64,000 nucleotides of DNA, taken from positions 171,195 through 235,194 of the forward strand of contig CAIONS010000068.1 in the NCBI GenBank assembly GCA_903859715.1. Direction: 5' to 3'. The notes below the pieces were generated by a model that did not search any database, had not been told where the DNA came from, and saw only the letters and a program-made list of their open reading frames with translations. The position numbers and the translations under genes are program-made. This stretch comes from an uncultured Opitutia bacterium. Lineage in GTDB: Bacteria > Verrucomicrobiota > Verrucomicrobiia > Opitutales > Opitutaceae. How positions within the stretch are numbered: position 1 is the stretch's first letter; every line of letters starts with the position of its first letter. Below, piece after piece: positions 1 through 64,000 of the stretch.

Positions 1-1
1 C

Positions 2-433
2 AATGCGAAAAGCCGGCAGGCTTACGACGAGGCGGAGCTGCTGTACGCGAGCGATACGCGCGGCGGGGCGCCGTTTTTCCCGCGTGTGGACGGACAGGTG
101 TTCAAGACCCTGGAGATTCCCAGCACACTGCCGACGTTCGACGAGCTGATGGGCCGGCCGGAATACCCGGATGAGAAAATCGTGCCGCATTTCATGTCAC
201 TGCTGCGGGCCGACCAGCCAAATGTGTTTACCCTGCACGCCGAGATCGAGGGCATGGGCCGGCGCGGCCTGTTTCAGGACCTCTTGGCCGCGTGCAAGCA
301 GGCCGGCGTGGAGTTTATCCGCATGGACGACCTTGCGAACGAACTGCTGGCGAACCGCGCGGCGATCCCGGTGCGCGACCAGGTGATGGGCACGATTGAT
401 GGCCGCACGGGCGTCGTCGCCATGCAGGCGTAG
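2..433 (+). CDS. Polysaccharide deacetylase, ArnD-like (5'-truncated by window edge)
   Basis: Frame open from nt 2 (NAKSRQAYDEAELLYASDTRGGAPFFP...), continuing into the 115-aa ORF; YASDTRG and TLHAEIEG resemble ArnD-type deformylases. Confidence 0.7.
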   Translation, partial: NAKSRQAYDEAELLYASDTRGGAPFFPRVDGQVFKTLEIPSTLPTFDELMGRPEYPDEKIVPHFMSLLRADQPNVFTLHAEIEGMGRRGLFQDLLAACKQAGVEFIRMDDLANELLANRAAIPVRDQVMGTIDGRTGVVAMQA

Positions 434-575
434 TCGGCCTGTGGCCGGCTCGTGGCCGGCTGGAGATGGGAGTTAGGAGATGGGAGCTGGAAAATCTGAT
501 TTGCGCCGCTTTCGTGGTATTCCATCTCCTATCTTCCATCTCCCAACTTCGAATAAGCCGGGCCAGCGGCCCGCC

Positions 576-1904
576 TTATTTCCGGTCGATTCGTGAGAAC
601 AGCCACACGCCGAGTGCCAGGATGATCAGATTGGGCACCCAGAGCAGCAGGTCGGGGCGGTATTCCGGGTGACGGTCGAGTGCTTTCACGGCGACGGTCA
701 GCAGATAGTAACCGAGGGTCAGAAGCAGGGCCACGCCGAAGTTGGCGGACGTCTCACGGCGCGAGACCTTGATGCCGAGTGGCACGCCGAGCAGTGCGAG
801 GGAAAACACGGCGAGCGCGGTGTTGAACTTGTCCTGGTACACCAGCTCCAGCTTCATCCGGTCGCGGGCAAACTGCTTGGCCTCGTCCGGCGGCGGAACC
901 AGAGCGGCGACGCGCGCCCGCTCGGCGTTCAGCTCGCTGTAGGTCATCCAGTCCTGCTTTACGTGCACGCCGCCGCGGCCGAAGAAGCGGCTGAGCGACA
1001 ACCGCACCGGCTCGGAGCGTTCGAAGGAACCGACAAGCGGCGCCTCGGAAAAATTCTCAGGACTCTTCTCGTTGCGCGTCTCCACCTGCGCGTGGGTGAG
1101 GGTGAGGATCAGGGCATTGTCGGCCTCGTCGTAGTCGAAGTGACCGCTTTCGGCACGGACGAGCCGCGTGACGCGCTTCTGGTCGTCGAGTTCCCAGAGC
1201 CAGAAGTCGCGCATTTCCGAGCCGTTCTTCTCGTTCACATAGACAACATAGCCGGGGAAATCGCGGATGAACGTTTTTTCCACGATGAAGCGGAGCGGAT
1301 TCGCGCGGACGGCCTCGCCCAGCGCCCGGTGGTATTCCACCCGGGCGCGCGGCATGGAATCGAAATTGAAGTAAAGCGCCAGGGCCGCCCCAAGGGCTGC
1401 GAGCAGGATGACGGGTCGGGAAATCCGGTTGATACTCAGCCCGACGGCGCGCATCGCGGTGACTTCACTGTCGGCGGACAGCCGGCCCAGGGTCAGCAGC
1501 ACTCCGGTCAGGAGGCCCATCGGCAGCGAGTAGGTGATCGCGAACGGGATGAGCAGCAGCACCAGCTTGGTGAACAAGGCCGCCGAAAACTGGCCCGCGA
1601 GCATGTAGGGCAGCAGGTCGCGCGCGATGTTGGGCACCATCACGATGAACGTGAACAATCCGACCGCGGCCACGCAGGTGAAAAACACGCTTCGGAAAAT
1701 GTAGCGGTCGAGGAGGTTCAGTTTCGTTTCGGGTTCGGGCGCAGGGTTCTTCGCAGACGGAGGGTCCGCTGACAACCAGCAACGCGGGTGGTTCGGCCAA
1801 TTGTAGAGCGGGGTCGCTGACCCCTGCCTTGGCTTGGGTTCAATGTAGGCGGGGTGCCTCACCCCGCGTTGATTCAATGACGGGTGAGGGCACCCGTCCC
1901 ACAA
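576..1904 (-). CDS. LptF/LptG (YjgP/YjgQ) family LPS export permease; start uncertain because the ORF 5' end lies in a dispersed repeat
   Basis: LDRYIFRSVF...MPMGLLTGVLLTLGRLSADSEVTAMRAVG-type motif and terminal TM helices. Confidence 0.85.
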   Translation of the reverse strand: MWDGCPHPSLNQRGVRHPAYIEPKPRQGSATPLYNWPNHPRCWLSADPPSAKNPAPEPETKLNLLDRYIFRSVFFTCVAAVGLFTFIVMVPNIARDLLPYMLAGQFSAALFTKLVLLLIPFAITYSLPMGLLTGVLLTLGRLSADSEVTAMRAVGLSINRISRPVILLAALGAALALYFNFDSMPRARVEYHRALGEAVRANPLRFIVEKTFIRDFPGYVVYVNEKNGSEMRDFWLWELDDQKRVTRLVRAESGHFDYDEADNALILTLTHAQVETRNEKSPENFSEAPLVGSFERSEPVRLSLSRFFGRGGVHVKQDWMTYSELNAERARVAALVPPPDEAKQFARDRMKLELVYQDKFNTALAVFSLALLGVPLGIKVSRRETSANFGVALLLTLGYYLLTVAVKALDRHPEYRPDLLLWVPNLIILALGVWLFSRIDRK

Positions 1905-1943
1905 CGGAGAATGGAAAGGCGGGGTCAGCGATCCCGCCCTACA
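1803..1943. repeat. Nested inverted-repeat element upstream of lptF-like gene
   Basis: Outer arms gtagagcggggtcgctgacccctgcc / ggcggggtcagcgatcccgccctaca; inner element 1845-1901. Confidence 0.85.
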
Positions 1944-1956
1944 GGGAATCGGTAGG

Positions 1957-2691
1957 CTAAAATCCCAGCGAGAGCTGCGGCGTGCCGTTGCCGCCGTCGG
2001 TGACGGGGTCCAGGCACGCGGGGCCTTCGTTTCGGATGCTGCTCACGTAGGTGCTGACAGCGACGGCGGTCATCGCACTGGCGCTGGCAGGTCGTAGCAG
2101 CGGGGCGAGCTGGCTCAAATCCGTGAGCTCCGGGTCGAGCCACGGTTCGAACTGCTCCGGCGTGAGCATCACCGGCATCCGGTGATGAATGGGCCGCATG
2201 AGTTCGTTGGGCTCGGTGGTGATGACGCTGCAAGTCTCGAGCGTGGTGCCATCGGGTGTGCGCCAGCTTTCCCACAGCCCGGCGAGGCCGAAGGGTTGCT
2301 CATCGCGTCGCTGGAAGAGCCAGGGCTGCTTGGACCGGCCGCGATGTTCCCATTCATAGAAACCGCTGGCGGGAATGACGCAGCGCCGGGCGCGGAAGGC
2401 GTCGCGAAACGACGGCTTGTCCGCGACGGACTCGGCGCGGGCGTTGGCCAGAGCCGCACCGTCATCGCTCTTGGCCCAGGCGGGCACGAGTCCCCAGCGC
2501 AGTGTCACGGCCTCGCACGCGGGGCCGCGGCCGGGTGACGGATTCCGGGCTGGAAGCCGGACGCGCACGGCCGGAATCGCGGAGCCGGGCGCGATGTTGT
2601 AGCGCGACAGGAACTCGGTGGCCGCCCCGATCCCAAGCCGCTCGAGGATGTCGCGGTAGTGTTGCTCGAGCAGCAGGAAACGGCAGCACAT
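1957..2691 (-). CDS. SOS response-associated peptidase, YedK/HMCES family
   Basis: Starts MCCRF (catalytic Cys2), RYNIAPGS, WGLVPAWAK, GFYEW, HHRMPV motifs; start trimmed to ATG at 2691. Confidence 0.92.
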   Translation of the reverse strand: MCCRFLLLEQHYRDILERLGIGAATEFLSRYNIAPGSAIPAVRVRLPARNPSPGRGPACEAVTLRWGLVPAWAKSDDGAALANARAESVADKPSFRDAFRARRCVIPASGFYEWEHRGRSKQPWLFQRRDEQPFGLAGLWESWRTPDGTTLETCSVITTEPNELMRPIHHRMPVMLTPEQFEPWLDPELTDLSQLAPLLRPASASAMTAVAVSTYVSSIRNEGPACLDPVTDGGNGTPQLSLGF

Positions 2692-2696
2692 GGCTC

Positions 2697-3392
2697 TCAG
2701 CCCTGCAGCAGGTCGGGCAGTTCGCGGATGCTGGCGAGCTGGATGAAACGCCCGGGTGCGTCGGGAACCTCGTCGGTGCGCTCGTGACCCCAAGTGAGAT
2801 GGTAGGGCACGTGGGCGCCGCCGCCGCCGAGGGCGAGCACAGGGAGGATGTCGGACTTCAGGGAATTGCCGACCATGAGGAACTCCGCCGGCGCGATGGC
2901 ATGGCGGCGCAGGATCGTGGCATAGGCCGCCTCATTCTTCTCCGAAAGAATCTCGATGTGGTGAAAGTAGGCGGCGAGGCCGGACTTGGCCACCTTCCGC
3001 TCCTGGTCGCGCAGATCGCCCTTGGTGATGAGCAAAAGACGGTGCGTCCCGGCGAGGGTGATGAGAGTCTCGGCCACGCCGTCCAGCAGCTCGACGGGAT
3101 GCTCCAGCATGTCCTGGCCGAGGTTGATCAGCGTCTGGATTTCCTCCGCGCTGATGCGGTTCTGCGTGAGCTCGATGGCGGTCTCGATGGCGGAGAGCAT
3201 GAAGCCCTTTACGCCATACCCGTAGAGCGGAAGGTTTTTCATCTCGGTGGCGAACAGCGTGCGGTCCACCGTGGCGGCGTCGTGGTACTGGGCGAGCAAC
3301 GCGCGGTAGCGCTCATGCACCTGCTCGAAGATGTTCTCGTTGTGCCAGAGGGTATCGTCGGCATCGAAACCGATCACGCGGCAGGTTTTCAT
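2697..3392 (-). CDS. HAD family hydrolase
   Basis: GFDADDTLWHNE motif I, LLITKGD, MVGNSLKSDI. Confidence 0.9.
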   Translation of the reverse strand: MKTCRVIGFDADDTLWHNENIFEQVHERYRALLAQYHDAATVDRTLFATEMKNLPLYGYGVKGFMLSAIETAIELTQNRISAEEIQTLINLGQDMLEHPVELLDGVAETLITLAGTHRLLLITKGDLRDQERKVAKSGLAAYFHHIEILSEKNEAAYATILRRHAIAPAEFLMVGNSLKSDILPVLALGGGGAHVPYHLTWGHERTDEVPDAPGRFIQLASIRELPDLLQG

Positions 3393-3491
3393 GAGGGAGG
3401 CGGGGAAGGTTTCACCACAAAGCTCACGAAGCGCACGAAGGCCGGAAAGCCAAATTGTTTTTCACCGCGAAGAGCGCAAAGCGCGCGAAGG

Positions 3492-4889
3492 TTAATTCTT
3501 CGTCAGAGCGGCAAGTTGCGCAGCCTCGGCTTCCGCCTTGATATGCTCGAGTACCCGCAAATGGATTCGATGCACCAAGTAGTCAGACCACACCCGCCAA
3601 TAACGGTTAGGCCATAGGTTTTGGTCATACCAAGTCGTTCCGTCGAGCTGAGTCCGACCGTCGGGCAGGGCTGTGAGCAAAAACTGGCCGTGGCGTGACC
3701 GAAAAAATCCATCGAGATGGGGCGGATGCAGGCTTGGATAGGGAGAAAGTTCGTTCATTGGCGGCGGCTGCCGAATCACATCGAACGCCAGACGATGCGG
3801 CTCATCCCATACAGTAATGGGTTCGACAAAGGGCCCGGTAGAGAACTCGCAGTGTCGCACTGCCCCAACGCCATGTCCCCAGATTCGGGCGCGCACCGGG
3901 TAAGCGATCCCGCTGCGGAAAATCAAATCCTGCGGCGCAGGTAGCTCGGAAAAAGTGATGACATGATGCCAGACGACCGCGGGTGGGGCAGCGATAATAA
4001 TCCGGGTCGTGGCCTCGATGATCGGTCGCGAAGGCGTCAACTGGGCCTCGCTATACAGAAGCATCGGCAAGACGAACCAGGCAGCGCTGTAAAGCCGGCG
4101 GGTGGCATGCTGGTTCCAGCGGCTGAATTGGATCCAGTAGGCCACAGTGGCGCCAAGGATTGCCAAGGGCAGCGCCAGCGGTGCGGCCATCAGCACGCAA
4201 AGCAGGCCTTCGATGGCAAAAAACAAGAGAGCGAGCCCTGCGAAAAGAACGGAGAGCATCGCAACGATACAGCAACTGCCCCACGTGCGTGGCTCGGCGG
4301 CCGAATGGATCAGCGCTGAGACCAAGCCCATGAAAAAGGGCATGCCGACGAAGAGTCCCCAGCCGTAGGATTTCAGCATTATCGTGCCGAAGGCGATCAG
4401 CGGAACCGCAAGCGTCACAGTAAGAATCAATCCGGCGAGTGCACTTGCGCGCGGATCGGAAAAGGCCAGCCATGAATTCCAGCGATTGCCCGTACCAGTC
4501 GCAGTCGACGCATTTTTGGAAGAGACGATGCACAGACAGAGGAAAAATCCGAGGTTCACCACCGGGACGAAAAACAGGGCGGCCAGCCCCAGTGGCCACC
4601 GGGCGTCCCGGAGTCGGCGCACGGTTAGGACAACGCCGGCAGCGATAAACGGCAATGCCAGTACGAGCAGGGCAAAGAGAAAGGCCCTACTTTGATCGGG
4701 GGCCGGTGCAAACGGCCGGCGCAGGGGTTGCCAATAGCTTGTCCAGTTCCAGTAGCCGGCGTCAAAAATGGCAGCAATCAGCCGGTCCAGATTGTACTTC
4801 AGCGCCATCAAGACCATGCCCCAGCCAAGGTAGGCGGCGCGGCCGGTGGTACCCTTGGTATTCCAGAGCGCGGAGGGGTTGAGGATCAT
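3492..4889 (-). CDS. DUF805-like membrane protein with C-terminal SRPBCC/polyketide-cyclase-like domain
   Basis: N-terminal multi-TM with RRLRDARWPLG (DUF805-like); C-terminal RIIIAAPPAVVWHHVITFSELP resembling START/SRPBCC. Confidence 0.65.
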   Translation of the reverse strand: MILNPSALWNTKGTTGRAAYLGWGMVLMALKYNLDRLIAAIFDAGYWNWTSYWQPLRRPFAPAPDQSRAFLFALLVLALPFIAAGVVLTVRRLRDARWPLGLAALFFVPVVNLGFFLCLCIVSSKNASTATGTGNRWNSWLAFSDPRASALAGLILTVTLAVPLIAFGTIMLKSYGWGLFVGMPFFMGLVSALIHSAAEPRTWGSCCIVAMLSVLFAGLALLFFAIEGLLCVLMAAPLALPLAILGATVAYWIQFSRWNQHATRRLYSAAWFVLPMLLYSEAQLTPSRPIIEATTRIIIAAPPAVVWHHVITFSELPAPQDLIFRSGIAYPVRARIWGHGVGAVRHCEFSTGPFVEPITVWDEPHRLAFDVIRQPPPMNELSPYPSLHPPHLDGFFRSRHGQFLLTALPDGRTQLDGTTWYDQNLWPNRYWRVWSDYLVHRIHLRVLEHIKAEAEAAQLAALTKN

Positions 4890-4926
4890 GGCGACGGGAG
4901 AACTTGCGGACGAGTGGGTTCGGGCA

Positions 4927-5997
4927 TCAAAACAATTCGAGCTGCGCGCCACCCGGGCGGCGGAAGTGGGCCGTGGAAAGGGGCAGGCGCTCCTGGTTCA
5001 GGCCGGCGCGGCGGGCGGTGACCTGGAACAGGTCGCGCAGCTGCTCGGCGAAGATGCCTTCGCCCTTCAGGCGGGCGCCCCATTCGCTGACGTTCAGCTT
5101 GCCGCCGCGGATTTCCTGCACGCGGTCGATCACGCGCGCTTTCTTCGTCGGAGCGTGATCGTCGAGCCATTGGAGAAAAATATCCTTCACCGCGTAGGGC
5201 AGGCGCATGACGACGTAACCGGCGCGCTTGGCACCCGCGGCGGCTGCGGCCTCGAGGATCGCGGGCAGCTCGTGGTCGGTGAGCCCGGGAATGATCGGCG
5301 CGACCATCACGCCGACAGGGATGCCGGCGGCGCTGAGTTCGCGGATGGCTCGGAGCCGCGCGGCGGGACGCGAGGCGCGCGGCTCGAGCTGTCCGGCCAG
5401 GTCGGTGTCCAGCGTGGTGACCGACACATAGACCGCGGTGGCCTGATAGCGGGCGAGCTCGGTGAGCACGTCGAGGTCGCGGGTGACGAGCGCGTTCTTG
5501 GTGATGATGGAGATGGGCTGGCGGAGCTCGGCGCAGACCTCGAGGCAACCGCAGGTGACGCGGAACTGGCGTTCGCACGGCTGGTAGCAGTCCGTGATGC
5601 CGCTCATGGAAATGCTCTGCGGCTTCCACCGGGACGAGGAGAGCTCGGCGCGGAGCAGGGCGGGGGCGCGGAGCTTCACGAGGATCTTCGTCTCGAAATC
5701 GAGTCCGCTGCTCCAGCCGAGATACTCGTGGTAGGGTCGGGCGAAGCAGTAGGCGCAGCCGTGCTCGCAGCCGCGGTAGGGATTGAGCCCGACGGTGAAA
5801 GGGATGTCAGGGCTGTCGTTGGTGGTCAGCAGGGATTCGCTGGCGTCGAAGAAAAACTGTGTGCGCGGATGCGGGCGTTCGTCGGGCGGGCAGTCCGGGT
5901 CGGGCTCGAGGATCAGCGGCTCGAAGCGGTTGGGCGGGTTGATGCTCGCGCCGCGGCCCGGAATCGAGCCGGAGGGGTGGGGCGGGAGCGCAGGCAT
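4927..5997 (-). CDS. PA0069-like radical SAM protein (SPL family)
   Basis: GLNPYRGCEHGCAYCFARPYHEYLG; CxxxCxxC motif; MSGITDCYQPCER. Confidence 0.92.
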   Translation of the reverse strand: MPALPPHPSGSIPGRGASINPPNRFEPLILEPDPDCPPDERPHPRTQFFFDASESLLTTNDSPDIPFTVGLNPYRGCEHGCAYCFARPYHEYLGWSSGLDFETKILVKLRAPALLRAELSSSRWKPQSISMSGITDCYQPCERQFRVTCGCLEVCAELRQPISIITKNALVTRDLDVLTELARYQATAVYVSVTTLDTDLAGQLEPRASRPAARLRAIRELSAAGIPVGVMVAPIIPGLTDHELPAILEAAAAAGAKRAGYVVMRLPYAVKDIFLQWLDDHAPTKKARVIDRVQEIRGGKLNVSEWGARLKGEGIFAEQLRDLFQVTARRAGLNQERLPLSTAHFRRPGGAQLELF

Positions 5998-6100
5998 GGG
6001 GGACAGGCTGTACGCTTTTGGCGGTAGGCAATAAGGATTTCATCAAAAGAAAAATTGAGTGGCCGCGATAAGGCATGAGGAGTTCCCAACCCCGAAAGTT

Positions 6101-6212
6101 GGCCACAAAGAGGCACAAGGGCTCTGGGACTGCGAAGGAGCCTCCATTGCGCCTATAGGCGCGCGGGAGACTCGGGACGGAGCCCAGGATTTTGTGCCTC
6201 TTTGTGCCATCC
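6101..6212. repeat. ~112-nt dispersed element, copy A
   Basis: ggccacaaagaggcacaaggg...gcgaaggagcctccattgcgcctataggcgcgcgggaga...ttgtgcctctttgtgcc; terminal inverted repeats; matches copy B at 58891-59005. Confidence 0.85.
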
Positions 6213-6276
6213 TCCGGCGGTCTGGTTGGGTTGCTTAAAGCTTTCAGCCGTTGGGGTGATTCGCTTCGCTGGCCTC

Positions 6277-7092
6277 ATGTCGCTCGCCAAAGCCACCCGC
6301 ACGGTGTCCATCGCCCGCCATGACGGCGCGGCGGCACCCGTGGTGCGGGATGACGCGATTGCGGCGGAGGAGCCGCTCGAGATCCGCGTGGGCGGGCACA
6401 GTGTGGCGGTCGTCATGCGCACGCCGGGCCATGACCGTGAGCTGACGGCCGGATTTCTCGTTACGGAGGGCATTGTGCGGCGACGCGAGGAGGTGCTGGA
6501 TCTGGTGTATTGCCGGAGCGATGGCGGAAACCCGGAGGAAAACATCCTCGATGTACTGCTGGCGCCGGGGGCGACCATCGATCTGGCCCGGCTGACGCGG
6601 CATGTCTTTACGTCGTCGAGCTGCGGCATCTGCAGCAAGGCCAGCATCGAGGCCGTGCAGGCGCAGTTTTCGCCGATCCCGGTTCCGCTGGTGCCGCGCC
6701 GGGCGGTCCTGGCGACGCTGCCGGAAAAGCTGCGCGCGGCGCAGGCGGCGTTCGACGTGACGGGCGGGCTGCATGCGAGCGCGCTGTTCGACGCCGAGGG
6801 GAACCTTCAGGTCGTGCGTGAGGATGTCGGCCGGCACAACGCACTCGACAAGGTGGTGGGCCACGCGTTTTTCGCGGAGCAGCTGCCGCTCGCCGGGCGG
6901 GTGCTGCTGGTGAGCGGGCGGGTGTCGTTTGAGATCATGCAGAAGGCGCTGGCGGCGGGCATACCGGCCGTGGCGGCGATCTCGGCGCCGACGAGCGCGG
7001 CGGTGGAGTTTGCGCGGGCGAGCGACCAGGTGCTGGTGGGCTTTCTCCGGGGCGAGCGGATGAATGTTTACGCGGGCACCTTGGCGGGCTGA
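6277..7092 (+). CDS. fdhD: Formate dehydrogenase accessory sulfurtransferase FdhD
   Basis: FTSSSCGICSKASIE, REDVGRHNALDKVVG, SGRVSFEIMQKAL, SAPTSAAVEFA motifs; ATG at 6277. Confidence 0.95.
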   Translation: MSLAKATRTVSIARHDGAAAPVVRDDAIAAEEPLEIRVGGHSVAVVMRTPGHDRELTAGFLVTEGIVRRREEVLDLVYCRSDGGNPEENILDVLLAPGATIDLARLTRHVFTSSSCGICSKASIEAVQAQFSPIPVPLVPRRAVLATLPEKLRAAQAAFDVTGGLHASALFDAEGNLQVVREDVGRHNALDKVVGHAFFAEQLPLAGRVLLVSGRVSFEIMQKALAAGIPAVAAISAPTSAAVEFARASDQVLVGFLRGERMNVYAGTLAG

Positions 7093-7094
7093 GC

Positions 7095-7958
7095 ATGTCG
7101 CAGTTGGCCCACATGAAATCCTTTTTGCTCCTGCTTGCCCTGTGCCTAGGCGTCCCGCTGGCGGTGCGCGCCGCCGAGAGCGAGTCCATGACCGACCACA
7201 CCCTGCGCCAGCTGGTGGAGCGGCAGAAGGAGCTGCTGGCCGAAGCGGCGAAGGAAAACCCGCACTTCGACCGGGACAGTTTCCAGCTGCAGATGCAGCA
7301 GATCTGTCAGGGCTACGACGCCCTGCTGCGGGACAACCCGGATTATGCCCCGGGTTACGGGGCCTACGGCTACCTGCTGGGAAAAATCGGGATGCGCAAG
7401 GCGTCGATCGCGATGCTGCTCAAGGCCAACCAGCTCGACGCCGACCAGCCGCTGGTGAAGAACCAGATCGGCAATTTCCTCGCCGAGGAAGGCCGGCCGC
7501 TGGAGGCGCTCCCGTATTTCATCGCGGCCATCCAGCTCGCGCCGAAGGAACCGCTCTATCACTACCAGCTGGGCACGCTGCTGCACGAGGCCAAGGATGA
7601 TTTCCTCAAGAGCGGCGAATGGACCGCGGAAGGGCTGGAGCACTCGGAACACGAGGCATTCCGGCAGGCGGCGGAACTGGCGCCCGACCGGATCGAGTTC
7701 ACCTACCGCTATGCCGAGTCATTTTACGACCTGACGATCCCGGACTGGGACGGGGCGTTGAAAGCCTGGAGCAAGCTGGAGGAGAAGGCGCAGACGGACG
7801 TCGAGCGCCAGACGATGCGGCTGCAGGCAGCGAATGTCCTGATCAAGCAGGGCAAGCTGGACCACGCGCGGATGCTGCTCGCCACGGTGACCGAGGCGGC
7901 GCTGCAGGGGCAGAAGCAAAAGCTCGTTGCCCAATTCCCGGCGAAAGCCGAGAAGTAA
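7095..7958 (+). CDS. Secreted TPR-like protein
   Basis: Signal peptide MKSFLLLLALCLGVPLAVRA; helical repeats; ATG at 7113 is an alternative start. Confidence 0.7.
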   Translation: MSQLAHMKSFLLLLALCLGVPLAVRAAESESMTDHTLRQLVERQKELLAEAAKENPHFDRDSFQLQMQQICQGYDALLRDNPDYAPGYGAYGYLLGKIGMRKASIAMLLKANQLDADQPLVKNQIGNFLAEEGRPLEALPYFIAAIQLAPKEPLYHYQLGTLLHEAKDDFLKSGEWTAEGLEHSEHEAFRQAAELAPDRIEFTYRYAESFYDLTIPDWDGALKAWSKLEEKAQTDVERQTMRLQAANVLIKQGKLDHARMLLATVTEAALQGQKQKLVAQFPAKAEK

Positions 7959-7977
7959 CCGGCTTTTTGCCGCCGCC

Positions 7978-8802
7978 ATGTCCTTGCTCGACCGCCTTGA
8001 ACGCATCTTCGGCCGCCTCGCGGTGCCGAACCTCTCCCTTTATCTGGTCATCGGCCAGGTGTTTGTCCTGCTCTCGGCGCTGCTCGGGCTGCTGGACCTG
8101 AGCTACTTTGTGCTCAGGTCCGAACTCGCCCTGCACGGCGAATGGTGGCGGCTGATCACGATGATCTTCATGCCACCCCCGCCGGGGATGTTCGGCTATG
8201 TGTTCGTCGCGTTCGCCTGGTACATGTTTTTCCTGATGGGTGGGGCGCTGGAGGGCTACTGGGGCGAGTTCCGCTACAACCTTTTTGTCTTCACGGGCTA
8301 CGCACTCACGGTGGCGGTGGCGTTCATCACGCCGTATGCGCCCACGACTAACCTGTTCATCGCGGGCTCGGTGTTCCTCGCCTTTGCGTGGCTCAACCCG
8401 GACTTCGAGCTGGCGATCTTTTTCATCCTGCCGGTGAAGATCAAGTGGCTCGCGCTGATCACCTGGATCGCCAACGCCTATTATTTCTTCACGGGCAGCT
8501 GGCCGCTGCGCCTGCAGATCCTCGCCTCGGTGGGCAACTTCCTGCTCTTTTTCAGCCGGGACATCGTGCAGACGATGCGGTACCGCAAGCGCGTGATGGC
8601 CACGTCGGCGACGCGGTTCGCCGCGGCCAACGCCGAGCCCGAGGCGCGCCACCGCTGCCACGTCTGCGGCAAGACCGACCTGACCAACCCGGAGATGGAT
8701 TTCCGCTATTGCTCGAAATGCGCCGGCGACGAGTGCTACTGCCCCGACCATATCTTCACGCACGTGCATGTGCCGGCCAAAAGTGAAGCGGCCAAAAAAT
8801 AA
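7978..8802 (+). CDS. Rhomboid-like (probably non-proteolytic) membrane protein with C-terminal zinc ribbon
   Basis: HGEWWRLITMIF typical of rhomboid folds, multi-TM, C-terminal HRCHVCGK...FRYCSKCAGDECYCPDH. Confidence 0.7.
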   Translation: MSLLDRLERIFGRLAVPNLSLYLVIGQVFVLLSALLGLLDLSYFVLRSELALHGEWWRLITMIFMPPPPGMFGYVFVAFAWYMFFLMGGALEGYWGEFRYNLFVFTGYALTVAVAFITPYAPTTNLFIAGSVFLAFAWLNPDFELAIFFILPVKIKWLALITWIANAYYFFTGSWPLRLQILASVGNFLLFFSRDIVQTMRYRKRVMATSATRFAAANAEPEARHRCHVCGKTDLTNPEMDFRYCSKCAGDECYCPDHIFTHVHVPAKSEAAKK

Positions 8803-9712
8803 GGCGCCGCTGGTGCCCTCCGCGGGCGCGACCCTGGGGGAATGGCTGCGGTTCGCGGAACAGCTCTACGCCCGGGAAAAACTCGCCCTTGGGCAGGTGG
8901 CGGCCAGCGCGCATGACGAGGCGCTTTACCTCCTGCTGCGCACGCTCGGCCTGCCGCTCGACAGCCCGGCCAAAGTGCTGACGAAGAAACTGACGCCCGC
9001 CGAGTGCGCGGCGGTGGAGACGATGCTGCACCGCCGGACCGTGGACCGCGTGCCGGCGGCCTACCTCACGCACGAAGCCTGGCTCGGCGAATACCGGTTC
9101 TATGTCGACGAGCGGGTGATCATCCCGCGCAGTTATTTCCTGGAGATCATCCCGCAGCAGCTCGACGGCTGGCTGCCGGACCCGGCGAAAGTCCGGCGGG
9201 TGGCGGACGTCTGCACCGGCTCGGGCTGCCTCGCCATCCTGCTGGCGCATCATTTCCCGGCGGCCAAGATCGATGCACTCGACCTTTCCGCGGAGGCGCT
9301 CGAAGTCGCAAAGATTAATGTCGGCGAGCACCGGCTCACGCGCCGGGTCGCGCTGCACCGCAGCGATGTCTTCGATGCGGTGCCAGTGGCGAAGTACGAT
9401 GTGATTCTCAGCAACCCGCCCTACGAGCCGAGCGCGCACGTCGATGCCCAGACGCCAGAGTTCAAGGCCGAGCCGCGCATGGCGCACGATGGCGGCAAGG
9501 ACGGGCTCGTGATCATCCGCAAGCTCCTGCACCAGGCGCGCGAGCGGTTGACGCCGCAGGGGATTGTGCTGGTCGAGGTCGGCGGGCTGCAGGACGCGAT
9601 GAACCGGGAGTTCGCCGCGCTGGAGCCGCACTGGCTTAGGACGGAAGACGGCGCCGACTGCGTGTGCGTGATCCACGCCGCGCGACTGAAAGCTCACCGC
9701 CAAGGGCGCTAA
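8768..9712 (+). CDS. PrmB/HemK-type protein-(glutamine-N5) methyltransferase
   Basis: VPAAYLTHEAWLGEYRFYVDERVIIPRS, DVCTGSGCLAI, ILSNPPYE; PrmB-like spacing. Confidence 0.85.
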   Translation: MCRPKVKRPKNKAPLVPSAGATLGEWLRFAEQLYAREKLALGQVAASAHDEALYLLLRTLGLPLDSPAKVLTKKLTPAECAAVETMLHRRTVDRVPAAYLTHEAWLGEYRFYVDERVIIPRSYFLEIIPQQLDGWLPDPAKVRRVADVCTGSGCLAILLAHHFPAAKIDALDLSAEALEVAKINVGEHRLTRRVALHRSDVFDAVPVAKYDVILSNPPYEPSAHVDAQTPEFKAEPRMAHDGGKDGLVIIRKLLHQARERLTPQGIVLVEVGGLQDAMNREFAALEPHWLRTEDGADCVCVIHAARLKAHRQGR

Positions 9713-9771
9713 GATCGCGAAATCCGAACTTCAGAGCTCAATCTCCCCTTCTGCTTTTCGCGGCTCTCCGG

Positions 9772-10758
9772 TCAGTGGATCAGGCCGGTGACGATGGCAG
9801 CCAGGCTGGCGCTGCTGATTACGATCCAGAGCACCAAGGCATGGATCAGCGGACAGACGCCGACGGTGCGCACGACGGTCCGGCTCAGGCCGGTGCTAAT
9901 CAGGAAAAGCGTGAGGGTCAGCAATGCGCGAGAGATCAGGCCGACGGAGCCGGCGGCCGGTTGCAGGCTCGGCACAAGGGTGAACAGGGCCGAGACGGCC
10001 ACGAAGCCGGCGATAAACCACGGCAAACGCAGGCGGCTGCGGGTGGCGCCCGAATCGGACTGACGATGGAACCAGGTTCCGAGCACCAGTGCGACCGGCA
10101 CAATCCACAAGGCCCGGGCGAGCTTCACCGTGGTGGCGATCGCGAGGGCTTCCTTGCCGTGGGTCATGGCGGCACCCGCGACCGAACTCGTGTCGTGGAT
10201 GGCCAGCGCGCACCACAGGCCGAATTGGCGGGCATCGAGGCCGGCCCATGTACCGAGGGCGGGAAACACGATCAACGCGACTCCGTTGAGTAGAAACACG
10301 GTGGCGAGCGCCGCGGAGGTTTCCTCCGGTGCGGCGTCAATTGCCGGAGCAACGGCCGCAATGGCGCTCCCGCCGCAGATGCCTGTGCCGGCGCAAATGA
10401 GCGCAGCCACCTTGGGGCCGATTCCGAGCCGGCGTGCGAGCCACGCACCCAAGGCAAAAGTCGTCACCAAACCCGCCAGGGTATAACCGAGGCCCTGGCC
10501 GCCGACATGAGCCACCACCATGAGGTTCACGCCGGCGCCGAGGCTCACGACGGCGAGCTGCAACAGCCACTTCGAAGCGCGATTGGTGGTGTCGGCGTAG
10601 GGATTGCCGAGCGTGAGCGAGAGCACGATGCCTCCGAGCAGCGCGGCCCAGGGAGGCGTCCAAGGCAGCAGCGAGACGACTGCGCCGAGCGGAATCAGCA
10701 GGCCGGCCACGCGGTGGGCCGGCCGCTCCATTTTGCCAGGGTGGAAATCAAAGCTCAT
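9772..10758 (-). CDS. YeiH/UPF0324 family putative sulfate exporter
   Basis: [38 protein letters not shown] motifs. Confidence 0.9.
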
Positions 10759-13700
10759 GCGCTGCGGCAGTGCGACGGTTCGCCATGTAATAAAGTACCG
10801 GCACGGCGAGGCGGCTGATCAGCAGCGAGGCGATTTCGCCGGCCATGAGGCTGATTGCGAGGCCCTGGAAGATCGGGTCGGTGAGAATCACGCTTGCGCC
10901 GACAACCACGGCAAGGGCGGTGAGCAGCATCGGGCGGAAGCGCACGGCACCCGCCTCGACCACAGCCTCGCGGAGGGGCAGCCCGTGCGCGCGGCGCAGC
11001 TCGATGAAATCAACGAGGATGATCGAGTTGCGCACGACGATGCCGGCGCCGGCCATGAAGCCGATCATGGACGTGGCCGTGAAAAACGCCCCGAGTGCCC
11101 AATGCGCCGGCAGGATGCCGATCAGGGAAAACGGAATCGCGGCCATCACGACGAGCGGGGTCACGTAGCTGCGAAACCAGCCGACCATCAGCATCGCGAT
11201 GAGCACGAGCACGGCGGCGAAGGCCACACCGAGGTCGCGGAAAACCTCCAGCGTGATGTGCCACTCGCCGTCCCATTTTAGCGCGGGTTGGGTGTCGTCG
11301 GTTGGCAGGTTGAGATGGTAGATCGGCAGCGCGGCCTGGGTGCCGCCGAATTTGCGTGCATCGAGCCGGCCGACGTCGCGGTCAATGACGAAGAGCGCAT
11401 AGGCGGGGCTTTCCACCGCGCCGGCGACATCGGCGGTGACGTAGGTCACGGGCTTGAGATTCTTGCGGTAGAGATTCCGCTCGCCGAGGCCGCGCTCGAG
11501 GTGAACGAGCTCCGAGAGCGGAACCAAGGGGCCAGCCGGGTTCAGGTCGGCGCGGACTTGGAGGGCGAGCATCGCCTCGGGCTGTGACCGGTCACTGGCA
11601 GGAAGCTCGACGATGACGGGCACATCCTCGCGCTCGGCGGGGAAGTGCAGGAGATCCACGGCGCTGCCTTGGGTGGCCAGAGCGAGAGTTTTCACGATGG
11701 CGCCGGTGCTCACCCCGTGCAGCGCGGCCTTTTCCTTGTCGACGACGTAGCGGACCGACGGCTGCAACTCCTCGACGTACCAGTCGATATCCACCACGCC
11801 GGTCGTGCGCTCGAAAATGCCGCGTACTTCCCGGGCCAGCGCGAGCCGCTGGGATTCGTCGGGCCCGTAGATCTCGGCAACCAAGGACTGCAGCACGGGC
11901 GGGCCCGGCGGCACCTCGGCGACAGCGACCGCGGCGTGATAGCGGGCGGCGATGGGTGCGACCTTGAGGCGGATGCGCTTGGCGATGGCGTGGCTCTGGT
12001 CGGCGCGCAGGGATTTGTCCACGAGGTTGACCTGGATATCGGCGACGTTGGGGCCGCGGCGTGTGAAGTAGTGGCGCACGAGGCCGTTGAAGTTGAAGGG
12101 CGACGCCGTGCCGGCGTAGATCTGGTAGTCGCGGACCTCGGGCTCGACGCGGATGGCCGCGGCCATTTCCTGGGCGACGCGCGCGGTCTGCTCGAGCGTG
12201 GTGCCCTCGCGGGTCTTCAGCACGATCTGGAACTCCGATTTGTTGTCGAAGGGCAGCATCTTGATGACGACGGCGCCCGTCAGCACGAAGCCGGCGGAAA
12301 CGAGCAGCAGTCCCACAATCCCGGCGAGAAATATCCATCGTGCGCGTGCGTGATCGAGCAACGGCTCCATCACGCGGTGATAGAGCCGCGTGAGCCAGTC
12401 GTCGGGCGCATGATCAGAGCCGGGACCGCCGGGGGCCGCGGTCATCGTGGCAAACCGCCGCCGCAACACGCGGAGGGCGGCCCACGGGGTGATGGTGAAC
12501 GCGATGACGAGGGAGAACAGCATCGCGGCCGTCGAGCCGATCGGGATCGGGCGCATGTACGGACCCATGAGCCCGCCGACGAACGCCATGGGCAGGATGG
12601 CGGCGATCACCGCCCAGGTGGCGAGGATCGTGGAGTTGCCGACCTCGTCCACGGCCTCGAGCGCCACCTGGCCGAGGGGCTTGCGCTGGGCGTCGGGCAG
12701 GCGGACGTGCCGCACGATGTTTTCCACGACCACGATGGCGTCATCGACGAGGATGCCGACGGAGAAGATCAGCGCGAAGAGCGTGATGCGGTTCAGCGTG
12801 TAGCCGTAGAGGTAGAAAACGAACAGCGTCAGACCGAGGGTCGATGGAATCGCGAGCAGGACGATGAGCGACTCGCGCCAGCCGAGGAACAGCAGGATCA
12901 GCAGCGCCACGCCGAAGACGGCGATGCCCATGTGGCCGAGCAGCTCATTGCTCTTCTCGGCGGCAGTGTGGCCGTAGTCGCGGGTGACGGTGACGGCCAC
13001 GTCGGCGGGCAGGAGCGTACCGCGCGCGGTCGCGACCTTGGCGAGGACGGCGTTGACGACGTCGATGGCATTAGCGCCGGGGCGCTTGGCCAGGCTGAGG
13101 GTGACGGCGGGCTCGAGGTCGCCGGTGAGACCGCCATGCAGGACGTAGTCGGCCGGTTCCTCGCCCTCATCAGTGATGGCGGCCACGTCGCGGAGATAGA
13201 CGGGCCGGTCGCGAAACACGCCCACGACAACGGCGCCGACGTCGGTGGCATCGCGCAGGAACGTGCCGGTCTCGAGCAGGACCTCGGTGTTGGCGAAGGG
13301 CCGCGAGCCGGCGTGCAGCTGGCGGTTGGCCTGCTGGAGCATCGGCACCAGCTCGGCCGTGGTGAGATGGCGGGCGGCGAGGGCGGCGATATCGAGCCGC
13401 ACGCGCACGGCCCGGCGGACTCCGCCGATCAGCGTGGTCTCGGCGACCTGCGGGATGGATTTCACGACATCGTCGAGCTGGGCGGCGAGCCGGCGCAGGG
13501 TGAGGTGATCCTGCTTGGGGCTGTGCAGGGTGAGGGCGAGGATGGGCACGTCGTCGATCGTGCGGGGCTTCACCAGCGGCTGGCCGGCGCCCGGGGGAAT
13601 CCGGTCGAAGCTGGCCTGGAGCTTCTGGTTGAGGTGGACGAGGGCGGTCTCGATTTCGGTGCCGACCTGGAAGCGGACGATCACCAGGGAGCTGCCAGGG

Positions 13701-13999
13701 CTGGAGGTAGAGTAGAGGTATTCCACGCCCGGGACCTCCCAGAGCAGCTTTTCCATCGGGCGCGTGATCCGGTTCTCCACTTCGGCGGCGGAGACACCCG
13801 GCATGGCGACCAGCACGTCGACCATGGGGACCTTGATCTGCGGCTCCTCCTCGCGCGGCAGCAGGAGCACGGCGAAGAGGCCGAGCAGGATCGAGGCGAT
13901 GATCGCGATCGGCGTGAGCTTCGAATCGATGAAGTACGCGGCGAGGCGGCCGGCGAATCCGTAGCGTGGCCCCGGCCCGGCGGGAGCTGGCGCGCTCAC
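10748..13999 (-). CDS. RND efflux permease (AcrB/CusA superfamily)
   Basis: 1083 aa; [59 protein letters not shown]. Confidence 0.95.
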
Positions 14000-15003
14000 G
14001 GCTGGATCTCCACGGCCTGACCGTCCTGCAGCGTGGCGGGCGGAGCCACGACGACGGTCTCACCGGCATCCAGGCCGGCGGCAATCTGGATCGCGGCGCC
14101 CTCGCGGGCGCTGGTTTTCACGAGCCGCAACTGGGCGTGGCCGGCAGTGACGACGAACACCCGTTCCATCTGGCCGAAAGCAAGCACGGCAGAGGTGGGA
14201 ACGGTGAGTGCGGTGCGATCGCCCGCGGGCCAGAGGACGCGCACGAACTGACCGGAGCGGGCGGAGGAGGAGGCCGGCAGATCGATCTTGGCGAGGCGGG
14301 TGCGGGAGGTGGGATCGGCGGCGGGCGAGAGTTCGGCGAGCCGGCCCGAGACGGGGTCATTGCCGAGGAGGATCGTGAGTTCGGCACCGACAGTTGGCAG
14401 CGGGAGCGATTCGGGTACTTGGACCTCGGCGCGGAGATGGTCCATGCCCTCGAGCTCGAACAGCGGCAGTCCGGGCGTGGCGAGGTCGCCCGGCTTGACG
14501 TACTCAGCCGTCAGCACGCCGGAGAACGGCGCGGCGATTTGGGTGTAGCCGAGCATGGCCTCGGCTTCCTGCAGGGCGGCGCGAACCTGCCGGCGGCGGT
14601 CGTCGGCGTTGCGCACGGCATCGGTGGTGGAGGCGCCCTTGGTTTCCAGCGTCCGCTCGCGCTCGTATTCCCGCTCGGCCTGGCTGAGGGCGGCCTGGGC
14701 GGCGGCGACGCGCGCGTCGAGCTCGCCGGCCGACACAGTGACCAGAACTTCACCCGCCTGCACCGCCTGGCCCACCACGAGATTGGTCGTGGCGAGGGTA
14801 CCCGTGATTTTGGCGGCGACGGTGGCGTAGGCGAAAGGCCGGATCGTGCCGGGAACAGGCTGGGTTTGAGGAGCGATGGTCGCAACGACCGTGATGACAT
14901 GAACCGGCACCGCGGCCGCCGAGCTGACCGGGCCAGAGCTGGCGGGACGGCTGCAGCCGCCCAGCAGCAGGGCAACGGCGAGAAGGGGCGGAAGTCGTTT
15001 CAT
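13996..15003 (-). CDS. RND efflux periplasmic adaptor (membrane fusion protein)
   Basis: Signal/lipobox [52 protein letters not shown]; 4-nt overlap with permease. Confidence 0.93.
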
Positions 15004-15022
15004 ACCGGGGCGCGACTACCGG

Positions 15023-15250
15023 TTAACGGGACTTGTTTCCGCCGGGGCGAATGATGCCGTCGGCGCCCAGCCAGCCGAGCTTCGTGAGCATGATCGTGGG
15101 CGGGCAGAAACCGGTGAAGACGGACTGGATGAGATTGAGGCCGACGAAGCAGGTCAGCAGGAGCCACCACGCGTTGACAAAATAGACGAGTGCAACGCTT
15201 AGCAGAACCATGCCGCCGGCGAGAACACGGATGAAGGATTCGATTTTCAT
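15023..15250 (-). CDS. DUF2892 family membrane protein (YgaP C-terminal-like)
   Basis: ESFIRVLAGGMVLLSVAL...LNLIQSVFTGFCPPTIMLTKLG. Confidence 0.9.
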   Translation of the reverse strand: MKIESFIRVLAGGMVLLSVALVYFVNAWWLLLTCFVGLNLIQSVFTGFCPPTIMLTKLGWLGADGIIRPGGNKSR

Positions 15251-15267
15251 GGGGAAGCCGCTTGCTT

Positions 15268-15281
15268 TATATGAGCATATA
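15268..15281. promoter_or_regulatory. Candidate ArsR operator: perfect inverted repeat TATATG-AG-CATATA
   Basis: Between divergent arsR-like gene and DUF2892/RND operon; 6-2-6 perfect palindrome in AT-rich DNA. Confidence 0.6.
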
Positions 15282-15306
15282 GTTATATACGAGGCATGCT
15301 GTCAAG

Positions 15307-15657
15307 ATGCCGTTTAAGCTCGCGATGAAAGCGCCGCGTCCCCTGTCCGATGAGGCCCTCGCGTTGATTGCGCGCCGGTTTGCCGTGCTGGCGGAGCCGA
15401 CGCGGCTGCGGCTGCTGCATGCGCTGTTTGCCGGCGAGAAAAGCGTGAACGAACTCGTCGAGCTGACGGGCGGCACGCAGGCCAATGTCTCGCGCCATCT
15501 GCAGACTCTCGCGCATGCGCACATGCTGGGGCGGAGGAAGGAAGGCTTGCAGGTGTTTTACGCCATTGCCGACCCGTCGATCTTCAAACTTTGCGAGCTC
15601 GTGTGCGGCAGCCTTGAGAAGTCGCTGAACAAGCAGGCAGAAGTGTTCGCGCAATAG
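15307..15657 (+). CDS. ArsR family transcriptional regulator
   Basis: LAEPTRLRLLHALFAGEKSVNELVELTGGTQANVSRHLQTL wHTH; C-terminal CELVC. Confidence 0.92.
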   Translation: MPFKLAMKAPRPLSDEALALIARRFAVLAEPTRLRLLHALFAGEKSVNELVELTGGTQANVSRHLQTLAHAHMLGRRKEGLQVFYAIADPSIFKLCELVCGSLEKSLNKQAEVFAQ

Positions 15658-15763
15658 GCGGCCCGTTGGCCGCGGAGATGGTAGATTGGAGCTGGGAGTT
15701 AGCTTCGAACTCCAATCTTCCAACTTCCAACTCCAATTTGAAAACGACGCGGGACGCGTCGTT

Positions 15764-17293
15764 TCAAATCTCGTAGCCGAGGCCCATGGGCTCCCAGGCG
15801 GTGGCGACGACGGCGGTCTTGCCGAACTCGTCGAACCACTCGTGCACGCGGCGGCCGATGGCGCCGGTCTCGACGCGGTGGGTGAATTCGTTGGTGGCGG
15901 AGCTGTAGGTGTAGTCGGCCGCCCACTCGCGGTGGTGTGTCGCGAGGGCCGTGATGGCCTCAAGGACGCGCTCGGCTTCCTCATCGGTCATCGTGGGATG
16001 CAGCGAGAAGCGCACCCAGCCGGGCTTCTCGGTCTTGTCGCCGCGGTTGATCTGGTCGGTGATGGACTTCGAGTGCTCGGGCGAGACATGCAGCAGAATG
16101 TGGCCGTAGGTGCCAGCGCAGGAGCAGCCGCCGCGGGTCTGGATGCCGTAACGGTCGTTGAGCAGGCGGACCGCCAGATTGTAATGCAGGTCGTCGATGT
16201 AGAACGAAATGATCCCGAGCCGGTCCCGGTGCTCGCCGGCAAGAATGTGCAGTCCGGGAATTGCCTCCAGCCGGTCCCACACCAGCTCCAACAACTCGTG
16301 CTCGCGCTGCAGGATGTTTTCCACGCCCATCGACTCCTTCAGCCGGATGCAGAGCGCGGTGCGGATGGCCTGCGTGAAACCGGGCGTGCCGCCGTCCTCG
16401 CGGGCCTCGACATCGTCGAAGTACTTGTGCTCGCCCCACGGGTTGGTCCAGTCGACGGTGCCGCCGCCGGGGTTGTCGGGGACGCGGTTGGTATAGAGCT
16501 TCTTGTTGAACACGAGCACGCCAGTCGTGCCGGGGCCGCCGAGGAACTTGTGCGGTGAAAAGAAAATCGCGTCGAGGGACTCGTCAGGCCGGCCGGCCGG
16601 GTGCAGGTCGATCGCGATGTACGGCGCGCTGGCCGCGAAGTCCACGAAGCACAGGCCGCCGGCGCGGTGCATCAGCCCGGCGATCGCGTGATACGGCGTG
16701 ATGATGCCGGTGACGTTGGAGCAGCTCGTGACGGCGGCGATCTTCACGGTCCGGCCGCGGTAGAGTTCGAGCAGCTCGGCCAGGTGGGCGAGGTCGACGA
16801 GGCCGTCGGGCGTGGCGTTGATCACGCGCACCTCGGCGATGCTCTCGATCCACGACGTCTGGTTGGAGTGATGCTCCATGTGCGTGACAAAGATGATCGG
16901 GCGCTCCGCCTCGGGAATGGTGACCTGGCCGCTGTATTTCTCGTGCACGCGCAGGCCGAGGATGCGCTGGAACTTGTTCACGACGCTGGTCATGCCGGAG
17001 CCGTAGCAAATGATGGCGTCGTCCTTGGACGCATGGACGTGGTCCTTGATGATGTGGAGCGCCTCATGATAGGCGCGGGTCATGGTGGTGCCGGTGACGG
17101 ATGTCTCCGTGTGGGTGTTGCCCACGAACGGTGCGATTTCCTCGCTCAGCATTTTCTCGATGGGGCCGAACATACGGCCACTGGCGGTCCAGTCGGCGTA
17201 CACGATGCGCTGCCGGCCGAACGGCGATTCAAAATCCTGGTTGATGCCGATGATGTTGGCCCGGTACGGGGCGAAGAAGTCCTCGAGGCTCAT
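15764..17293 (-). CDS. Class V aminotransferase / cysteine desulfurase-like PLP enzyme
   Basis: YADWTASGR, THMEHHSNQTSW, SPHKFLGGPGTTGVLV, TRGGCSCAGTYGH. Confidence 0.9.
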   Translation of the reverse strand: MSLEDFFAPYRANIIGINQDFESPFGRQRIVYADWTASGRMFGPIEKMLSEEIAPFVGNTHTETSVTGTTMTRAYHEALHIIKDHVHASKDDAIICYGSGMTSVVNKFQRILGLRVHEKYSGQVTIPEAERPIIFVTHMEHHSNQTSWIESIAEVRVINATPDGLVDLAHLAELLELYRGRTVKIAAVTSCSNVTGIITPYHAIAGLMHRAGGLCFVDFAASAPYIAIDLHPAGRPDESLDAIFFSPHKFLGGPGTTGVLVFNKKLYTNRVPDNPGGGTVDWTNPWGEHKYFDDVEAREDGGTPGFTQAIRTALCIRLKESMGVENILQREHELLELVWDRLEAIPGLHILAGEHRDRLGIISFYIDDLHYNLAVRLLNDRYGIQTRGGCSCAGTYGHILLHVSPEHSKSITDQINRGDKTEKPGWVRFSLHPTMTDEEAERVLEAITALATHHREWAADYTYSSATNEFTHRVETGAIGRRVHEWFDEFGKTAVVATAWEPMGLGYEI

Positions 17294-17426
17294 GGGGTTT
17301 AGGCCGGAGCATGAAGGGTGCCGGGAAATTATTCAATAGGCCGTGCGGGCTATTCGGGAGGAAGGAGAAGGGAGTGGGGAGAAAGGAGACTGAGGGGTGG
17401 GCAGGGCGCTCCGGCGTCCATTTTAT

Positions 17427-17585
17427 CCCGTCATCCTGAGCGAAGCCGAAGGATCTCTGCTATTAATTCACTCAAGCTCATTTCAAGCCACAGCTACTTC
17501 CGCGGCGCCGCCCGAGTGTCCGAATCAAACACGGATTCTTCAGGAGGGATAACAGAGATCCTTCGGCTTCGCTCAGGATGACGGG
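17427..17585. repeat. MITE-like element: 33-bp perfect inverted repeats flanking a 93-nt spacer
   Basis: Arms 17427-17459 (cccgtcatcctgagcgaagccgaaggatctctg) and 17553-17585 are exact reverse complements. Confidence 0.85.
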
Positions 17586-17686
17586 AGAGGGTCGGGCTGA
17601 TGCGGTGGGTCGGGCGCTCCGTCGCCCGGCTGGCTTTGGACCCTGCCGCGCGCGGAGCGCACGGCCCACCCGCGACCTGCGGCCCC

Positions 17687-18292
17687 TTACTTCGCCAGAT
17701 CGTAGAGCGCGTAGCCGGCGAAGAGGTTGGGGAGCGTGCGGCAGGGTGTCCGCCAGTTGCCGAGCAGGTGGGCGCGGCGGGTGATCGTGATGCCCTGCGC
17801 GGCGCAAAAATGCTCGAAGTCGGCGATGGTGACGGGATTCGACGGCCGGCTTTCGAACCACTCGGTGGTGTAGACCTCGTTGCGCACCTTGCGGCCGCGC
17901 AGGAGGGCATCGACGCGGTTTTTCCAGTAGCCGTGGTTGACGAAGCCGACCGTGAGCGAGCGGCCGACCCGCAGCGCTTCCAGGATGACGCCGGTCGGGT
18001 CGCCGAGTTCCTGCACGGTGCGCGAGCAGATGACGCGGTCGAAGTGCCGGTCGGGAAACTGCTGCATGAAGCTTGTCATGTCGCCCTGGTAAACGGAGAG
18101 GCCGCGCGCAACGCAGGCGGTGATGCGGCCGAAGTCGAGATCCACGCCGAGGGCGGCGACCTCCTTGGTCTGGACGAGATAATCGAGCAGCGCACCGCGG
18201 CCGCAGCCGAGATCGAGCACGCGCGAGCCCGGGGTCACCCATTCCCCGATGATCTGCATGTCCACCGTGCGTTTCTCGACGAGCTTGGTCAT
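17687..18292 (-). CDS. metW: Methionine biosynthesis protein MetW
   Basis: VLDLGCGRGALLDYL; DRVICSRTVQEL; FVNHGYWKNR; adjacent to metX. Confidence 0.93.
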   Translation of the reverse strand: MTKLVEKRTVDMQIIGEWVTPGSRVLDLGCGRGALLDYLVQTKEVAALGVDLDFGRITACVARGLSVYQGDMTSFMQQFPDRHFDRVICSRTVQELGDPTGVILEALRVGRSLTVGFVNHGYWKNRVDALLRGRKVRNEVYTTEWFESRPSNPVTIADFEHFCAAQGITITRRAHLLGNWRTPCRTLPNLFAGYALYDLAK

Positions 18293-18310
18293 GAGATGAC
18301 GGATGCGGAA

Positions 18311-18384
18311 ATGTGGAACTCAGGAAGGCGGAAAAAAACCACCAATCCTCGGGTCTCTGATTCCAGTTTTCCTGAGTTCCACAT
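18311..18384. repeat. 16-bp perfect inverted repeat between metX and metW
   Basis: atgtggaactcaggaa (18311-18326) / ttcctgagttccacat (18369-18384), 42-nt loop. Confidence 0.85.
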
Positions 18385-18385
18385 G

Positions 18386-19570
18386 TTAGATCGAGAAGTC
18401 GACCGCGGTCGCCTGGTTGCGCTCGAGGAAGCCGCGGATTAGCGCGTAGAGTTCCTCGGACTCGAGGAGGAACGAATCATGGCCGAGGTCGGTGGCGAGC
18501 TCGGCGTAGCTGGCGCGCTTGCCGGCGCGGAGCAGGGCGAGTGCGATCTGGCGGTTCTGCTCCGGCGGGAAGAGCCAGTCGCTGGTGAAGCCGACCACGA
18601 GGGATTCGGCCTGCACCGGGGCGAACGCGGTCTCGAGCGAGCCGTAGGCCTGCGCGAGGTCGAACTGGTCGAGGGCGCGCGTGATATAGAGGTACGAGTT
18701 GGCGTCGAAGCGGTTGATGAACGCCTGGCCCTGGTGCCGCAGGTAGCTCTCGACCTCGAACTGGATGTCGAAGGTGTAGCTCTCGCCGCTGGCCGGGTTT
18801 TTTTTGCGCCGCCCGAACTTCCGGTCCATCGACGCGTCGGAGACGTACGTGATGTGGGCCATCATGCGCGCGATGGCGAGGCCGACGCGGGGACCGCCGC
18901 CCTTGGCGTAGTCGCCCTGGTTCCAGTCGGGATCCTGCATGATGGCCTGGCGGCCGACCTCGTTGAACGCGATGGCCTGCGCGCTTTCGCGCGACGTGGT
19001 GGCCATGGCGAGCACGCGGCGGGTGAAGGCGGGAAACTCGATCGCGAACAGGAGCGCCTGCATGCCGCCCATCGAGCCGCCGATGATGCCGTGCAGCGTG
19101 CTCACCCCGAGATGATCGAGCAGGAGTTTCTGCGCGCGCACCATGTCGAGGATCGTGACGAAGGGAAAATGGATGCCGTAAGGCCGGCCGGTCTCGGGAT
19201 TGACGGACGAGGGTCCGCTGGAGCCGACGCAGCCGCCGAGCACGTTGGCGCAGACGACGAAGAAACGGTTCGTGTCCACGGCCTTGCCGGGACCGATGAG
19301 GTTGTTCCACCAGCCGGGCTTGCGGTCGTCGGCCGCGTGCACGCCGGCGCAGTGGTGGTCACCGCTCAGCGCGTGGCAGATGAGGATGGCGTTGTCGCGC
19401 GTGGCGTTGAGCTCGCCGTAGGTTTCGTAGCGCAGCGTGAAGCCGGGCAGGACCTGGCCGCTCTTGAACGTGAACGGCCGGGTGCAGACGAAGTCCCGGG
19501 GCGCAACGATCCCGATCTCGCTGGCCGCGAGGAGCCGGGACACGGGCGCGTTTTCCTCGGGGTCGGTCAT
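18386..19570 (-). CDS. metX: Homoserine O-acetyltransferase MetX
   Basis: LRYETYGELN, CHALSGDHH, GGSMGGMQAL, DLGHDSFLLE. Confidence 0.95.
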   Translation of the reverse strand: MTDPEENAPVSRLLAASEIGIVAPRDFVCTRPFTFKSGQVLPGFTLRYETYGELNATRDNAILICHALSGDHHCAGVHAADDRKPGWWNNLIGPGKAVDTNRFFVVCANVLGGCVGSSGPSSVNPETGRPYGIHFPFVTILDMVRAQKLLLDHLGVSTLHGIIGGSMGGMQALLFAIEFPAFTRRVLAMATTSRESAQAIAFNEVGRQAIMQDPDWNQGDYAKGGGPRVGLAIARMMAHITYVSDASMDRKFGRRKKNPASGESYTFDIQFEVESYLRHQGQAFINRFDANSYLYITRALDQFDLAQAYGSLETAFAPVQAESLVVGFTSDWLFPPEQNRQIALALLRAGKRASYAELATDLGHDSFLLESEELYALIRGFLERNQATAVDFSI

Positions 19571-19797
19571 GGGGAAACAAAGACGATTGGGGCGGCCGGG
19601 CGCGAGACAAGCATCGCGGATGTCATTATGACAAGGCGGCGTGGGGCTGTGTTCGCGCGAGGATGAAAAGCTTCGGGGCTGCGGGAGTGTCGTGAGGCTA
19701 AAGCGGAATCGGCGAGAAAGATAACGGAGATCCTTCGGCTTCGCTCAGAGCCTGCCCTGAGCTTGTCGAAGGGATGACGAGAGAAAAGGGGTGCGGC

Positions 19798-20550
19798 CTA
19801 AGCTTGGGCAGCGGTGGTCAGGGCGTCGTCCATTTCCTCGTTGGAGTAGACGGCCTGCACGTCGTCGATCTCCTCGAGGGCATCGTGGAGCTTGAGCAGC
19901 GTCTTGGCGGCGGTCACGTCCGTCACGGGCACGGTGGTCACGGGAATGTACGCGATCTCGGCGCTGTCGGGCTTGAGGCTTTTCTGCTCGAGGGCGTGGG
20001 AGACCTTGTCGAAGGCGTGGACGTTGCAGCGCACCTCGAAGCCCTGCTCGCTGGCGAGGACGTCGTCGGCGCCGGCCTCCAGGGCGATTTCCATCAGCGC
20101 GTCCTCGGTGGTCTTTTCCTTGGTCAGCAGGAACTGCCCAGCGTGCAGGAACTGGAAGGCGACGGCACCCGTGCTGGCGAGATTGCCGCCGTGGCGGGAG
20201 AAGACCGAGCGGACATCCTGCGCGGCGCGGGTCTTGTTGTCGGTGGTGACCTTGACGACGAACGCGACGCCGCCGGGGCCGTAGGCCTCGTAGGTGATCT
20301 CCTCGAACACGACGCCGGGCAGTTCGCCGGTGCCCTTCTTGATGGCGCGGTCGACGTTCTCCACGGGCATGTTGGCATCGCGGGCCTTGAGCAGGAGCGT
20401 GCGGAGCCGGGCGTTGCCATCGGGATCGCCGCCGCCGGACTTGGCTGCGAGGGTGATGTCGCGGGAGAGGCGGGAGAACACCTTGCCCTTGCGCGAGTCG
20501 GTGACCGCCTTCGCGCGCTTTACCTTGGACCACTTGTTATGGCCGGCCAT
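19798..20550 (-). CDS. yebC: YebC/PmpR family regulator / translation factor
   Basis: MAGHNKWSKVKRAKAVTDSRKGKVFSRLSRDI; classic YebC sequence. Confidence 0.95.
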   Translation of the reverse strand: MAGHNKWSKVKRAKAVTDSRKGKVFSRLSRDITLAAKSGGGDPDGNARLRTLLLKARDANMPVENVDRAIKKGTGELPGVVFEEITYEAYGPGGVAFVVKVTTDNKTRAAQDVRSVFSRHGGNLASTGAVAFQFLHAGQFLLTKEKTTEDALMEIALEAGADDVLASEQGFEVRCNVHAFDKVSHALEQKSLKPDSAEIAYIPVTTVPVTDVTAAKTLLKLHDALEEIDDVQAVYSNEEMDDALTTAAQA

Positions 20551-20694
20551 TTTCTGAAGTCGAAAAGTCGAGAAAGGCTAGGAGTCGAGCTGGTCGAAGA
20601 GTCAAGGGATCGAAAAGACGGGAGGCAGGAATGAAAACTCAGGGGTAGTTTGGGCTGCTCGACTCTTCGTCTGCTCGACGGCTCGTCTCCGCAA

Positions 20695-22485
20695 TCACTT
20701 CTTCTTCTTCGGCGTGACGTTCTTGACCGGTTTGCCGGCGAAGGCGGCGGCGTTTTCCACGGCGATGGCGCCGGGGCCGGCGGTGTCACCCACGTCCTTC
20801 ATGCGGTTGTTGACGAGCTGCTGGCCGATGGTGAAGAGGCCGTTGATGGTGGAGTAGAGCGCGAGGGCGCAGGAGAAGGAGTAGCAGAACAGGATGAAGA
20901 TCCAGGGCATGAACTTGAGCATCTTCATCTGCGCGTTGTCCACGGAGGGCTGCGGCGTGAGGCGCTGCTGGAAGATCATCGTGGCACCCATGAGGAGCGG
21001 CATGATGTTGACGGCGATGCCGAACACGTGGCCGACGGTGTCGGGCGCCGAGAGGTCCAGCGCCCAGAGGAACGGCTGGAACCGCAGCTCGGCCGCGCCC
21101 TGCAGCATCTGGTAGAAGCCGAAGAAGAACGGCATCGTGATCAGGATGGGGATGCAGCCGCCCACCGGGTTCACCTTGTGCTTCTTGAACAGCTCCATCG
21201 TCGCGGCCTGCAGCTTCTCGGGGTTGTCCTTGAATTTTTCGCGGACGGCCTGCATCTCGGGCTGGATCTTCTGCATGCGCTTCGCGGAGCGCGAGGCGGC
21301 CAGCGTGAAGGGCACGAAGACGATCTTCAGGATCAGGGTGGTGACGATGATCGCGTAGCCCCAGTTCGGGATGCCCTTGTGCACCCACGTCATGAGCGTG
21401 AGCAGGATCTGGCTGAACCACTTGAAGAAGCCGAACTGCATGACCTTGTCCTGGTCGACCTTGAAGATGTCGGCGTTGGAGAGCCGGTGATATTCTTTCG
21501 GGCCGACGTAAAAGCTGAACCCCAGCTTCGATTCACCGTGCGCGGGGAGCGGCTTGACGTCGAACTGAGCGGCGGCGGCGAGGCCGTAGGCGTTGTGCTG
21601 GTCATCCGGGGCCAGGGGCCGCAGCTTGACGCGATGGGTGAGGAGGCCCACGCCGGGCTGGTCGGGTGTGAGGATGCCGGTGAAAAACTGGTTGGTGAGG
21701 GCCGCCCACACGATCGGGCCGCCGCTGGTGACCGAAGGCTTCGGGTCGCTGGCGCCGATGCCGAAGAAGCCGCTGCCACCCTCCAGCTGGGTCCGGGCGA
21801 TGAACGTCTGGTCGGAACCGGTGGAATAGCCGGTTGTGACCTTCTGGCCGTAAACCGAGTCGCTGACCGGCGCGATCGTGCCGAGGCTCAGGGAAATGCG
21901 CGCGACGGGCAGGAATTTCTCGGTGAGGTTGCGGAGGGTGATCTCGGAGCGGAGCTGGTAGGGATCATGGGTGTCGTCGGGCTGGGCGACGAGGGAGTAG
22001 CGACGGATTACCTCGAGCTGCTGGCCGAGGACGGCGCGGTAGACGACCTCGGTGGCGGTCGACGAGACGAGTTCAAACGGGGTGTTGGCGTCGAGGCCGG
22101 GGAAATCGGTAAACGCCAGCATCGGGTCGGAGTGCAGGGCGTTGAACACGTAGGGCTCGGGGTGGTTGAGCTCGGCGGGGAACTTGCGCAGGCCGACGTC
22201 GCGGATGGCGCCGCCAAAGTCCGTGAAGTTAACGGCGATGTAGGCGTTCTGGAGCGTCGTGATCGTCGCGTGGGCGGGAGCCTTGGCGAGCGCGGTGAAG
22301 GTGGCGTTGGAGCCGGCCGAGGGAGCGGAGGCCGCCGAGGCAGCGGAGGTCGTATCTGCGGGCGACACGACCGTGCTGACCGGAGGCGGCACGGTCGCCG
22401 GCGGGGCGAATTTCTGGCCGAGGTAAAGGCTGGCGAACGCGGCGACGATGAGCAAGCCGCCGATAAGATAGTTCTTTTTGTCCAT
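20695..22485 (-). CDS. yidC: Membrane protein insertase YidC
   Basis: MDKKNYLIGGLLIVAAF; GIPNWGYAIIVTTLILKIVFVPFTLAASRSAKRMQKIQPEMQA; VNPVGGCIPILITMPFFFGFYQML. Confidence 0.96.
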   Translation of the reverse strand: MDKKNYLIGGLLIVAAFASLYLGQKFAPPATVPPPVSTVVSPADTTSAASAASAPSAGSNATFTALAKAPAHATITTLQNAYIAVNFTDFGGAIRDVGLRKFPAELNHPEPYVFNALHSDPMLAFTDFPGLDANTPFELVSSTATEVVYRAVLGQQLEVIRRYSLVAQPDDTHDPYQLRSEITLRNLTEKFLPVARISLSLGTIAPVSDSVYGQKVTTGYSTGSDQTFIARTQLEGGSGFFGIGASDPKPSVTSGGPIVWAALTNQFFTGILTPDQPGVGLLTHRVKLRPLAPDDQHNAYGLAAAAQFDVKPLPAHGESKLGFSFYVGPKEYHRLSNADIFKVDQDKVMQFGFFKWFSQILLTLMTWVHKGIPNWGYAIIVTTLILKIVFVPFTLAASRSAKRMQKIQPEMQAVREKFKDNPEKLQAATMELFKKHKVNPVGGCIPILITMPFFFGFYQMLQGAAELRFQPFLWALDLSAPDTVGHVFGIAVNIMPLLMGATMIFQQRLTPQPSVDNAQMKMLKFMPWIFILFCYSFSCALALYSTINGLFTIGQQLVNNRMKDVGDTAGPGAIAVENAAAFAGKPVKNVTPKKKK

Positions 22486-22513
22486 GAAAAAGGGAGGGGG
22501 GAAAGCGCCGCGG

Positions 22514-22840
22514 TCAGCCTTCGGCCGGAGTGGCCTTGGCGACGTTGACGCAGGAAAATTTGGCGCGGGGCAGCGGCACGGGATCGAACCCGCCTGGATG
22601 CAGCGGCGTGCATTTCACGAGCCGGCAGGCCGCGAGGACCACGCCCATGGCCACGCCATGCGTGCGGATGGCCCCGGCGGCGTAATGGGAGCAGCTTGGG
22701 GAAAACCGGCAGCCGCAGGACGCGCCGAAGATCGCGGGCAGGGCGGGCGAGAGTGTGCGCTGGTAAACCCAGATCAGCCCGAGCAGGGCCGACGCCGGCA
22801 GGCGGACGAGACGGATGAAAAGTGACGGCTGCTCAGGCAT
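22514..22840 (-). CDS. yidD: Membrane protein insertion efficiency factor YidD
   Basis: IWVYQRTLSPALPAIFGASCGCRFSPSCSHYAAGAI...CTPLHPGGFDPVP; start trimmed to ATG at 22840. Confidence 0.93.
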   Translation of the reverse strand: MPEQPSLFIRLVRLPASALLGLIWVYQRTLSPALPAIFGASCGCRFSPSCSHYAAGAIRTHGVAMGVVLAACRLVKCTPLHPGGFDPVPLPRAKFSCVNVAKATPAEG

Positions 22841-23198
22841 GGGGCGGCGGCGAGGCCTTGCGACACGCGTCGGTGAATTTTTGTTCGAGCGCCGGATAGT
22901 CGAGCCGGTTGATCGCGGCGCGGGCGACGAGCACGAGGTCGGAGCCGGCGGGGACGAGGGCTTGGTGCTGGCGGAAGACCTCGCGGAGGCGGCGCTTGGC
23001 GCGGTTACGCTGGACGGCGGCACCGACGGAGGCAATGGAGGCGACGACGCCGACACGGGGAAGGACGGTGGGCGTGGCACCGGCTGCGCGATGGAAAAAC
23101 CAGGCGGTGAAGGCGCCGCAGTCGATGCGACGGCCCTGTTCACGCACGGTGCGAAAATCACCCGGGCGGCGCAGGTGCTGCTCAGGGCGGAAGCGCAT
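22833..23198 (-). CDS. rnpA: Ribonuclease P protein component
   Basis: RPEQHLRRPGDFRTVREQGRR; AAVQRNRAKRRLREVFR (RNR box). Confidence 0.92.
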   Translation of the reverse strand: MRFRPEQHLRRPGDFRTVREQGRRIDCGAFTAWFFHRAAGATPTVLPRVGVVASIASVGAAVQRNRAKRRLREVFRQHQALVPAGSDLVLVARAAINRLDYPALEQKFTDACRKASPPPHA

Positions 23199-23227
23199 GG
23201 GACCACGGCTCGCGGAAGCGAGCGGGC

Positions 23228-23365
23228 TCAGACGACCGTCAGGCGCTTGCGACCCTTGAGACGACGGGACTTGATGACTTTGCGGCCGCCACGGGTGGCC
23301 ATGCGGGCACGATAGCCGATCTTGCGGGCGCGCTTTTTGCGGTGCGGACGGAATGTAGGTTTCAT
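23228..23365 (-). CDS. rpmH: 50S ribosomal protein L34
   Basis: Hand translation [45 protein letters not shown] (45 aa); missing from supplied ORF track. Confidence 0.96.
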
Positions 23366-23546
23366 GACTTTTGAAGAAAAAGAGGGTCAGAAGTGCCTGA
23401 CGGCCCATGGGGTGTCAAGGGTGTGATTTAAGGGGTAGTGGCTTGATGATCGGAGGCTGATTTAACCGCGAAGGACGCCAAGAACGCGAAGGTCGGGCCA
23501 GACAAAAGAATGGGCTTTGCGACCTTCGCGTCCTTTGCGGTTAATT

Positions 23547-24839
23547 TTACTCCTCAAAAGGTGGTGTGGGCGCGGGCTTTTTGGGGCGGAGGCGGCGGCC
23601 GCGCTTGGCGTCGATTTCCTCGATCTCGGGATCGGGGATACGGGTGAAAGCGATGCGCATCGGGGCGTAGGCGGTGGCGCCGTGGGCGCCGCCGAAGTAG
23701 ACGGAATTCTTGCCGAAGGTCTGGTTGAGGGTGTCGACGGCGCCGAGCAGCCGGCTGCGGGTTTCCTCCTTCTTCCCCTCGAAGAGGTCGCCGGTGTGAA
23801 GCGCGGAGGCGAGCAGCTGGTGCAGGATGATGCCGACCTGTTTCGGCGCCAGCGACTGGTGGGACTTTGGGCGGCGTGACCAGAGTTCGTTCAGGACGTG
23901 GGTGAAGTGGAGGGTGTCCTGGGTTTCATTGAAGCGGAGGTCGGCGCTCCAGTCAGTGCCGTCGCGGTAACCGACCGAGAGGCTCAGGCCGCCGGCATAG
24001 AGCTGATCGTGGCGCAGGCGCATCGCGGCTTTCTGCAGGAGGCGGTGAAGCACGGCGAGCGCGGCGGGGGCGTTGCGCTTCTCAGGCGGGAGCACGTGGC
24101 TATGGCCGATGGTGCTCTGGCGCGGGGCCTCGCGCTCCTGGACGCCGCCGTGGAGCCAGTCATGAAACCGGGCGCCCTCAACGCTGCCCCAGACGGCGCG
24201 GAGGCGGGCGCTGCTGGCGGCGTAGAGTTTCTCCACATTGTCGATGCCGGCGGCGCGCAGGCGCTTCTCCATGTTTTCGCCGATGCCGGTAAAATCGCCG
24301 AGCTCGATGTGGAGGAGCTTGCCGGGGATGTCGGCTTCATCGAAGAGGACGAGGCCGTCGGGCTTCTGAAGGTCGGAGGCGAGCTTCGCGATGAACCAGT
24401 TGGGACCGATGCCGATGGAGCAGCGGAGGTGGCGGCCAACTTTCTGGTAGATTTTCTGGCGGATCTCCTCGGCGAGTTTCAGGGCGCGCGCAGGCTCGGC
24501 GAGATCGCCGGACAACTCGCACTCCAGCTCGTCGATCGACTGGATTTTCTTCACGTGGACGAGGGTCTCGACGACCTCCTTCAGTTTTCGGTGATACTGG
24601 ATGTAGAGCTCGGGCCGCGCCTCGACGACGATGATGCCCGGGCATTGCTGGCGCGCCTCGGCGACGCGGACATTGCGCTTCAGGCCAAATTGCTTGGCCT
24701 CGATGCTGACCGCGATGGAGCCGGTGGTCTCGGCCAGCACGGGCACGACAATCAGCGGCTTCCCGCGCAACTCCGGCCGGTCCTGCTGCTCGACGGAGGC
24801 GAAGAAGGAATTGAAGTCGATGGCGAGGGCGCGGAGCAC
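23547..24839 (-). CDS. Y-family (DinB-like) DNA polymerase
   Basis: LAIDFNSFFASVEQQDRPELRGKPLIVV; SIDELE; SIGIGPNWFIAKLASDLQKPDG. Confidence 0.88.
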   Translation of the reverse strand: MLRALAIDFNSFFASVEQQDRPELRGKPLIVVPVLAETTGSIAVSIEAKQFGLKRNVRVAEARQQCPGIIVVEARPELYIQYHRKLKEVVETLVHVKKIQSIDELECELSGDLAEPARALKLAEEIRQKIYQKVGRHLRCSIGIGPNWFIAKLASDLQKPDGLVLFDEADIPGKLLHIELGDFTGIGENMEKRLRAAGIDNVEKLYAASSARLRAVWGSVEGARFHDWLHGGVQEREAPRQSTIGHSHVLPPEKRNAPAALAVLHRLLQKAAMRLRHDQLYAGGLSLSVGYRDGTDWSADLRFNETQDTLHFTHVLNELWSRRPKSHQSLAPKQVGIILHQLLASALHTGDLFEGKKEETRSRLLGAVDTLNQTFGKNSVYFGGAHGATAYAPMRIAFTRIPDPEIEEIDAKRGRRLRPKKPAPTPPFEE

Positions 24840-24869
24840 GCGGGGATTCTCCGCTGCGGTGAAGCGCTG

Positions 24870-25262
24870 TCAAATGGGCGCTGATGGGCCGCTATTACCC
24901 TGCCCTTTTAAAGTACTTTGTATCGAGCCTCGTTTGGTCCGTTTGATGGAAAAAGGCGGCGCGTCGATTTTCTCTAGTTTGAAGCGGTGAGCTACTACTT
25001 GATCAAAGATCGATAACAGCCGGAAAATTTGCCCATTGTACCACTGGTATGCGTCTACGATTTTTACTATACTTGATGAGTTCACAAACGCGCGAGCTAT
25101 ACTGTTGTACGCCTCGTTTGGATTCTCGCTTGCGAGGAATCCATCATCAGCTTGAGCAATGTCCCAGTATACGTTCGATGCGACGGTGGTAGCCCGAAGC
25201 ATTTCTTGGAGAGCAGTTTGAGCGATGGCAGTAAGCTTCACAGATCGGGTCGTTTGCACCAT
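24870..25262 (-). CDS. Hypothetical protein in an AT-rich islet
   Basis: 130-aa ORF; no recognised family; two rows counted by hand at 26/60 and 24/60 GC. Confidence 0.4.
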   Translation of the reverse strand: MVQTTRSVKLTAIAQTALQEMLRATTVASNVYWDIAQADDGFLASENPNEAYNSIARAFVNSSSIVKIVDAYQWYNGQIFRLLSIFDQVVAHRFKLEKIDAPPFSIKRTKRGSIQSTLKGQGNSGPSAPI

Positions 25263-25322
25263 TGCGGTTTTACACGAGCGAGCTTTGAGCTTGGGCCTAC
25301 CAAGACATGATTCTAATTCGGT

Positions 25323-26312
25323 TTACCACGCGTACGCTTCCGGGGCCGAGCCGCCGGGACCGGGGAAGATTTCGTTGAGCTGCTGGAGGGTTTCGGGGGT
25401 GAGCTTGAGTTCCAGGGCGCGCAGGGCGTCGGTGAGCTGGTCCATCGTGCGCGGGCCGATGATCGGGGCGGTGACCACGGGTTGGGCGAGGAGCCACGCG
25501 AGGGCGACATCGCCGGGGGCGGCGCCGAGCTTGGTGCAGAGTGCCTCGTAGCGCTCGAGCTGCGGGCGCTTGGCGGCGAGCTGTTTCTCGAAATCGGGCG
25601 CGGCGCGGCGACCCGCGGCGGCCTTGGCGAGTGCGCCGCCGAGCAGGCCTCCGCCGAGCGGACTCCACGGGATCAGGCCGAGGCCGAAGTGACGGCACGC
25701 AGGGATCACCTCGAGCTCGATCGTGCGACTGGCGAGATTGTAGAGGCTTTGCTCGCAGACGAGACGCGCCGAAGACGCGCGGAGGTCAGCGGTCGTGCAG
25801 GCCGTGGCCAAGTCCCAGCCGGCGAAGTTGCTCGAGCCGACGTAGTAGATCTTGCCCTGGCGCTGAAGCGTTTCCATCGCGCCCATCCACTCGTCGACCG
25901 GGCAAAGGCGGTCGACGTGGTGCATCTGGTAGAGATCGATGCGGTCGGTTTGCATGCGGCGCAGGCTGGCTTCGCAGCCTTGGATGATCTTCCGCGCGCT
26001 CAGGCCGCGATCGAGATTCGGGTCGGAGCGGGCAGGAGCGTCCATCATCCCGTAGATTTTTGTGGCGAGGACGACGAATTCCCGCCGTCCACCGCCTTGG
26101 GCAAACCAACGGCCGAGGATGTGCTCGGTGATGCCCTCGCTGCGTTTGCGGCCGTAGACGTCGGCGGTGTCAAAGAAATTGATGCCCAGCTCGACGGCGC
26201 GGTCCATCAGCGCGAAGGCGTCGGCCTCGCTCGTGAACGGCCCGAAGTTCATGGTGCCAAGACAGAGCCGGGAGACGCGGAGGCCGGAACGGCCGAGGTG
26301 GGTGTAATGCAT
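25323..26312 (-). CDS. Aldo/keto reductase
   Basis: GRSGLRVSRLCLGTMNFG; NFFDTADVYG; DLYQMHHVD; YVGSSNFAGW. Confidence 0.93.
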   Translation of the reverse strand: MHYTHLGRSGLRVSRLCLGTMNFGPFTSEADAFALMDRAVELGINFFDTADVYGRKRSEGITEHILGRWFAQGGGRREFVVLATKIYGMMDAPARSDPNLDRGLSARKIIQGCEASLRRMQTDRIDLYQMHHVDRLCPVDEWMGAMETLQRQGKIYYVGSSNFAGWDLATACTTADLRASSARLVCEQSLYNLASRTIELEVIPACRHFGLGLIPWSPLGGGLLGGALAKAAAGRRAAPDFEKQLAAKRPQLERYEALCTKLGAAPGDVALAWLLAQPVVTAPIIGPRTMDQLTDALRALELKLTPETLQQLNEIFPGPGGSAPEAYAW

Positions 26313-26490
26313 GGGATAAGTCGAGAGACGAGGGGGCTAGGAGTCGATTTGCAGAGGGACGAGGGCGCAGCCTGAACGAAGAGCGGGAATTTACGAGATA
26401 CGGTGCATGGATGAGGAACTCAGACTTTGATCATCCCGTGTACACGCTGGGGAATTCGTCCCTCGTAATTCGGCTCTCGTAAATTGCGGA

Positions 26491-26868
26491 TTACGCCTTG
26501 GCAGGTTTCCGTTTGCCAGCTGCTGCGCTCCGGGCGGTGCCCTTGGACTGGAGGGTGTGGGCGCTGAGGATCGCAGGGATCAGGCCGGGAAAGCGCTGGT
26601 TGATTTCGTCGCAGCGGGAGGTGTTGTGCATCTCGACGCCCCGGCGCTCGCCCCGGATCAGGCCGGCTTCCCGGAGCACCTTGAAGTGCTGGGAGAGGGT
26701 GGACTTGGGAACCGGCTTGGCGCTGACCTCGAGGAAACTGGAGCAAATTTGCGAGCAGTTCGCGCCGACAATCTTCGCGTAGATGGCCGCGCGCACGGGG
26801 TCAGAGAGGGCGTGGAGGATGCCTTCCACGGTGATGTTCTCCGGCACGGGATGAAAAAGCGGCCTCAT
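26491..26868 (-). CDS. ArsR-family wHTH regulator
   Basis: LSDPVRAAIYAKI...VPKSTLSQHFKVLREAGLIRGERRGVEMHNT. Confidence 0.88.
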   Translation of the reverse strand: MRPLFHPVPENITVEGILHALSDPVRAAIYAKIVGANCSQICSSFLEVSAKPVPKSTLSQHFKVLREAGLIRGERRGVEMHNTSRCDEINQRFPGLIPAILSAHTLQSKGTARSAAAGKRKPAKA

Positions 26869-26903
26869 GTGGTTTCAACCTACCACGCCTTGACAATTTG
26901 TCC

Positions 26904-26926
26904 ATAGTTCATGAATTCGGAACTAT
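26904..26926. promoter_or_regulatory. Candidate operator: perfect IR ATAGTTC-n9-GAACTAT
   Basis: In the divergent intergenic region between ArsR-type regulator and SDR gene. Confidence 0.6.
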
Positions 26927-26990
26927 AGAAGTAAGGAAAGTTTCCCTTTCACCTTCTCTAAACCAAACACCCTCCAAAGGAAAAATTCAG

Positions 26991-27734
26991 ATGAACAAGC
27001 TCACAGGTAAAGTTGCAGTCGTCACCGGCGCCTCCAAAGGCATCGGGGCGGCCATCGCCAAGTCCCTCGCCGCCGAAGGCGCGGCCGTCGTCGTCAATTA
27101 CGCTTCCAGCAAAACCGGCGCGGATGCCGTCGTTGCCGCCATTACCGCCGCTGGCGGCAAGGCCGTGGCCGTGCAAGGCGACGTCTCCAAGGCCGCCGGG
27201 GCGCAGGGCATCATCGCCGCCGCGATCAAGACCTACGGCCGGCTCGACATCCTCGTGAACAACTCCGGCGTGTACGAATTCGGGCCGCTGGAGTCCGTCA
27301 CCGAGGAATCCTTCCACCGGCAGTTCAACACCAACGTGCTCGGGCTCCTGCTCACGACGCAGGCGGCGGCCAAGCATCTCGCGGACGGGGGCAGCGTGAT
27401 CAACATCGGCTCCACCATCACCCGCGCCAAGCCGGCGGCCTCCGCGGTTTACACGGCCACCAAGGGCGCGGTCGACATGATCACGCCGGTCCTCGCCAAG
27501 GAGCTCGCGCCCCGGAAAATCCGGGTGAATTCGATCAACCCGGGCTTGGTCGAGACCGAAGGCACGCATACGGCGGGTGTCATGGGCTCCGACATGGAGA
27601 AGGGTTTTGTCGCCCAGACCCCGCTCGGCCGCATCGGCCAGCCGAGTGACATCGCCGCCGTCGCGGTCTTTCTGGCTTCGGGCGATTCGGGCTGGCTCAC
27701 CGGCGAGCTGCTCTTCGCCAGCGGCGGCCTCTGA
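26991..27734 (+). CDS. SDR family oxidoreductase
   Basis: GKVAVVTGASKGIGAAIAKSLA; NNSGVYEFGPL; SAVYTATKGAVDMIT; INPGLVETEG. Confidence 0.95.
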   Translation: MNKLTGKVAVVTGASKGIGAAIAKSLAAEGAAVVVNYASSKTGADAVVAAITAAGGKAVAVQGDVSKAAGAQGIIAAAIKTYGRLDILVNNSGVYEFGPLESVTEESFHRQFNTNVLGLLLTTQAAAKHLADGGSVINIGSTITRAKPAASAVYTATKGAVDMITPVLAKELAPRKIRVNSINPGLVETEGTHTAGVMGSDMEKGFVAQTPLGRIGQPSDIAAVAVFLASGDSGWLTGELLFASGGL

Positions 27735-27760
27735 TCCGCGACAGCGGAAACCGAATCATC

Positions 27761-27808
27761 AGCCCCGCTCAACGCCCCGTTTCATCGGGCGCTTGAGCGG
27801 GGCTTTTT
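27761..27808 (+). terminator. Rho-independent terminator
   Basis: AGCCCCGCTCAA...TTGAGCGGGGCTTTTT hairpin just 3' of the SDR gene. Confidence 0.9.
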
Positions 27809-27916
27809 GCGCGCGGGCCTTATCTTCGCATGCTTTGCGTCCTTCACGGTCAAACCCAGATTTTGCCTCAGCGGTTTTGAGTCGCAGCGGGGATTTTGGT
27901 GTGATTGTGCTGAGCG

Positions 27917-28363
27917 GTGCGTATTGCGGTTTTTTCGGACACTCACGACAGGTACCCGCCCTCCTTGCCAGCGCGGCTGAAGCGCGCGGATGAAATCTGG
28001 CACTTGGGGGATGTCTGCGAGCCGGAGATCCTGGAGGAGTTCGCCCAGCTCGGGCCGCCGCTGCACGTGGTGCGGGGGAACTGCGATGGCTACGAGGGCT
28101 GGCCGGAATCGCTGGAATTGATCCGTGGCGGGCTGAGGTTTTTGCTGACCCATATTCCGCCGGCGGAGGTGCCGGCGGGAATCTCGGCGGTGCTGCACGG
28201 CCACACGCATGTGCCGCGGGATGAGATGATCGGCGGGGTGCGCTGGCTGAATCCGGGCTGCATTACGCGGCCGCGCGGGGTGGAGCCGACATTTGCATGG
28301 CTGACGGTGGCGCGCGGAAAGTTGACGAGCTGGGAACTCGTGCGAGTCTCCGGCGAAGCATGA
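27917..28363 (+). CDS. Metallophosphoesterase, YfcE-like (GTG start)
   Basis: VFSDTHDRYP, HLGDVCEPE, VRGNCDG, LLTHIPP, LHGHTHVP, NPGC. Confidence 0.9.
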   Translation: MRIAVFSDTHDRYPPSLPARLKRADEIWHLGDVCEPEILEEFAQLGPPLHVVRGNCDGYEGWPESLELIRGGLRFLLTHIPPAEVPAGISAVLHGHTHVPRDEMIGGVRWLNPGCITRPRGVEPTFAWLTVARGKLTSWELVRVSGEA

Positions 28364-29097
28364 GTTCGGAGCAGCAGAATCTTTTCGGCCTGTTTGAACC
28401 TGCGCCGGGGGTGCACAAGGCCCCGCCGGCGACCGATGGCGTTGTCTTTGAGCGCAGCCCGCGGGCGCGGAATTACCGGCTGACGCTGCGGCGCGATGGC
28501 ACGGCGGTGGCGGTGATCCCGGCGCGCGGGTCGGTGCGCGAGGCGGAGCGGTTTGTGGCGCAGCACACGGACTGGCTCGCGCGGGCACGGGCGCGGCAGG
28601 AGCGCCGGCCGCGGGGCGCGGAAGTCTGGACGCTCGGCACGCATGTGCTGTGGCGCGGCGAGATGACGGAGATCCGGCAGGCGGCCATCGGCGAGCGTCC
28701 GCAGGTGTGCCTGGCGGCGGATGTGTTCCGCGTGCCGGCGTTTGACGGCGACCTGCGGCCGACGCTCGAGGCGCATTTCGCGCGCCGCGGCAAGATCGAG
28801 CTGCCGGCGCGCACGTGGGAGCTGTCGGCGGTGACGGGCGTCGAGGTGAAGCAGGTGACGGTGCGCAACCAGCGCTCGCGCTGGGGTTCCTGCTCGGCCA
28901 ACGGCACGATCTCGCTCAACTGGCGGCTGGTGCAGACGCCGGAGTTTGTGCGCGACTACATCATTTACCACGAGCTGATGCATCTCCGCGAAATGAACCA
29001 CTCGGCGCGCTTCTGGGCGCGGGTGGAGGAAGTGTGTCCCGGCTGGCGCGAGGCGGAGAAGTGGATCAAGCGCAACGGCAGCCTGATGGGGTTGTAG
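28360..29097 (+). CDS. YgjP-like/M48-type metal-dependent hydrolase
   Basis: RNQRSRWGSCSANGTISLNWRL, YHELMHLREMNHSARFW; ATGA overlap with preceding gene. Confidence 0.9.
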   Translation: MSSEQQNLFGLFEPAPGVHKAPPATDGVVFERSPRARNYRLTLRRDGTAVAVIPARGSVREAERFVAQHTDWLARARARQERRPRGAEVWTLGTHVLWRGEMTEIRQAAIGERPQVCLAADVFRVPAFDGDLRPTLEAHFARRGKIELPARTWELSAVTGVEVKQVTVRNQRSRWGSCSANGTISLNWRLVQTPEFVRDYIIYHELMHLREMNHSARFWARVEEVCPGWREAEKWIKRNGSLMGL

Positions 29098-29101
29098 AAC
29101 T

Positions 29102-29218
29102 CCCGCGAATCATGCGAATCAGCGCGAATTTCGGAGGAGCAGAAGGATCCAGTCGCTTGATCGAGGCTCCATCCGGCTCAGGTGAGTTTTATTCGTGTTG
29201 ATTAGCATAATTCGCGGG
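29102..29218. repeat. Inverted-repeat element (cccgcgaatcatgcgaatcagcgcgaat / attcgtgttgattagcataattcgcggg)
   Basis: 28-nt arms with 4 mismatches, between YgjP-like and GH20 genes. Confidence 0.75.
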
Positions 29219-29262
29219 CAACTGAATCGCTTCTACCAAGCTATCTCTCTCAATTTTTATCC

Positions 29263-30813
29263 ATGAGCCAATCCCCGAACATCATTCCGATTCCTGTCTC
29301 GTGCCGCCTGACCGGCGGGGCGCCTTTTCCGCTCACGGCGAAAACCGTTGTAACGGCGGGCGATCCGGCCCTGCGGAGCACGGCTGCCCAGCTGGCGCGA
29401 ATCCTCGTTGTGACCGTGGCGGACCGTGCGCCGGCGGGCGGCAATGCCATCGTGCTCAGCCTCGATCCCGGGCTCACGGAAAAATTGGGTACGGAAGGGT
29501 ACACGCTGACGGCGACCGCTGGTGGCGTGGTAATCCGCGGCGGGGGCGCGGCGGGGGTGTTTTATGGGATGCAGTCGTTGCGGCAGTTGCTGCCGCCGGA
29601 CATCGAGCGCTTCGGCTGGAAGGCCGGTGGAGGCGGACTGACAGTGGCGGCGGTGGAGATCGAGGACCGGCCGCGGTTCGGCTGGCGCGGTTCACTGCTG
29701 GATGTGAGCCGGCATTTCTCGCCGGTGGCCGAGATCAAGAAATATCTCGATACGCTGGCGCTGCATAAACTGAACGTTTTTCACTGGCACCTGGTGGACG
29801 ACCAAGGCTGGCGCATCGAGATCAAGAAATACCCGAAGCTCACGTCGGTCGGCGCCTGGCGGACCGCTTCGCCCGACATTTATGCGGAAAAGATTTCCGA
29901 CGGCGTGCCGCACGGCGGATTCTACACGCAGGATGATGTCCGCGAGATCGTAGCGTACGCGGCGGAGCGGTTCATCACGGTGATGCCGGAGATCGAGGTG
30001 CCGGGCCACAGCTCGGCGGCGCTCAACGCCTATCCGCAGTTCGGCAACACGGATGCGCCCGGCTATGCGCCGCTGGTTCAGCCGCGCTGGACGATTTTCC
30101 CCGAGACGTATGCGCCGAAGCCGGAGACGCTGCAGTTTCTCGATGATATTTTCACCGAGGTGCTCGCCCTGTTTCCCAGCACGTTCATCCACGTGGGCGG
30201 GGACGAGGCGATGAAGGAGCAGTGGGAGGCGTCGCCGACGGCCCGGGCCTTCATGAAGGCCAATGGACTGAAGGACGGCCATGAACTCCAGAGCTGGTTC
30301 ATCCGGCGGACGGAAAACTTTCTCGCGCAACGCGGCCGCCGGCTCATCGGCTGGGACGAGATTCAGGAAGGCGGGCTCGCGCCGGGCGCGGCGATGATGG
30401 CGTGGCGCGATGTGAAGTGGGCGATCGAGGCGGCGCGGCTGGGACACGACGTGGTCATGGCGCCGACGTCGCACACGTACTTGGATTATGCGGAAGGCAA
30501 CGCCGAGGAGGAGGCCGTCGCGGTCGGCGTGCAGACCACGCTGGAGAAAGTGTACGCGTTTGACCCGATCCCGGCGGAGCTGGAGCCGGCCCACCACGCG
30601 CGCGTGCTCGGGGCGCAGGGCCAGCTGTGGCGCGAGCGCATGCCGAGCCTCTCGGTTGTCGAGCGCCGGGCCTATCCGCGCCTGAGTGCGCTGGCCGAGG
30701 TCGTGTGGTCGCCGGTGGAGCGGAAAAACTACGCCGATTTTCGAGCGCGGCTCACCTGGTTGCTCGCGCGGTTCGACCGGCTCGGGGTCAATTATCGGAA
30801 GCCGCACGATTGA
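29263..30813 (+). CDS. GH20 beta-N-acetylhexosaminidase
   Basis: RGSLLDVSRHFSPVAEIKKYLDTLALHKLNVFHWHLVDDQGWR; FIHVGGDEAMKEQW; IGWDEIQEGG. Confidence 0.95.
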   Translation: MSQSPNIIPIPVSCRLTGGAPFPLTAKTVVTAGDPALRSTAAQLARILVVTVADRAPAGGNAIVLSLDPGLTEKLGTEGYTLTATAGGVVIRGGGAAGVFYGMQSLRQLLPPDIERFGWKAGGGGLTVAAVEIEDRPRFGWRGSLLDVSRHFSPVAEIKKYLDTLALHKLNVFHWHLVDDQGWRIEIKKYPKLTSVGAWRTASPDIYAEKISDGVPHGGFYTQDDVREIVAYAAERFITVMPEIEVPGHSSAALNAYPQFGNTDAPGYAPLVQPRWTIFPETYAPKPETLQFLDDIFTEVLALFPSTFIHVGGDEAMKEQWEASPTARAFMKANGLKDGHELQSWFIRRTENFLAQRGRRLIGWDEIQEGGLAPGAAMMAWRDVKWAIEAARLGHDVVMAPTSHTYLDYAEGNAEEEAVAVGVQTTLEKVYAFDPIPAELEPAHHARVLGAQGQLWRERMPSLSVVERRAYPRLSALAEVVWSPVERKNYADFRARLTWLLARFDRLGVNYRKPHD

Positions 30814-31123
30814 ACAAAATTTAGGTAATTATTTTTGGGAGCCGGCGTTGTTGAGCGGCGTCAGTGTGGGTTCTCCTGTGCCCATCCGAAAGCCCCATTC
30901 GATTACGGTCCCGTCTGCTGGAGCCGGTCTGTCCGGATTAAAAAGACGGCGCAGCTTGTTACGCCAGATGACGCACAGTGCCTTGCTGGCGGTGAGCTTG
31001 AAGGCCGCGCAATTTTCCGGTGAGGAAGGGCTGAAGCAGCGGATGTTCGACCGCGGACTGCTGGACCGGCTGAAGGCGCCGCTGACACGGTATCACGAGT
31101 GAGGCGGAAATCCACCGGACCTT

Positions 31124-31150
31124 TTACAGGAGGTAACGGAGAGAACGGAG
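31124..31150. repeat. Dispersed repeat TTACAGGAGGTAACGGAGAGAACGGAG
   Basis: 27-nt exact match (reverse complement) to 44031-44057. Confidence 0.85.
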
Positions 31151-31187
31151 TTCGAAGCGGAAATGTTTCAGCCGGGAGAAAACCGAC

Positions 31188-31721
31188 TCAGCGGATATCA
31201 ATCAGCTCGACTTCGAAGACCAGCGTCGCACGCGGCGGAATGGTCGGCGGGCGACCCGCGATGCCATAGGCGAGCCAGTAGGGAATGATGAGCGTGCGTT
31301 TCTCGCCCTTTCTCATGGTCAGAAACGCCTCGTCCCAGCCCTCGATGGCCATGCCGGCCCCGAGCCGGAAGGTGAAGGGTGCGCCGCGGCGGTAGGAACT
31401 GTCGAAAGGCGTGCCGTCGAGCAGCCGGCCGTCGTAGTTGACGATGACCTCCTGGCCGCTGCGCGGGGTGGAGCCGCCGGTGCCGGGATCGCGGATGACA
31501 TAAAGCAAACCGGAATGGAGCCGGTGGGCGTTGCCGTATTTTTGCCGGATGATCATCGCGTCGGCTTCGCTCAGCTGCGGTGCGTCCTCGTTCATCGCTT
31601 CCCGCATGGCGGCGTTGATGGGCCGGCCGGGTTCCTTGCGGGCCATCAGGCCGGAACGCACAACCAAGGCCAAGGTAAGGAGGGCCAGGCCCAGGAGAAA
31701 AAGATAGAGCGCATTACGCAT
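31188..31721 (-). CDS. FKBP-type peptidyl-prolyl cis-trans isomerase
   Basis: VNYDGRLLDGTPFDSSYRRG, EGWDEAFLTMRKGEKRTLIIPYWLAYG. Confidence 0.93.
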   Translation of the reverse strand: MRNALYLFLLGLALLTLALVVRSGLMARKEPGRPINAAMREAMNEDAPQLSEADAMIIRQKYGNAHRLHSGLLYVIRDPGTGGSTPRSGQEVIVNYDGRLLDGTPFDSSYRRGAPFTFRLGAGMAIEGWDEAFLTMRKGEKRTLIIPYWLAYGIAGRPPTIPPRATLVFEVELIDIR

Positions 31722-31774
31722 GGAAGAAGGGGCACCGTGCCGGCTTCGCCCGTGCGGCGCAAGCCCGGCTCGAT

Positions 31775-32242
31775 TCAGGGCGTGGCGGACGAGGTATGGT
31801 CCGCAAAGATGCGCCACCCGGCAGGCGTGCGGCGGACCAGCAGCGTGAACAAACCATGAGGAGTATCCGTGGCGCGTGTGAGCTGCCAGTGACCAAAGAT
31901 CAGGGCCGCGTCGGGGGAGAGCTCGGTGACCGCGAGCTCGCTGAAAGCGAGTGTGCCCATCGCCGCGCGGTTCGGGTAGCGCTGTTTGTAGCGCGTAAGC
32001 GTGGACTTCCAGCCGTAAGTGACATTGCCGCCGGACGCAAAACGCAGGTCATCGGTCGGCGCGTAGGTCTGCATGAAGGCATCGATATCGCCGCGGTTCC
32101 AGGCACTGGCCTGATCCTGAAGAACCAGCAGAATCGCCGCGGTGGCGGACGGCTCCGCGGGTTGGGTTTCAGCGGCGCGCGCCGGGCCGGCCAAAAGCAC
32201 GGCGGCCAGCACAGCCAAAAGAAAGAAACGAAAGGCTCTCAT
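31775..32242 (-). CDS. Secreted SnoaL/DUF4440-like (NTF2 fold) protein
   Basis: Signal peptide; ILLVLQDQASAWNRGDIDAFMQTYAPTDDLRFASGG; WRIFADHTS. Confidence 0.88.
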   Translation of the reverse strand: MRAFRFFLLAVLAAVLLAGPARAAETQPAEPSATAAILLVLQDQASAWNRGDIDAFMQTYAPTDDLRFASGGNVTYGWKSTLTRYKQRYPNRAAMGTLAFSELAVTELSPDAALIFGHWQLTRATDTPHGLFTLLVRRTPAGWRIFADHTSSATP

Positions 32243-32282
32243 GTCCCGACCATGAAGCACCCACCCGAAGCCCGGCGAGCCT

Positions 32283-32630
32283 TCAAAGACCGTAAGTAAT
32301 CGTGCGGGCGCCGGCGACGCCGATGACCGTGATGGCCACACCTGCCTGATACGTGGTGGGGTAGGTCTCGTTGGCGACCAGTTCCAGATTCTTAACGTAA
32401 TTCGTTGATCCGACCAGCATGTCGATCCCCACCGTGCTGCGGCCGAACTCCATCATATATTGGTCGGTGGCGGCGGCCAGCTGGCGGGCATTGCTCAACA
32501 CAGCCTTGTCCTGGGAGGCGCTCCGAATCTTCTGAAACCCGGGAATGGCCAGCGCAGCCAGCATGCCGATAATGACCACGACGATCATTATTTCGACGAG
32601 CGTAAAGCCAGGGGGGGGTTTGGGTTTCAT
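32283..32630 (-). CDS. Type IV pilin-like / pseudopilin (prepilin N-terminal methylation site)
   Basis: MKPKPPPGFTLVEIMIVVVIIGMLAALAIPGFQ; ATG at 32630. Confidence 0.93.
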   Translation of the reverse strand: MKPKPPPGFTLVEIMIVVVIIGMLAALAIPGFQKIRSASQDKAVLSNARQLAAATDQYMMEFGRSTVGIDMLVGSTNYVKNLELVANETYPTTYQAGVAITVIGVAGARTITYGL

Positions 32631-32635
32631 CAAGC

Positions 32636-32653
32636 TACCCTCAGAAGAGGGTA
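32636..32653 (-). promoter_or_regulatory. Hairpin TACCCTC-AGAA-GAGGGTA overlapping the pilin Shine-Dalgarno
   Basis: Perfect 7-bp stem 5 nt upstream of the start codon; 3' arm GAGGG in mRNA sense is the likely SD. Confidence 0.5.
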
Positions 32654-32874
32654 CGGGGGACGGAATTAGTCAGAATCTACGGGGGAAAGCCCGACAATAT
32701 TTTACGGTGGGTAATTATACGCACTAAATTGGTCTAATAGCGGAAAAAGGCCTTACAAATATGCCGATCATGATCCCCATTCCCGCTGATAGTCTGCTAC
32801 ATAGAATGATATACCGCTGGCTGCCAAGGGTTAAAACAGGCGTGGAAAACTTTATATAAACCGGGACGGCGCGG

Positions 32875-34203
32875 TTATTTTTTGAGAATGTCCAAAGCCA
32901 CGGCCGTCATGGCGGCTACACCCGTTTTTAAAGTGGGTTCGGGCACCGGAGCAAACTTGCTGGAGTGGAGGGAGGGCAAGGGTATGCCGGTGCGCTGGCT
33001 TTCGGCTACTTTTACGGGATCGACGGCGCCCAGCCGGAAGAGACAGAGGGGCACATGGTCCGTGGTGCGGCCGAACTCGCTGAAATCCTCGCCGCCCATT
33101 TCAGGCGGGATGGTCTGCACGCGATCCGCGCCGAACCAGGCGATGAGCGTACCGCGGACTCGGCGGGTGAGGGCGGGGTCGTTGTAGGTGGCGTTGACGG
33201 TGTCGTCCTCGATGATTTTTACGATGGGCTGCAAATCATCGGGCAGGCCGGCGGCGATGGCTTCGCCGCGACAGATGCGGCGCACGGCCTCCAGGGTGTG
33301 GGCGCGGACGCCATCGGAGTAGGAGCGGAGCGTGAGCTGGAGCTTCACTTCGTTGGGAATGATGTTGGCCTTCGTGCCGCCATGGATGGATCCGACGGTG
33401 ACGACGGCCGGATCGATGGGCCGGGTCTCGCGGCTGACGATGGTCTGAAGCGCCATCACGATGCGCGCCGCGAGCACGATCGGATCCTTGGTGGCCTGCG
33501 GATAGGCGCCATGGCCGCCGATGCCGCGCACGGTGATCTCGACGGTATCGACGTTCGCCATGGCAAAACCCTCGACCGTGCCGAGCGTGCCGGCCGGCAG
33601 GGAGGCGCTGTCATGGAGGGCGATCGCATAGTTGGGCGTGGGAAATTTCCGGTACAGGCCCGCGATCAGCATGGCGCGGGCGCCGATGCCGCGTTCCTCG
33701 GCGGGCTGGCCGATCAACACGAGCGTGCCTGACCAGCGGTCGCGCAACGCGGCCAGCAGGCGCGCGGTGCCGGTGAAGACCGTCATGTGAATATCGTGAC
33801 CGCAGGCCTGCATCACGGGCACTTCCCGGCCCGAGAGATCCTTCACGCGAACCTGGCTCGCATAGGGCAGGCCGGTTTCCTCCTGCACCGGCAGGGCGTC
33901 GAGGTCCGTGCGGATGAGCAGCGTGGGGCCGGGCCCGTTTTTCAGGACACCAACCACGCCGTAGCCGCCAAATTTTTCCGTGACCTCAAACCCGGCGGCC
34001 CGCAGTGCCGTGGCGACCTTGGCGGAAGTTTTTTCCTCCATGAGCGAGAGCTCGGGGTGGAGGTGGAGGTCGGTGTAAAACGCCAGCAGCGCGGGATAAT
34101 CGGCGCTGACTTTCTGGGTGACGAGTTCGGACAGCGGCGCATCGGCGGCACGGAGCAGGCCGGGGAGGAGCAGGAGCGAGGCGAGGAGGGCGCGGAGTTT
34201 CAT
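32875..34203 (-). CDS. M20 family amidohydrolase/peptidase, secreted
   Basis: LHLHPELSLMEEKTSA; IRTDLDALPVQEETGLPYAS; ACGHDIHMT; GGEDFSEF. Confidence 0.93.
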   Translation of the reverse strand: MKLRALLASLLLLPGLLRAADAPLSELVTQKVSADYPALLAFYTDLHLHPELSLMEEKTSAKVATALRAAGFEVTEKFGGYGVVGVLKNGPGPTLLIRTDLDALPVQEETGLPYASQVRVKDLSGREVPVMQACGHDIHMTVFTGTARLLAALRDRWSGTLVLIGQPAEERGIGARAMLIAGLYRKFPTPNYAIALHDSASLPAGTLGTVEGFAMANVDTVEITVRGIGGHGAYPQATKDPIVLAARIVMALQTIVSRETRPIDPAVVTVGSIHGGTKANIIPNEVKLQLTLRSYSDGVRAHTLEAVRRICRGEAIAAGLPDDLQPIVKIIEDDTVNATYNDPALTRRVRGTLIAWFGADRVQTIPPEMGGEDFSEFGRTTDHVPLCLFRLGAVDPVKVAESQRTGIPLPSLHSSKFAPVPEPTLKTGVAAMTAVALDILKK

Positions 34204-34207
34204 GAAA

Positions 34208-35365
34208 TCAGGCGTGGGGTTCGAATTTGAAGATGAGCGCGTCGAGCACGGCATCGACCTGAATCTTGATCTTCTGGCCGGCGGTCAGCGGCTTGTCAGG
34301 CGGAGCGAACTTGGCGAAGTCGGCGGTTGCGAGATCGGCGCGGGCCTTGGCCGCGGCGAGAAAATCCTGTTTCGCCTGATGCAGTCCGCCGTTCTGCATC
34401 AGCTCCGCGAGCGTGCCGGTCCGGCCGGTGAACGACGGAAGGTAATCGTCGCCGATCCAAAGTCCCCACTGCGCGGTATCGGCGAAATAAACGGCGAGGA
34501 CGCTGGCCGGCGGCAGCCCGATTTTTTTCGCCATCGAACCCGCCAGGCTGCCCGGGCGCTGATTGGGAGTTTCCGGCACGAACCGGGCGCAGACGCGCGC
34601 GTAAATTTTACGGCCGGTGGCGCGCTCGAAGTTGGCGAGCTTGCGCTGGAAGCCGAGGGCGCGGGACGGATCCGTGGGTAGCAGTTTGTCCGCATCGTCA
34701 AAGTGGGCCGTGGGGCCGGGTTCCTGGGCGGCGCCTAATTTCCTGGTTTTGGCGGCAAGTAAATCGAAGGCGGCCTGATCGGCGCGAAAGGCGAGGGCGG
34801 CCGCGCCCACGCGGCGGATGCGCACGGCGGTGATCACGTCATTCTGCTGAATCTGCGGGAGGATCCCGCGTCCGCGGATGACGCGCCCGAAGACACTGTG
34901 CAGGTAGTTGAGGCGGTTGACCTCGCGCAGTGTGATGAAGAACTGCGAGCCGTTGGTGTCGGGTCCGTCATTGGCCATCGAGAGCACGCCGGCGTCGTCA
35001 TGTCGCAGGCCGGGCACAAATTCGTCGGCAAAACTGTAACCCGGGCCGCCCTCGCCGGTGCCGAGGGGATCGCCGCCCTGCACGACGAAGTTGGGCACGA
35101 CCCGGTGGAATTTCAGGCCGTTGAAAAACGGCGTGCCTTTTTTCGGCCCGAGCGTGCCTTCCGCGAGACCGGTGAAACTGGCCACGGTCAGCGGCGCTTG
35201 CCGGTAGAATAACTCCGCGACCACGGTGCCGCGGGGCGTGACAAACTCGGCGTAGAGCCCGTCGGGCAGAGGGGCGGCGGTCTCCGCAGCGGGGAGAGTC
35301 GTTTCTCCGGCATGGAGCGCCAGGCTGGCGGTGAGCAGGGCAAGCGACGCGCGCAGGAATCTCAT
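34208..35365 (-). CDS. Cyclophilin-type peptidyl-prolyl isomerase with C-terminal extension
   Basis: GLKFHRVVPNFVVQGGDPLGTGEGGPGY; MANDGPDTNGSQFFITL; HSVFGRV. Confidence 0.93.
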   Translation of the reverse strand: MRFLRASLALLTASLALHAGETTLPAAETAAPLPDGLYAEFVTPRGTVVAELFYRQAPLTVASFTGLAEGTLGPKKGTPFFNGLKFHRVVPNFVVQGGDPLGTGEGGPGYSFADEFVPGLRHDDAGVLSMANDGPDTNGSQFFITLREVNRLNYLHSVFGRVIRGRGILPQIQQNDVITAVRIRRVGAAALAFRADQAAFDLLAAKTRKLGAAQEPGPTAHFDDADKLLPTDPSRALGFQRKLANFERATGRKIYARVCARFVPETPNQRPGSLAGSMAKKIGLPPASVLAVYFADTAQWGLWIGDDYLPSFTGRTGTLAELMQNGGLHQAKQDFLAAAKARADLATADFAKFAPPDKPLTAGQKIKIQVDAVLDALIFKFEPHA

Positions 35366-35486
35366 GCCGGCAGGTTGAGCCAATCAACCCGGCGCGACAA
35401 TGAAACTCGCGGCCGGTCGGGCCATGGGGTGCAGAAAAATTAAAATCTGATTCCGCCCCTCCGCCGAATCTGTCACGGTCCGGAGC

Positions 35487-36194
35487 ATGAAACGTTTCAC
35501 GTGCGCCTCATTCCTGATGGCCGTTCTTGTCGCCACAACGTCGCTGCCGGCCGCGGACACCGGCGGAAATTTCATTCCGGCCGGCGCCATCGACGTGAAG
35601 GGCATCGTGCCACCACCGCCGGTCGCGGGCTCGGTGGCCGCATTGGCGGACCTCGAAACCGTGCTGCAGGTGCAGGCGGCGCGCACTCCGGCCGACGTGG
35701 CGTGGGCGAAGCTCGTCGTGAAGGACAGCGCCTTCGACAACGCCAGTGTGCTGGGAGCGTGGTTCACCCCGGGAAACCTGCCGGTGACTGCGGCGTTCCT
35801 CAAACAGGTGACGGATGACACCGTCACGGTGAGCCGAAGCCTGAAAGGGCTCTACGCCCGTCCGCGGCCGCCGCGCACGGATCCGACCGTACATCCCTGC
35901 GTCGAGTTGCCGGACAGCGGTTCCTATCCCAGCTCGCATTCGATGCGGGCGTTTGTGTGGGCGGCGGTGCTGAGCGAAATCTTTCCCGATCAGCAGGTGG
36001 AACTCTACACTCGCGCGCATCACGCCGCGTGGGGCCGCGTCATCGGTGGCGTGCATTTCCCGAGCGATCTTGTCGGCGGGCGGCTCCTGGCCCAGGCGAT
36101 CATCGCCGAGCTGCGGAAGAATCCGGCGTATCACGCCGCGGTGCAAAAATGCCGGGCCGAGGTTGCGCCTTTTCTCCTGAAGAAAGCGGCGTGA
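35487..36194 (+). CDS. Class A acid phosphatase / PAP2 superfamily
   Basis: RPRPP, GSYPSSHSMRAFVWAAVLSEIFP, GRVIGGVHFPSDLVGGRLL. Confidence 0.92.
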   Translation: MKRFTCASFLMAVLVATTSLPAADTGGNFIPAGAIDVKGIVPPPPVAGSVAALADLETVLQVQAARTPADVAWAKLVVKDSAFDNASVLGAWFTPGNLPVTAAFLKQVTDDTVTVSRSLKGLYARPRPPRTDPTVHPCVELPDSGSYPSSHSMRAFVWAAVLSEIFPDQQVELYTRAHHAAWGRVIGGVHFPSDLVGGRLLAQAIIAELRKNPAYHAAVQKCRAEVAPFLLKKAA

Positions 36195-36211
36195 GGCGGA
36201 CGGTCTGGAGG

Positions 36212-36268
36212 TAGCGCAGGCATCCTGCCTGCTCCTCGTTCTTTTACAGGCAGAATGCCTGCGCTACT
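36212..36268. terminator. Hairpin between convergent genes, possible bidirectional terminator or repeat element
   Basis: gtagcgcaggcatcctgcctg / caggcagaatgcctgcgctac, 21-bp arms with 1 mismatch. Confidence 0.6.
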
Positions 36269-36278
36269 GCGAGGGGCT

Positions 36279-36965
36279 TTACGGAATGCGCAACTTGCTG
36301 CCGACCGCCAGGCTCTTCTCGTCGCGCAGCACATCGTGATTGGCCGCAAGAATTTCGGACCAGCGGCTCGTCGTGCCATAGTACTGTTTTGAAATCTTGG
36401 TGAGCGTGTCGCCTTCGACGACGATGTGGGTGCGCGGGGCCGGGGCGGCCGCCGGCAGCGGATCGGGGGCGGGGGCCACCGTCATGACGCTCGGCTGCAG
36501 GGTCGTGGAGGCGAGCGTGCCGGGGGAAGAAGGGCCCGTGGCGAGCCGGGTCTTGAGCTCGTTATTCTCGAGCGAAAGCGCGGCCAGCTGATCCTGGGTC
36601 TGCCGGAGCTGCTCGTGCAACGCGGCGGCCTGATCGGCGAGGGGCAGGGCGTTCTTGGCCACGGCGAGCTGGGCCTCGAGGGAGGATTTTTCCGTCAGGA
36701 GTTTTTCCTGCGCGGCCTTGAGCTGGTCGTTTTCCGCCTGCAGCAACGTGTAGCTGCGGAGCACGACCGCGAGCTTGGCCTCGGCGGTGTCCTGCGACTC
36801 CACGACGGGGGCGGAGGCAGGAGCCGGGGCAGCTTGCTGGGCGGCGGGCTCACTGGGCGCGGGCGCCTGGCCATGAGCGCGGACGATGAAGGCCAGCGAT
36901 GACACGAGGACGAGTGCAACACGGAACGGGTGGGAACTCATGGCAGGAAGGAAGAACGGAATCAC
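36279..36965 (-). CDS. Coiled-coil plus LysM domain secreted protein
   Basis: Signal peptide; QAENDQLKAAQEKLLTEKSSLEAQL; C-terminal HIVVEGDTLTKISKQYYGTTSRWSEILAANHDVL. Confidence 0.85.
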   Translation of the reverse strand: MIPFFLPAMSSHPFRVALVLVSSLAFIVRAHGQAPAPSEPAAQQAAPAPASAPVVESQDTAEAKLAVVLRSYTLLQAENDQLKAAQEKLLTEKSSLEAQLAVAKNALPLADQAAALHEQLRQTQDQLAALSLENNELKTRLATGPSSPGTLASTTLQPSVMTVAPAPDPLPAAAPAPRTHIVVEGDTLTKISKQYYGTTSRWSEILAANHDVLRDEKSLAVGSKLRIP

Positions 36966-37008
36966 GGGCGAGGCAATCTTTCACGCCGGCGGCGGGCCGG
37001 GGATGACA

Positions 37009-37512
37009 TCAGGGAATCTTGAGGATCCGGCCGACCACGAGGCTGCGTTCGTCGCGCAGCACATCACTGTTGGCGGCGAGGATCTCGGGCCAGCGGTTAG
37101 CCGTGCCGTAGTAGAGCCGGGAAATCTTGCCGAGGGTGTCGCCGGGAGCGACGACGTGAGTGCGGGGCGCGGGTGCGGCCTTGCTCTTGGCGGCAATCAT
37201 CGCGCGGTAGTTTTCCAACCGTTCGCGACCCGTGGCGAGCTGGGCATCGGTCATGTTGCCGAGCACGGTGTTGAGCTCCTTGCCCGTGGAACCGTTTTCC
37301 GAAGCGAGGGAAAGCCAGGCAAACGCCTCGGGAATATCGACGGGCAGGAGTTGTCCATCGGTGTACGCGAGACCGAGGTTGTACTGCGCGATGGCATTGC
37401 CTTTTTCCGCCTTGGCCCGGAGGGAGGTAATCTCAGCGGGCTCGGCGGCGACCAGACGACTGAAGGCTACTGTCAGCAACAACAGCAGGGTGGTGCGGGC
37501 GGGCAGGAACAT
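37009..37512 (-). CDS. Sel1-repeat plus LysM secreted protein
   Basis: AEKGNAIAQYNLGLAYTDG (Sel1) and HVVAPGDTLGKISRLYYGTANRWPEILAAN (LysM). Confidence 0.9.
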   Translation of the reverse strand: MFLPARTTLLLLLTVAFSRLVAAEPAEITSLRAKAEKGNAIAQYNLGLAYTDGQLLPVDIPEAFAWLSLASENGSTGKELNTVLGNMTDAQLATGRERLENYRAMIAAKSKAAPAPRTHVVAPGDTLGKISRLYYGTANRWPEILAANSDVLRDERSLVVGRILKIP

Positions 37513-37605
37513 AACGCTCCATCCCTAAGTGCTTTTACCGCTTACTCAATACGCGAATCCAACCGGCCCGACGTTTACAACTGTTTGCCGCCGGCCACGG
37601 CTGTT

Positions 37606-38308
37606 TCACTGCGGGCGGGGAATGGGCTCATCCAAAGGGGTTTTACGAACAGGCTCCGCATGGAGAGCCTCGGCGACGGCGGGGGGCTTCCCGGCGAGTT
37701 CCGCCTGAAGCTTGGCGATGACGGCCGCCTGTTCATTGAGCCGGGCGCTGGTTTCGGCGAGCGCTGACATGAGCCGGGCGTTTTCCTTCCGGAGCTGGAC
37801 CGGATCATCCGTGCCCGGGCCGGTCGCTTCCGGGGCCCGGGTCACGGCGATGTCCGGCGCGGGGTTGAGGGTCGTGGATTTGCCTGCGACGGGCGCGGCG
37901 GTGAGACTGAATCCGCGGGGGGGAAAGTTTATGCGGGACGCCGGGGCTGCTGACAATCACGGCGTTTTTGGCGGCAAGGATGGCGCGGTATTCGCGGAGG
38001 CGCCGGCGGCCTTCCGTGAGCTGGGCGTCGGAAATGGTGCCCAGCATATCGTCGAGGGCCTTGCCGGTGGAGCCGTTCTCGGAGGCGAGCGAAAGCCAGA
38101 CGAAGGCCTCCGGCAAATCGGCGGGCACCAACAGGCCCTGGGTGTAAGCGAGGCCGAGATTGTATTGCGCGAGCGCATTGCCCTTTTCGGCCTTGGCGCG
38201 GAGCGAAACGACCTCCGCGGGCTCGTCCGCGACGACGCGGACGGCGGTGAAGGCCAACAGTAACAGCAAGGCGAAACGCGGGGGCGAAAACATCGGAAGG
38301 GAGAACAT
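37606..38308 (-). pseudogene. Sel1-repeat plus coiled-coil protein, apparently frameshifted at a C7 tract (37917-37923)
   Basis: ORF 37805-38308 carries signal peptide and Sel1; ORF 37606-37956 in another frame carries QLRKENARLMSALAETSARLNEQAAVIAKLQAEL; overlap contains a G7/C7 homopolymer. Confidence 0.65.
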
Positions 38309-38607
38309 AGATGGTTTGGAAGCGGACTCAATGAGTGATTGGTCCCGGTAACCCCGGATTCAGGCCCGTGGGCCGCGGGGCCGGAGAAAACACTACGTCC
38401 GACGCGCGCGGATCTTAGATCACGGCCGGGCTCAAGCGGTTCCTCCTGTTCCCGGGACTGAACAGGGCGGGTCGGTGTCAAGCGTGAGGCTCTTGCCAGT
38501 CCCGCCTGTTATCTCACGATCAGCGTTGAAGATCCGGCGGGTGACACCCTTGTATTTCTCCGCGAACTTAAATGTCCGCCTGCAGTCTCACCCCTACTGA
38601 CCTGACC

Positions 38608-39045
38608 ATGAAGACCAAGCACCTTGTCATTTTTGCCGCGACGGCAGCCGGGCTCGCGCTGTTTGCCGGCTGTGTGACCCATCTTGCGCCGCCGCAGGAC
38701 ACGACCAAATACACCGTCGAAAACACGGAGAAATTCGTGCTGCTCGATGAGCCCACGCAACTGGCGATCAGTTGCACCGGGCTGCAGGAAATCGTGCAAC
38801 CGGACGGCCGCCTCATCGAGATTGTCGCCAACGTGAAGAATCGCGAACGGCAACCCATTCAAATCGAGATCAACTGCGTCTTCCGGGACGAGCAGGGGTT
38901 CAGCATCGGGGAGGGCGGGCCGTTCCAGACGCTGATTCTCGCCGGCCGATTGACCGAGGTCGTGCACTTCAAGGCACCCGTGGCCAACGCCCGGAAATAC
39001 ACCATTCGCGTGCGCCAGGCACATCCGGATCCGGTTCACCCCTAG
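38608..39045 (+). CDS. YcfL/DUF1425-like lipoprotein
   Basis: Lipobox LALFAGC; VANVKNRERQPIQIEINCVFRDEQGFSI. Confidence 0.82.
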   Translation: MKTKHLVIFAATAAGLALFAGCVTHLAPPQDTTKYTVENTEKFVLLDEPTQLAISCTGLQEIVQPDGRLIEIVANVKNRERQPIQIEINCVFRDEQGFSIGEGGPFQTLILAGRLTEVVHFKAPVANARKYTIRVRQAHPDPVHP

Positions 39046-39061
39046 TCGCGGCGGACCGGAC

Positions 39062-39394
39062 TCAGGGCTTGGACGGGGACTTGGCGGGCTCCGACGATTT
39101 GGTTTCAGCGGGCGGCGCGGTGGGTTCGAAGCGGATGTTCTTGGTCGCGTCGGCCATATCCTTGGCCGCGGCGTCGATGATGGCCTTTTCCTGCGCGGAC
39201 TCCTTCACCACCGGCTGGCCGCTGGAGAAGTCGATGGTCTTGTTGTCCTGGATCGGCACCTCGGGTCGGACTGCGCTGACCGCAGCGGCCGGTGGGAGCG
39301 TCCCTGGCTTTTTTGCGATCCGGTGATTCCACCAATAGCCAAGGGCGACGCCCATGGCGACGGCCAGCAGGAGCCAGAAAGGATTTCGTCGCAT
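39062..39394 (-). CDS. Hypothetical membrane-anchored protein
   Basis: MRRNPFWLLLAVAMGVALGYWW N-terminal anchor, Pro/Ala-rich tail. Confidence 0.6.
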   Translation of the reverse strand: MRRNPFWLLLAVAMGVALGYWWNHRIAKKPGTLPPAAAVSAVRPEVPIQDNKTIDFSSGQPVVKESAQEKAIIDAAAKDMADATKNIRFEPTAPPAETKSSEPAKSPSKP

Positions 39395-39551
39395 GGCGTG
39401 GATGGGGGCGAAAGGCGGGAAGCGTTCAGTACGGCAGGTCGAGAATATGGAGGGACGCCGGCGTGGCGGCGAGCTTCGTGATGAGATCGGGGCCCATGGC
39501 CGGACGGGAATTCATTTGAAGCGAATTCCTTCTCCGCCTCCCTTGGGCGCT

Positions 39552-40907
39552 GTGTCGCTCAACCCCTACTTTCGCGAAATCCGTCCGACACTGATGCTGG
39601 CGCTGCCGATCATGATCGGGCAGGTCAGCCAGATGCTCATGGGTCTGACCGACAGCGTGATGATCGGGCATACCGGCACCGTGCCGCTGGCGGCCTCGGC
39701 GTTTGGCGGAAATATTTTCGGGGTGTTCTATGTGCTGAGCATCGGGCTGATGCTGCCGATGGCAGTGCTGGTCCCGCGGGCGCGGGGTGCGGGGCGGCCG
39801 GAGGAGTGCGGGGAATACCTGCGGCACGGACTGGTGCTGGCTTTCGTATTTGGGGCGATTGAAACCCTGGTCATTGTGGGACTCGGCCGGCGGCTCGACT
39901 GGTTCCAGCAGCCGCCCGAGGTGCTCGCGATCGTGAACCCGTTTTACTGGCTGATCGGTTCCTCCATCACGCCGGTGCTGCTGTACCTCGCGATGCGGCA
40001 GTTTGCCGAGGCGATGGGCCGGCCGTGGGTGCCGATGGTCATCATGCTCGGCGGCGTGGGGCTGAATGCCTTCCTCAACTGGGTCCTGATTTACGGGCAT
40101 CTCGGCGCCCCGGCGCTCGGCCTGACCGGCGCGGGGATTTCGACCCTCGTCTCGAGGACACTGGGTGTGCTCGTGCTGTTCGGCTGGATCCATGGGGATG
40201 CGACGCTGCGTGCCGCGCTGCCCCGGCGCTGGTTCGCGCCGCTGGCCGGGGGGCGGTTGCGGGAGATGTTGCACCTCGGGCTGCCGGCGTCGGGCATGCT
40301 GCTGTTCGAGAGTGGGGCATTCGCAGCGTCGGCCATCATGATGGGCTGGCTCGGTGCCGCACCGCTCGCGGCGCACCAGATCGCAATTTCATGCGCGGCG
40401 ACGACCTTCATGGTCCAACTCGGCCTGTCATCGGCCGCGGGCATGCGTGTGAGCGCCGCGCTGGGCGCGGGCGACCACGCGCGGCTGCGACCGATCGGCT
40501 ACAGCGCGCTGGGGCTGGGCGGGTTGCTGGCGGCGGTCTTCATGATCCTGTACCTGCTGGCCGGCCACGTGATCGCGGGCTGGTTCGTGCACGATGCCGG
40601 GGTGATCGCGCTGGCGACGCAGCTGCTGGTGGTCACCGCGCTGTTTCAGTTTTTCGACGGCGGCCAGGTCATCGGGGCTTCGCTCCTCCGGGGATTGAGC
40701 GATGTGAAGCTGCCCGCGGTGATCACGTTCGTGTCCTACTGGGTGATTGCGGTTCCCGGCGGCTACCTGCTGGGCGTGCGGGGTCCGTTCGGCCCGCTGG
40801 GCATCTGGGCTGGCCTGGCCACGGGTCTCGCCTTCGCCGCCTTCTTCCTCGCCTTGCGCTTCACGCGGCTGACGCGGCCAAATTCCAGTTTGTCACCCAT
40901 TAGGTGA
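39552..40907 (+). CDS. MATE family efflux transporter (GTG start)
   Basis: LALPIMIGQVSQMLMGLTDSVMIGHTGTVPLAASAFG; 12-TM pattern. Confidence 0.93.
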   Translation: MSLNPYFREIRPTLMLALPIMIGQVSQMLMGLTDSVMIGHTGTVPLAASAFGGNIFGVFYVLSIGLMLPMAVLVPRARGAGRPEECGEYLRHGLVLAFVFGAIETLVIVGLGRRLDWFQQPPEVLAIVNPFYWLIGSSITPVLLYLAMRQFAEAMGRPWVPMVIMLGGVGLNAFLNWVLIYGHLGAPALGLTGAGISTLVSRTLGVLVLFGWIHGDATLRAALPRRWFAPLAGGRLREMLHLGLPASGMLLFESGAFAASAIMMGWLGAAPLAAHQIAISCAATTFMVQLGLSSAAGMRVSAALGAGDHARLRPIGYSALGLGGLLAAVFMILYLLAGHVIAGWFVHDAGVIALATQLLVVTALFQFFDGGQVIGASLLRGLSDVKLPAVITFVSYWVIAVPGGYLLGVRGPFGPLGIWAGLATGLAFAAFFLALRFTRLTRPNSSLSPIR

Positions 40908-40913
40908 CAAACT
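40887..40913. repeat. Perfect hairpin AGTTTGTCACC-CATTA-GGTGACAAACT (copy 1)
   Basis: 11-bp stem, 5-nt loop; identical 27-mer at 57978-58004. Confidence 0.9.
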
Positions 40914-41005
40914 AGCGGAGCACCTTTACTTGCTGAGCTTAGCTTTGACGTCGGTCAGGGTGAGACCGTCGATGGGGAGGAATTCGCACTGCGGCGCCGG
41001 CATGG

Positions 41006-42505
41006 TCAGGCGAGTGCCTCGGCCAGGGTCGCGATGATGTCGTCGGCCGGCTCGGTGCCGACGGACAGGCGCAGCAGATTCGAATCGAGCCCGCTGGCGG
41101 CGAGCTGGGCGCGGCCGGCCGCGGTGTTCACCAGGTCGTAGTGCGCGAGGTACATGAAAGGACAGATGAGGGTCGTCTCCATGCCGAAGCTCGGCCCCTT
41201 GGGCAGCCGCAGGCGGTCGTAGAATGGATCGAGCGGGCCGCGGAGCGTGAAGGTGATCATCGCCCCGACGGCATCGGACGCGCGGGCGATGCGCAGGTAA
41301 TTCGCGCGGGACGCCGGATGCAGCGCCCAGAACACCTCGCGCACGGCGGGATGGGATTCGAGAAACGCAACCACCCGCGGCACACTGGCGTGGATCCGCG
41401 CGAGCACGCGATGGGTGCGGCTGATTTCCACGGCCAGCCGGGCGAGATCGCGGGAATGGAGCGGCTCGATTTTCTTCGCGATGCTGGTGCGCAGGAGGGC
41501 GGCGTCCGCGGTGGCCGGATTGATGACGACGAGCCCGGCGGTGAGATCGCCGGCGCTGGCGGTGTACTTGGTCAGGCTGGTCGCTACGATGTCGGCGTGA
41601 GGCAGGACATCGAGGTTGAAGGCGGAGGAGATCGAGGGATCGAGGACGAGGCGCGCGCCGAATTTTTTGGCCAGGGCCGCGATGCCGGCGACGTCCGGTG
41701 TCTGGATCAGCGGATTGGTGGGCACCTCGGCGACGATGCCGGCGACCCGGCCGGCGTGACGCGCGAGGACTTTTTCCAGGCCCGCGAGATCGAAGACATC
41801 GCTGACGTGAACGTAATCACCGGGCGTGCGGGTGAATTTTTGCAGGATGGCGATGGTGTCGAGATAGAGCCAGCCGAGCTGGATCCAGACGGTGCGGCCC
41901 TGGGCGGCCTGCAGTTCGGCGAGGGCGCGAAACGCGGCATCGACGGCGTTCATGCCGCAGTTTGCGAGGAGGAGGTCGGTGGCGGGCAGGCCGGGAAACG
42001 CGGGTTGCAGGTGCCGGCGAACCTCGGCGAGCGCATCACCGTTGAAGAGTTCCTCGGGCTCGGCCGAGGCGTGCAGGCCGCGGCGGACGAGTTCATCCTC
42101 GGCGGCGCGCGAAGAGAGGAAGCCGCCGATGTTCTGGAGAAACGCCTTGGCGCGGCCCGCCAGTTCGGACGAATCCGGGTGTGCGATACCGTGCAGCCCC
42201 GGCTCGGTGACCCGCACGACTTCGCCCACGCCGAGGTGCGCCGCCAGCCGGTCGGCCATCGTGGCCGAGGAGACGAGCCAAAGCGTATGGCCGGCCAGTC
42301 CGTGTCGGCGGATGAGCTCGCGGGCGAGCTGATGCAGCAAAGGGTGGAGTAGGAAGCGCGGGTAGCCCGAGGTCAGGTGTTTTGTGACGGCCGGGTCCTT
42401 TTCCTCGTAGCCGCGCACATCCCGCATGCTCGGCAGGCTGCACGAGACGGCGTGCAGGCTGGCGGGGATGGGTTGACCGACGGGAAGCGGAGTAAAGACG
42501 GACAT
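41006..42505 (-). CDS. Cys/Met metabolism PLP-dependent transferase (cystathionine gamma-synthase-like)
   Basis: RDVRGYEEKDP; VAEVPTNPLIQTPDV; DIVATSLTKYTASAGDLTAG. Confidence 0.85.
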   Translation of the reverse strand: MSVFTPLPVGQPIPASLHAVSCSLPSMRDVRGYEEKDPAVTKHLTSGYPRFLLHPLLHQLARELIRRHGLAGHTLWLVSSATMADRLAAHLGVGEVVRVTEPGLHGIAHPDSSELAGRAKAFLQNIGGFLSSRAAEDELVRRGLHASAEPEELFNGDALAEVRRHLQPAFPGLPATDLLLANCGMNAVDAAFRALAELQAAQGRTVWIQLGWLYLDTIAILQKFTRTPGDYVHVSDVFDLAGLEKVLARHAGRVAGIVAEVPTNPLIQTPDVAGIAALAKKFGARLVLDPSISSAFNLDVLPHADIVATSLTKYTASAGDLTAGLVVINPATADAALLRTSIAKKIEPLHSRDLARLAVEISRTHRVLARIHASVPRVVAFLESHPAVREVFWALHPASRANYLRIARASDAVGAMITFTLRGPLDPFYDRLRLPKGPSFGMETTLICPFMYLAHYDLVNTAAGRAQLAASGLDSNLLRLSVGTEPADDIIATLAEALA

Positions 42506-42671
42506 GGGGGAGGAAACACCCGAGTGTCGGCCGTGCGTCCCGGCCATGGCAACAGGAAGGTGCGTCATGGCTGCGCCGCCAAAATCTCCTGTGTTTTCCG
42601 GCAGTTTATGGATAAGCTGCGCAAGTGGGCGCAACTCGCGCCCGACAAAACTGAACCCCAAAAACTACCCC

Positions 42672-43097
42672 ATGCATCACGCATTCATGCAACTCAACTG
42701 GCTCGCGGTGATCGGCACCGCTGTAATCGGATTTCTCCTCGGCTGGCTCTGGTATTCCCCGGTGCTGTTCGCCAAATCCTGGATGGCGGAGATGAAGTTC
42801 ACCGAGGAAACAATGAAGGCGGCCATGCAAAAGGGCATGGCGAAGCTTTTCGCGCAGGGTCTCCTCTACACCGTGCTCAGCACGCTCGGCCTGGCGGTGC
42901 TGATCAAGGCCCTCGGCAGCCCGGATGCGTGCAAGGGAGCGGAACTCGGCGCCTTTGTCGGAGTGCTTTTGGTCGGCACGCGAATGTTGAACGGCAGCCT
43001 GTGGGAACAGCGCACGGTAAAACTGCAGGCAATCGTGGTGGGCCACGAGATCGTGCTGTTCGTGGTGCAGGGCGCGATTCTCGCCGTCTGGCGCTGA
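42672..43097 (+). CDS. DUF1761 family membrane protein
   Basis: GFLLGWLWYSPVLFAKSWMAEMKFTEE; 4-TM pattern. Confidence 0.85.
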   Translation: MHHAFMQLNWLAVIGTAVIGFLLGWLWYSPVLFAKSWMAEMKFTEETMKAAMQKGMAKLFAQGLLYTVLSTLGLAVLIKALGSPDACKGAELGAFVGVLLVGTRMLNGSLWEQRTVKLQAIVVGHEIVLFVVQGAILAVWR

Positions 43098-43175
43098 GTC
43101 CTTCAACGCCGGATCAGGGCGACCCGATGCGAAACGGTTTGCGCCCGGCGGCGCGCCCGCGTTGAACGGGCGCGC

Positions 43176-43937
43176 ATGAAACTCGTTTCCTGGAACGTCA
43201 ACGGCATCCGCGCCGCCCTGCGGAAGGGTGCGATGGATTATTTCACGGCGGTGAATGCCGACGTGATCTGCCTGCAGGAGACGAAGGCGCATCCCGGCGA
43301 CGTGCAGCATGTCGCGTGGCCGCTGGGCTACGAGCCGTTCTGGAACAGCGCCGACAAGAAAGGCTACAGCGGCACCGCCGTCCTGACGCGCGTGAAGCCC
43401 CTGAAGGTGACCAACGGCATCGGGGTCGCGGCGCATGACACCGAGGGCCGCGTCATCACGGTGGAGTTTCCCGACTATTACCTCGTCAACGTCTATCAGC
43501 CGAATTCTCAGCGCGGGCTCACGCGGCTGGACTATCGCACGCAGGACTGGGACAAGGCGTTTCTGGCCTACCTGAAGAAACTGGAGAAAAAGGGAAAACC
43601 GGTGGTGTTCTGCGGCGACCTCAATGTGGCGCACACGGAGCTCGACCTCACCAATCCGAAGACCAATCGGCGCAACGCCGGTTTCACGGATGAAGAGCGC
43701 GGCAATTTCTCGGCGCTGCTGGGCAAGGGTTTCGTGGACACCTTCCGCGAGTTTGAGAAAAACACCGGCCACTACACGTGGTGGAGCCAGATGATGAACT
43801 GCCGCGCGCGAAACATTGGATGGCGGGTCGATTACTTCGTGGCCTCGGCCAAATTGCGCCCGGCCCTGAAGCGCGCCTGGATTTCGCCCGAGGTGATGGG
43901 GAGCGACCACTGCCCGGTTGGGCTGGAGCTGGTGTGA
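43176..43937 (+). CDS. xth: Exodeoxyribonuclease III
   Basis: MKLVSWNVNGIRAALRKGAMDYFTAVNADVICLQETK; WRVDYFV; GSDHCPVGLEL. Confidence 0.95.
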   Translation: MKLVSWNVNGIRAALRKGAMDYFTAVNADVICLQETKAHPGDVQHVAWPLGYEPFWNSADKKGYSGTAVLTRVKPLKVTNGIGVAAHDTEGRVITVEFPDYYLVNVYQPNSQRGLTRLDYRTQDWDKAFLAYLKKLEKKGKPVVFCGDLNVAHTELDLTNPKTNRRNAGFTDEERGNFSALLGKGFVDTFREFEKNTGHYTWWSQMMNCRARNIGWRVDYFVASAKLRPALKRAWISPEVMGSDHCPVGLELV

Positions 43938-44030
43938 ACCGGGCTGTCTTTACAGGAGCAAACGGAGGGAATGGAGAAGGCGTGGAAACACGGGTTCACC
44001 CAAAGGATTGCAGACTCTCTTAAAGACCGC

Positions 44031-44057
44031 CTCCGTTCTCTCCGTTACCTCCTGTAA
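44031..44057. repeat. Dispersed repeat CTCCGTTCTCTCCGTTACCTCCTGTAA
   Basis: Exact reverse complement of 31124-31150; also pairs imperfectly with 43947-43975. Confidence 0.85.
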
Positions 44058-44078
44058 GAAAAGCATTCCCTCTTTACC

Positions 44079-44573
44079 ATGATCGAGCTCAAGCCACTCC
44101 TGCTGCAGAAACCGCAGCTCACGCTGGCGGTGGCGGAGAGCCTGACGTGCGGACACGTGCAGGCGCGGGTGGGTGCGATCTCGGGGGCATCGGAATTTTT
44201 CCTCGGCGGAATCACGGCCTATTCCCTCGACGAGAAGGTGACGCATCTCGGCGTGAGCCGGGCGGCCGCGAAGCGCGTGGACTGCGTGTCCGCGGAGGTG
44301 GCCCGCGAAATGGCGCAGGGTGTGTGCCGGCTGTTTGGCAGCGATCTCGGGCTGGCGACGACGGGCTACGCGGAACCGTCGGCGAAATCCAAGGTGGCCG
44401 AGCCATTTGCCTGGTGGGCGCTCGCGCATGTGCGGCGCGGGCGGACGGTGGCGCTGCTCAGCGGCCGGGTCGAATGTCCGGGAGCCTCGCGAGTTGAGAC
44501 GCAGATCATTGTGGCTGCGGCGGCGTTGACGGAACTGGCCGAGTATCTCTGGCAATGGCGCGGGTCGGTGTAG
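44079..44573 (+). CDS. CinA C-terminal-like nicotinamide-nucleotide amidohydrolase (PncC family)
   Basis: TLAVAESLTCGHVQARVGAISGASEFFLGGITAYSLDEKVTHLGV; GLATTGYAEP. Confidence 0.9.
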   Translation: MIELKPLLLQKPQLTLAVAESLTCGHVQARVGAISGASEFFLGGITAYSLDEKVTHLGVSRAAAKRVDCVSAEVAREMAQGVCRLFGSDLGLATTGYAEPSAKSKVAEPFAWWALAHVRRGRTVALLSGRVECPGASRVETQIIVAAAALTELAEYLWQWRGSV

Positions 44574-44668
44574 GGCGGGGTCGCTGACCCCGCTTTTCCT
44601 GGGCCGACGGCTCATCCGGAGGATTCGCCCTACCGTTCAAACCGGCGGGGTCAGCGACCCCGCCCTAC
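44570..44668. repeat. Composite inverted repeat, 24-bp perfect arms GTAGGGCGGGGTCGCTGACCCCGC
   Basis: Arms 44570-44593 and 44645-44668 are exact reverse complements; related arms at 1803-1828 and 1918-1943. Confidence 0.9.
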
Positions 44669-44675
44669 ATTTCAT

Positions 44676-45101
44676 TTACGTCAGCGTGTTCTGGAAGAAC
44701 TCGATGACTTCGCCATTGGGGCCCTCGCAGAAAAAGATCCGGACCGGCACGGGGCCGGCTCCGTTGGTCGTCGGGATGGACACATCGCGCGGCTCCATCG
44801 TGATTTTGAAACCGGCGGTGCGCACGCGCTCAGCGACCGCATCGAGCCGCGTGGTGCGCAGGGCATAGTGGAGGATCGCCCCGTTGGCAGTGCTGGCGTA
44901 GGCCAGGTCTTCGAACACCTCGATGTAATTGCCGTCGCCGGCGTCGAGCATCACGGCGCGCTGCGGCGCCTCGCGCCAGGCGATCTTCTCGGTGGTGCAG
45001 CCGAGCGTGTCCTTGTAGAACCGCATGGTGGCGTCCCAGTCCCGCGTCTTCATGCAGACGTGGTGGAAACCGCCGCCGCCGAGGATCGGGTTCGTGGGCA
45101 T
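44676..45101 (-). CDS. VOC family (glyoxalase-like) protein
   Basis: GFHHVCMKTRDWDATMRFYKDTLG; FFCEGPNGEVIEFFQ. Confidence 0.93.
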   Translation of the reverse strand: MPTNPILGGGGFHHVCMKTRDWDATMRFYKDTLGCTTEKIAWREAPQRAVMLDAGDGNYIEVFEDLAYASTANGAILHYALRTTRLDAVAERVRTAGFKITMEPRDVSIPTTNGAGPVPVRIFFCEGPNGEVIEFFQNTLT

Positions 45102-45118
45102 GCGGACGGCGCGGCGGC

Positions 45119-45796
45119 TCAGGGCGCGATCTGCTGTACGTAGGTCATCAACGGCCCGACCTCGGGCACGGGCTTCACCCAGTCGCTGTAGAGCAGCTCG
45201 GGCATCGTGTAGGTCGTGTCGTAGAGGCTGAAATTCGCGTCGTCGTTGCGCTGGAGCCAGCCGGTCTTGACGGTGGCCCCGGCATACAGGCCCTTCACCT
45301 TGGAGTAGACGAGCACCGGCACCTTGAGGATGTCATGGTTGTACTGCTCCTTCTCGGCGACCTTGGGGCCGGCGACGGCCTTGGCATCGACGCCGACATT
45401 GAAACGCTGGTTGTACAGCTGGCGCGGGACTTGGTCATCGGTGATGACCATCACGGTCTCGATGGCGTTCGCGCCCACCTGCAGGCCGAAGCTGACTTCG
45501 CCGGCACCCACCAGCACGGGAAGGCTCCAATGGCCGTCAGCCCGCTTCACCATGATGACGCCATAGCCGTCCTTCAGGCCGAGGAGAAAGCCCGCCTTGA
45601 ACTGGTTGATGATCACGAGGGCCTTGGCGCCCTGCAAAACTGAGGGGGGAATCGCCGTGGCCGGGTTGCCCATGAATTCCCGGAGGATGGCCTCGCAGGA
45701 TTCAATGCGCGTGATGTATTCGGAGCGCGCGGGGGCCGCCTGGACGGCGGCAGCGCCGGACAACGCGATCAAGGACAACAGGAGGAGTTTTTTCAT
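45119..45796 (-). CDS. SYLF/Ysc84 lipid-binding domain secreted protein
   Basis: PPSVLQGAKALVIINQFKAGFLLGLKDGYGVIMVKRADGHWSLPVLVGAGEVSFGLQVGA. Confidence 0.9.
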   Translation of the reverse strand: MKKLLLLSLIALSGAAAVQAAPARSEYITRIESCEAILREFMGNPATAIPPSVLQGAKALVIINQFKAGFLLGLKDGYGVIMVKRADGHWSLPVLVGAGEVSFGLQVGANAIETVMVITDDQVPRQLYNQRFNVGVDAKAVAGPKVAEKEQYNHDILKVPVLVYSKVKGLYAGATVKTGWLQRNDDANFSLYDTTYTMPELLYSDWVKPVPEVGPLMTYVQQIAP

Positions 45797-45884
45797 GGCT
45801 GGGCGAAAGAGCTGAGTGGTGGCGAGTGTATGCATGGCGGCGCGAACTTGGAAAGCGCGGAGTGCGGGCGGTTCCGCGGTGGTT

Positions 45885-46256
45885 TCAGTCCAGCCCGTGG
45901 GCGGCCAGCTCCTCCTCGTCCCAGCCCAAATAGTGGCCGAGTTCATGGAGATAGGTCAGGCGGGCTTCCTCGCGGAAAACCTCCGGGTCGCCCTCGGCGA
46001 GATCCCAGAGATTCTCCAGATAAAGCAGGATTTGCGGCGGGTCGGGCTGGTCGGAGGAGAACTCGGTCCCATGCGGTTGGCCGGTGAACAGCCCGAGGAT
46101 GTCGGACTCAAACCCCTCCGCCAGCACGCTCGCATGCGGCGTGGCCTCGAAATGGACGGGCACGGCGAGGGCGAGCGCGCGGATCTCCGGCGGGAGCTGG
46201 CGCTGGGTCGCGGCGACAACGTCGGCCGCGAGCTGGGTCAGACGCGCGAGGTTCAC
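45885..46256 (-). CDS. Zincin-like metallopeptidase family protein
   Basis: LTYLHELGHYLGWDEEEL (HExxH). Confidence 0.88.
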   Translation of the reverse strand: MNLARLTQLAADVVAATQRQLPPEIRALALAVPVHFEATPHASVLAEGFESDILGLFTGQPHGTEFSSDQPDPPQILLYLENLWDLAEGDPEVFREEARLTYLHELGHYLGWDEEELAAHGLD

Positions 46257-48019
46257 GGCCGCAGCTCGGAGGAAAGGTCAAAGGCCTCAAACCGCTGGCC
46301 GAGCCACCAGAGTCCGCAGCCCACCTCGGCGGCGAGGATCACCAGCACGGCAACGGCGGCGAGGGCGAGGGCCGCCACGGGCCCGATGAGCCACTGCGTC
46401 GCGAAGACGAGCAGGCCGGCCCCCAGCGCCGCAGGCAGCAGCGCGAGGGCGACCACGAGCAACTGGCCGGCCATGAAAATAATCCGCTGGCCGATCACCT
46501 CGATGCCGCGTTCGGAGCGGTTGCGCACGGTCTGAACCCACGCGGGAAACAGGAGGGCCGCGGCGTTGGGGACGAGCAGTTGCAGCGCGCAGACCAGCGG
46601 GAGAATCGGCACCAGGCCGGCCGCGACGGTGAAGCGCACCGCCGGAGTCAGCCACGTCAGCGCCGGAGAGTGAAAGGTCAGCAGCAGGGTCAGCAGCACG
46701 AGCCAGAGCACGCCGGAAAGGATGGCAATGGGCGTGAGCATCTCGCCGAGCACCACCTGCCAGCCGTGGAGCGGGTAGGTTTTCAGGATATCGGAGTTGG
46801 CGAGATCGCTCCGCAAGTCCTGCCGGGCGAGCTGCGGACCGAGAAACAGCACATATCCCGCCACGATGAAGGCGAACACGGTGAAGATCGGAATCATGTG
46901 GCGGTAGGCCGGATCATGCACGACCCACCGGTAACCGGCGATGATGAGGACGGCGCCGATGACCAGCGTGCGCGGCCGGAAAATCGGAAAGGTGGACAGC
47001 AGGTTCTTCCAGAGGAAGGCGAGTTCGGGGCGGCCGGTGGAGGCGAGCCGGAACGGGCCGGGGCGGGCCTTCATGGCGCCGCGGGCGGCGCGCCAGTTGC
47101 CTTCGCGTACGGCGGCGACCCGCGCGGCGCGTTTTTCCGACTTCGCAATGGAGGCATCCTCAAACGACACCTCGAAGCGCACCACCCACAGGAAATGGGC
47201 GGCGAACACGAGGAGCGCCGGCCCGAGCGCCGCCAGGAAGGTGGCGGCGTCCTGCGCAAAATACGGCCCCAGCACGAGTTTTGCCGGCAGCAGCAGCCAA
47301 GGCAACGGGCCGTTGGCGAGCAGCGTATTCACATAGCCGGCGACGGAGTGGAAGTCGGCGAGATCCGCGGCCTGCGGCGCCCGGAGGTCCCGCCACAGCC
47401 AGCCGAGGGTGACTCCGGCGACGACAACGATCAGCCCCAGGATGATCAGCCGGCGCCGCCAAGGCGTGATACCGTTGTCCATGAGCCGCGTGATGACAAA
47501 CGACGCCCCCATGAAATGCAGGTTCAGCGTCGCGAGGATCAGCCAGATACCGGCGACGTGAATCAGGGCGTTGCCGCCGATCAGGCTCGGTGCCCGGAGC
47601 GAGAACAGGGTGAAAATTCCCGCGGTGAACAGGATCGCGACCTGGGAGTTGAGCAGTTTGTAGTAGATCAGGGTCCGCCGGCGGACGGGGGCCGGGAACA
47701 GGAAGGCGATTTCCGCCTCGGTGAAGGTGAGGCCGGCGCGTTCGTCGGGCAAAATCCAGCTGAGGGCGGCAATGACCAGCAGGATCACCGCACCCAAGGC
47801 GATGAGCGTCGGCAGCAGGTCGGTGGGGAGTGCCACCACGGGAGCACCGGCGGCCGCGACGCGACCGACATGCACGGTCCGCCGGAAGACAATGAAATAG
47901 AAATACGCCGCGCCGACGATGGCGCCGACGAGGTACTTGGGCTGCCGGAGCCGGCGCACGCGCGACAGCACCAGGTTCTGAAGCGACGTGAGCCGCAGGT
48001 AGAGCAGGGCGCTGATCAT
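46253..48019 (-). CDS. Putative ABC exporter membrane protein
   Basis: Multi-TM 588 aa, SLQNLVLSRVRRLRQPKYLVGAIVGAAYFY; immediately downstream of ABC ATPase gene. Confidence 0.85.
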   Translation of the reverse strand: MISALLYLRLTSLQNLVLSRVRRLRQPKYLVGAIVGAAYFYFIVFRRTVHVGRVAAAGAPVVALPTDLLPTLIALGAVILLVIAALSWILPDERAGLTFTEAEIAFLFPAPVRRRTLIYYKLLNSQVAILFTAGIFTLFSLRAPSLIGGNALIHVAGIWLILATLNLHFMGASFVITRLMDNGITPWRRRLIILGLIVVVAGVTLGWLWRDLRAPQAADLADFHSVAGYVNTLLANGPLPWLLLPAKLVLGPYFAQDAATFLAALGPALLVFAAHFLWVVRFEVSFEDASIAKSEKRAARVAAVREGNWRAARGAMKARPGPFRLASTGRPELAFLWKNLLSTFPIFRPRTLVIGAVLIIAGYRWVVHDPAYRHMIPIFTVFAFIVAGYVLFLGPQLARQDLRSDLANSDILKTYPLHGWQVVLGEMLTPIAILSGVLWLVLLTLLLTFHSPALTWLTPAVRFTVAAGLVPILPLVCALQLLVPNAAALLFPAWVQTVRNRSERGIEVIGQRIIFMAGQLLVVALALLPAALGAGLLVFATQWLIGPVAALALAAVAVLVILAAEVGCGLWWLGQRFEAFDLSSELRP

Positions 48020-48027
48020 GCGAAGCC

Positions 48028-48759
48028 TCAGGTATCCGAGCCGCCGGTCGCCCGGAGAAAGATTTCCTCGAGGCTCACGTTCGCCTCGCCGTTGGAGAAG
48101 CGCGCGGACACGTCGGCCAGCGTGCCGTCGGCGATCTTTTCGCCCTGCTTCAGGATCAGCACATGCGAGCAGACCTCTTCGAGCAGATGCAGCAGGTGCG
48201 AGCTCAGCACGATGGTGGCGCCGGCGTGGGCGCGCTTCAGGATGGAGTCCTTCATGCGGCGGATGCCGAGCGGGTCGAGGCCCGTGAGCGGTTCGTCGAA
48301 GAACATAACCTGTGGCGAGTGCAGGAGGCCGCAGGCGATCGCCAGCTTCTGCTTCATGCCGCGCGAGAGTTCGCCGGGCAGCTGGTCGGCCTTGTCGGCG
48401 ATTTCCAGTTCCACAAGCAGCGGCTCGGCCAGCGCCTCGTGGTCCTCGACGCCATAGATGCGGGCAACGAACGCCAGGTGCTGCCGCACGGTGAGATACT
48501 CGAACAGTCGTGGTTCATCGGGAAAAAAGGCCAGGGCGCGCTTGGCCGCGACCGGATCGGTCGTGATGTCGTGCCCGGCAATCCGGCAGGTGCCGGTGGT
48601 GGCGGGGATGATGCCGGCGAGGCAGCGGAGGCTGGTGGTCTTGCCGGCGCCATTGGGGCCGACGAGTCCGAGCACCTCGCCCGGGCCCACGGTGAACGAC
48701 AGATCGTGCACCGCGGTGAAGTTGCCGTAGCGCTTGGAGAGTCCGCTTACTTCAATCAT
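48028..48759 (-). CDS. ABC transporter ATP-binding protein
   Basis: GLVGPNGAGKTTSLRCLAG; LSRGMKQKLAIACGLLHSPQVMFFDEPLTGLDP. Confidence 0.96.
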   Translation of the reverse strand: MIEVSGLSKRYGNFTAVHDLSFTVGPGEVLGLVGPNGAGKTTSLRCLAGIIPATTGTCRIAGHDITTDPVAAKRALAFFPDEPRLFEYLTVRQHLAFVARIYGVEDHEALAEPLLVELEIADKADQLPGELSRGMKQKLAIACGLLHSPQVMFFDEPLTGLDPLGIRRMKDSILKRAHAGATIVLSSHLLHLLEEVCSHVLILKQGEKIADGTLADVSARFSNGEANVSLEEIFLRATGGSDT

Positions 48760-48852
48760 GAGGCCACGCTGGGGGCCGGTTTATCGGCCCGCAAGCTTGC
48801 GCAAAAACCGCGTAACCGGTCCGGACCCGTTGCGTCTTGGGTGCTGTTACCC

Positions 48853-49308
48853 ATGAAAAACCAAATCAAATTTATCCCCGTGCTGGCCTTTGCCGCCGTG
48901 GCCGCCGTTTCCTTCCTTCGCGCCGACGAGCCGCCGGCCACGCCGCCGCCCGCCGCCGCGCCGGGTGACAATGGCAACCGCCCGTCGCCCGCCCAGATGG
49001 CGGAGCACCGGCTGAAGTTCCTCACCGAGAAGCTCACGCTCACGGCCGCCGAGCAGACGCAAATCAAGGCGATCTGGGCCAACGACATGGTGCAGATGAA
49101 GGCGCTCCGCGCCGACACGTCGCTTTCCCATGAGGATATGCGCGCGAAGCGGATGGAGATCATGGCCGCTTCCCACACCCAGGTGCGCGCGGTGCTCACG
49201 CCCGCTCAGCAACAGATTTTTGACGCCCTCCCGCCCGAGCCCCGCGGCCATCGCGGTCCGCCTCCGGGCGACAAGCCGGCGGACGCCCCGGCGCCCCCGC
49301 AGCAGTAA
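48853..49308 (+). CDS. Spy/CpxP-like periplasmic protein
   Basis: Signal peptide; RLKFLTEKLTLTAAEQTQIKAIW; VLTPAQQQIFDAL. Confidence 0.85.
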   Translation: MKNQIKFIPVLAFAAVAAVSFLRADEPPATPPPAAAPGDNGNRPSPAQMAEHRLKFLTEKLTLTAAEQTQIKAIWANDMVQMKALRADTSLSHEDMRAKRMEIMAASHTQVRAVLTPAQQQIFDALPPEPRGHRGPPPGDKPADAPAPPQQ

Positions 49309-49333
49309 GACTTTGTCAGGGTTGGTTGTGTAG

Positions 49334-49367
49334 CCGCCGCGGCAGGGGTGTCGCGGCGGTTTTTTTG
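49334..49367 (+). terminator. Rho-independent terminator
   Basis: CCGCCGCG...CGCGGCGG followed by TTTTTTT. Confidence 0.85.
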
Positions 49368-49416
49368 TGCCCGGAGATTTCGCTTCGACTCCGCGTGTCC
49401 CGCTTCGCAGCGTGCG

Positions 49417-50664
49417 ATGATGGCGGAGCAAACACGCGTGGTGATCGTCGGGGGCGGGGCGGCGGGCTTTTTCGCGGCCATCGCCTGCGCGGAAAAACTC
49501 GGGGCCGCCGGCACGGTCACGCTGTATGAGGCCACGGCGCATCCGCTGGCCAAGGTGCGCGTCTCCGGCGGCGGGCGTTGCAACGTCACGCACGCCTGCT
49601 TCGAGCCGCGCGAACTCGTGAAGCGCTACCCGCGCGGCGGACGCGAGCTGCTCGGGGCGTTTCACCGGTGGCAGCCGCGCGACACGGTCGAGTGGTTTGC
49701 GGCGCGCGGGGTCGAGACGAAGACCGAGGAGGACGGCCGGATGTTTCCCGTGACGGATGACTCGGCGACGATCGTGGAATGCCTGACCCGCGCTGCGGCG
49801 GAGGCCGGCGTGACCGTGGTGACCAGCCTCGGGGTGCGGAAGGTGGAGCGGCTCGCCCGCGAGGGGGCCGCGCCAGATTTCTGGATCACGCTTACGGATG
49901 CCACGACCGTGCGCTGCAACCGGCTGCTGCTCGCGACCGGTGGCAACAAATCCTCCGCAGGACTCACGATCGCGGAGGCGCTCGGCCACACCATCGTGCC
50001 GCCGGTGCCGTCGCTGTTCACGTTTCACATCGACGACAAGCGGCTCGAGGGCCTGTCGGGCGTGTCGGTGGAAAACGCGGTGACGAGCGTGGCCGGCACG
50101 AAGCTGAAGGAGAGTGGCCCGCTGCTGATCACGCACTGGGGCCTCAGCGGCCCGGCGATTTTAAAACTGTCCGCGTGGGGCGCGCGCGAACTGGCGGAGC
50201 GGAACTACGAGTTCACCGTCGGGGTGAACTTCGCCCCGCCGCACACGCGCGACACGCTGGTCCGCGAGCTGAGCGGCGTGCGGGAGCAGAACCTGCGCAA
50301 GCAGATCGCCACCTGGAGTCCGTTCGCGATGCCGCAGCGGCTCTGGGAGCGGCTGGTCACTTCGTCGGGAATTACGCCCGCGACGCCGTGGGCGCAGGTC
50401 GGCAACGCCGCGCTTGCCACCCTCGCGGGGCAGGTCACGGCGGCGGAGTTCAAGGTCGTCGGGAAGAGCCTGTTCAAGGAGGAGTTCGTCACGTGCGGCG
50501 GCGTGCGGCTGGGCGAGGTGGATTTCAAGACGATGGAAAGCCGCGTGTGCCCCGGGCTGTATTTTGCCGGCGAAGTCCTCGACATCGACGGCATCACGGG
50601 CGGGTTTAATTTCCAGTCTGCGTGGACGACCGGCTGGCTGGCGGGACAGGCGCTGGGCGGCTGA
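49417..50664 (+). CDS. NAD(P)/FAD-dependent oxidoreductase, HI0933/BaiN-like
   Basis: VVIVGGGAAGFFAAIACAEKLG; KVRVSGGGRCNVTHA; LLATGGNKSS; ITGGFNFQSAWTTGWLAG. Confidence 0.93.
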   Translation: MMAEQTRVVIVGGGAAGFFAAIACAEKLGAAGTVTLYEATAHPLAKVRVSGGGRCNVTHACFEPRELVKRYPRGGRELLGAFHRWQPRDTVEWFAARGVETKTEEDGRMFPVTDDSATIVECLTRAAAEAGVTVVTSLGVRKVERLAREGAAPDFWITLTDATTVRCNRLLLATGGNKSSAGLTIAEALGHTIVPPVPSLFTFHIDDKRLEGLSGVSVENAVTSVAGTKLKESGPLLITHWGLSGPAILKLSAWGARELAERNYEFTVGVNFAPPHTRDTLVRELSGVREQNLRKQIATWSPFAMPQRLWERLVTSSGITPATPWAQVGNAALATLAGQVTAAEFKVVGKSLFKEEFVTCGGVRLGEVDFKTMESRVCPGLYFAGEVLDIDGITGGFNFQSAWTTGWLAGQALGG

Positions 50665-50675
50665 ATATCGCGGCG

Positions 50676-51623
50676 ATGACTTCCTACGGGCAACTGCTGC
50701 TCCTCATCCTGCCGGTCTTTGCGCTCATGGCGCTGGGCATGGGGCTGCGCCGGGTGGGCTGGCTCACGGCCGAGGCGGACACGAGCCTGCTGAAGGTCGT
50801 CGTGAACGTCCTCTATCCCTGCATCATTTTCGAGAACGTGCATGCGAACCCGGCGCTGCGCGATCCCGGCAACCTCGCGTGGGCGCCGCTGGTCGGGTTC
50901 GTGACGATGAGCGGCGGCATCGCCGTCTGTTATTATGCGGCGCGGCTGCTCGGCTTCACGGTGGGCACTGGCTTGCGCACGTTCGCGTTCTCGGCGGGCA
51001 TCTACAATTACAGCTACATCACCGTGCCGGTGATGACGGCGCTATTCGGGACCGGAAGTCTCGGCGTGCTGTTTGCGCACAACGTCGGGGCCGAGGCGGC
51101 CATCTGGATCGTGGGCATCATGGTCCTGACGGGGCGATCCTGGCGGGACGGCTGGCGCCAGCTGCTCAGTCCGCCAGTAGTGGCGCTGGTCGTTTCAGTG
51201 GCGGTCAATCTGACGGGGCTCGGTTCGCACCTGCCGGGGATGATCCTCGATGTGGTGCGGCCACTGTCAGCCTGCGCCATCCCCATGGGGCTGATTCTCA
51301 GCGGGGCCACGATGGCGGAGCATTTTTTCCAGCGGCCGCGCGAGTTGTTCCAGATGCGCACGTCGTTCGCCGCGGTGGGCCTGCGGCTTGGCGTGATGAC
51401 GGGGCTGTTACTGCTACTGGCGCGCTTCGGGCCGTTTTCTACCGATCTCAAGCATGTGATCATGGTGCAGGCGGCGATGCCCGCGGGATTTTTGCCGCTG
51501 GTGCTCGTGCGGCATCATGGCGGGCACCTGCTGACGGCGGTGCGCGTGGTGCTGGCGACGGTGGTGGCCAGCATCCTGTTGACGCCGCTCTGGCTGCGGC
51601 TTGGGCAGGTCTGGGTGGGATGA
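50676..51623 (+). CDS. AEC family (auxin efflux carrier-like) transporter
   Basis: FALMALGMGLRRVGWLT; LKVVVNVLYPCIIF; 10-TM pattern. Confidence 0.88.
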   Translation: MTSYGQLLLLILPVFALMALGMGLRRVGWLTAEADTSLLKVVVNVLYPCIIFENVHANPALRDPGNLAWAPLVGFVTMSGGIAVCYYAARLLGFTVGTGLRTFAFSAGIYNYSYITVPVMTALFGTGSLGVLFAHNVGAEAAIWIVGIMVLTGRSWRDGWRQLLSPPVVALVVSVAVNLTGLGSHLPGMILDVVRPLSACAIPMGLILSGATMAEHFFQRPRELFQMRTSFAAVGLRLGVMTGLLLLLARFGPFSTDLKHVIMVQAAMPAGFLPLVLVRHHGGHLLTAVRVVLATVVASILLTPLWLRLGQVWVG

Positions 51624-51705
51624 GAGTGGCAGCTCATGGAGTGATCCCGGGTTAGCGTTGTCTTCCACGGGGGCCGCGAATGGGATCGGGCGCTTTCCTC
51701 TCCCC

Positions 51706-53880
51706 ATGAAATCCGGCCTGCTCCCCAAGATTCACCGTGAAATCCGCTGCGGCGCGACGACCGCGCTCTACGTCCAGGATCCCGCCAGCGGCCGGCTTGG
51801 CCTGTGGCTGGTGCCGACGAGTCTCCGCCGCCGGCTGGCGCCGCGCCGGGAATTTCTCAGTGGCGTGGAGATCGACGGCACCCTCAGCCCGACATTTCAG
51901 GGTCCGCCAGCGTGGGCAGTAGAATCTCTCCTACAGCTGAAAACAAGGGAGGATGATGCCGTAGCGGCGTTCGGGCAGGGCCGCACGATGCGCAACGGCC
52001 CGACCGTCGAACGGATGAAGTTCACGGGCCAGCAGGTCGCCCGGGCGGGCGGCATCACGACCGTGCGGACGAGCTTCACCCATCCGGACGGCTGGCAGGC
52101 GCATCATGACCTGTGCTGGCGGCGGGGCGCGGGTTGGTTGGAGAGCAGTGTGACGGTGGAGAACACCTCGGCACAGCCGGTCACGCTGGAGTTTCTCGCG
52201 AGCTTCTCGATCGGCGGGCTGGCCGCATTTGCGAAAGACGACGCACCGGGTCGGCTGCGGCTGCACCGGTTCCGCAGCGTCTGGAGCATGGAGGGGCGGC
52301 TGGAAACGCGGGCTTTCGAAGACCTGCAGCTGGAACGCGCGTGGGCGGGTTCCGCCGTGCGCAACGAGCGGTTTGGTGCCGTGGGTTCGCTGCCGGTGAA
52401 CGGCTTTTTCCCCTTCATTGCGGTGGAGGACACGGGAGCCGGCGTGACGTGGGGTGCGCAGCTCGCGCACCCGGGCTCGTGGCAAATGGAGGCTTACCGG
52501 CGCGATGATCTTGCGGCGATTTCCGGCGGTCTGGCGGATCGTGAACTTGGCCATTGGATGAAAACCCTGGCGCCCGGGACTGGTTTCACCTCGCCGACGG
52601 CGACCTTGGCCTGCGTGGCCGGCGATCTTGATGACCTGTGCTCCGCCTTGACGGCGGCGCAGGAAATGCCGCTGGCGACTCTGCCGAAAAGCGAGGCCAC
52701 GTTGCCAGTGTTGTTCAACGAATGGGCGACAAGCTGGGGCAACCCGAGCCACGAGAACATGACCGCGCTCGCGCAGGCGCTGCGCGGCACCGGCATCAAG
52801 TATCTCGTGATGGACGCGGGCTGGTATAAACCGGTGGGCGGCGACTGGTCCACCGCGCAAGGCGACTGGCAGCCGAACGCCACCATGTACCCGCACGGCC
52901 TGCGCGCCACCGCGGACGCCATCCGCGCGTGCGAGTTGATCCCGGGCATCTGGTTTGAACTGGAAGTCATCGGCTCCGTCTCGCCGCTGTTTGCGCGCAC
53001 CGATCTGCTGCTGCACCGCGACGGCCGGGTCCTGACGGTCGGCAGCCGGCGGTTTCTCGACTTTCGCAAACCGGAAGTCATCGCGCATCTCACCGCCCGG
53101 GTCATCGACCTGTTGCAGGCGGGCAATTTCGGCTACCTCAAGGTGGACTATAACGACAGCCTCGGCCTCGGCGTGGATGGGGCGGAGTCGCTGGGCGAGG
53201 GATTGCGCCAGCATCTCGCGGGCGTGCAGGCCTTCTTCCGGAAACTCCGGACGGAGCTGCCCGACCTCGTCATTGAGAACTGTTCATCGGGCGGACACCG
53301 CCTCGAGCCGTCGATGATGGGCCTGACGGCGATGAGCAGCTTCTCGGATGCGCACGAGTGCCCGGAGATCCCGATCATCGCGGCCAACCTCCACCGGCTC
53401 ATGCTGCCGCGGCAAAGCCAGATCTGGGCGGTGCTGCGCGCGAAGGAAAGTCTGCAGCGCATCGTTTATCTCCTCGCCGGCGGATTCCTTGGCCGGCTGT
53501 GCCTGTCAGGGGATTTCCCCACGCTGCGGCCGGAGCAGCGGGCGCTCGTCGATCGCGCGATCGAACTCTACGCGCAGGCGGCGCCGGTGATCCGGCGCGG
53601 CCGTTCGCACCGCCATGGTCCCGAGGTCGCGGCTTACCGGCATGCGCAGGGCTGGCAGGTGGTGGTGCGCGCGGATGCCGATGGGAAAAAGCTGCTGGTG
53701 GTCGGGCACACCTTCGAAAATCCCGGCGTTAAAACCATCCGCGTGCCGCTGCCGCCGGGCCGCTGGCGCGTGGCGGGTGAACTGCACACCGACCGGCGTG
53801 GCGTGACGCTCGCGAAGGGCGAACTCCGCTGGCAGCCCGCAGGTGAGTGGTGCGCGAATGTGGTGCTGCTGACGCGCTGA
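51706..53880 (+). CDS. GH36-like alpha-galactosidase
   Basis: VLFNEWATSWGNPSHENM; LVMDAGWY; GIWFELEVI; GYLKVDYND; ENCSSGGHRLEPSM. Confidence 0.85.
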   Translation: MKSGLLPKIHREIRCGATTALYVQDPASGRLGLWLVPTSLRRRLAPRREFLSGVEIDGTLSPTFQGPPAWAVESLLQLKTREDDAVAAFGQGRTMRNGPTVERMKFTGQQVARAGGITTVRTSFTHPDGWQAHHDLCWRRGAGWLESSVTVENTSAQPVTLEFLASFSIGGLAAFAKDDAPGRLRLHRFRSVWSMEGRLETRAFEDLQLERAWAGSAVRNERFGAVGSLPVNGFFPFIAVEDTGAGVTWGAQLAHPGSWQMEAYRRDDLAAISGGLADRELGHWMKTLAPGTGFTSPTATLACVAGDLDDLCSALTAAQEMPLATLPKSEATLPVLFNEWATSWGNPSHENMTALAQALRGTGIKYLVMDAGWYKPVGGDWSTAQGDWQPNATMYPHGLRATADAIRACELIPGIWFELEVIGSVSPLFARTDLLLHRDGRVLTVGSRRFLDFRKPEVIAHLTARVIDLLQAGNFGYLKVDYNDSLGLGVDGAESLGEGLRQHLAGVQAFFRKLRTELPDLVIENCSSGGHRLEPSMMGLTAMSSFSDAHECPEIPIIAANLHRLMLPRQSQIWAVLRAKESLQRIVYLLAGGFLGRLCLSGDFPTLRPEQRALVDRAIELYAQAAPVIRRGRSHRHGPEVAAYRHAQGWQVVVRADADGKKLLVVGHTFENPGVKTIRVPLPPGRWRVAGELHTDRRGVTLAKGELRWQPAGEWCANVVLLTR

Positions 53881-53955
53881 GTTTCAATGGAGAGCGGGCG
53901 CCCTCGCCCGCTTCTGTCGAAACGCGACGGGGGCGCCGCGTCTCCATGGTCTTCC

Positions 53956-54984
53956 TCAGTCGTCCTTCTCCGGCGTCGCGGGCCTCATATCCATGTCGTT
54001 CGTGGCGAGGTTGCCCACGGCGCTGGGGATGTAACGGTGATTTTTCCGGCGGGTCTCCGGGTCTTCCAGCGCTGCGCACGGCGTGCCGAAGCGCGGCTGC
54101 GCGTAGGGCAGGTGCGTGTCGCCGCGCGCGAGGATGTGCGAGGCGCTGCTCATGAGCGTCACGGGATCCTGCTTCGGTGCGCCGGGTCCGGTGATCGGGC
54201 CCCATTGGGTGAACGAGCGCGCGTTGCAGTAGTGGCTCACGAAGGAGCGGCGGAAACGGTCGGGGGTGATGTTGGTCTTGCTGCGGTGCAGGACGTGGCC
54301 GTTGAAAAACACCACGTCGCCCGCTTTCGCCGGCACGAGGAGCTGCGGATAACGGTTGGCGACCGGGCTCAGCTGATTGCGTGAGTCGTCGGTGTCGCTG
54401 ACGTGCGCGACCTCCGGGACGCCGGGCAGCTGGCGGTCGCCGTACCACTGCTCGGCCTTGGGCGGCGGATACACGGGCTCGATCTGGCTGCCCGCGGCCA
54501 TCCACATCGCGCCGTTGTATTCATCGCAGTCGTCGATCGCGATCCACGCACCGCAGAGCGTGTCGGGATGCGTGGGAATATAGAATGTGTCCTGGTGCCA
54601 GCCCTGGCCGGGCGAGCCCGGCGGCTTGAGGAAGAGCATCGTTTGCAGGGCCAGGACATCGGGGCCGATGAGGGTCTCCAGCACGTCGAGCACCCGCGGA
54701 TGCAACAGGTAGCGTTCATGCAGCGGCACCTGGCGGTGCAACATGTGGATGCGCGCGACCAGCTGGGCTTTCTCCAGCGGCGGGAGATGGGCCGGCGGCA
54801 GCGGCAGGCGGTCGGCCTCGGGCGTGTCCGGGTGCTGCTGGGGCACGCGGCCCTGCATCAGGTCCTCGGTGTGCTCCCGCAGCTCCTGGATGTCGGCGGC
54901 CGGGACGAGGCCGGGGATGACCACATAGCCATCGCGGCGGAACCGGCGGTAGTCGTCGATGGAGACCTTGTAGGACGAGGACAT
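53956..54984 (-). CDS. Phytanoyl-CoA dioxygenase (PhyH) family protein
   Basis: RRFRRDGYVVIPGLVP; GWHQDTFYIPTHPDTLCGAWIAIDDCDEYNG; GDVVFFNGHVLHRSKTN. Confidence 0.92.
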   Translation of the reverse strand: MSSSYKVSIDDYRRFRRDGYVVIPGLVPAADIQELREHTEDLMQGRVPQQHPDTPEADRLPLPPAHLPPLEKAQLVARIHMLHRQVPLHERYLLHPRVLDVLETLIGPDVLALQTMLFLKPPGSPGQGWHQDTFYIPTHPDTLCGAWIAIDDCDEYNGAMWMAAGSQIEPVYPPPKAEQWYGDRQLPGVPEVAHVSDTDDSRNQLSPVANRYPQLLVPAKAGDVVFFNGHVLHRSKTNITPDRFRRSFVSHYCNARSFTQWGPITGPGAPKQDPVTLMSSASHILARGDTHLPYAQPRFGTPCAALEDPETRRKNHRYIPSAVGNLATNDMDMRPATPEKDD

Positions 54985-55098
54985 TCGCCGAGATTGGCGG
55001 CCGGGTTTGGCGGCGACCAGCTATTTTGGGAAAACCGCCCGGAGGGAGTGGCTGACCGCAAGCTCGCCACGGGCGCAGCGCGGGTTTTCGATGCGGGC

Positions 55099-56088
55099 AT
55101 GCACCTCCGCCAACTCGGCCGCAGCGACCTGAACGTCTCCGAGCTCTGCCTCGGCACCATGCAGTTTGGGTGGACGGCTGACGAAGCCGCGTCGTTCGCG
55201 GTCATGGACGCCTTCGCGCAGGCCGGCGGCAATTTCATCGACACGGCGGATATCTACACGACGTGGGGCCCCCTGGGCATCGCGGGCGGCGGCAAGTCGG
55301 AGGAAATCATCGGCCGCTGGATGAAGGCGCGCGGCAACCGCGACCGGATCGTGATCGCGACCAAGGTCCGCGGCCGGATGACCGAGGGTCCCGGCGGTGA
55401 AGGACTGGCGCGCGAGCGGGTCATCCGCTGCTGCGAGGATTCACTGCGCCGGCTGCAGACGGACACCATCGATCTTTACCAATGCCACTCGGCGGACCTG
55501 GCGGTCCCGATTGAGGAAACCCTCGGGGCGCTCGATGAACTCGTGCGGGCCGGCAAGGTGCGCGCCATCGGCGCTTCGAATTATCCCGCGTGGCGGCTGA
55601 TGGAGGCACTCGCGCAAAGCGAGAAACTTGGCTTCGCGCGGTTCAATTCCTACCAGCCCGAGTACTCGCTCATGGAGCGTTCGCTTTTCGAAATCGAGCC
55701 ACGTCCGCTCTGCCGGAATTACGGGCTCGGGGTGATTCCATATTCGCCGCTGGCGGGCGGGTTTCTCACGGGAAAATACCGCCGCGGCGCCAGCGTGGAG
55801 AGCGTCCGCGCGACCGACATCGGGAAAAAGTACGGCAACGACCAGGGCTTTGCGGTCATCGAGAAACTGGAGGAGATCGGCCGCGCTCACGGCAAGACGG
55901 TCGCGCAGACGGCGCTTGCGTGGCTGCTGACCAACCCGGTCGTGACGTCGGCAATCATCGGGGCGAACACACCCGCGCAGCTGACCGATTCCCTCGGCGT
56001 GGTTGGCTACCGGTTGAACGCGGCGGAAATGGCGGCGCTCCACGAGCTCACGCGCTACCCGATGAACTGGCGGGCGATTTGGGACTGA
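55099..56088 (+). CDS. Aldo/keto reductase
   Basis: RQLGRSDLNVSELCLGTMQFGW; NFIDTADIY; DLYQCHSAD; AIGASNYPAW. Confidence 0.93.
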   Translation: MHLRQLGRSDLNVSELCLGTMQFGWTADEAASFAVMDAFAQAGGNFIDTADIYTTWGPLGIAGGGKSEEIIGRWMKARGNRDRIVIATKVRGRMTEGPGGEGLARERVIRCCEDSLRRLQTDTIDLYQCHSADLAVPIEETLGALDELVRAGKVRAIGASNYPAWRLMEALAQSEKLGFARFNSYQPEYSLMERSLFEIEPRPLCRNYGLGVIPYSPLAGGFLTGKYRRGASVESVRATDIGKKYGNDQGFAVIEKLEEIGRAHGKTVAQTALAWLLTNPVVTSAIIGANTPAQLTDSLGVVGYRLNAAEMAALHELTRYPMNWRAIWD

Positions 56089-56121
56089 CGATGGTGGATC
56101 GCGGATACCGGATTTCTGAGA

Positions 56122-56198
56122 CCGGATAGTTCAGGCATCTTCAAGCGTGCGCGGGTGGAAGGGAAATCGCCCTACCTTCGAGTGTCTGAACTATCCGG
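56122..56198. repeat. Inverted repeat (ccggatagttcag / ctgaactatccgg, 13-bp perfect core)
   Basis: Between aldo/keto reductase and solute-binding protein genes. Confidence 0.7.
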
Positions 56199-56299
56199 TT
56201 TCCGGTCTCCGCAATCCGCAATTCAACAGTTGGCTCCCGGATGCGACTCGGCTTCGCTGCCGGCATGTTTGGTCCGCCCCGCCCCAACGTTTTTCCTGC

Positions 56300-57895
56300 A
56301 TGAAGCTCAAGCAGGTGGGGATTGTCGTGCTGGTGCTCGGCTACGCGGCGGCAGCGTGGCTGGTCTGGCGGCATTCGCACCGCGCAACCGGGACGGAACG
56401 CGTGACGATCCGGCTTTGCCACTGGCAGTTGGAAGGCACGGTGCGCGAGGGGCTGGTGGCGGTGGCGCGGCGTTATGAGCAGCTGCATCCGGAGGTGAAG
56501 ATCGAGCTCCTGGTCGTGCCCGAGAACATCTACCGGCAGTGGATGCGCACCCAACTGGTCGGCGGCACGGCGCCGGACCTCATCGAATACACGATGTATT
56601 GGGGCCGCATCGAGGAGCTGGCGCCGCGGTATTTCACGCCGATCTCGCGGGAGGTGGCGGAGCCGAATCCCTACAACCGCGGCACGCCGCTCGAGGGTGT
56701 GCCGTGGCGCGATACGTTCCTCGACGGCATGACCGGGCCGGACGGCTACAACACGCTGATGCGTGAATACTACGCGCCGACCATCGCGATGTTCACGATG
56801 CGGCTCTTCTACAACCGCACGCTGCTCCGCGAGATCACCGGCCGGGACGAGCCCCCGGCGACGTGGCGGGAATTTCTCGCGCTGCGCGACGCCGTGAACG
56901 CCTATGCGAAGCGGGATGGGCGCATGCTCTCGACCGTCATCAACTCGCGCGACAACAGCTGGTGGCTCGCGATCCCGCTGCTGCACGGGATGGGCAGCCA
57001 TTTTTCCCCGCAGCTGGACCACGACCACTCGCTAAGCCTGTCGTATTGGGAAATGTCCCTGGGCTGGCTGCGCGGCGAATGGTCGTTCCGGACGCCGGAG
57101 GTCGCGAACGGCCTCGCGGTGTTCCGGGAGATGGGCAACGCGAGCCAGCCGGGGTTTGTGCAGATGCGGCGGGACGCCGCCATGCTGGATTTCCTGCGCG
57201 GCCACGGACTCATGCTGTGCGCGGGCAGCTGGGATGCGAGCAGCCTGCGTCGCGAGGCGCCGTTCGAGGTCGGGGCGTTCCGCCTGCCGCTGCCGGACGC
57301 GAAGGATCCGGAGTTCGGGCCGATGATGCTGGGGCCGGTGTCCGACGGCTCGGTGCAGACCTCGACGCCGTTCTACCTCAACAAGGCCTCGGCCCATCCG
57401 GCCGAAGCGCTGGATTTCCTGCGGTTCCTCACGAGCGTCGAGGGCGACCAGATCTTCGTGGATGTGAGCCAGTGGCTGCCCGCGATCAAGCACGTGCGAC
57501 CGACGGATTTTTCCCAGCGGTTCATGCCGTTCTACGACGGCTACAACTGGGGCCCGAATTCCTATTTCAACGGCACCGGGACGGAGATGACCATGTTCTT
57601 CCTGCAGGAGATGCACCGGATGTTCGGGCCCAACGGCAGCGTGGCGGCGTTCCAGGACGAGATGGAGCGGCACGGGTCGGTCTACTCCGATCGCGACCTG
57701 CAGGCGCACCTGCGCGACTCGCGCGTGGCCTTCAACACCGACGACGTGACGGACACCGCGCGCCTGCGCGTGTCGGGCGAGACCGACCGGCTACCAGCCT
57801 CGCCGGCACTGCTCGAGGCAAAGTATTACCAAACGGCGCGGGAGATGGCGCGCGCCGTCCAACGCCGGCAGGCGGCCCAGGAGGCACATCCATGA
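56300..57895 (+). CDS. Extracellular solute-binding protein (ABC sugar family 1-like) with N-terminal membrane anchor, paralog A
   Basis: VTIRLCHWQLEGTVREGLVAVARRYEQLHPEVKIELLVVP; HPAEALDFLRFLTSVEGDQIF. Confidence 0.88.
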   Translation: MKLKQVGIVVLVLGYAAAAWLVWRHSHRATGTERVTIRLCHWQLEGTVREGLVAVARRYEQLHPEVKIELLVVPENIYRQWMRTQLVGGTAPDLIEYTMYWGRIEELAPRYFTPISREVAEPNPYNRGTPLEGVPWRDTFLDGMTGPDGYNTLMREYYAPTIAMFTMRLFYNRTLLREITGRDEPPATWREFLALRDAVNAYAKRDGRMLSTVINSRDNSWWLAIPLLHGMGSHFSPQLDHDHSLSLSYWEMSLGWLRGEWSFRTPEVANGLAVFREMGNASQPGFVQMRRDAAMLDFLRGHGLMLCAGSWDASSLRREAPFEVGAFRLPLPDAKDPEFGPMMLGPVSDGSVQTSTPFYLNKASAHPAEALDFLRFLTSVEGDQIFVDVSQWLPAIKHVRPTDFSQRFMPFYDGYNWGPNSYFNGTGTEMTMFFLQEMHRMFGPNGSVAAFQDEMERHGSVYSDRDLQAHLRDSRVAFNTDDVTDTARLRVSGETDRLPASPALLEAKYYQTAREMARAVQRRQAAQEAHP

Positions 57896-58845
57896 ACCGC
57901 CTGTCGCCGGGATCATTGGCGCCGCTACGGCCGCCGCCGGGTCTGGCGCAGCCGCAACATGCCGTTTCCGCCGGAACAGTTTGTCACCCATTAGGTGACA
58001 AACTGAAAAGGCGCCGTGGCGCCGGGAGTGGGGTGGCATTGATGCTGGCGCTGGGGGCCGGGCTGATGTTGGCCCGCGTGGCGCGGGCGTCGACGGAGGA
58101 AAACTGGCGGGCACTTTCGCTGCTCAAGGCGGACGAGGCGCTGCGGGGGTTCGAGGCCGACCGGGCAACGGCCACGCCGGCCGGAGCGCGCGAGGCGGAT
58201 TTCGGCCGGGCGGTGGCGCTGCTGGTGCGGCAGCCCCTCACGCCGGAGCAGGTGGAGGAGGCGCGGAAGCTGTTCACCGCGCTGGCCGACAGCGGGACGG
58301 ATGACGTGGCGCAGGGCGCGCGCTATTTTCTCGGGCGAATCGCGCAGCATCATTTGGAGCAGGCGGACCCGGCCGAGGCGGCGCGGCAGTACCGGCGGCT
58401 GCTCGCGGAGCACGGGGCGTCGATCTGGGCGCAGACCGCGCTGACCCGGCTGGTGCTGCTGGAGCTGTACCCGGCGGATCCGGCCGGGGCGCCCGCGGCC
58501 AGCGTGGCCGCGGCGGAAAAACTGCTGGCGGAAGCGCGGCGGCCGGTGACGCAGAGCGAACTGCACCTCGTGCTGGCGGATGCGATCTTCTATTATGGGC
58601 TGCCGCCGGCGGAGGCGCTGCCGCACCTGCTGGCGGCGGAAGAACTGCGGCAGCTGGACCCGCCGACGCGGGCGGATGTACTGGTCCAGATCGCGGAGGT
58701 CTCGGTGCTGGTGGGAAACCGGGTCCAGGCGCGGCGGTTTTATGAGACATTCCTGGCGGAATTTCCGCTGGACCAGCGCCGGTTTATGGTCGGGCAGAAG
58801 CTGAAGGGATTGGGCGGCGGCACGCCGCCGGGAGTTGGGAGATAG
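57892..58845 (+). CDS. TPR-like helical-repeat protein, paralog A (unusual N-terminal extension)
   Basis: ATGA overlap with SBP gene; QGARYFLGRIAQHHLEQADPAEAARQYRRLLAEHG; paralog of 63138-63944. Confidence 0.8.
   Translation: MNRLSPGSLAPLRPPPGLAQPQHAVSAGTVCHPLGDKLKRRRGAGSGVALMLALGAGLMLARVARASTEENWRALSLLKADEALRGFEADRATATPAGAREADFGRAVALLVRQPLTPEQVEEARKLFTALADSGTDDVAQGARYFLGRIAQHHLEQADPAEAARQYRRLLAEHGASIWAQTALTRLVLLELYPADPAGAPAASVAAAEKLLAEARRPVTQSELHLVLADAIFYYGLPPAEALPHLLAAEELRQLDPPTRADVLVQIAEVSVLVGNRVQARRFYETFLAEFPLDQRRFMVGQKLKGLGGGTPPGVGR
57977..58005. repeat. Perfect hairpin CAGTTTGTCACC-CATTA-GGTGACAAACTG (copy 2) inside coding sequence
   Basis: 12-bp stem; contains the same 27-mer as 40887-40913. 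Confidence 0.9.
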
Positions 58846-58890
58846 GAGTTGGAAGATTGAAAACCTGCGCTGCGTGGCCCGGGCGGGGAT

Positions 58891-59005
58891 GGCCACAAAA
58901 AGGCACAAGGGATCCGAGGCTGCGAAGGAGCCTTCATTGCGCCCATAGGCGCGCGGGAGATTTGATCCGGAGCCTTGGAGCCCTTGGGCCTTTTTGTGGC
59001 TATCC
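58891..59005. repeat. ~115-nt dispersed element, copy B
   Basis: ggccacaaaaaggcacaaggg...tgcgaaggagccttcattgcgcccataggcgcgcgggaga...cccttgggcctttttgtggct. Confidence 0.85.
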
Positions 59006-59071
59006 GATTGGCTCGATGGGCTTGGCGTTGAACCGGGTTGCAGGCCGGTGTTGTTTCGCCAGCTTGGGTGC

Positions 59072-59572
59072 ATGAGAAAACTTCTGATCTTGGGCGTGCT
59101 GACCGTCTCGGCCCTGAGTGCATTTGCGCAGGCGAACAACGGCTGGCTGACGGTGGAGGAACAGGTCGCGGCGGCGGTGAAAGGTCCGCAGGTGACGGTG
59201 GTGCATTTCTGGGCGCCGTGGTGCCCGAACAGCAAGGCGGAGCTGGCGAAGGGGGCGTGGAGCACGTTTCTCGCCCTCAATACCGACGTGAAATTCATCT
59301 TTGTCACGGTGCGCAGCACGGATGACGGCAAGGCGCTGCTCGTGAAGAACGGCGTCGGCCCGCAGGCAAATCTCACGCTGCTGCACCACCCGAATCATGT
59401 GCGCAAGGGCGAGGGCAGCATCCAGACGTTCATGGACATCCCGATGACATGGGTGCCGACGACGTGGGTGTTCCGCGACGGCAAGCTCTGCTACGCGTTG
59501 AATTATGGCGAGGTGCGCTTTCCGCTCCTGCAGCAGCTGATCCGCGACGCCGCGAATCCGTGGGAGCATTGA
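59072..59572 (+). CDS. Secreted thioredoxin-like protein with monothiol WCPNS motif
   Basis: Signal peptide; VTVVHFWAPWCPNSKAELAK; VPTTWVFRDGK (cis-Pro region). Confidence 0.85.
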   Translation: MRKLLILGVLTVSALSAFAQANNGWLTVEEQVAAAVKGPQVTVVHFWAPWCPNSKAELAKGAWSTFLALNTDVKFIFVTVRSTDDGKALLVKNGVGPQANLTLLHHPNHVRKGEGSIQTFMDIPMTWVPTTWVFRDGKLCYALNYGEVRFPLLQQLIRDAANPWEH

Positions 59573-59703
59573 ACCTGATTTTTAACCACGAAGAGCACGA
59601 AGGCCACGAAGTTCAAACCATGGATGACCGAGGAAGCCCTTCCGGACTTCGTGATCTTCGTGTGCTTTGTGGTTAAATCAGATCTCGGTCTTCTTATCGG
59701 CCG

Positions 59704-61356
59704 CTACTGGTCCATGATCGCGCGGTAGGCGAGGAAGTCGGTGTGGAGGCGGTGGAAGACCTGGTGTTTGCGGGCGTGGAAAGCCCGCACCTTGCCGGCC
59801 GTGGGCTGGATCGTGCGGCCGGCGGCGCTCATCGCGGCCATCGCGGTGGCGACGCTGGCATGGCGGCCGGCGGCGACCGCGCCGAGCATGGCGGAACCGA
59901 GCAGGACGGCTTCGGGTTCCTTGGGCAGCACAATCGCGCAGCCGGTGATGTCGGCGTGCTCGCGGAGGAAGACGGGATTTTTCGTGCCGCCGCCGCAGGC
60001 AGAGAGCGTGTCGATGCGGTAGCCGCGACGGTTCATCGCGTCGATGATGTGGCGCGTGCCGTGGGCCACGGCCTGCACGGCGGCGAGATACTGCAGGGCG
60101 AGATCGTCGACGGTGGCGGAGAGCGCGAGGCCGCTCACGGCGCCGCGCAGGGTCGGGTCGGCACGCGGTGAACGGTTGCCATGGAAATCGGGCTGCACGT
60201 GCAAGTGGCGCGTGAGCTCGCCGGGGAAGCGCGCGCCTTGGGTTTGGGCGAGGGCGTCGAGCCGGGCGTTGAGCAGCTCGTAGATCGTGCACCCGGCTTT
60301 CTTTGCCTTGGCGGTGAGCGGCGCGGCGGCGGCGTGCGAGAAGATGACATGGTCGATGAGCGCGCCCGTGGCGGACTGGCCGCCTTCGGTGAGCCAGAGG
60401 CCGGGGACCATCGCGGAAAAATACGGGCCCCAGATGCCGGGAATGAAACGTGGTTTGGCGGACACGGCCATGTGGCACGACGACGTGCCGCCGATGAGCG
60501 CGAGCCGGCGCTCGAGCGTCGTTACGCCAATGGCCGAGCTGCGCAGGCCGGCGCCCAGCACACCGAGGCCGCCGGCATGGGCGTCGATGATCCCCACGCC
60601 CACGGCGGTACCGGCGCGGAGGCCGAGTTCAGCGGCGGCGCGGGCGGTGAGTCCGTGGCCGACCGGCGCGCCCATCGAGGCGACTTTTTGGCCGATGCGG
60701 CGGAATTTTTCCGCGGCGAGATCGCCGAGACCGATGCGCTTGAAATAGGATTCATCCCAACCGCCGCCGCGCCGGTGTCCGAGGTGAGTCCACTTGCAGA
60801 CCGTGGTGCAGAGTGAGCGGGTATCGTCGCCGGTGGCGCGGTAGGTGAGGAAATCGGGCAGGTCGAGGAAGCGCGCGGCGCGGCGCCACGTGGCCGGCAG
60901 GTTTTGTTTCAGCCAGAGCAGCTTCGGGGTCTGCATCTCGGGTGAGATGACGCCACCGACGTAGCGCAGCACGGGATGATGCGTGCGATTGATGGCCGCG
61001 GCCTGCGGGAGAGCACGGTGATCCATCCAGACGATCACGTTTTGGGCGGCGCGGCCGGTGGGGCTGACGGAGACCGGGCGGTCCTTCGCATCGAGCACGA
61101 CGAGTGAGCACGTGGCGTCGAAGCCGATCCCGGCGATGGCACCGGGCGAGACGCGGGCGTTTTTCAAGGCGGCGCGGACCGCGCGACCGCAGGCGGCCCA
61201 GATGTCGTCGGAGGAGTGCTCGGCGAAATCGGGCGCGGGGCGCCAGAGTTTGATCGGCTGGGTGGCGTGGCCGAGCATGCGGCCGGTGGCGGTGAAGATG
61301 CCGGCGCGGGCGCTGCCGGTGCCGACGTCGATGCCGAGGTAGAGTTTCGTGGCCAT
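59704..61356 (-). CDS. FGGY-family carbohydrate (pentulose-type) kinase
   Basis: [73 protein letters not shown]. Confidence 0.94.
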
Positions 61357-61422
61357 GGGGTGGGGGTGCGGCGAGGATTTGCGGGACGCGCGGGGGCGGC
61401 AAGCTCGGGCTGATGGGTGTAG

Positions 61423-61479
61423 GCGGGGTGCCCTCACCCCGCATTGATCCAGTGGCGGGTGAGGGCACCCGCCCCACAT
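61423..61479. repeat. Inverted-repeat element related to 1845-1901
   Basis: gtaggcggggtgccctcaccccgcattgatccagtggcgggtgagggcacccgccccaca versus gtaggcggggtgcctcaccccgcgttgattcaatgacgggtgagggcacccgtcccaca. Confidence 0.85.
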
Positions 61480-61563
61480 TTCGGTCAAGGCGGCCGGCGA
61501 TGAAAAATCCTGCAGCGACCGCTTGGCGAACGGTCCGGGTTAGTCTACACCGCCGGGGCCTTA

Positions 61564-63141
61564 ATGAAGTTTTCCAGAAAAACGGTGGGTTTTGTCCTGA
61601 TCGGTTCGGCTTACCTCATCTCCACCTTCATCGTGCTGCGTCGCACGACGGAGGAAGTGCGATCAGACCGGGTGACGATCCGGATTTCCCAATGGCAGCT
61701 CGAACTGGGGGTGCGCGAGGGGATCGACACGATTATCAAGCGCTATGAGCAGCTGAACCCGAAGGTGCATGTGGTGCAGATTGCGGTGCCGGGCAGCGCC
61801 TACCTGCCCTGGGTGCAGACCCAGATGGTGGGCGGAACCGGTCCGGATATCGTGGAGTATTCCTTCCCCTGGCCGGACACGGGAAGGAATTTTCAGCCGA
61901 TCGACGCGGATGTGATGCAGCCGAACCCTTATAACAAGGGCACGCCACTCGAGGGCGTCGCATGGAAGGATACGTTCATCGACGGGATGATCAGCCCGGA
62001 TAACTTCGTGCAGTCGCTGAACGCCTATTATTCGGTCTCGATGTCGACGGGTGTGCCACGGATCGCGTACAACCGGCAGCTGCTGAAAACGATCACAGGA
62101 AGCGACGCGCCGCCGCACACCTACCGTGAGCTGGTTGGGTTGGCCGACCAGATCAAGGCCTACTCGAAGGCGCATGGATTGAATATCGCTCCGCTGGCCA
62201 ACTCGCACGACACGCACAAGGGCCTGACCGACGGCATCATGTCGGGCATGTGTTTCTATCTTTACCAACGCCTCGATTACCGGCACCGCCTCAAGAATGA
62301 CCCGTCGGATCTTGGCATGTCCTATCTGCGGGGAGAGTGGAGCTTCGATTCGCCCGAAGTGGTCGCAGGGCTCAAGGCTCTGCGGGAATACAGCGAGATG
62401 TGTCCGCCCGCCTTCCTGCAGCGGCTGCGTGAGACCGCGTTGATCGATTTTGTCAGCGGCCGGGCGGTCATGATTGTCGCGCCCGCCTTTGAAGCGGGCA
62501 GCCTGAAGGAGATCTCCCCGTTTCCCATCGGTGCCTTCCGGTATCCCTATCCGCGCGAGGATGATCCGGTCTACGGCCGCTACGCCAAAGGCCCGTTGAG
62601 TGAGGGCCAGGTTATCACCGGGATGCCGTTTTATCTCAACCGGATGACCCGGCACCGGGCGGAGGCGATCGACTTCATGCGGTTCATGACCAGCCATGAA
62701 GGCAGCACGATCTTCACCCGCCTGAGCAACTGGATGCCAGTCACAATCGGCGTGAAGGCGTCTAACTATGTCGCCCAGTTCATGCCCGACCCCAAGGGCT
62801 ACACTTGGTATGCCGGCGTGACCGATCCCTGCCAGCATGTGGACTCGCGGGAATATCTTTTCAATGAAATGGGCGCGCTGATGAACCAGGACGGCAATGT
62901 GGATGCCTACCGCAAGATCGTGCGCGAGGGACTGGGCGTGAGAATCCGCGATGATCTCCGGCGGGATGTAATCGCCGGGCTGCAGAATATCCGGAGCGGG
63001 GATGTCGCGGCGACGGCCGCGGTGGAGTTGGCCCAGCCAGCGCGCCGGCCGGAAACGGTGCGGCTCGTGACCATCTCGAACGAGATCCGGACTTACCAGA
63101 CGCGAGCCGTGGTCACCGGTGCAGTGGGGGCGACACCATGA
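61564..63141 (+). CDS. Extracellular solute-binding protein with N-terminal membrane anchor, paralog B
   Basis: VTIRISQWQLELGVREGIDTIIKRYEQLNPKVHVVQIAVPG; shared QPNPYNKGTPLEGVAWKDTFIDGM with paralog A. Confidence 0.88.
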   Translation: MKFSRKTVGFVLIGSAYLISTFIVLRRTTEEVRSDRVTIRISQWQLELGVREGIDTIIKRYEQLNPKVHVVQIAVPGSAYLPWVQTQMVGGTGPDIVEYSFPWPDTGRNFQPIDADVMQPNPYNKGTPLEGVAWKDTFIDGMISPDNFVQSLNAYYSVSMSTGVPRIAYNRQLLKTITGSDAPPHTYRELVGLADQIKAYSKAHGLNIAPLANSHDTHKGLTDGIMSGMCFYLYQRLDYRHRLKNDPSDLGMSYLRGEWSFDSPEVVAGLKALREYSEMCPPAFLQRLRETALIDFVSGRAVMIVAPAFEAGSLKEISPFPIGAFRYPYPREDDPVYGRYAKGPLSEGQVITGMPFYLNRMTRHRAEAIDFMRFMTSHEGSTIFTRLSNWMPVTIGVKASNYVAQFMPDPKGYTWYAGVTDPCQHVDSREYLFNEMGALMNQDGNVDAYRKIVREGLGVRIRDDLRRDVIAGLQNIRSGDVAATAAVELAQPARRPETVRLVTISNEIRTYQTRAVVTGAVGATP

Positions 63142-63944
63142 AAATCAACGTCCTGGGATTTTTTCTGAGCCTGAGTTTCGCTGCTGCGACGGCGGCGGGC
63201 GCCGAGCTCACCGCCGGCTGGCAGGCGCTCGCCAACTACCGGGCGGAAGAAGCGTTGAAGGTTTTCGACGGCCGTCTCAACGATCCGAATCCTGCTGTGG
63301 CGCGGGAGGCGCGCTTCGGGCACGCGGTCGCGCTGCTCGACCGGCAGCCGGTCTCGGACAGCCAGGTGGCGGAGGCGCGGCGCATGTTTGCGGAACTCGC
63401 CGGCAGCGGGGCGGATGACTTTGCGCAGGGCGCACGTTTCTATCTCGGCCGGATCGCGCAGCATCATCTGCTCCAGCCGGATCCGGTGGAGGCCGCGCGC
63501 CAATACCGGCAGTTGATCGCGGAGCACGGAGATTCCGTCTGGGCGCAGACCGCCCTCAGCCGACTGGCGCTCATGATGATCTACGATCTCGACCCGGCGG
63601 CCGTGCCGCCGGCGCGTATCGCCGAGGCGGAAAGGCTGCTGGCTTACGCCAAGACTCCATCGGCCGAGAGCGAGCTGCATCTGGTCATTGCGAGTGCGAT
63701 TTTCTTTTACCGGCTGCCTTCGGCACCGGCGCTGCCGCACTTACTGAAAGTGGTGCAGCTCGGCCGGGTGGAATGGACGGTGCGCAGCGAGGTTCTGGTG
63801 CAGGTGGCCGAACTTTCACGTCAGGCGGGCCGGAAGGCGGAGGCGTTGAAATACTACCAGATGTTTCTGAAGGAAAATCCCACCGATCCCCGCGAGTATA
63901 TCATCCGGGAGCGGATGACGGCGCTGGAGAAGACGGCGGGGTGA
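63138..63944 (+). CDS. TPR-like helical-repeat secreted protein, paralog B
   Basis: Signal peptide MKINVLGFFLSLSFAAATAAGA; QGARFYLGRIAQHHLLQPDPVEAARQYRQLIAEHGDSVWAQTALSRLAL; ATGA overlap with SBP. Confidence 0.85.
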   Translation: MKINVLGFFLSLSFAAATAAGAELTAGWQALANYRAEEALKVFDGRLNDPNPAVAREARFGHAVALLDRQPVSDSQVAEARRMFAELAGSGADDFAQGARFYLGRIAQHHLLQPDPVEAARQYRQLIAEHGDSVWAQTALSRLALMMIYDLDPAAVPPARIAEAERLLAYAKTPSAESELHLVIASAIFFYRLPSAPALPHLLKVVQLGRVEWTVRSEVLVQVAELSRQAGRKAEALKYYQMFLKENPTDPREYIIRERMTALEKTAG

Positions 63945-64000
63945 GCGTTGAGGTAGGGCGAATCCTCCGGATGAGCCGTTGGTCGATTCGGCGTTACGGC

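Follow-up and report, generated by a model that had tools for sequence, protein, structure and literature searches.

Gene content of the locus

The window analyzed here is a 64,000-nucleotide stretch of contig C68 in the draft genome of an uncultured bacterium of the Opitutaceae. Toward its end lie two gene pairs, each made up of a family-1 sugar solute-binding protein (SBP) and a helical-repeat (TPR) protein, together with a small number of neighboring genes. The features, in positions of the window, are as follows.

51601..53880, + strand: melibiase (alpha-galactosidase-type), PF02065 E 3.3e-29; the true start is probably downstream of 51601
53956-54984: phytanoyl-CoA-dioxygenase-like gene (Pfam)
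56300..57895, + strand: SBP1, sugar solute-binding protein of family 1; N-terminal transmembrane (TM) anchor that looks uncleaved; SBP_bac_1 E 1.4e-17; ATG start
57892..58845, + strand: TPR1, secreted helical-repeat partner of SBP1; 50% identical to TPR2
58994..59572, + strand: thioredoxin-like protein, encoded after cassette 1 and before the kinase; weak StoA_CxxC match
59704..61356, - strand: FGGY-family pentulose kinase, TIGR01315 680 bits (cut-off 408.7)
61564..63141, + strand: SBP2, paralog of SBP1 whose N-terminal TM anchor likewise looks uncleaved; SBP_bac_8 E 1.4e-10
63138..63944, + strand: TPR2, periplasmic TPR partner of SBP2; TPR_14 E 1.9e-6; signal peptide without lipobox

The initial annotation of this DNA had described two paralogous SBP-TPR pairs joined by an ATGA overlap, and every element of that description was found again, including the coordinates and the quoted motifs. 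The 4-nt overlap can be read at 57892-57895 and at 63138-63141, the two SBPs share 38% identity (E 9e-117), and the two TPR proteins share 50%. Judged by these identities and the shared motifs, the pairs are true paralogs, not a chance resemblance. Both SBPs exceed the Pfam cut-offs for SBP_bac_1/SBP_bac_8, TPR2 has a single C-terminal TPR_14 match above the Pfam cut-off, and TPR1 has no Pfam match; no specific NCBIfam name was obtained for either the SBP or the TPR protein. TPR2 is predicted by AlphaFold to form a 14-helix repeat (pLDDT 94.9). The N-terminal hydrophobic segment of both SBPs lacks cysteine and shows no obvious site for cleavage, which bears out the earlier description of an uncleaved-looking TM start without a lipobox; the corresponding segment of TPR2 also has no cysteine, so that none of the three proteins is lipoprotein-like. 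A Pfam search found no signaling domain in the SBPs or the TPR proteins.

The FGGY-family kinase is probably a catabolic neighbor of the cassettes, and the melibiase possibly forms part of their catabolic context. An ORF with a matching N-terminal sequence occupies the same place as the thioredoxin-like gene (58994-59572) in the nearest relative (genome G005), and we found no evidence tying this protein to the transporter.

As had been reported, no BPD_transp_1 permease lies within the 64-kb window; the same genome holds 22 matches to this domain elsewhere. Contig C68 stops at base 64000, 56 nt past TPR2, and absence of a permease from the window alone is therefore no proof of its absence from the locus.

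Further pairs in the same genome

The duplication that had been noted is real, but it is larger than was described: searches of the organism's own genome recovered six intact SBP-TPR pairs and one decayed pair. Three pairs stand in a tandem array and a fourth stands alone on contig C4, and all four have the order TPR then SBP, opposite to that of the window. In the decayed seventh pair (L031 5878-7184, contig C65), the TPR gene is intact, and the SBP keeps its own sequence for about 100 residues and then reads on into an unrelated one. The pairs outside the window adjoin other sugar genes; those on C4 include GH123, alpha-L-fucosidase, and heparinase-like genes, and GlcNAc-6-phosphate-type genes were recognized by eye. 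The initial annotation's idea that the window pairs diverged in specificity around the FGGY kinase is plausible. A second phytanoyl-CoA-dioxygenase-like gene, also recognized by eye, lies near the C4 cassette (L028 1539-2486).

The genome encodes three further sugar-type SBPs, each with its own adjacent MalF/MalG. These were not picked up by the SBP profile, and they serve as internal controls. At L018 3023-5338 (C68:76-78 kb), a different sugar SBP and the MalF-type permease that belongs to it are joined in a single reading frame.

A separately encoded permease and ATPase

Contig C42 begins with a MalF-MalG pair from the permease family whose genes directly follow TPR-SBP across the Verrucomicrobiota. 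Its members are UgpA/MalF-like and MalG/UgpE-like, with scores below the equivalog cut-offs. Because C42 starts 172 nt upstream of the MalF ORF, a linked upstream gene is excluded only by synteny in relatives, and because an exact-word comparison found no overlap of the end of C68 with the starts of C42 or C4, the contigs cannot be joined. The initial annotation had proposed a look beyond base 64000, and the nearest relative provides it. In G005 (C17, L133), 6.6 kb of other genes, none of them a permease, lie beyond the same two cassettes, and the MalF-MalG pair is on a separate contig with downstream sigma-factor and RecQ-like genes, as on C42. This synteny rejects a permease immediately past cassette 2 on the far side of the contig break.

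The same arrangement recurs throughout the genus, for which draft assemblies were compared. Exactly one C42-type MalG is present in each of 12 genomes, together with 4 to 8 SBP-TPR pairs per genome, and the SBP count equals the TPR count in 11 of the 12. No SBP or TPR gene was found beside MalF-MalG in the 12 permease regions of the genus, some of which lie on contigs that end near the gene. In this genus the SBP is thus not encoded beside the permease; in most of the phylum the two are neighbors. The three other sugar-type permease sets of the genome (C9, C56, and C68:77-79 kb) each have their own SBP, and they score about 54-69 bits to the C42 MalF, versus 437-572 for operonic relatives.

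One UgpC-subfamily MalK exceeds its cut-off in this genome. It is encoded on contig C60, carries a TOBE_2 domain, and is 58% identical to the operonic MalK of a Verrucomicrobiales relative (L084); no SBP or permease of the family discussed here lies beside it.

The operon across Verrucomicrobiota

Among 291 genomes of the phylum, the SBP occurs in 46, the MalG in 49, and both in 44 (raw Fisher value 6e-44, which ignores relatedness). The SBP copy numbers of this survey are lower bounds, as at most five SBP candidates were scored in each genome. Counted by genus, the SBP is present in 30 of 152 and the permease in 33 of 152. Outside the family, SBP and MalG lie within 5 kb of each other in 34 of the 36 genomes that hold both, nearly always in a 1:1 ratio.

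When 36 of the phylum loci were read directly, the TPR gene was upstream of the SBP in 35 and MalF-MalG, sometimes fused to each other, followed the SBP in 34; MalK was present in 4. At the one locus where a TPR gene was not detected (L181), it may have diverged past detection. The genome-context comparison that had been suggested thus finds the TPR gene present at orthologous loci, and the absence that was to speak against the pairing did not appear. Prevalence of the order TPR-SBP-MalF-MalG in these loci points to an ancestral arrangement TPR-SBP-MalF-MalG(-MalK).

In many distant Verrucomicrobiota (e.g., L157, L165, L166, L168, and L169), the MalF and MalG matches share one open frame, which suggests a fused permease.

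Pairing, co-divergence, and fusion of SBP and TPR

A TPR gene lies at most 400 nt from 95 of 97 SBP genes, with overlaps of 4 or 1 nt in 83 cases. Of the two exceptions, one (L067) is cut by a contig end and in the other (L086) the TPR gene is a longer ORF directly upstream. The two proteins also diverge together. Over 95 pairs, the SBP and TPR distance matrices correlate with r 0.90, compared to r 0.22 (maximum, 0.37) when partners are shuffled within a genome and r 0.55 (maximum, 0.72) when they are shuffled within both genome and gene-order class; the observed value was reached by 0 of 2000 shuffles in either test.

Five single-ORF SBP-TPR fusions, in three lineages, were found, all inside the clade with SBP-TPR order. 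In a quick SBP tree without bootstrap, the 28 SBP-TPR pairs and the 5 fusions form one group (33 rows, SH-aLRT 99), and a single switch in gene order is therefore sufficient. The fused chains retain the N-terminal hydrophobic segment of the SBP and drop the TPR signal peptide, so that both domains are expected to be periplasmic. In the CAITEC genome (L041, L049, and L051), all four SBP-TPR-clade cassettes found are single-chain fusions, one of them divergent to MalF-MalG.

A natural fusion of 803 residues was folded with AlphaFold from an alignment in which the five fusions were the only joined rows and all other SBP and TPR rows were unpaired; the model was scored by pLDDT (93.9) and pTM (0.91). 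Given this pTM, the two domains appear to be confidently placed against each other in the model. Its N-terminal segment is one continuous helix (residues 3-31), and the SBP is extended at its C terminus by a stretch that includes a long helix (residues 447-490) and may plausibly form a contact to the TPR domain.

The proposal that the TPR protein is an obligate partner of a tethered SBP gains from all of this: pairing is near universal, the partners co-diverge, and they have fused in three lineages. At the level of sequence, the pairing looks obligate.

Discussion

We conclude that the cassettes are quite probably parts of an ABC importer of the CUT1 type to which a dedicated TPR protein in the periplasm has been added, and in which many tethered SBP-TPR receptors work with one permease and one solitary MalK. 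The genome contains the family-1 SBP, the MalF/MalG-type pair, and the MalK/UgpC ATPase of such importers, whereas an SBP beside the permease is not found in this genus. The cassettes would be the periplasmic receptor half of a maltose/glycerol-phosphate-like system, and the secreted TPR protein would be an extra dedicated subunit bound to the SBP. The sequences show that, in the Opitutaceae group to which this genome belongs, MalF-MalG stands by itself at a separate locus and the TPR-SBP pair is multiplied; in one lineage, the gene order switched to SBP-TPR, and the fusions arose in that order. Each tethered complex may capture a different glycan in the periplasm and dock on the single shared MalF-MalG, which would be powered by the solitary UgpC/MsmX-type ATPase encoded on C60. 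Copy numbers, co-occurrence, and the operon taken as ancestral lead us to infer that a single permease serves all of the SBPs. The TPR protein most likely packs on the SBP and its C-terminal helical extension, and such packing would keep the SBP competent for docking or ligand hand-off. A bolder reading, which we put forward tentatively and regard as somewhat doubtful, is that the system is a distinct class of ABC importer with the TPR protein as an essential part, clamping or gating the tethered SBP or passing ligand to it from the outer membrane.

Other explanations were weighed against this one. The initial annotation had raised a non-canonical capture system, for uptake or ligand sensing. 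A system that lacks a permease, or that is mainly a device for capture or sensing, is not supported, given a dedicated MalF-MalG at a separate locus whose family is operonic with its partners in most of the phylum. A related idea is that the tethered SBP-TPR pairs serve as glycan detectors that signal to regulators, with uptake left to other transporters. This would account for the TM tether, the many copies, and the lack of a permease adjoining the amplified copies; it is nevertheless unlikely, as 44 of the 46 genomes with the SBP family also have one specific type of permease, as the two share an operon across the phylum, and as neither protein has a signaling domain. We give similarly little credence to a general role of the TPR protein in the periplasm, as a CpoB- or BamD-like scaffold or assembly factor on which SBP expression or folding depends and which is no part of the working transporter. 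One duplicate per SBP, pairwise co-divergence, and fusion in three lineages would not be expected of a general scaffold, even though the fold matches are to generic TPR proteins, BamD first, and weak sequence matches are to CpoB/YbgF and PilF.

Slightly less probable again is that the amplified SBPs feed several sugar permeases of the genome beyond the C42 MalF-MalG. Three more sugar-type permease sets are available for such a role, but all three come with an SBP of their own and fall in a permease group distant from C42, and the SBP family co-occurs only with C42-type permeases. The least probable alternative, which we regard as very improbable, is an ordinary operon in which the permease lies just past the contig end after cassette 2 and the TPR gene is an incidental neighbor. 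The assembly itself invites this explanation, in that C68 ends so soon after TPR2 and C42 begins with MalF-MalG. The nearest relative contradicts it on both counts, with permease-free sequence after the same cassettes and with MalF-MalG on another contig next to C42-like downstream neighbors, and an incidental TPR gene would not be expected to co-diverge with the SBP and to fuse to it.

The preferred explanation, a many-receptor importer with a TPR subunit, has relatives among known systems. With CUT1 importers (MalEFGK2 and UgpBAEC), it shares the family-1 SBP fold, the MalF/MalG-like permeases, and a UgpC-type ATPase with TOBE_2, and the best structural matches of the SBP are oligosaccharide SBPs with a RafE-like fold (2i58/6pre). 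In contrast to those importers, the Verrucomicrobiota system adds a dedicated TPR subunit and a TM-anchored SBP, and in this genus the receptors are unlinked from the permease and present in 4 to 8 copies per permease. The closest parallel for the TPR protein is the TPR-protein-associated TRAP transporter (TPAT) of Treponema pallidum, TatT-TatPT-TatQM, in which direct SBP-TPR binding has been crystallized (PMC5812351); both systems pair an SBP with a TPR protein of the periplasm encoded in the same operon. TPAT has a TRAP-type SBP and permease, both of its partners are lipoproteins, and its ligands are thought to be hydrophobic (PMC5812351), whereas the system described here has an ABC-type SBP_bac_1/8 and a MalF/MalG-like permease, not DctP/DctQM, and no lipobox. 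The TPR gene here is operonic with the SBP gene and naturally fused to it, and binding of the two proteins is predicted. TatT was not among the best 50 Foldseek matches listed for the TPR protein; Foldseek and a PDB sequence search for a functional family gave only generic TPR matches, those from the PDB being weak.

The solitary MalK-type ATPase, whose gene lies apart from those of the transporters that it would energize, resembles the multitask ATPases MsmX and MsmK (PMC7658222). Unlike in those cases, the permease pair also appears to be shared, and it is the receptor pair that is multiplied.

Several SBPs feed one permease in HisJ/LAO-HisQMP and in the OppA set of Borrelia, and those SBPs are not known to have a dedicated TPR partner. 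Our search of the open-access literature (subscription journals lay outside its scope) turned up no account of an ABC sugar importer that has a TPR subunit, nor of this system in Verrucomicrobia. Provisionally, we therefore regard the TPR-bearing ABC sugar importer as new as a variant.

In the usual view, a type I ABC importer requires a single SBP, a pair of permease subunits, and an ATPase. Across the Verrucomicrobiota, a further TPR component accompanies the SBP, and the natural fusions are ready single-chain material for solving the SBP-TPR interface. For annotation, the findings carry a warning: SBPs of this kind should not be labeled orphans, and their permease need not be adjacent. If the bolder reading given above is correct, the TPR protein would standardize docking, so that many exchangeable glycan receptors plug into one permease and one ATPase. 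A layout with one permease and many receptors would show how glycan specialists can widen their diet by duplicating the receptor pair alone.
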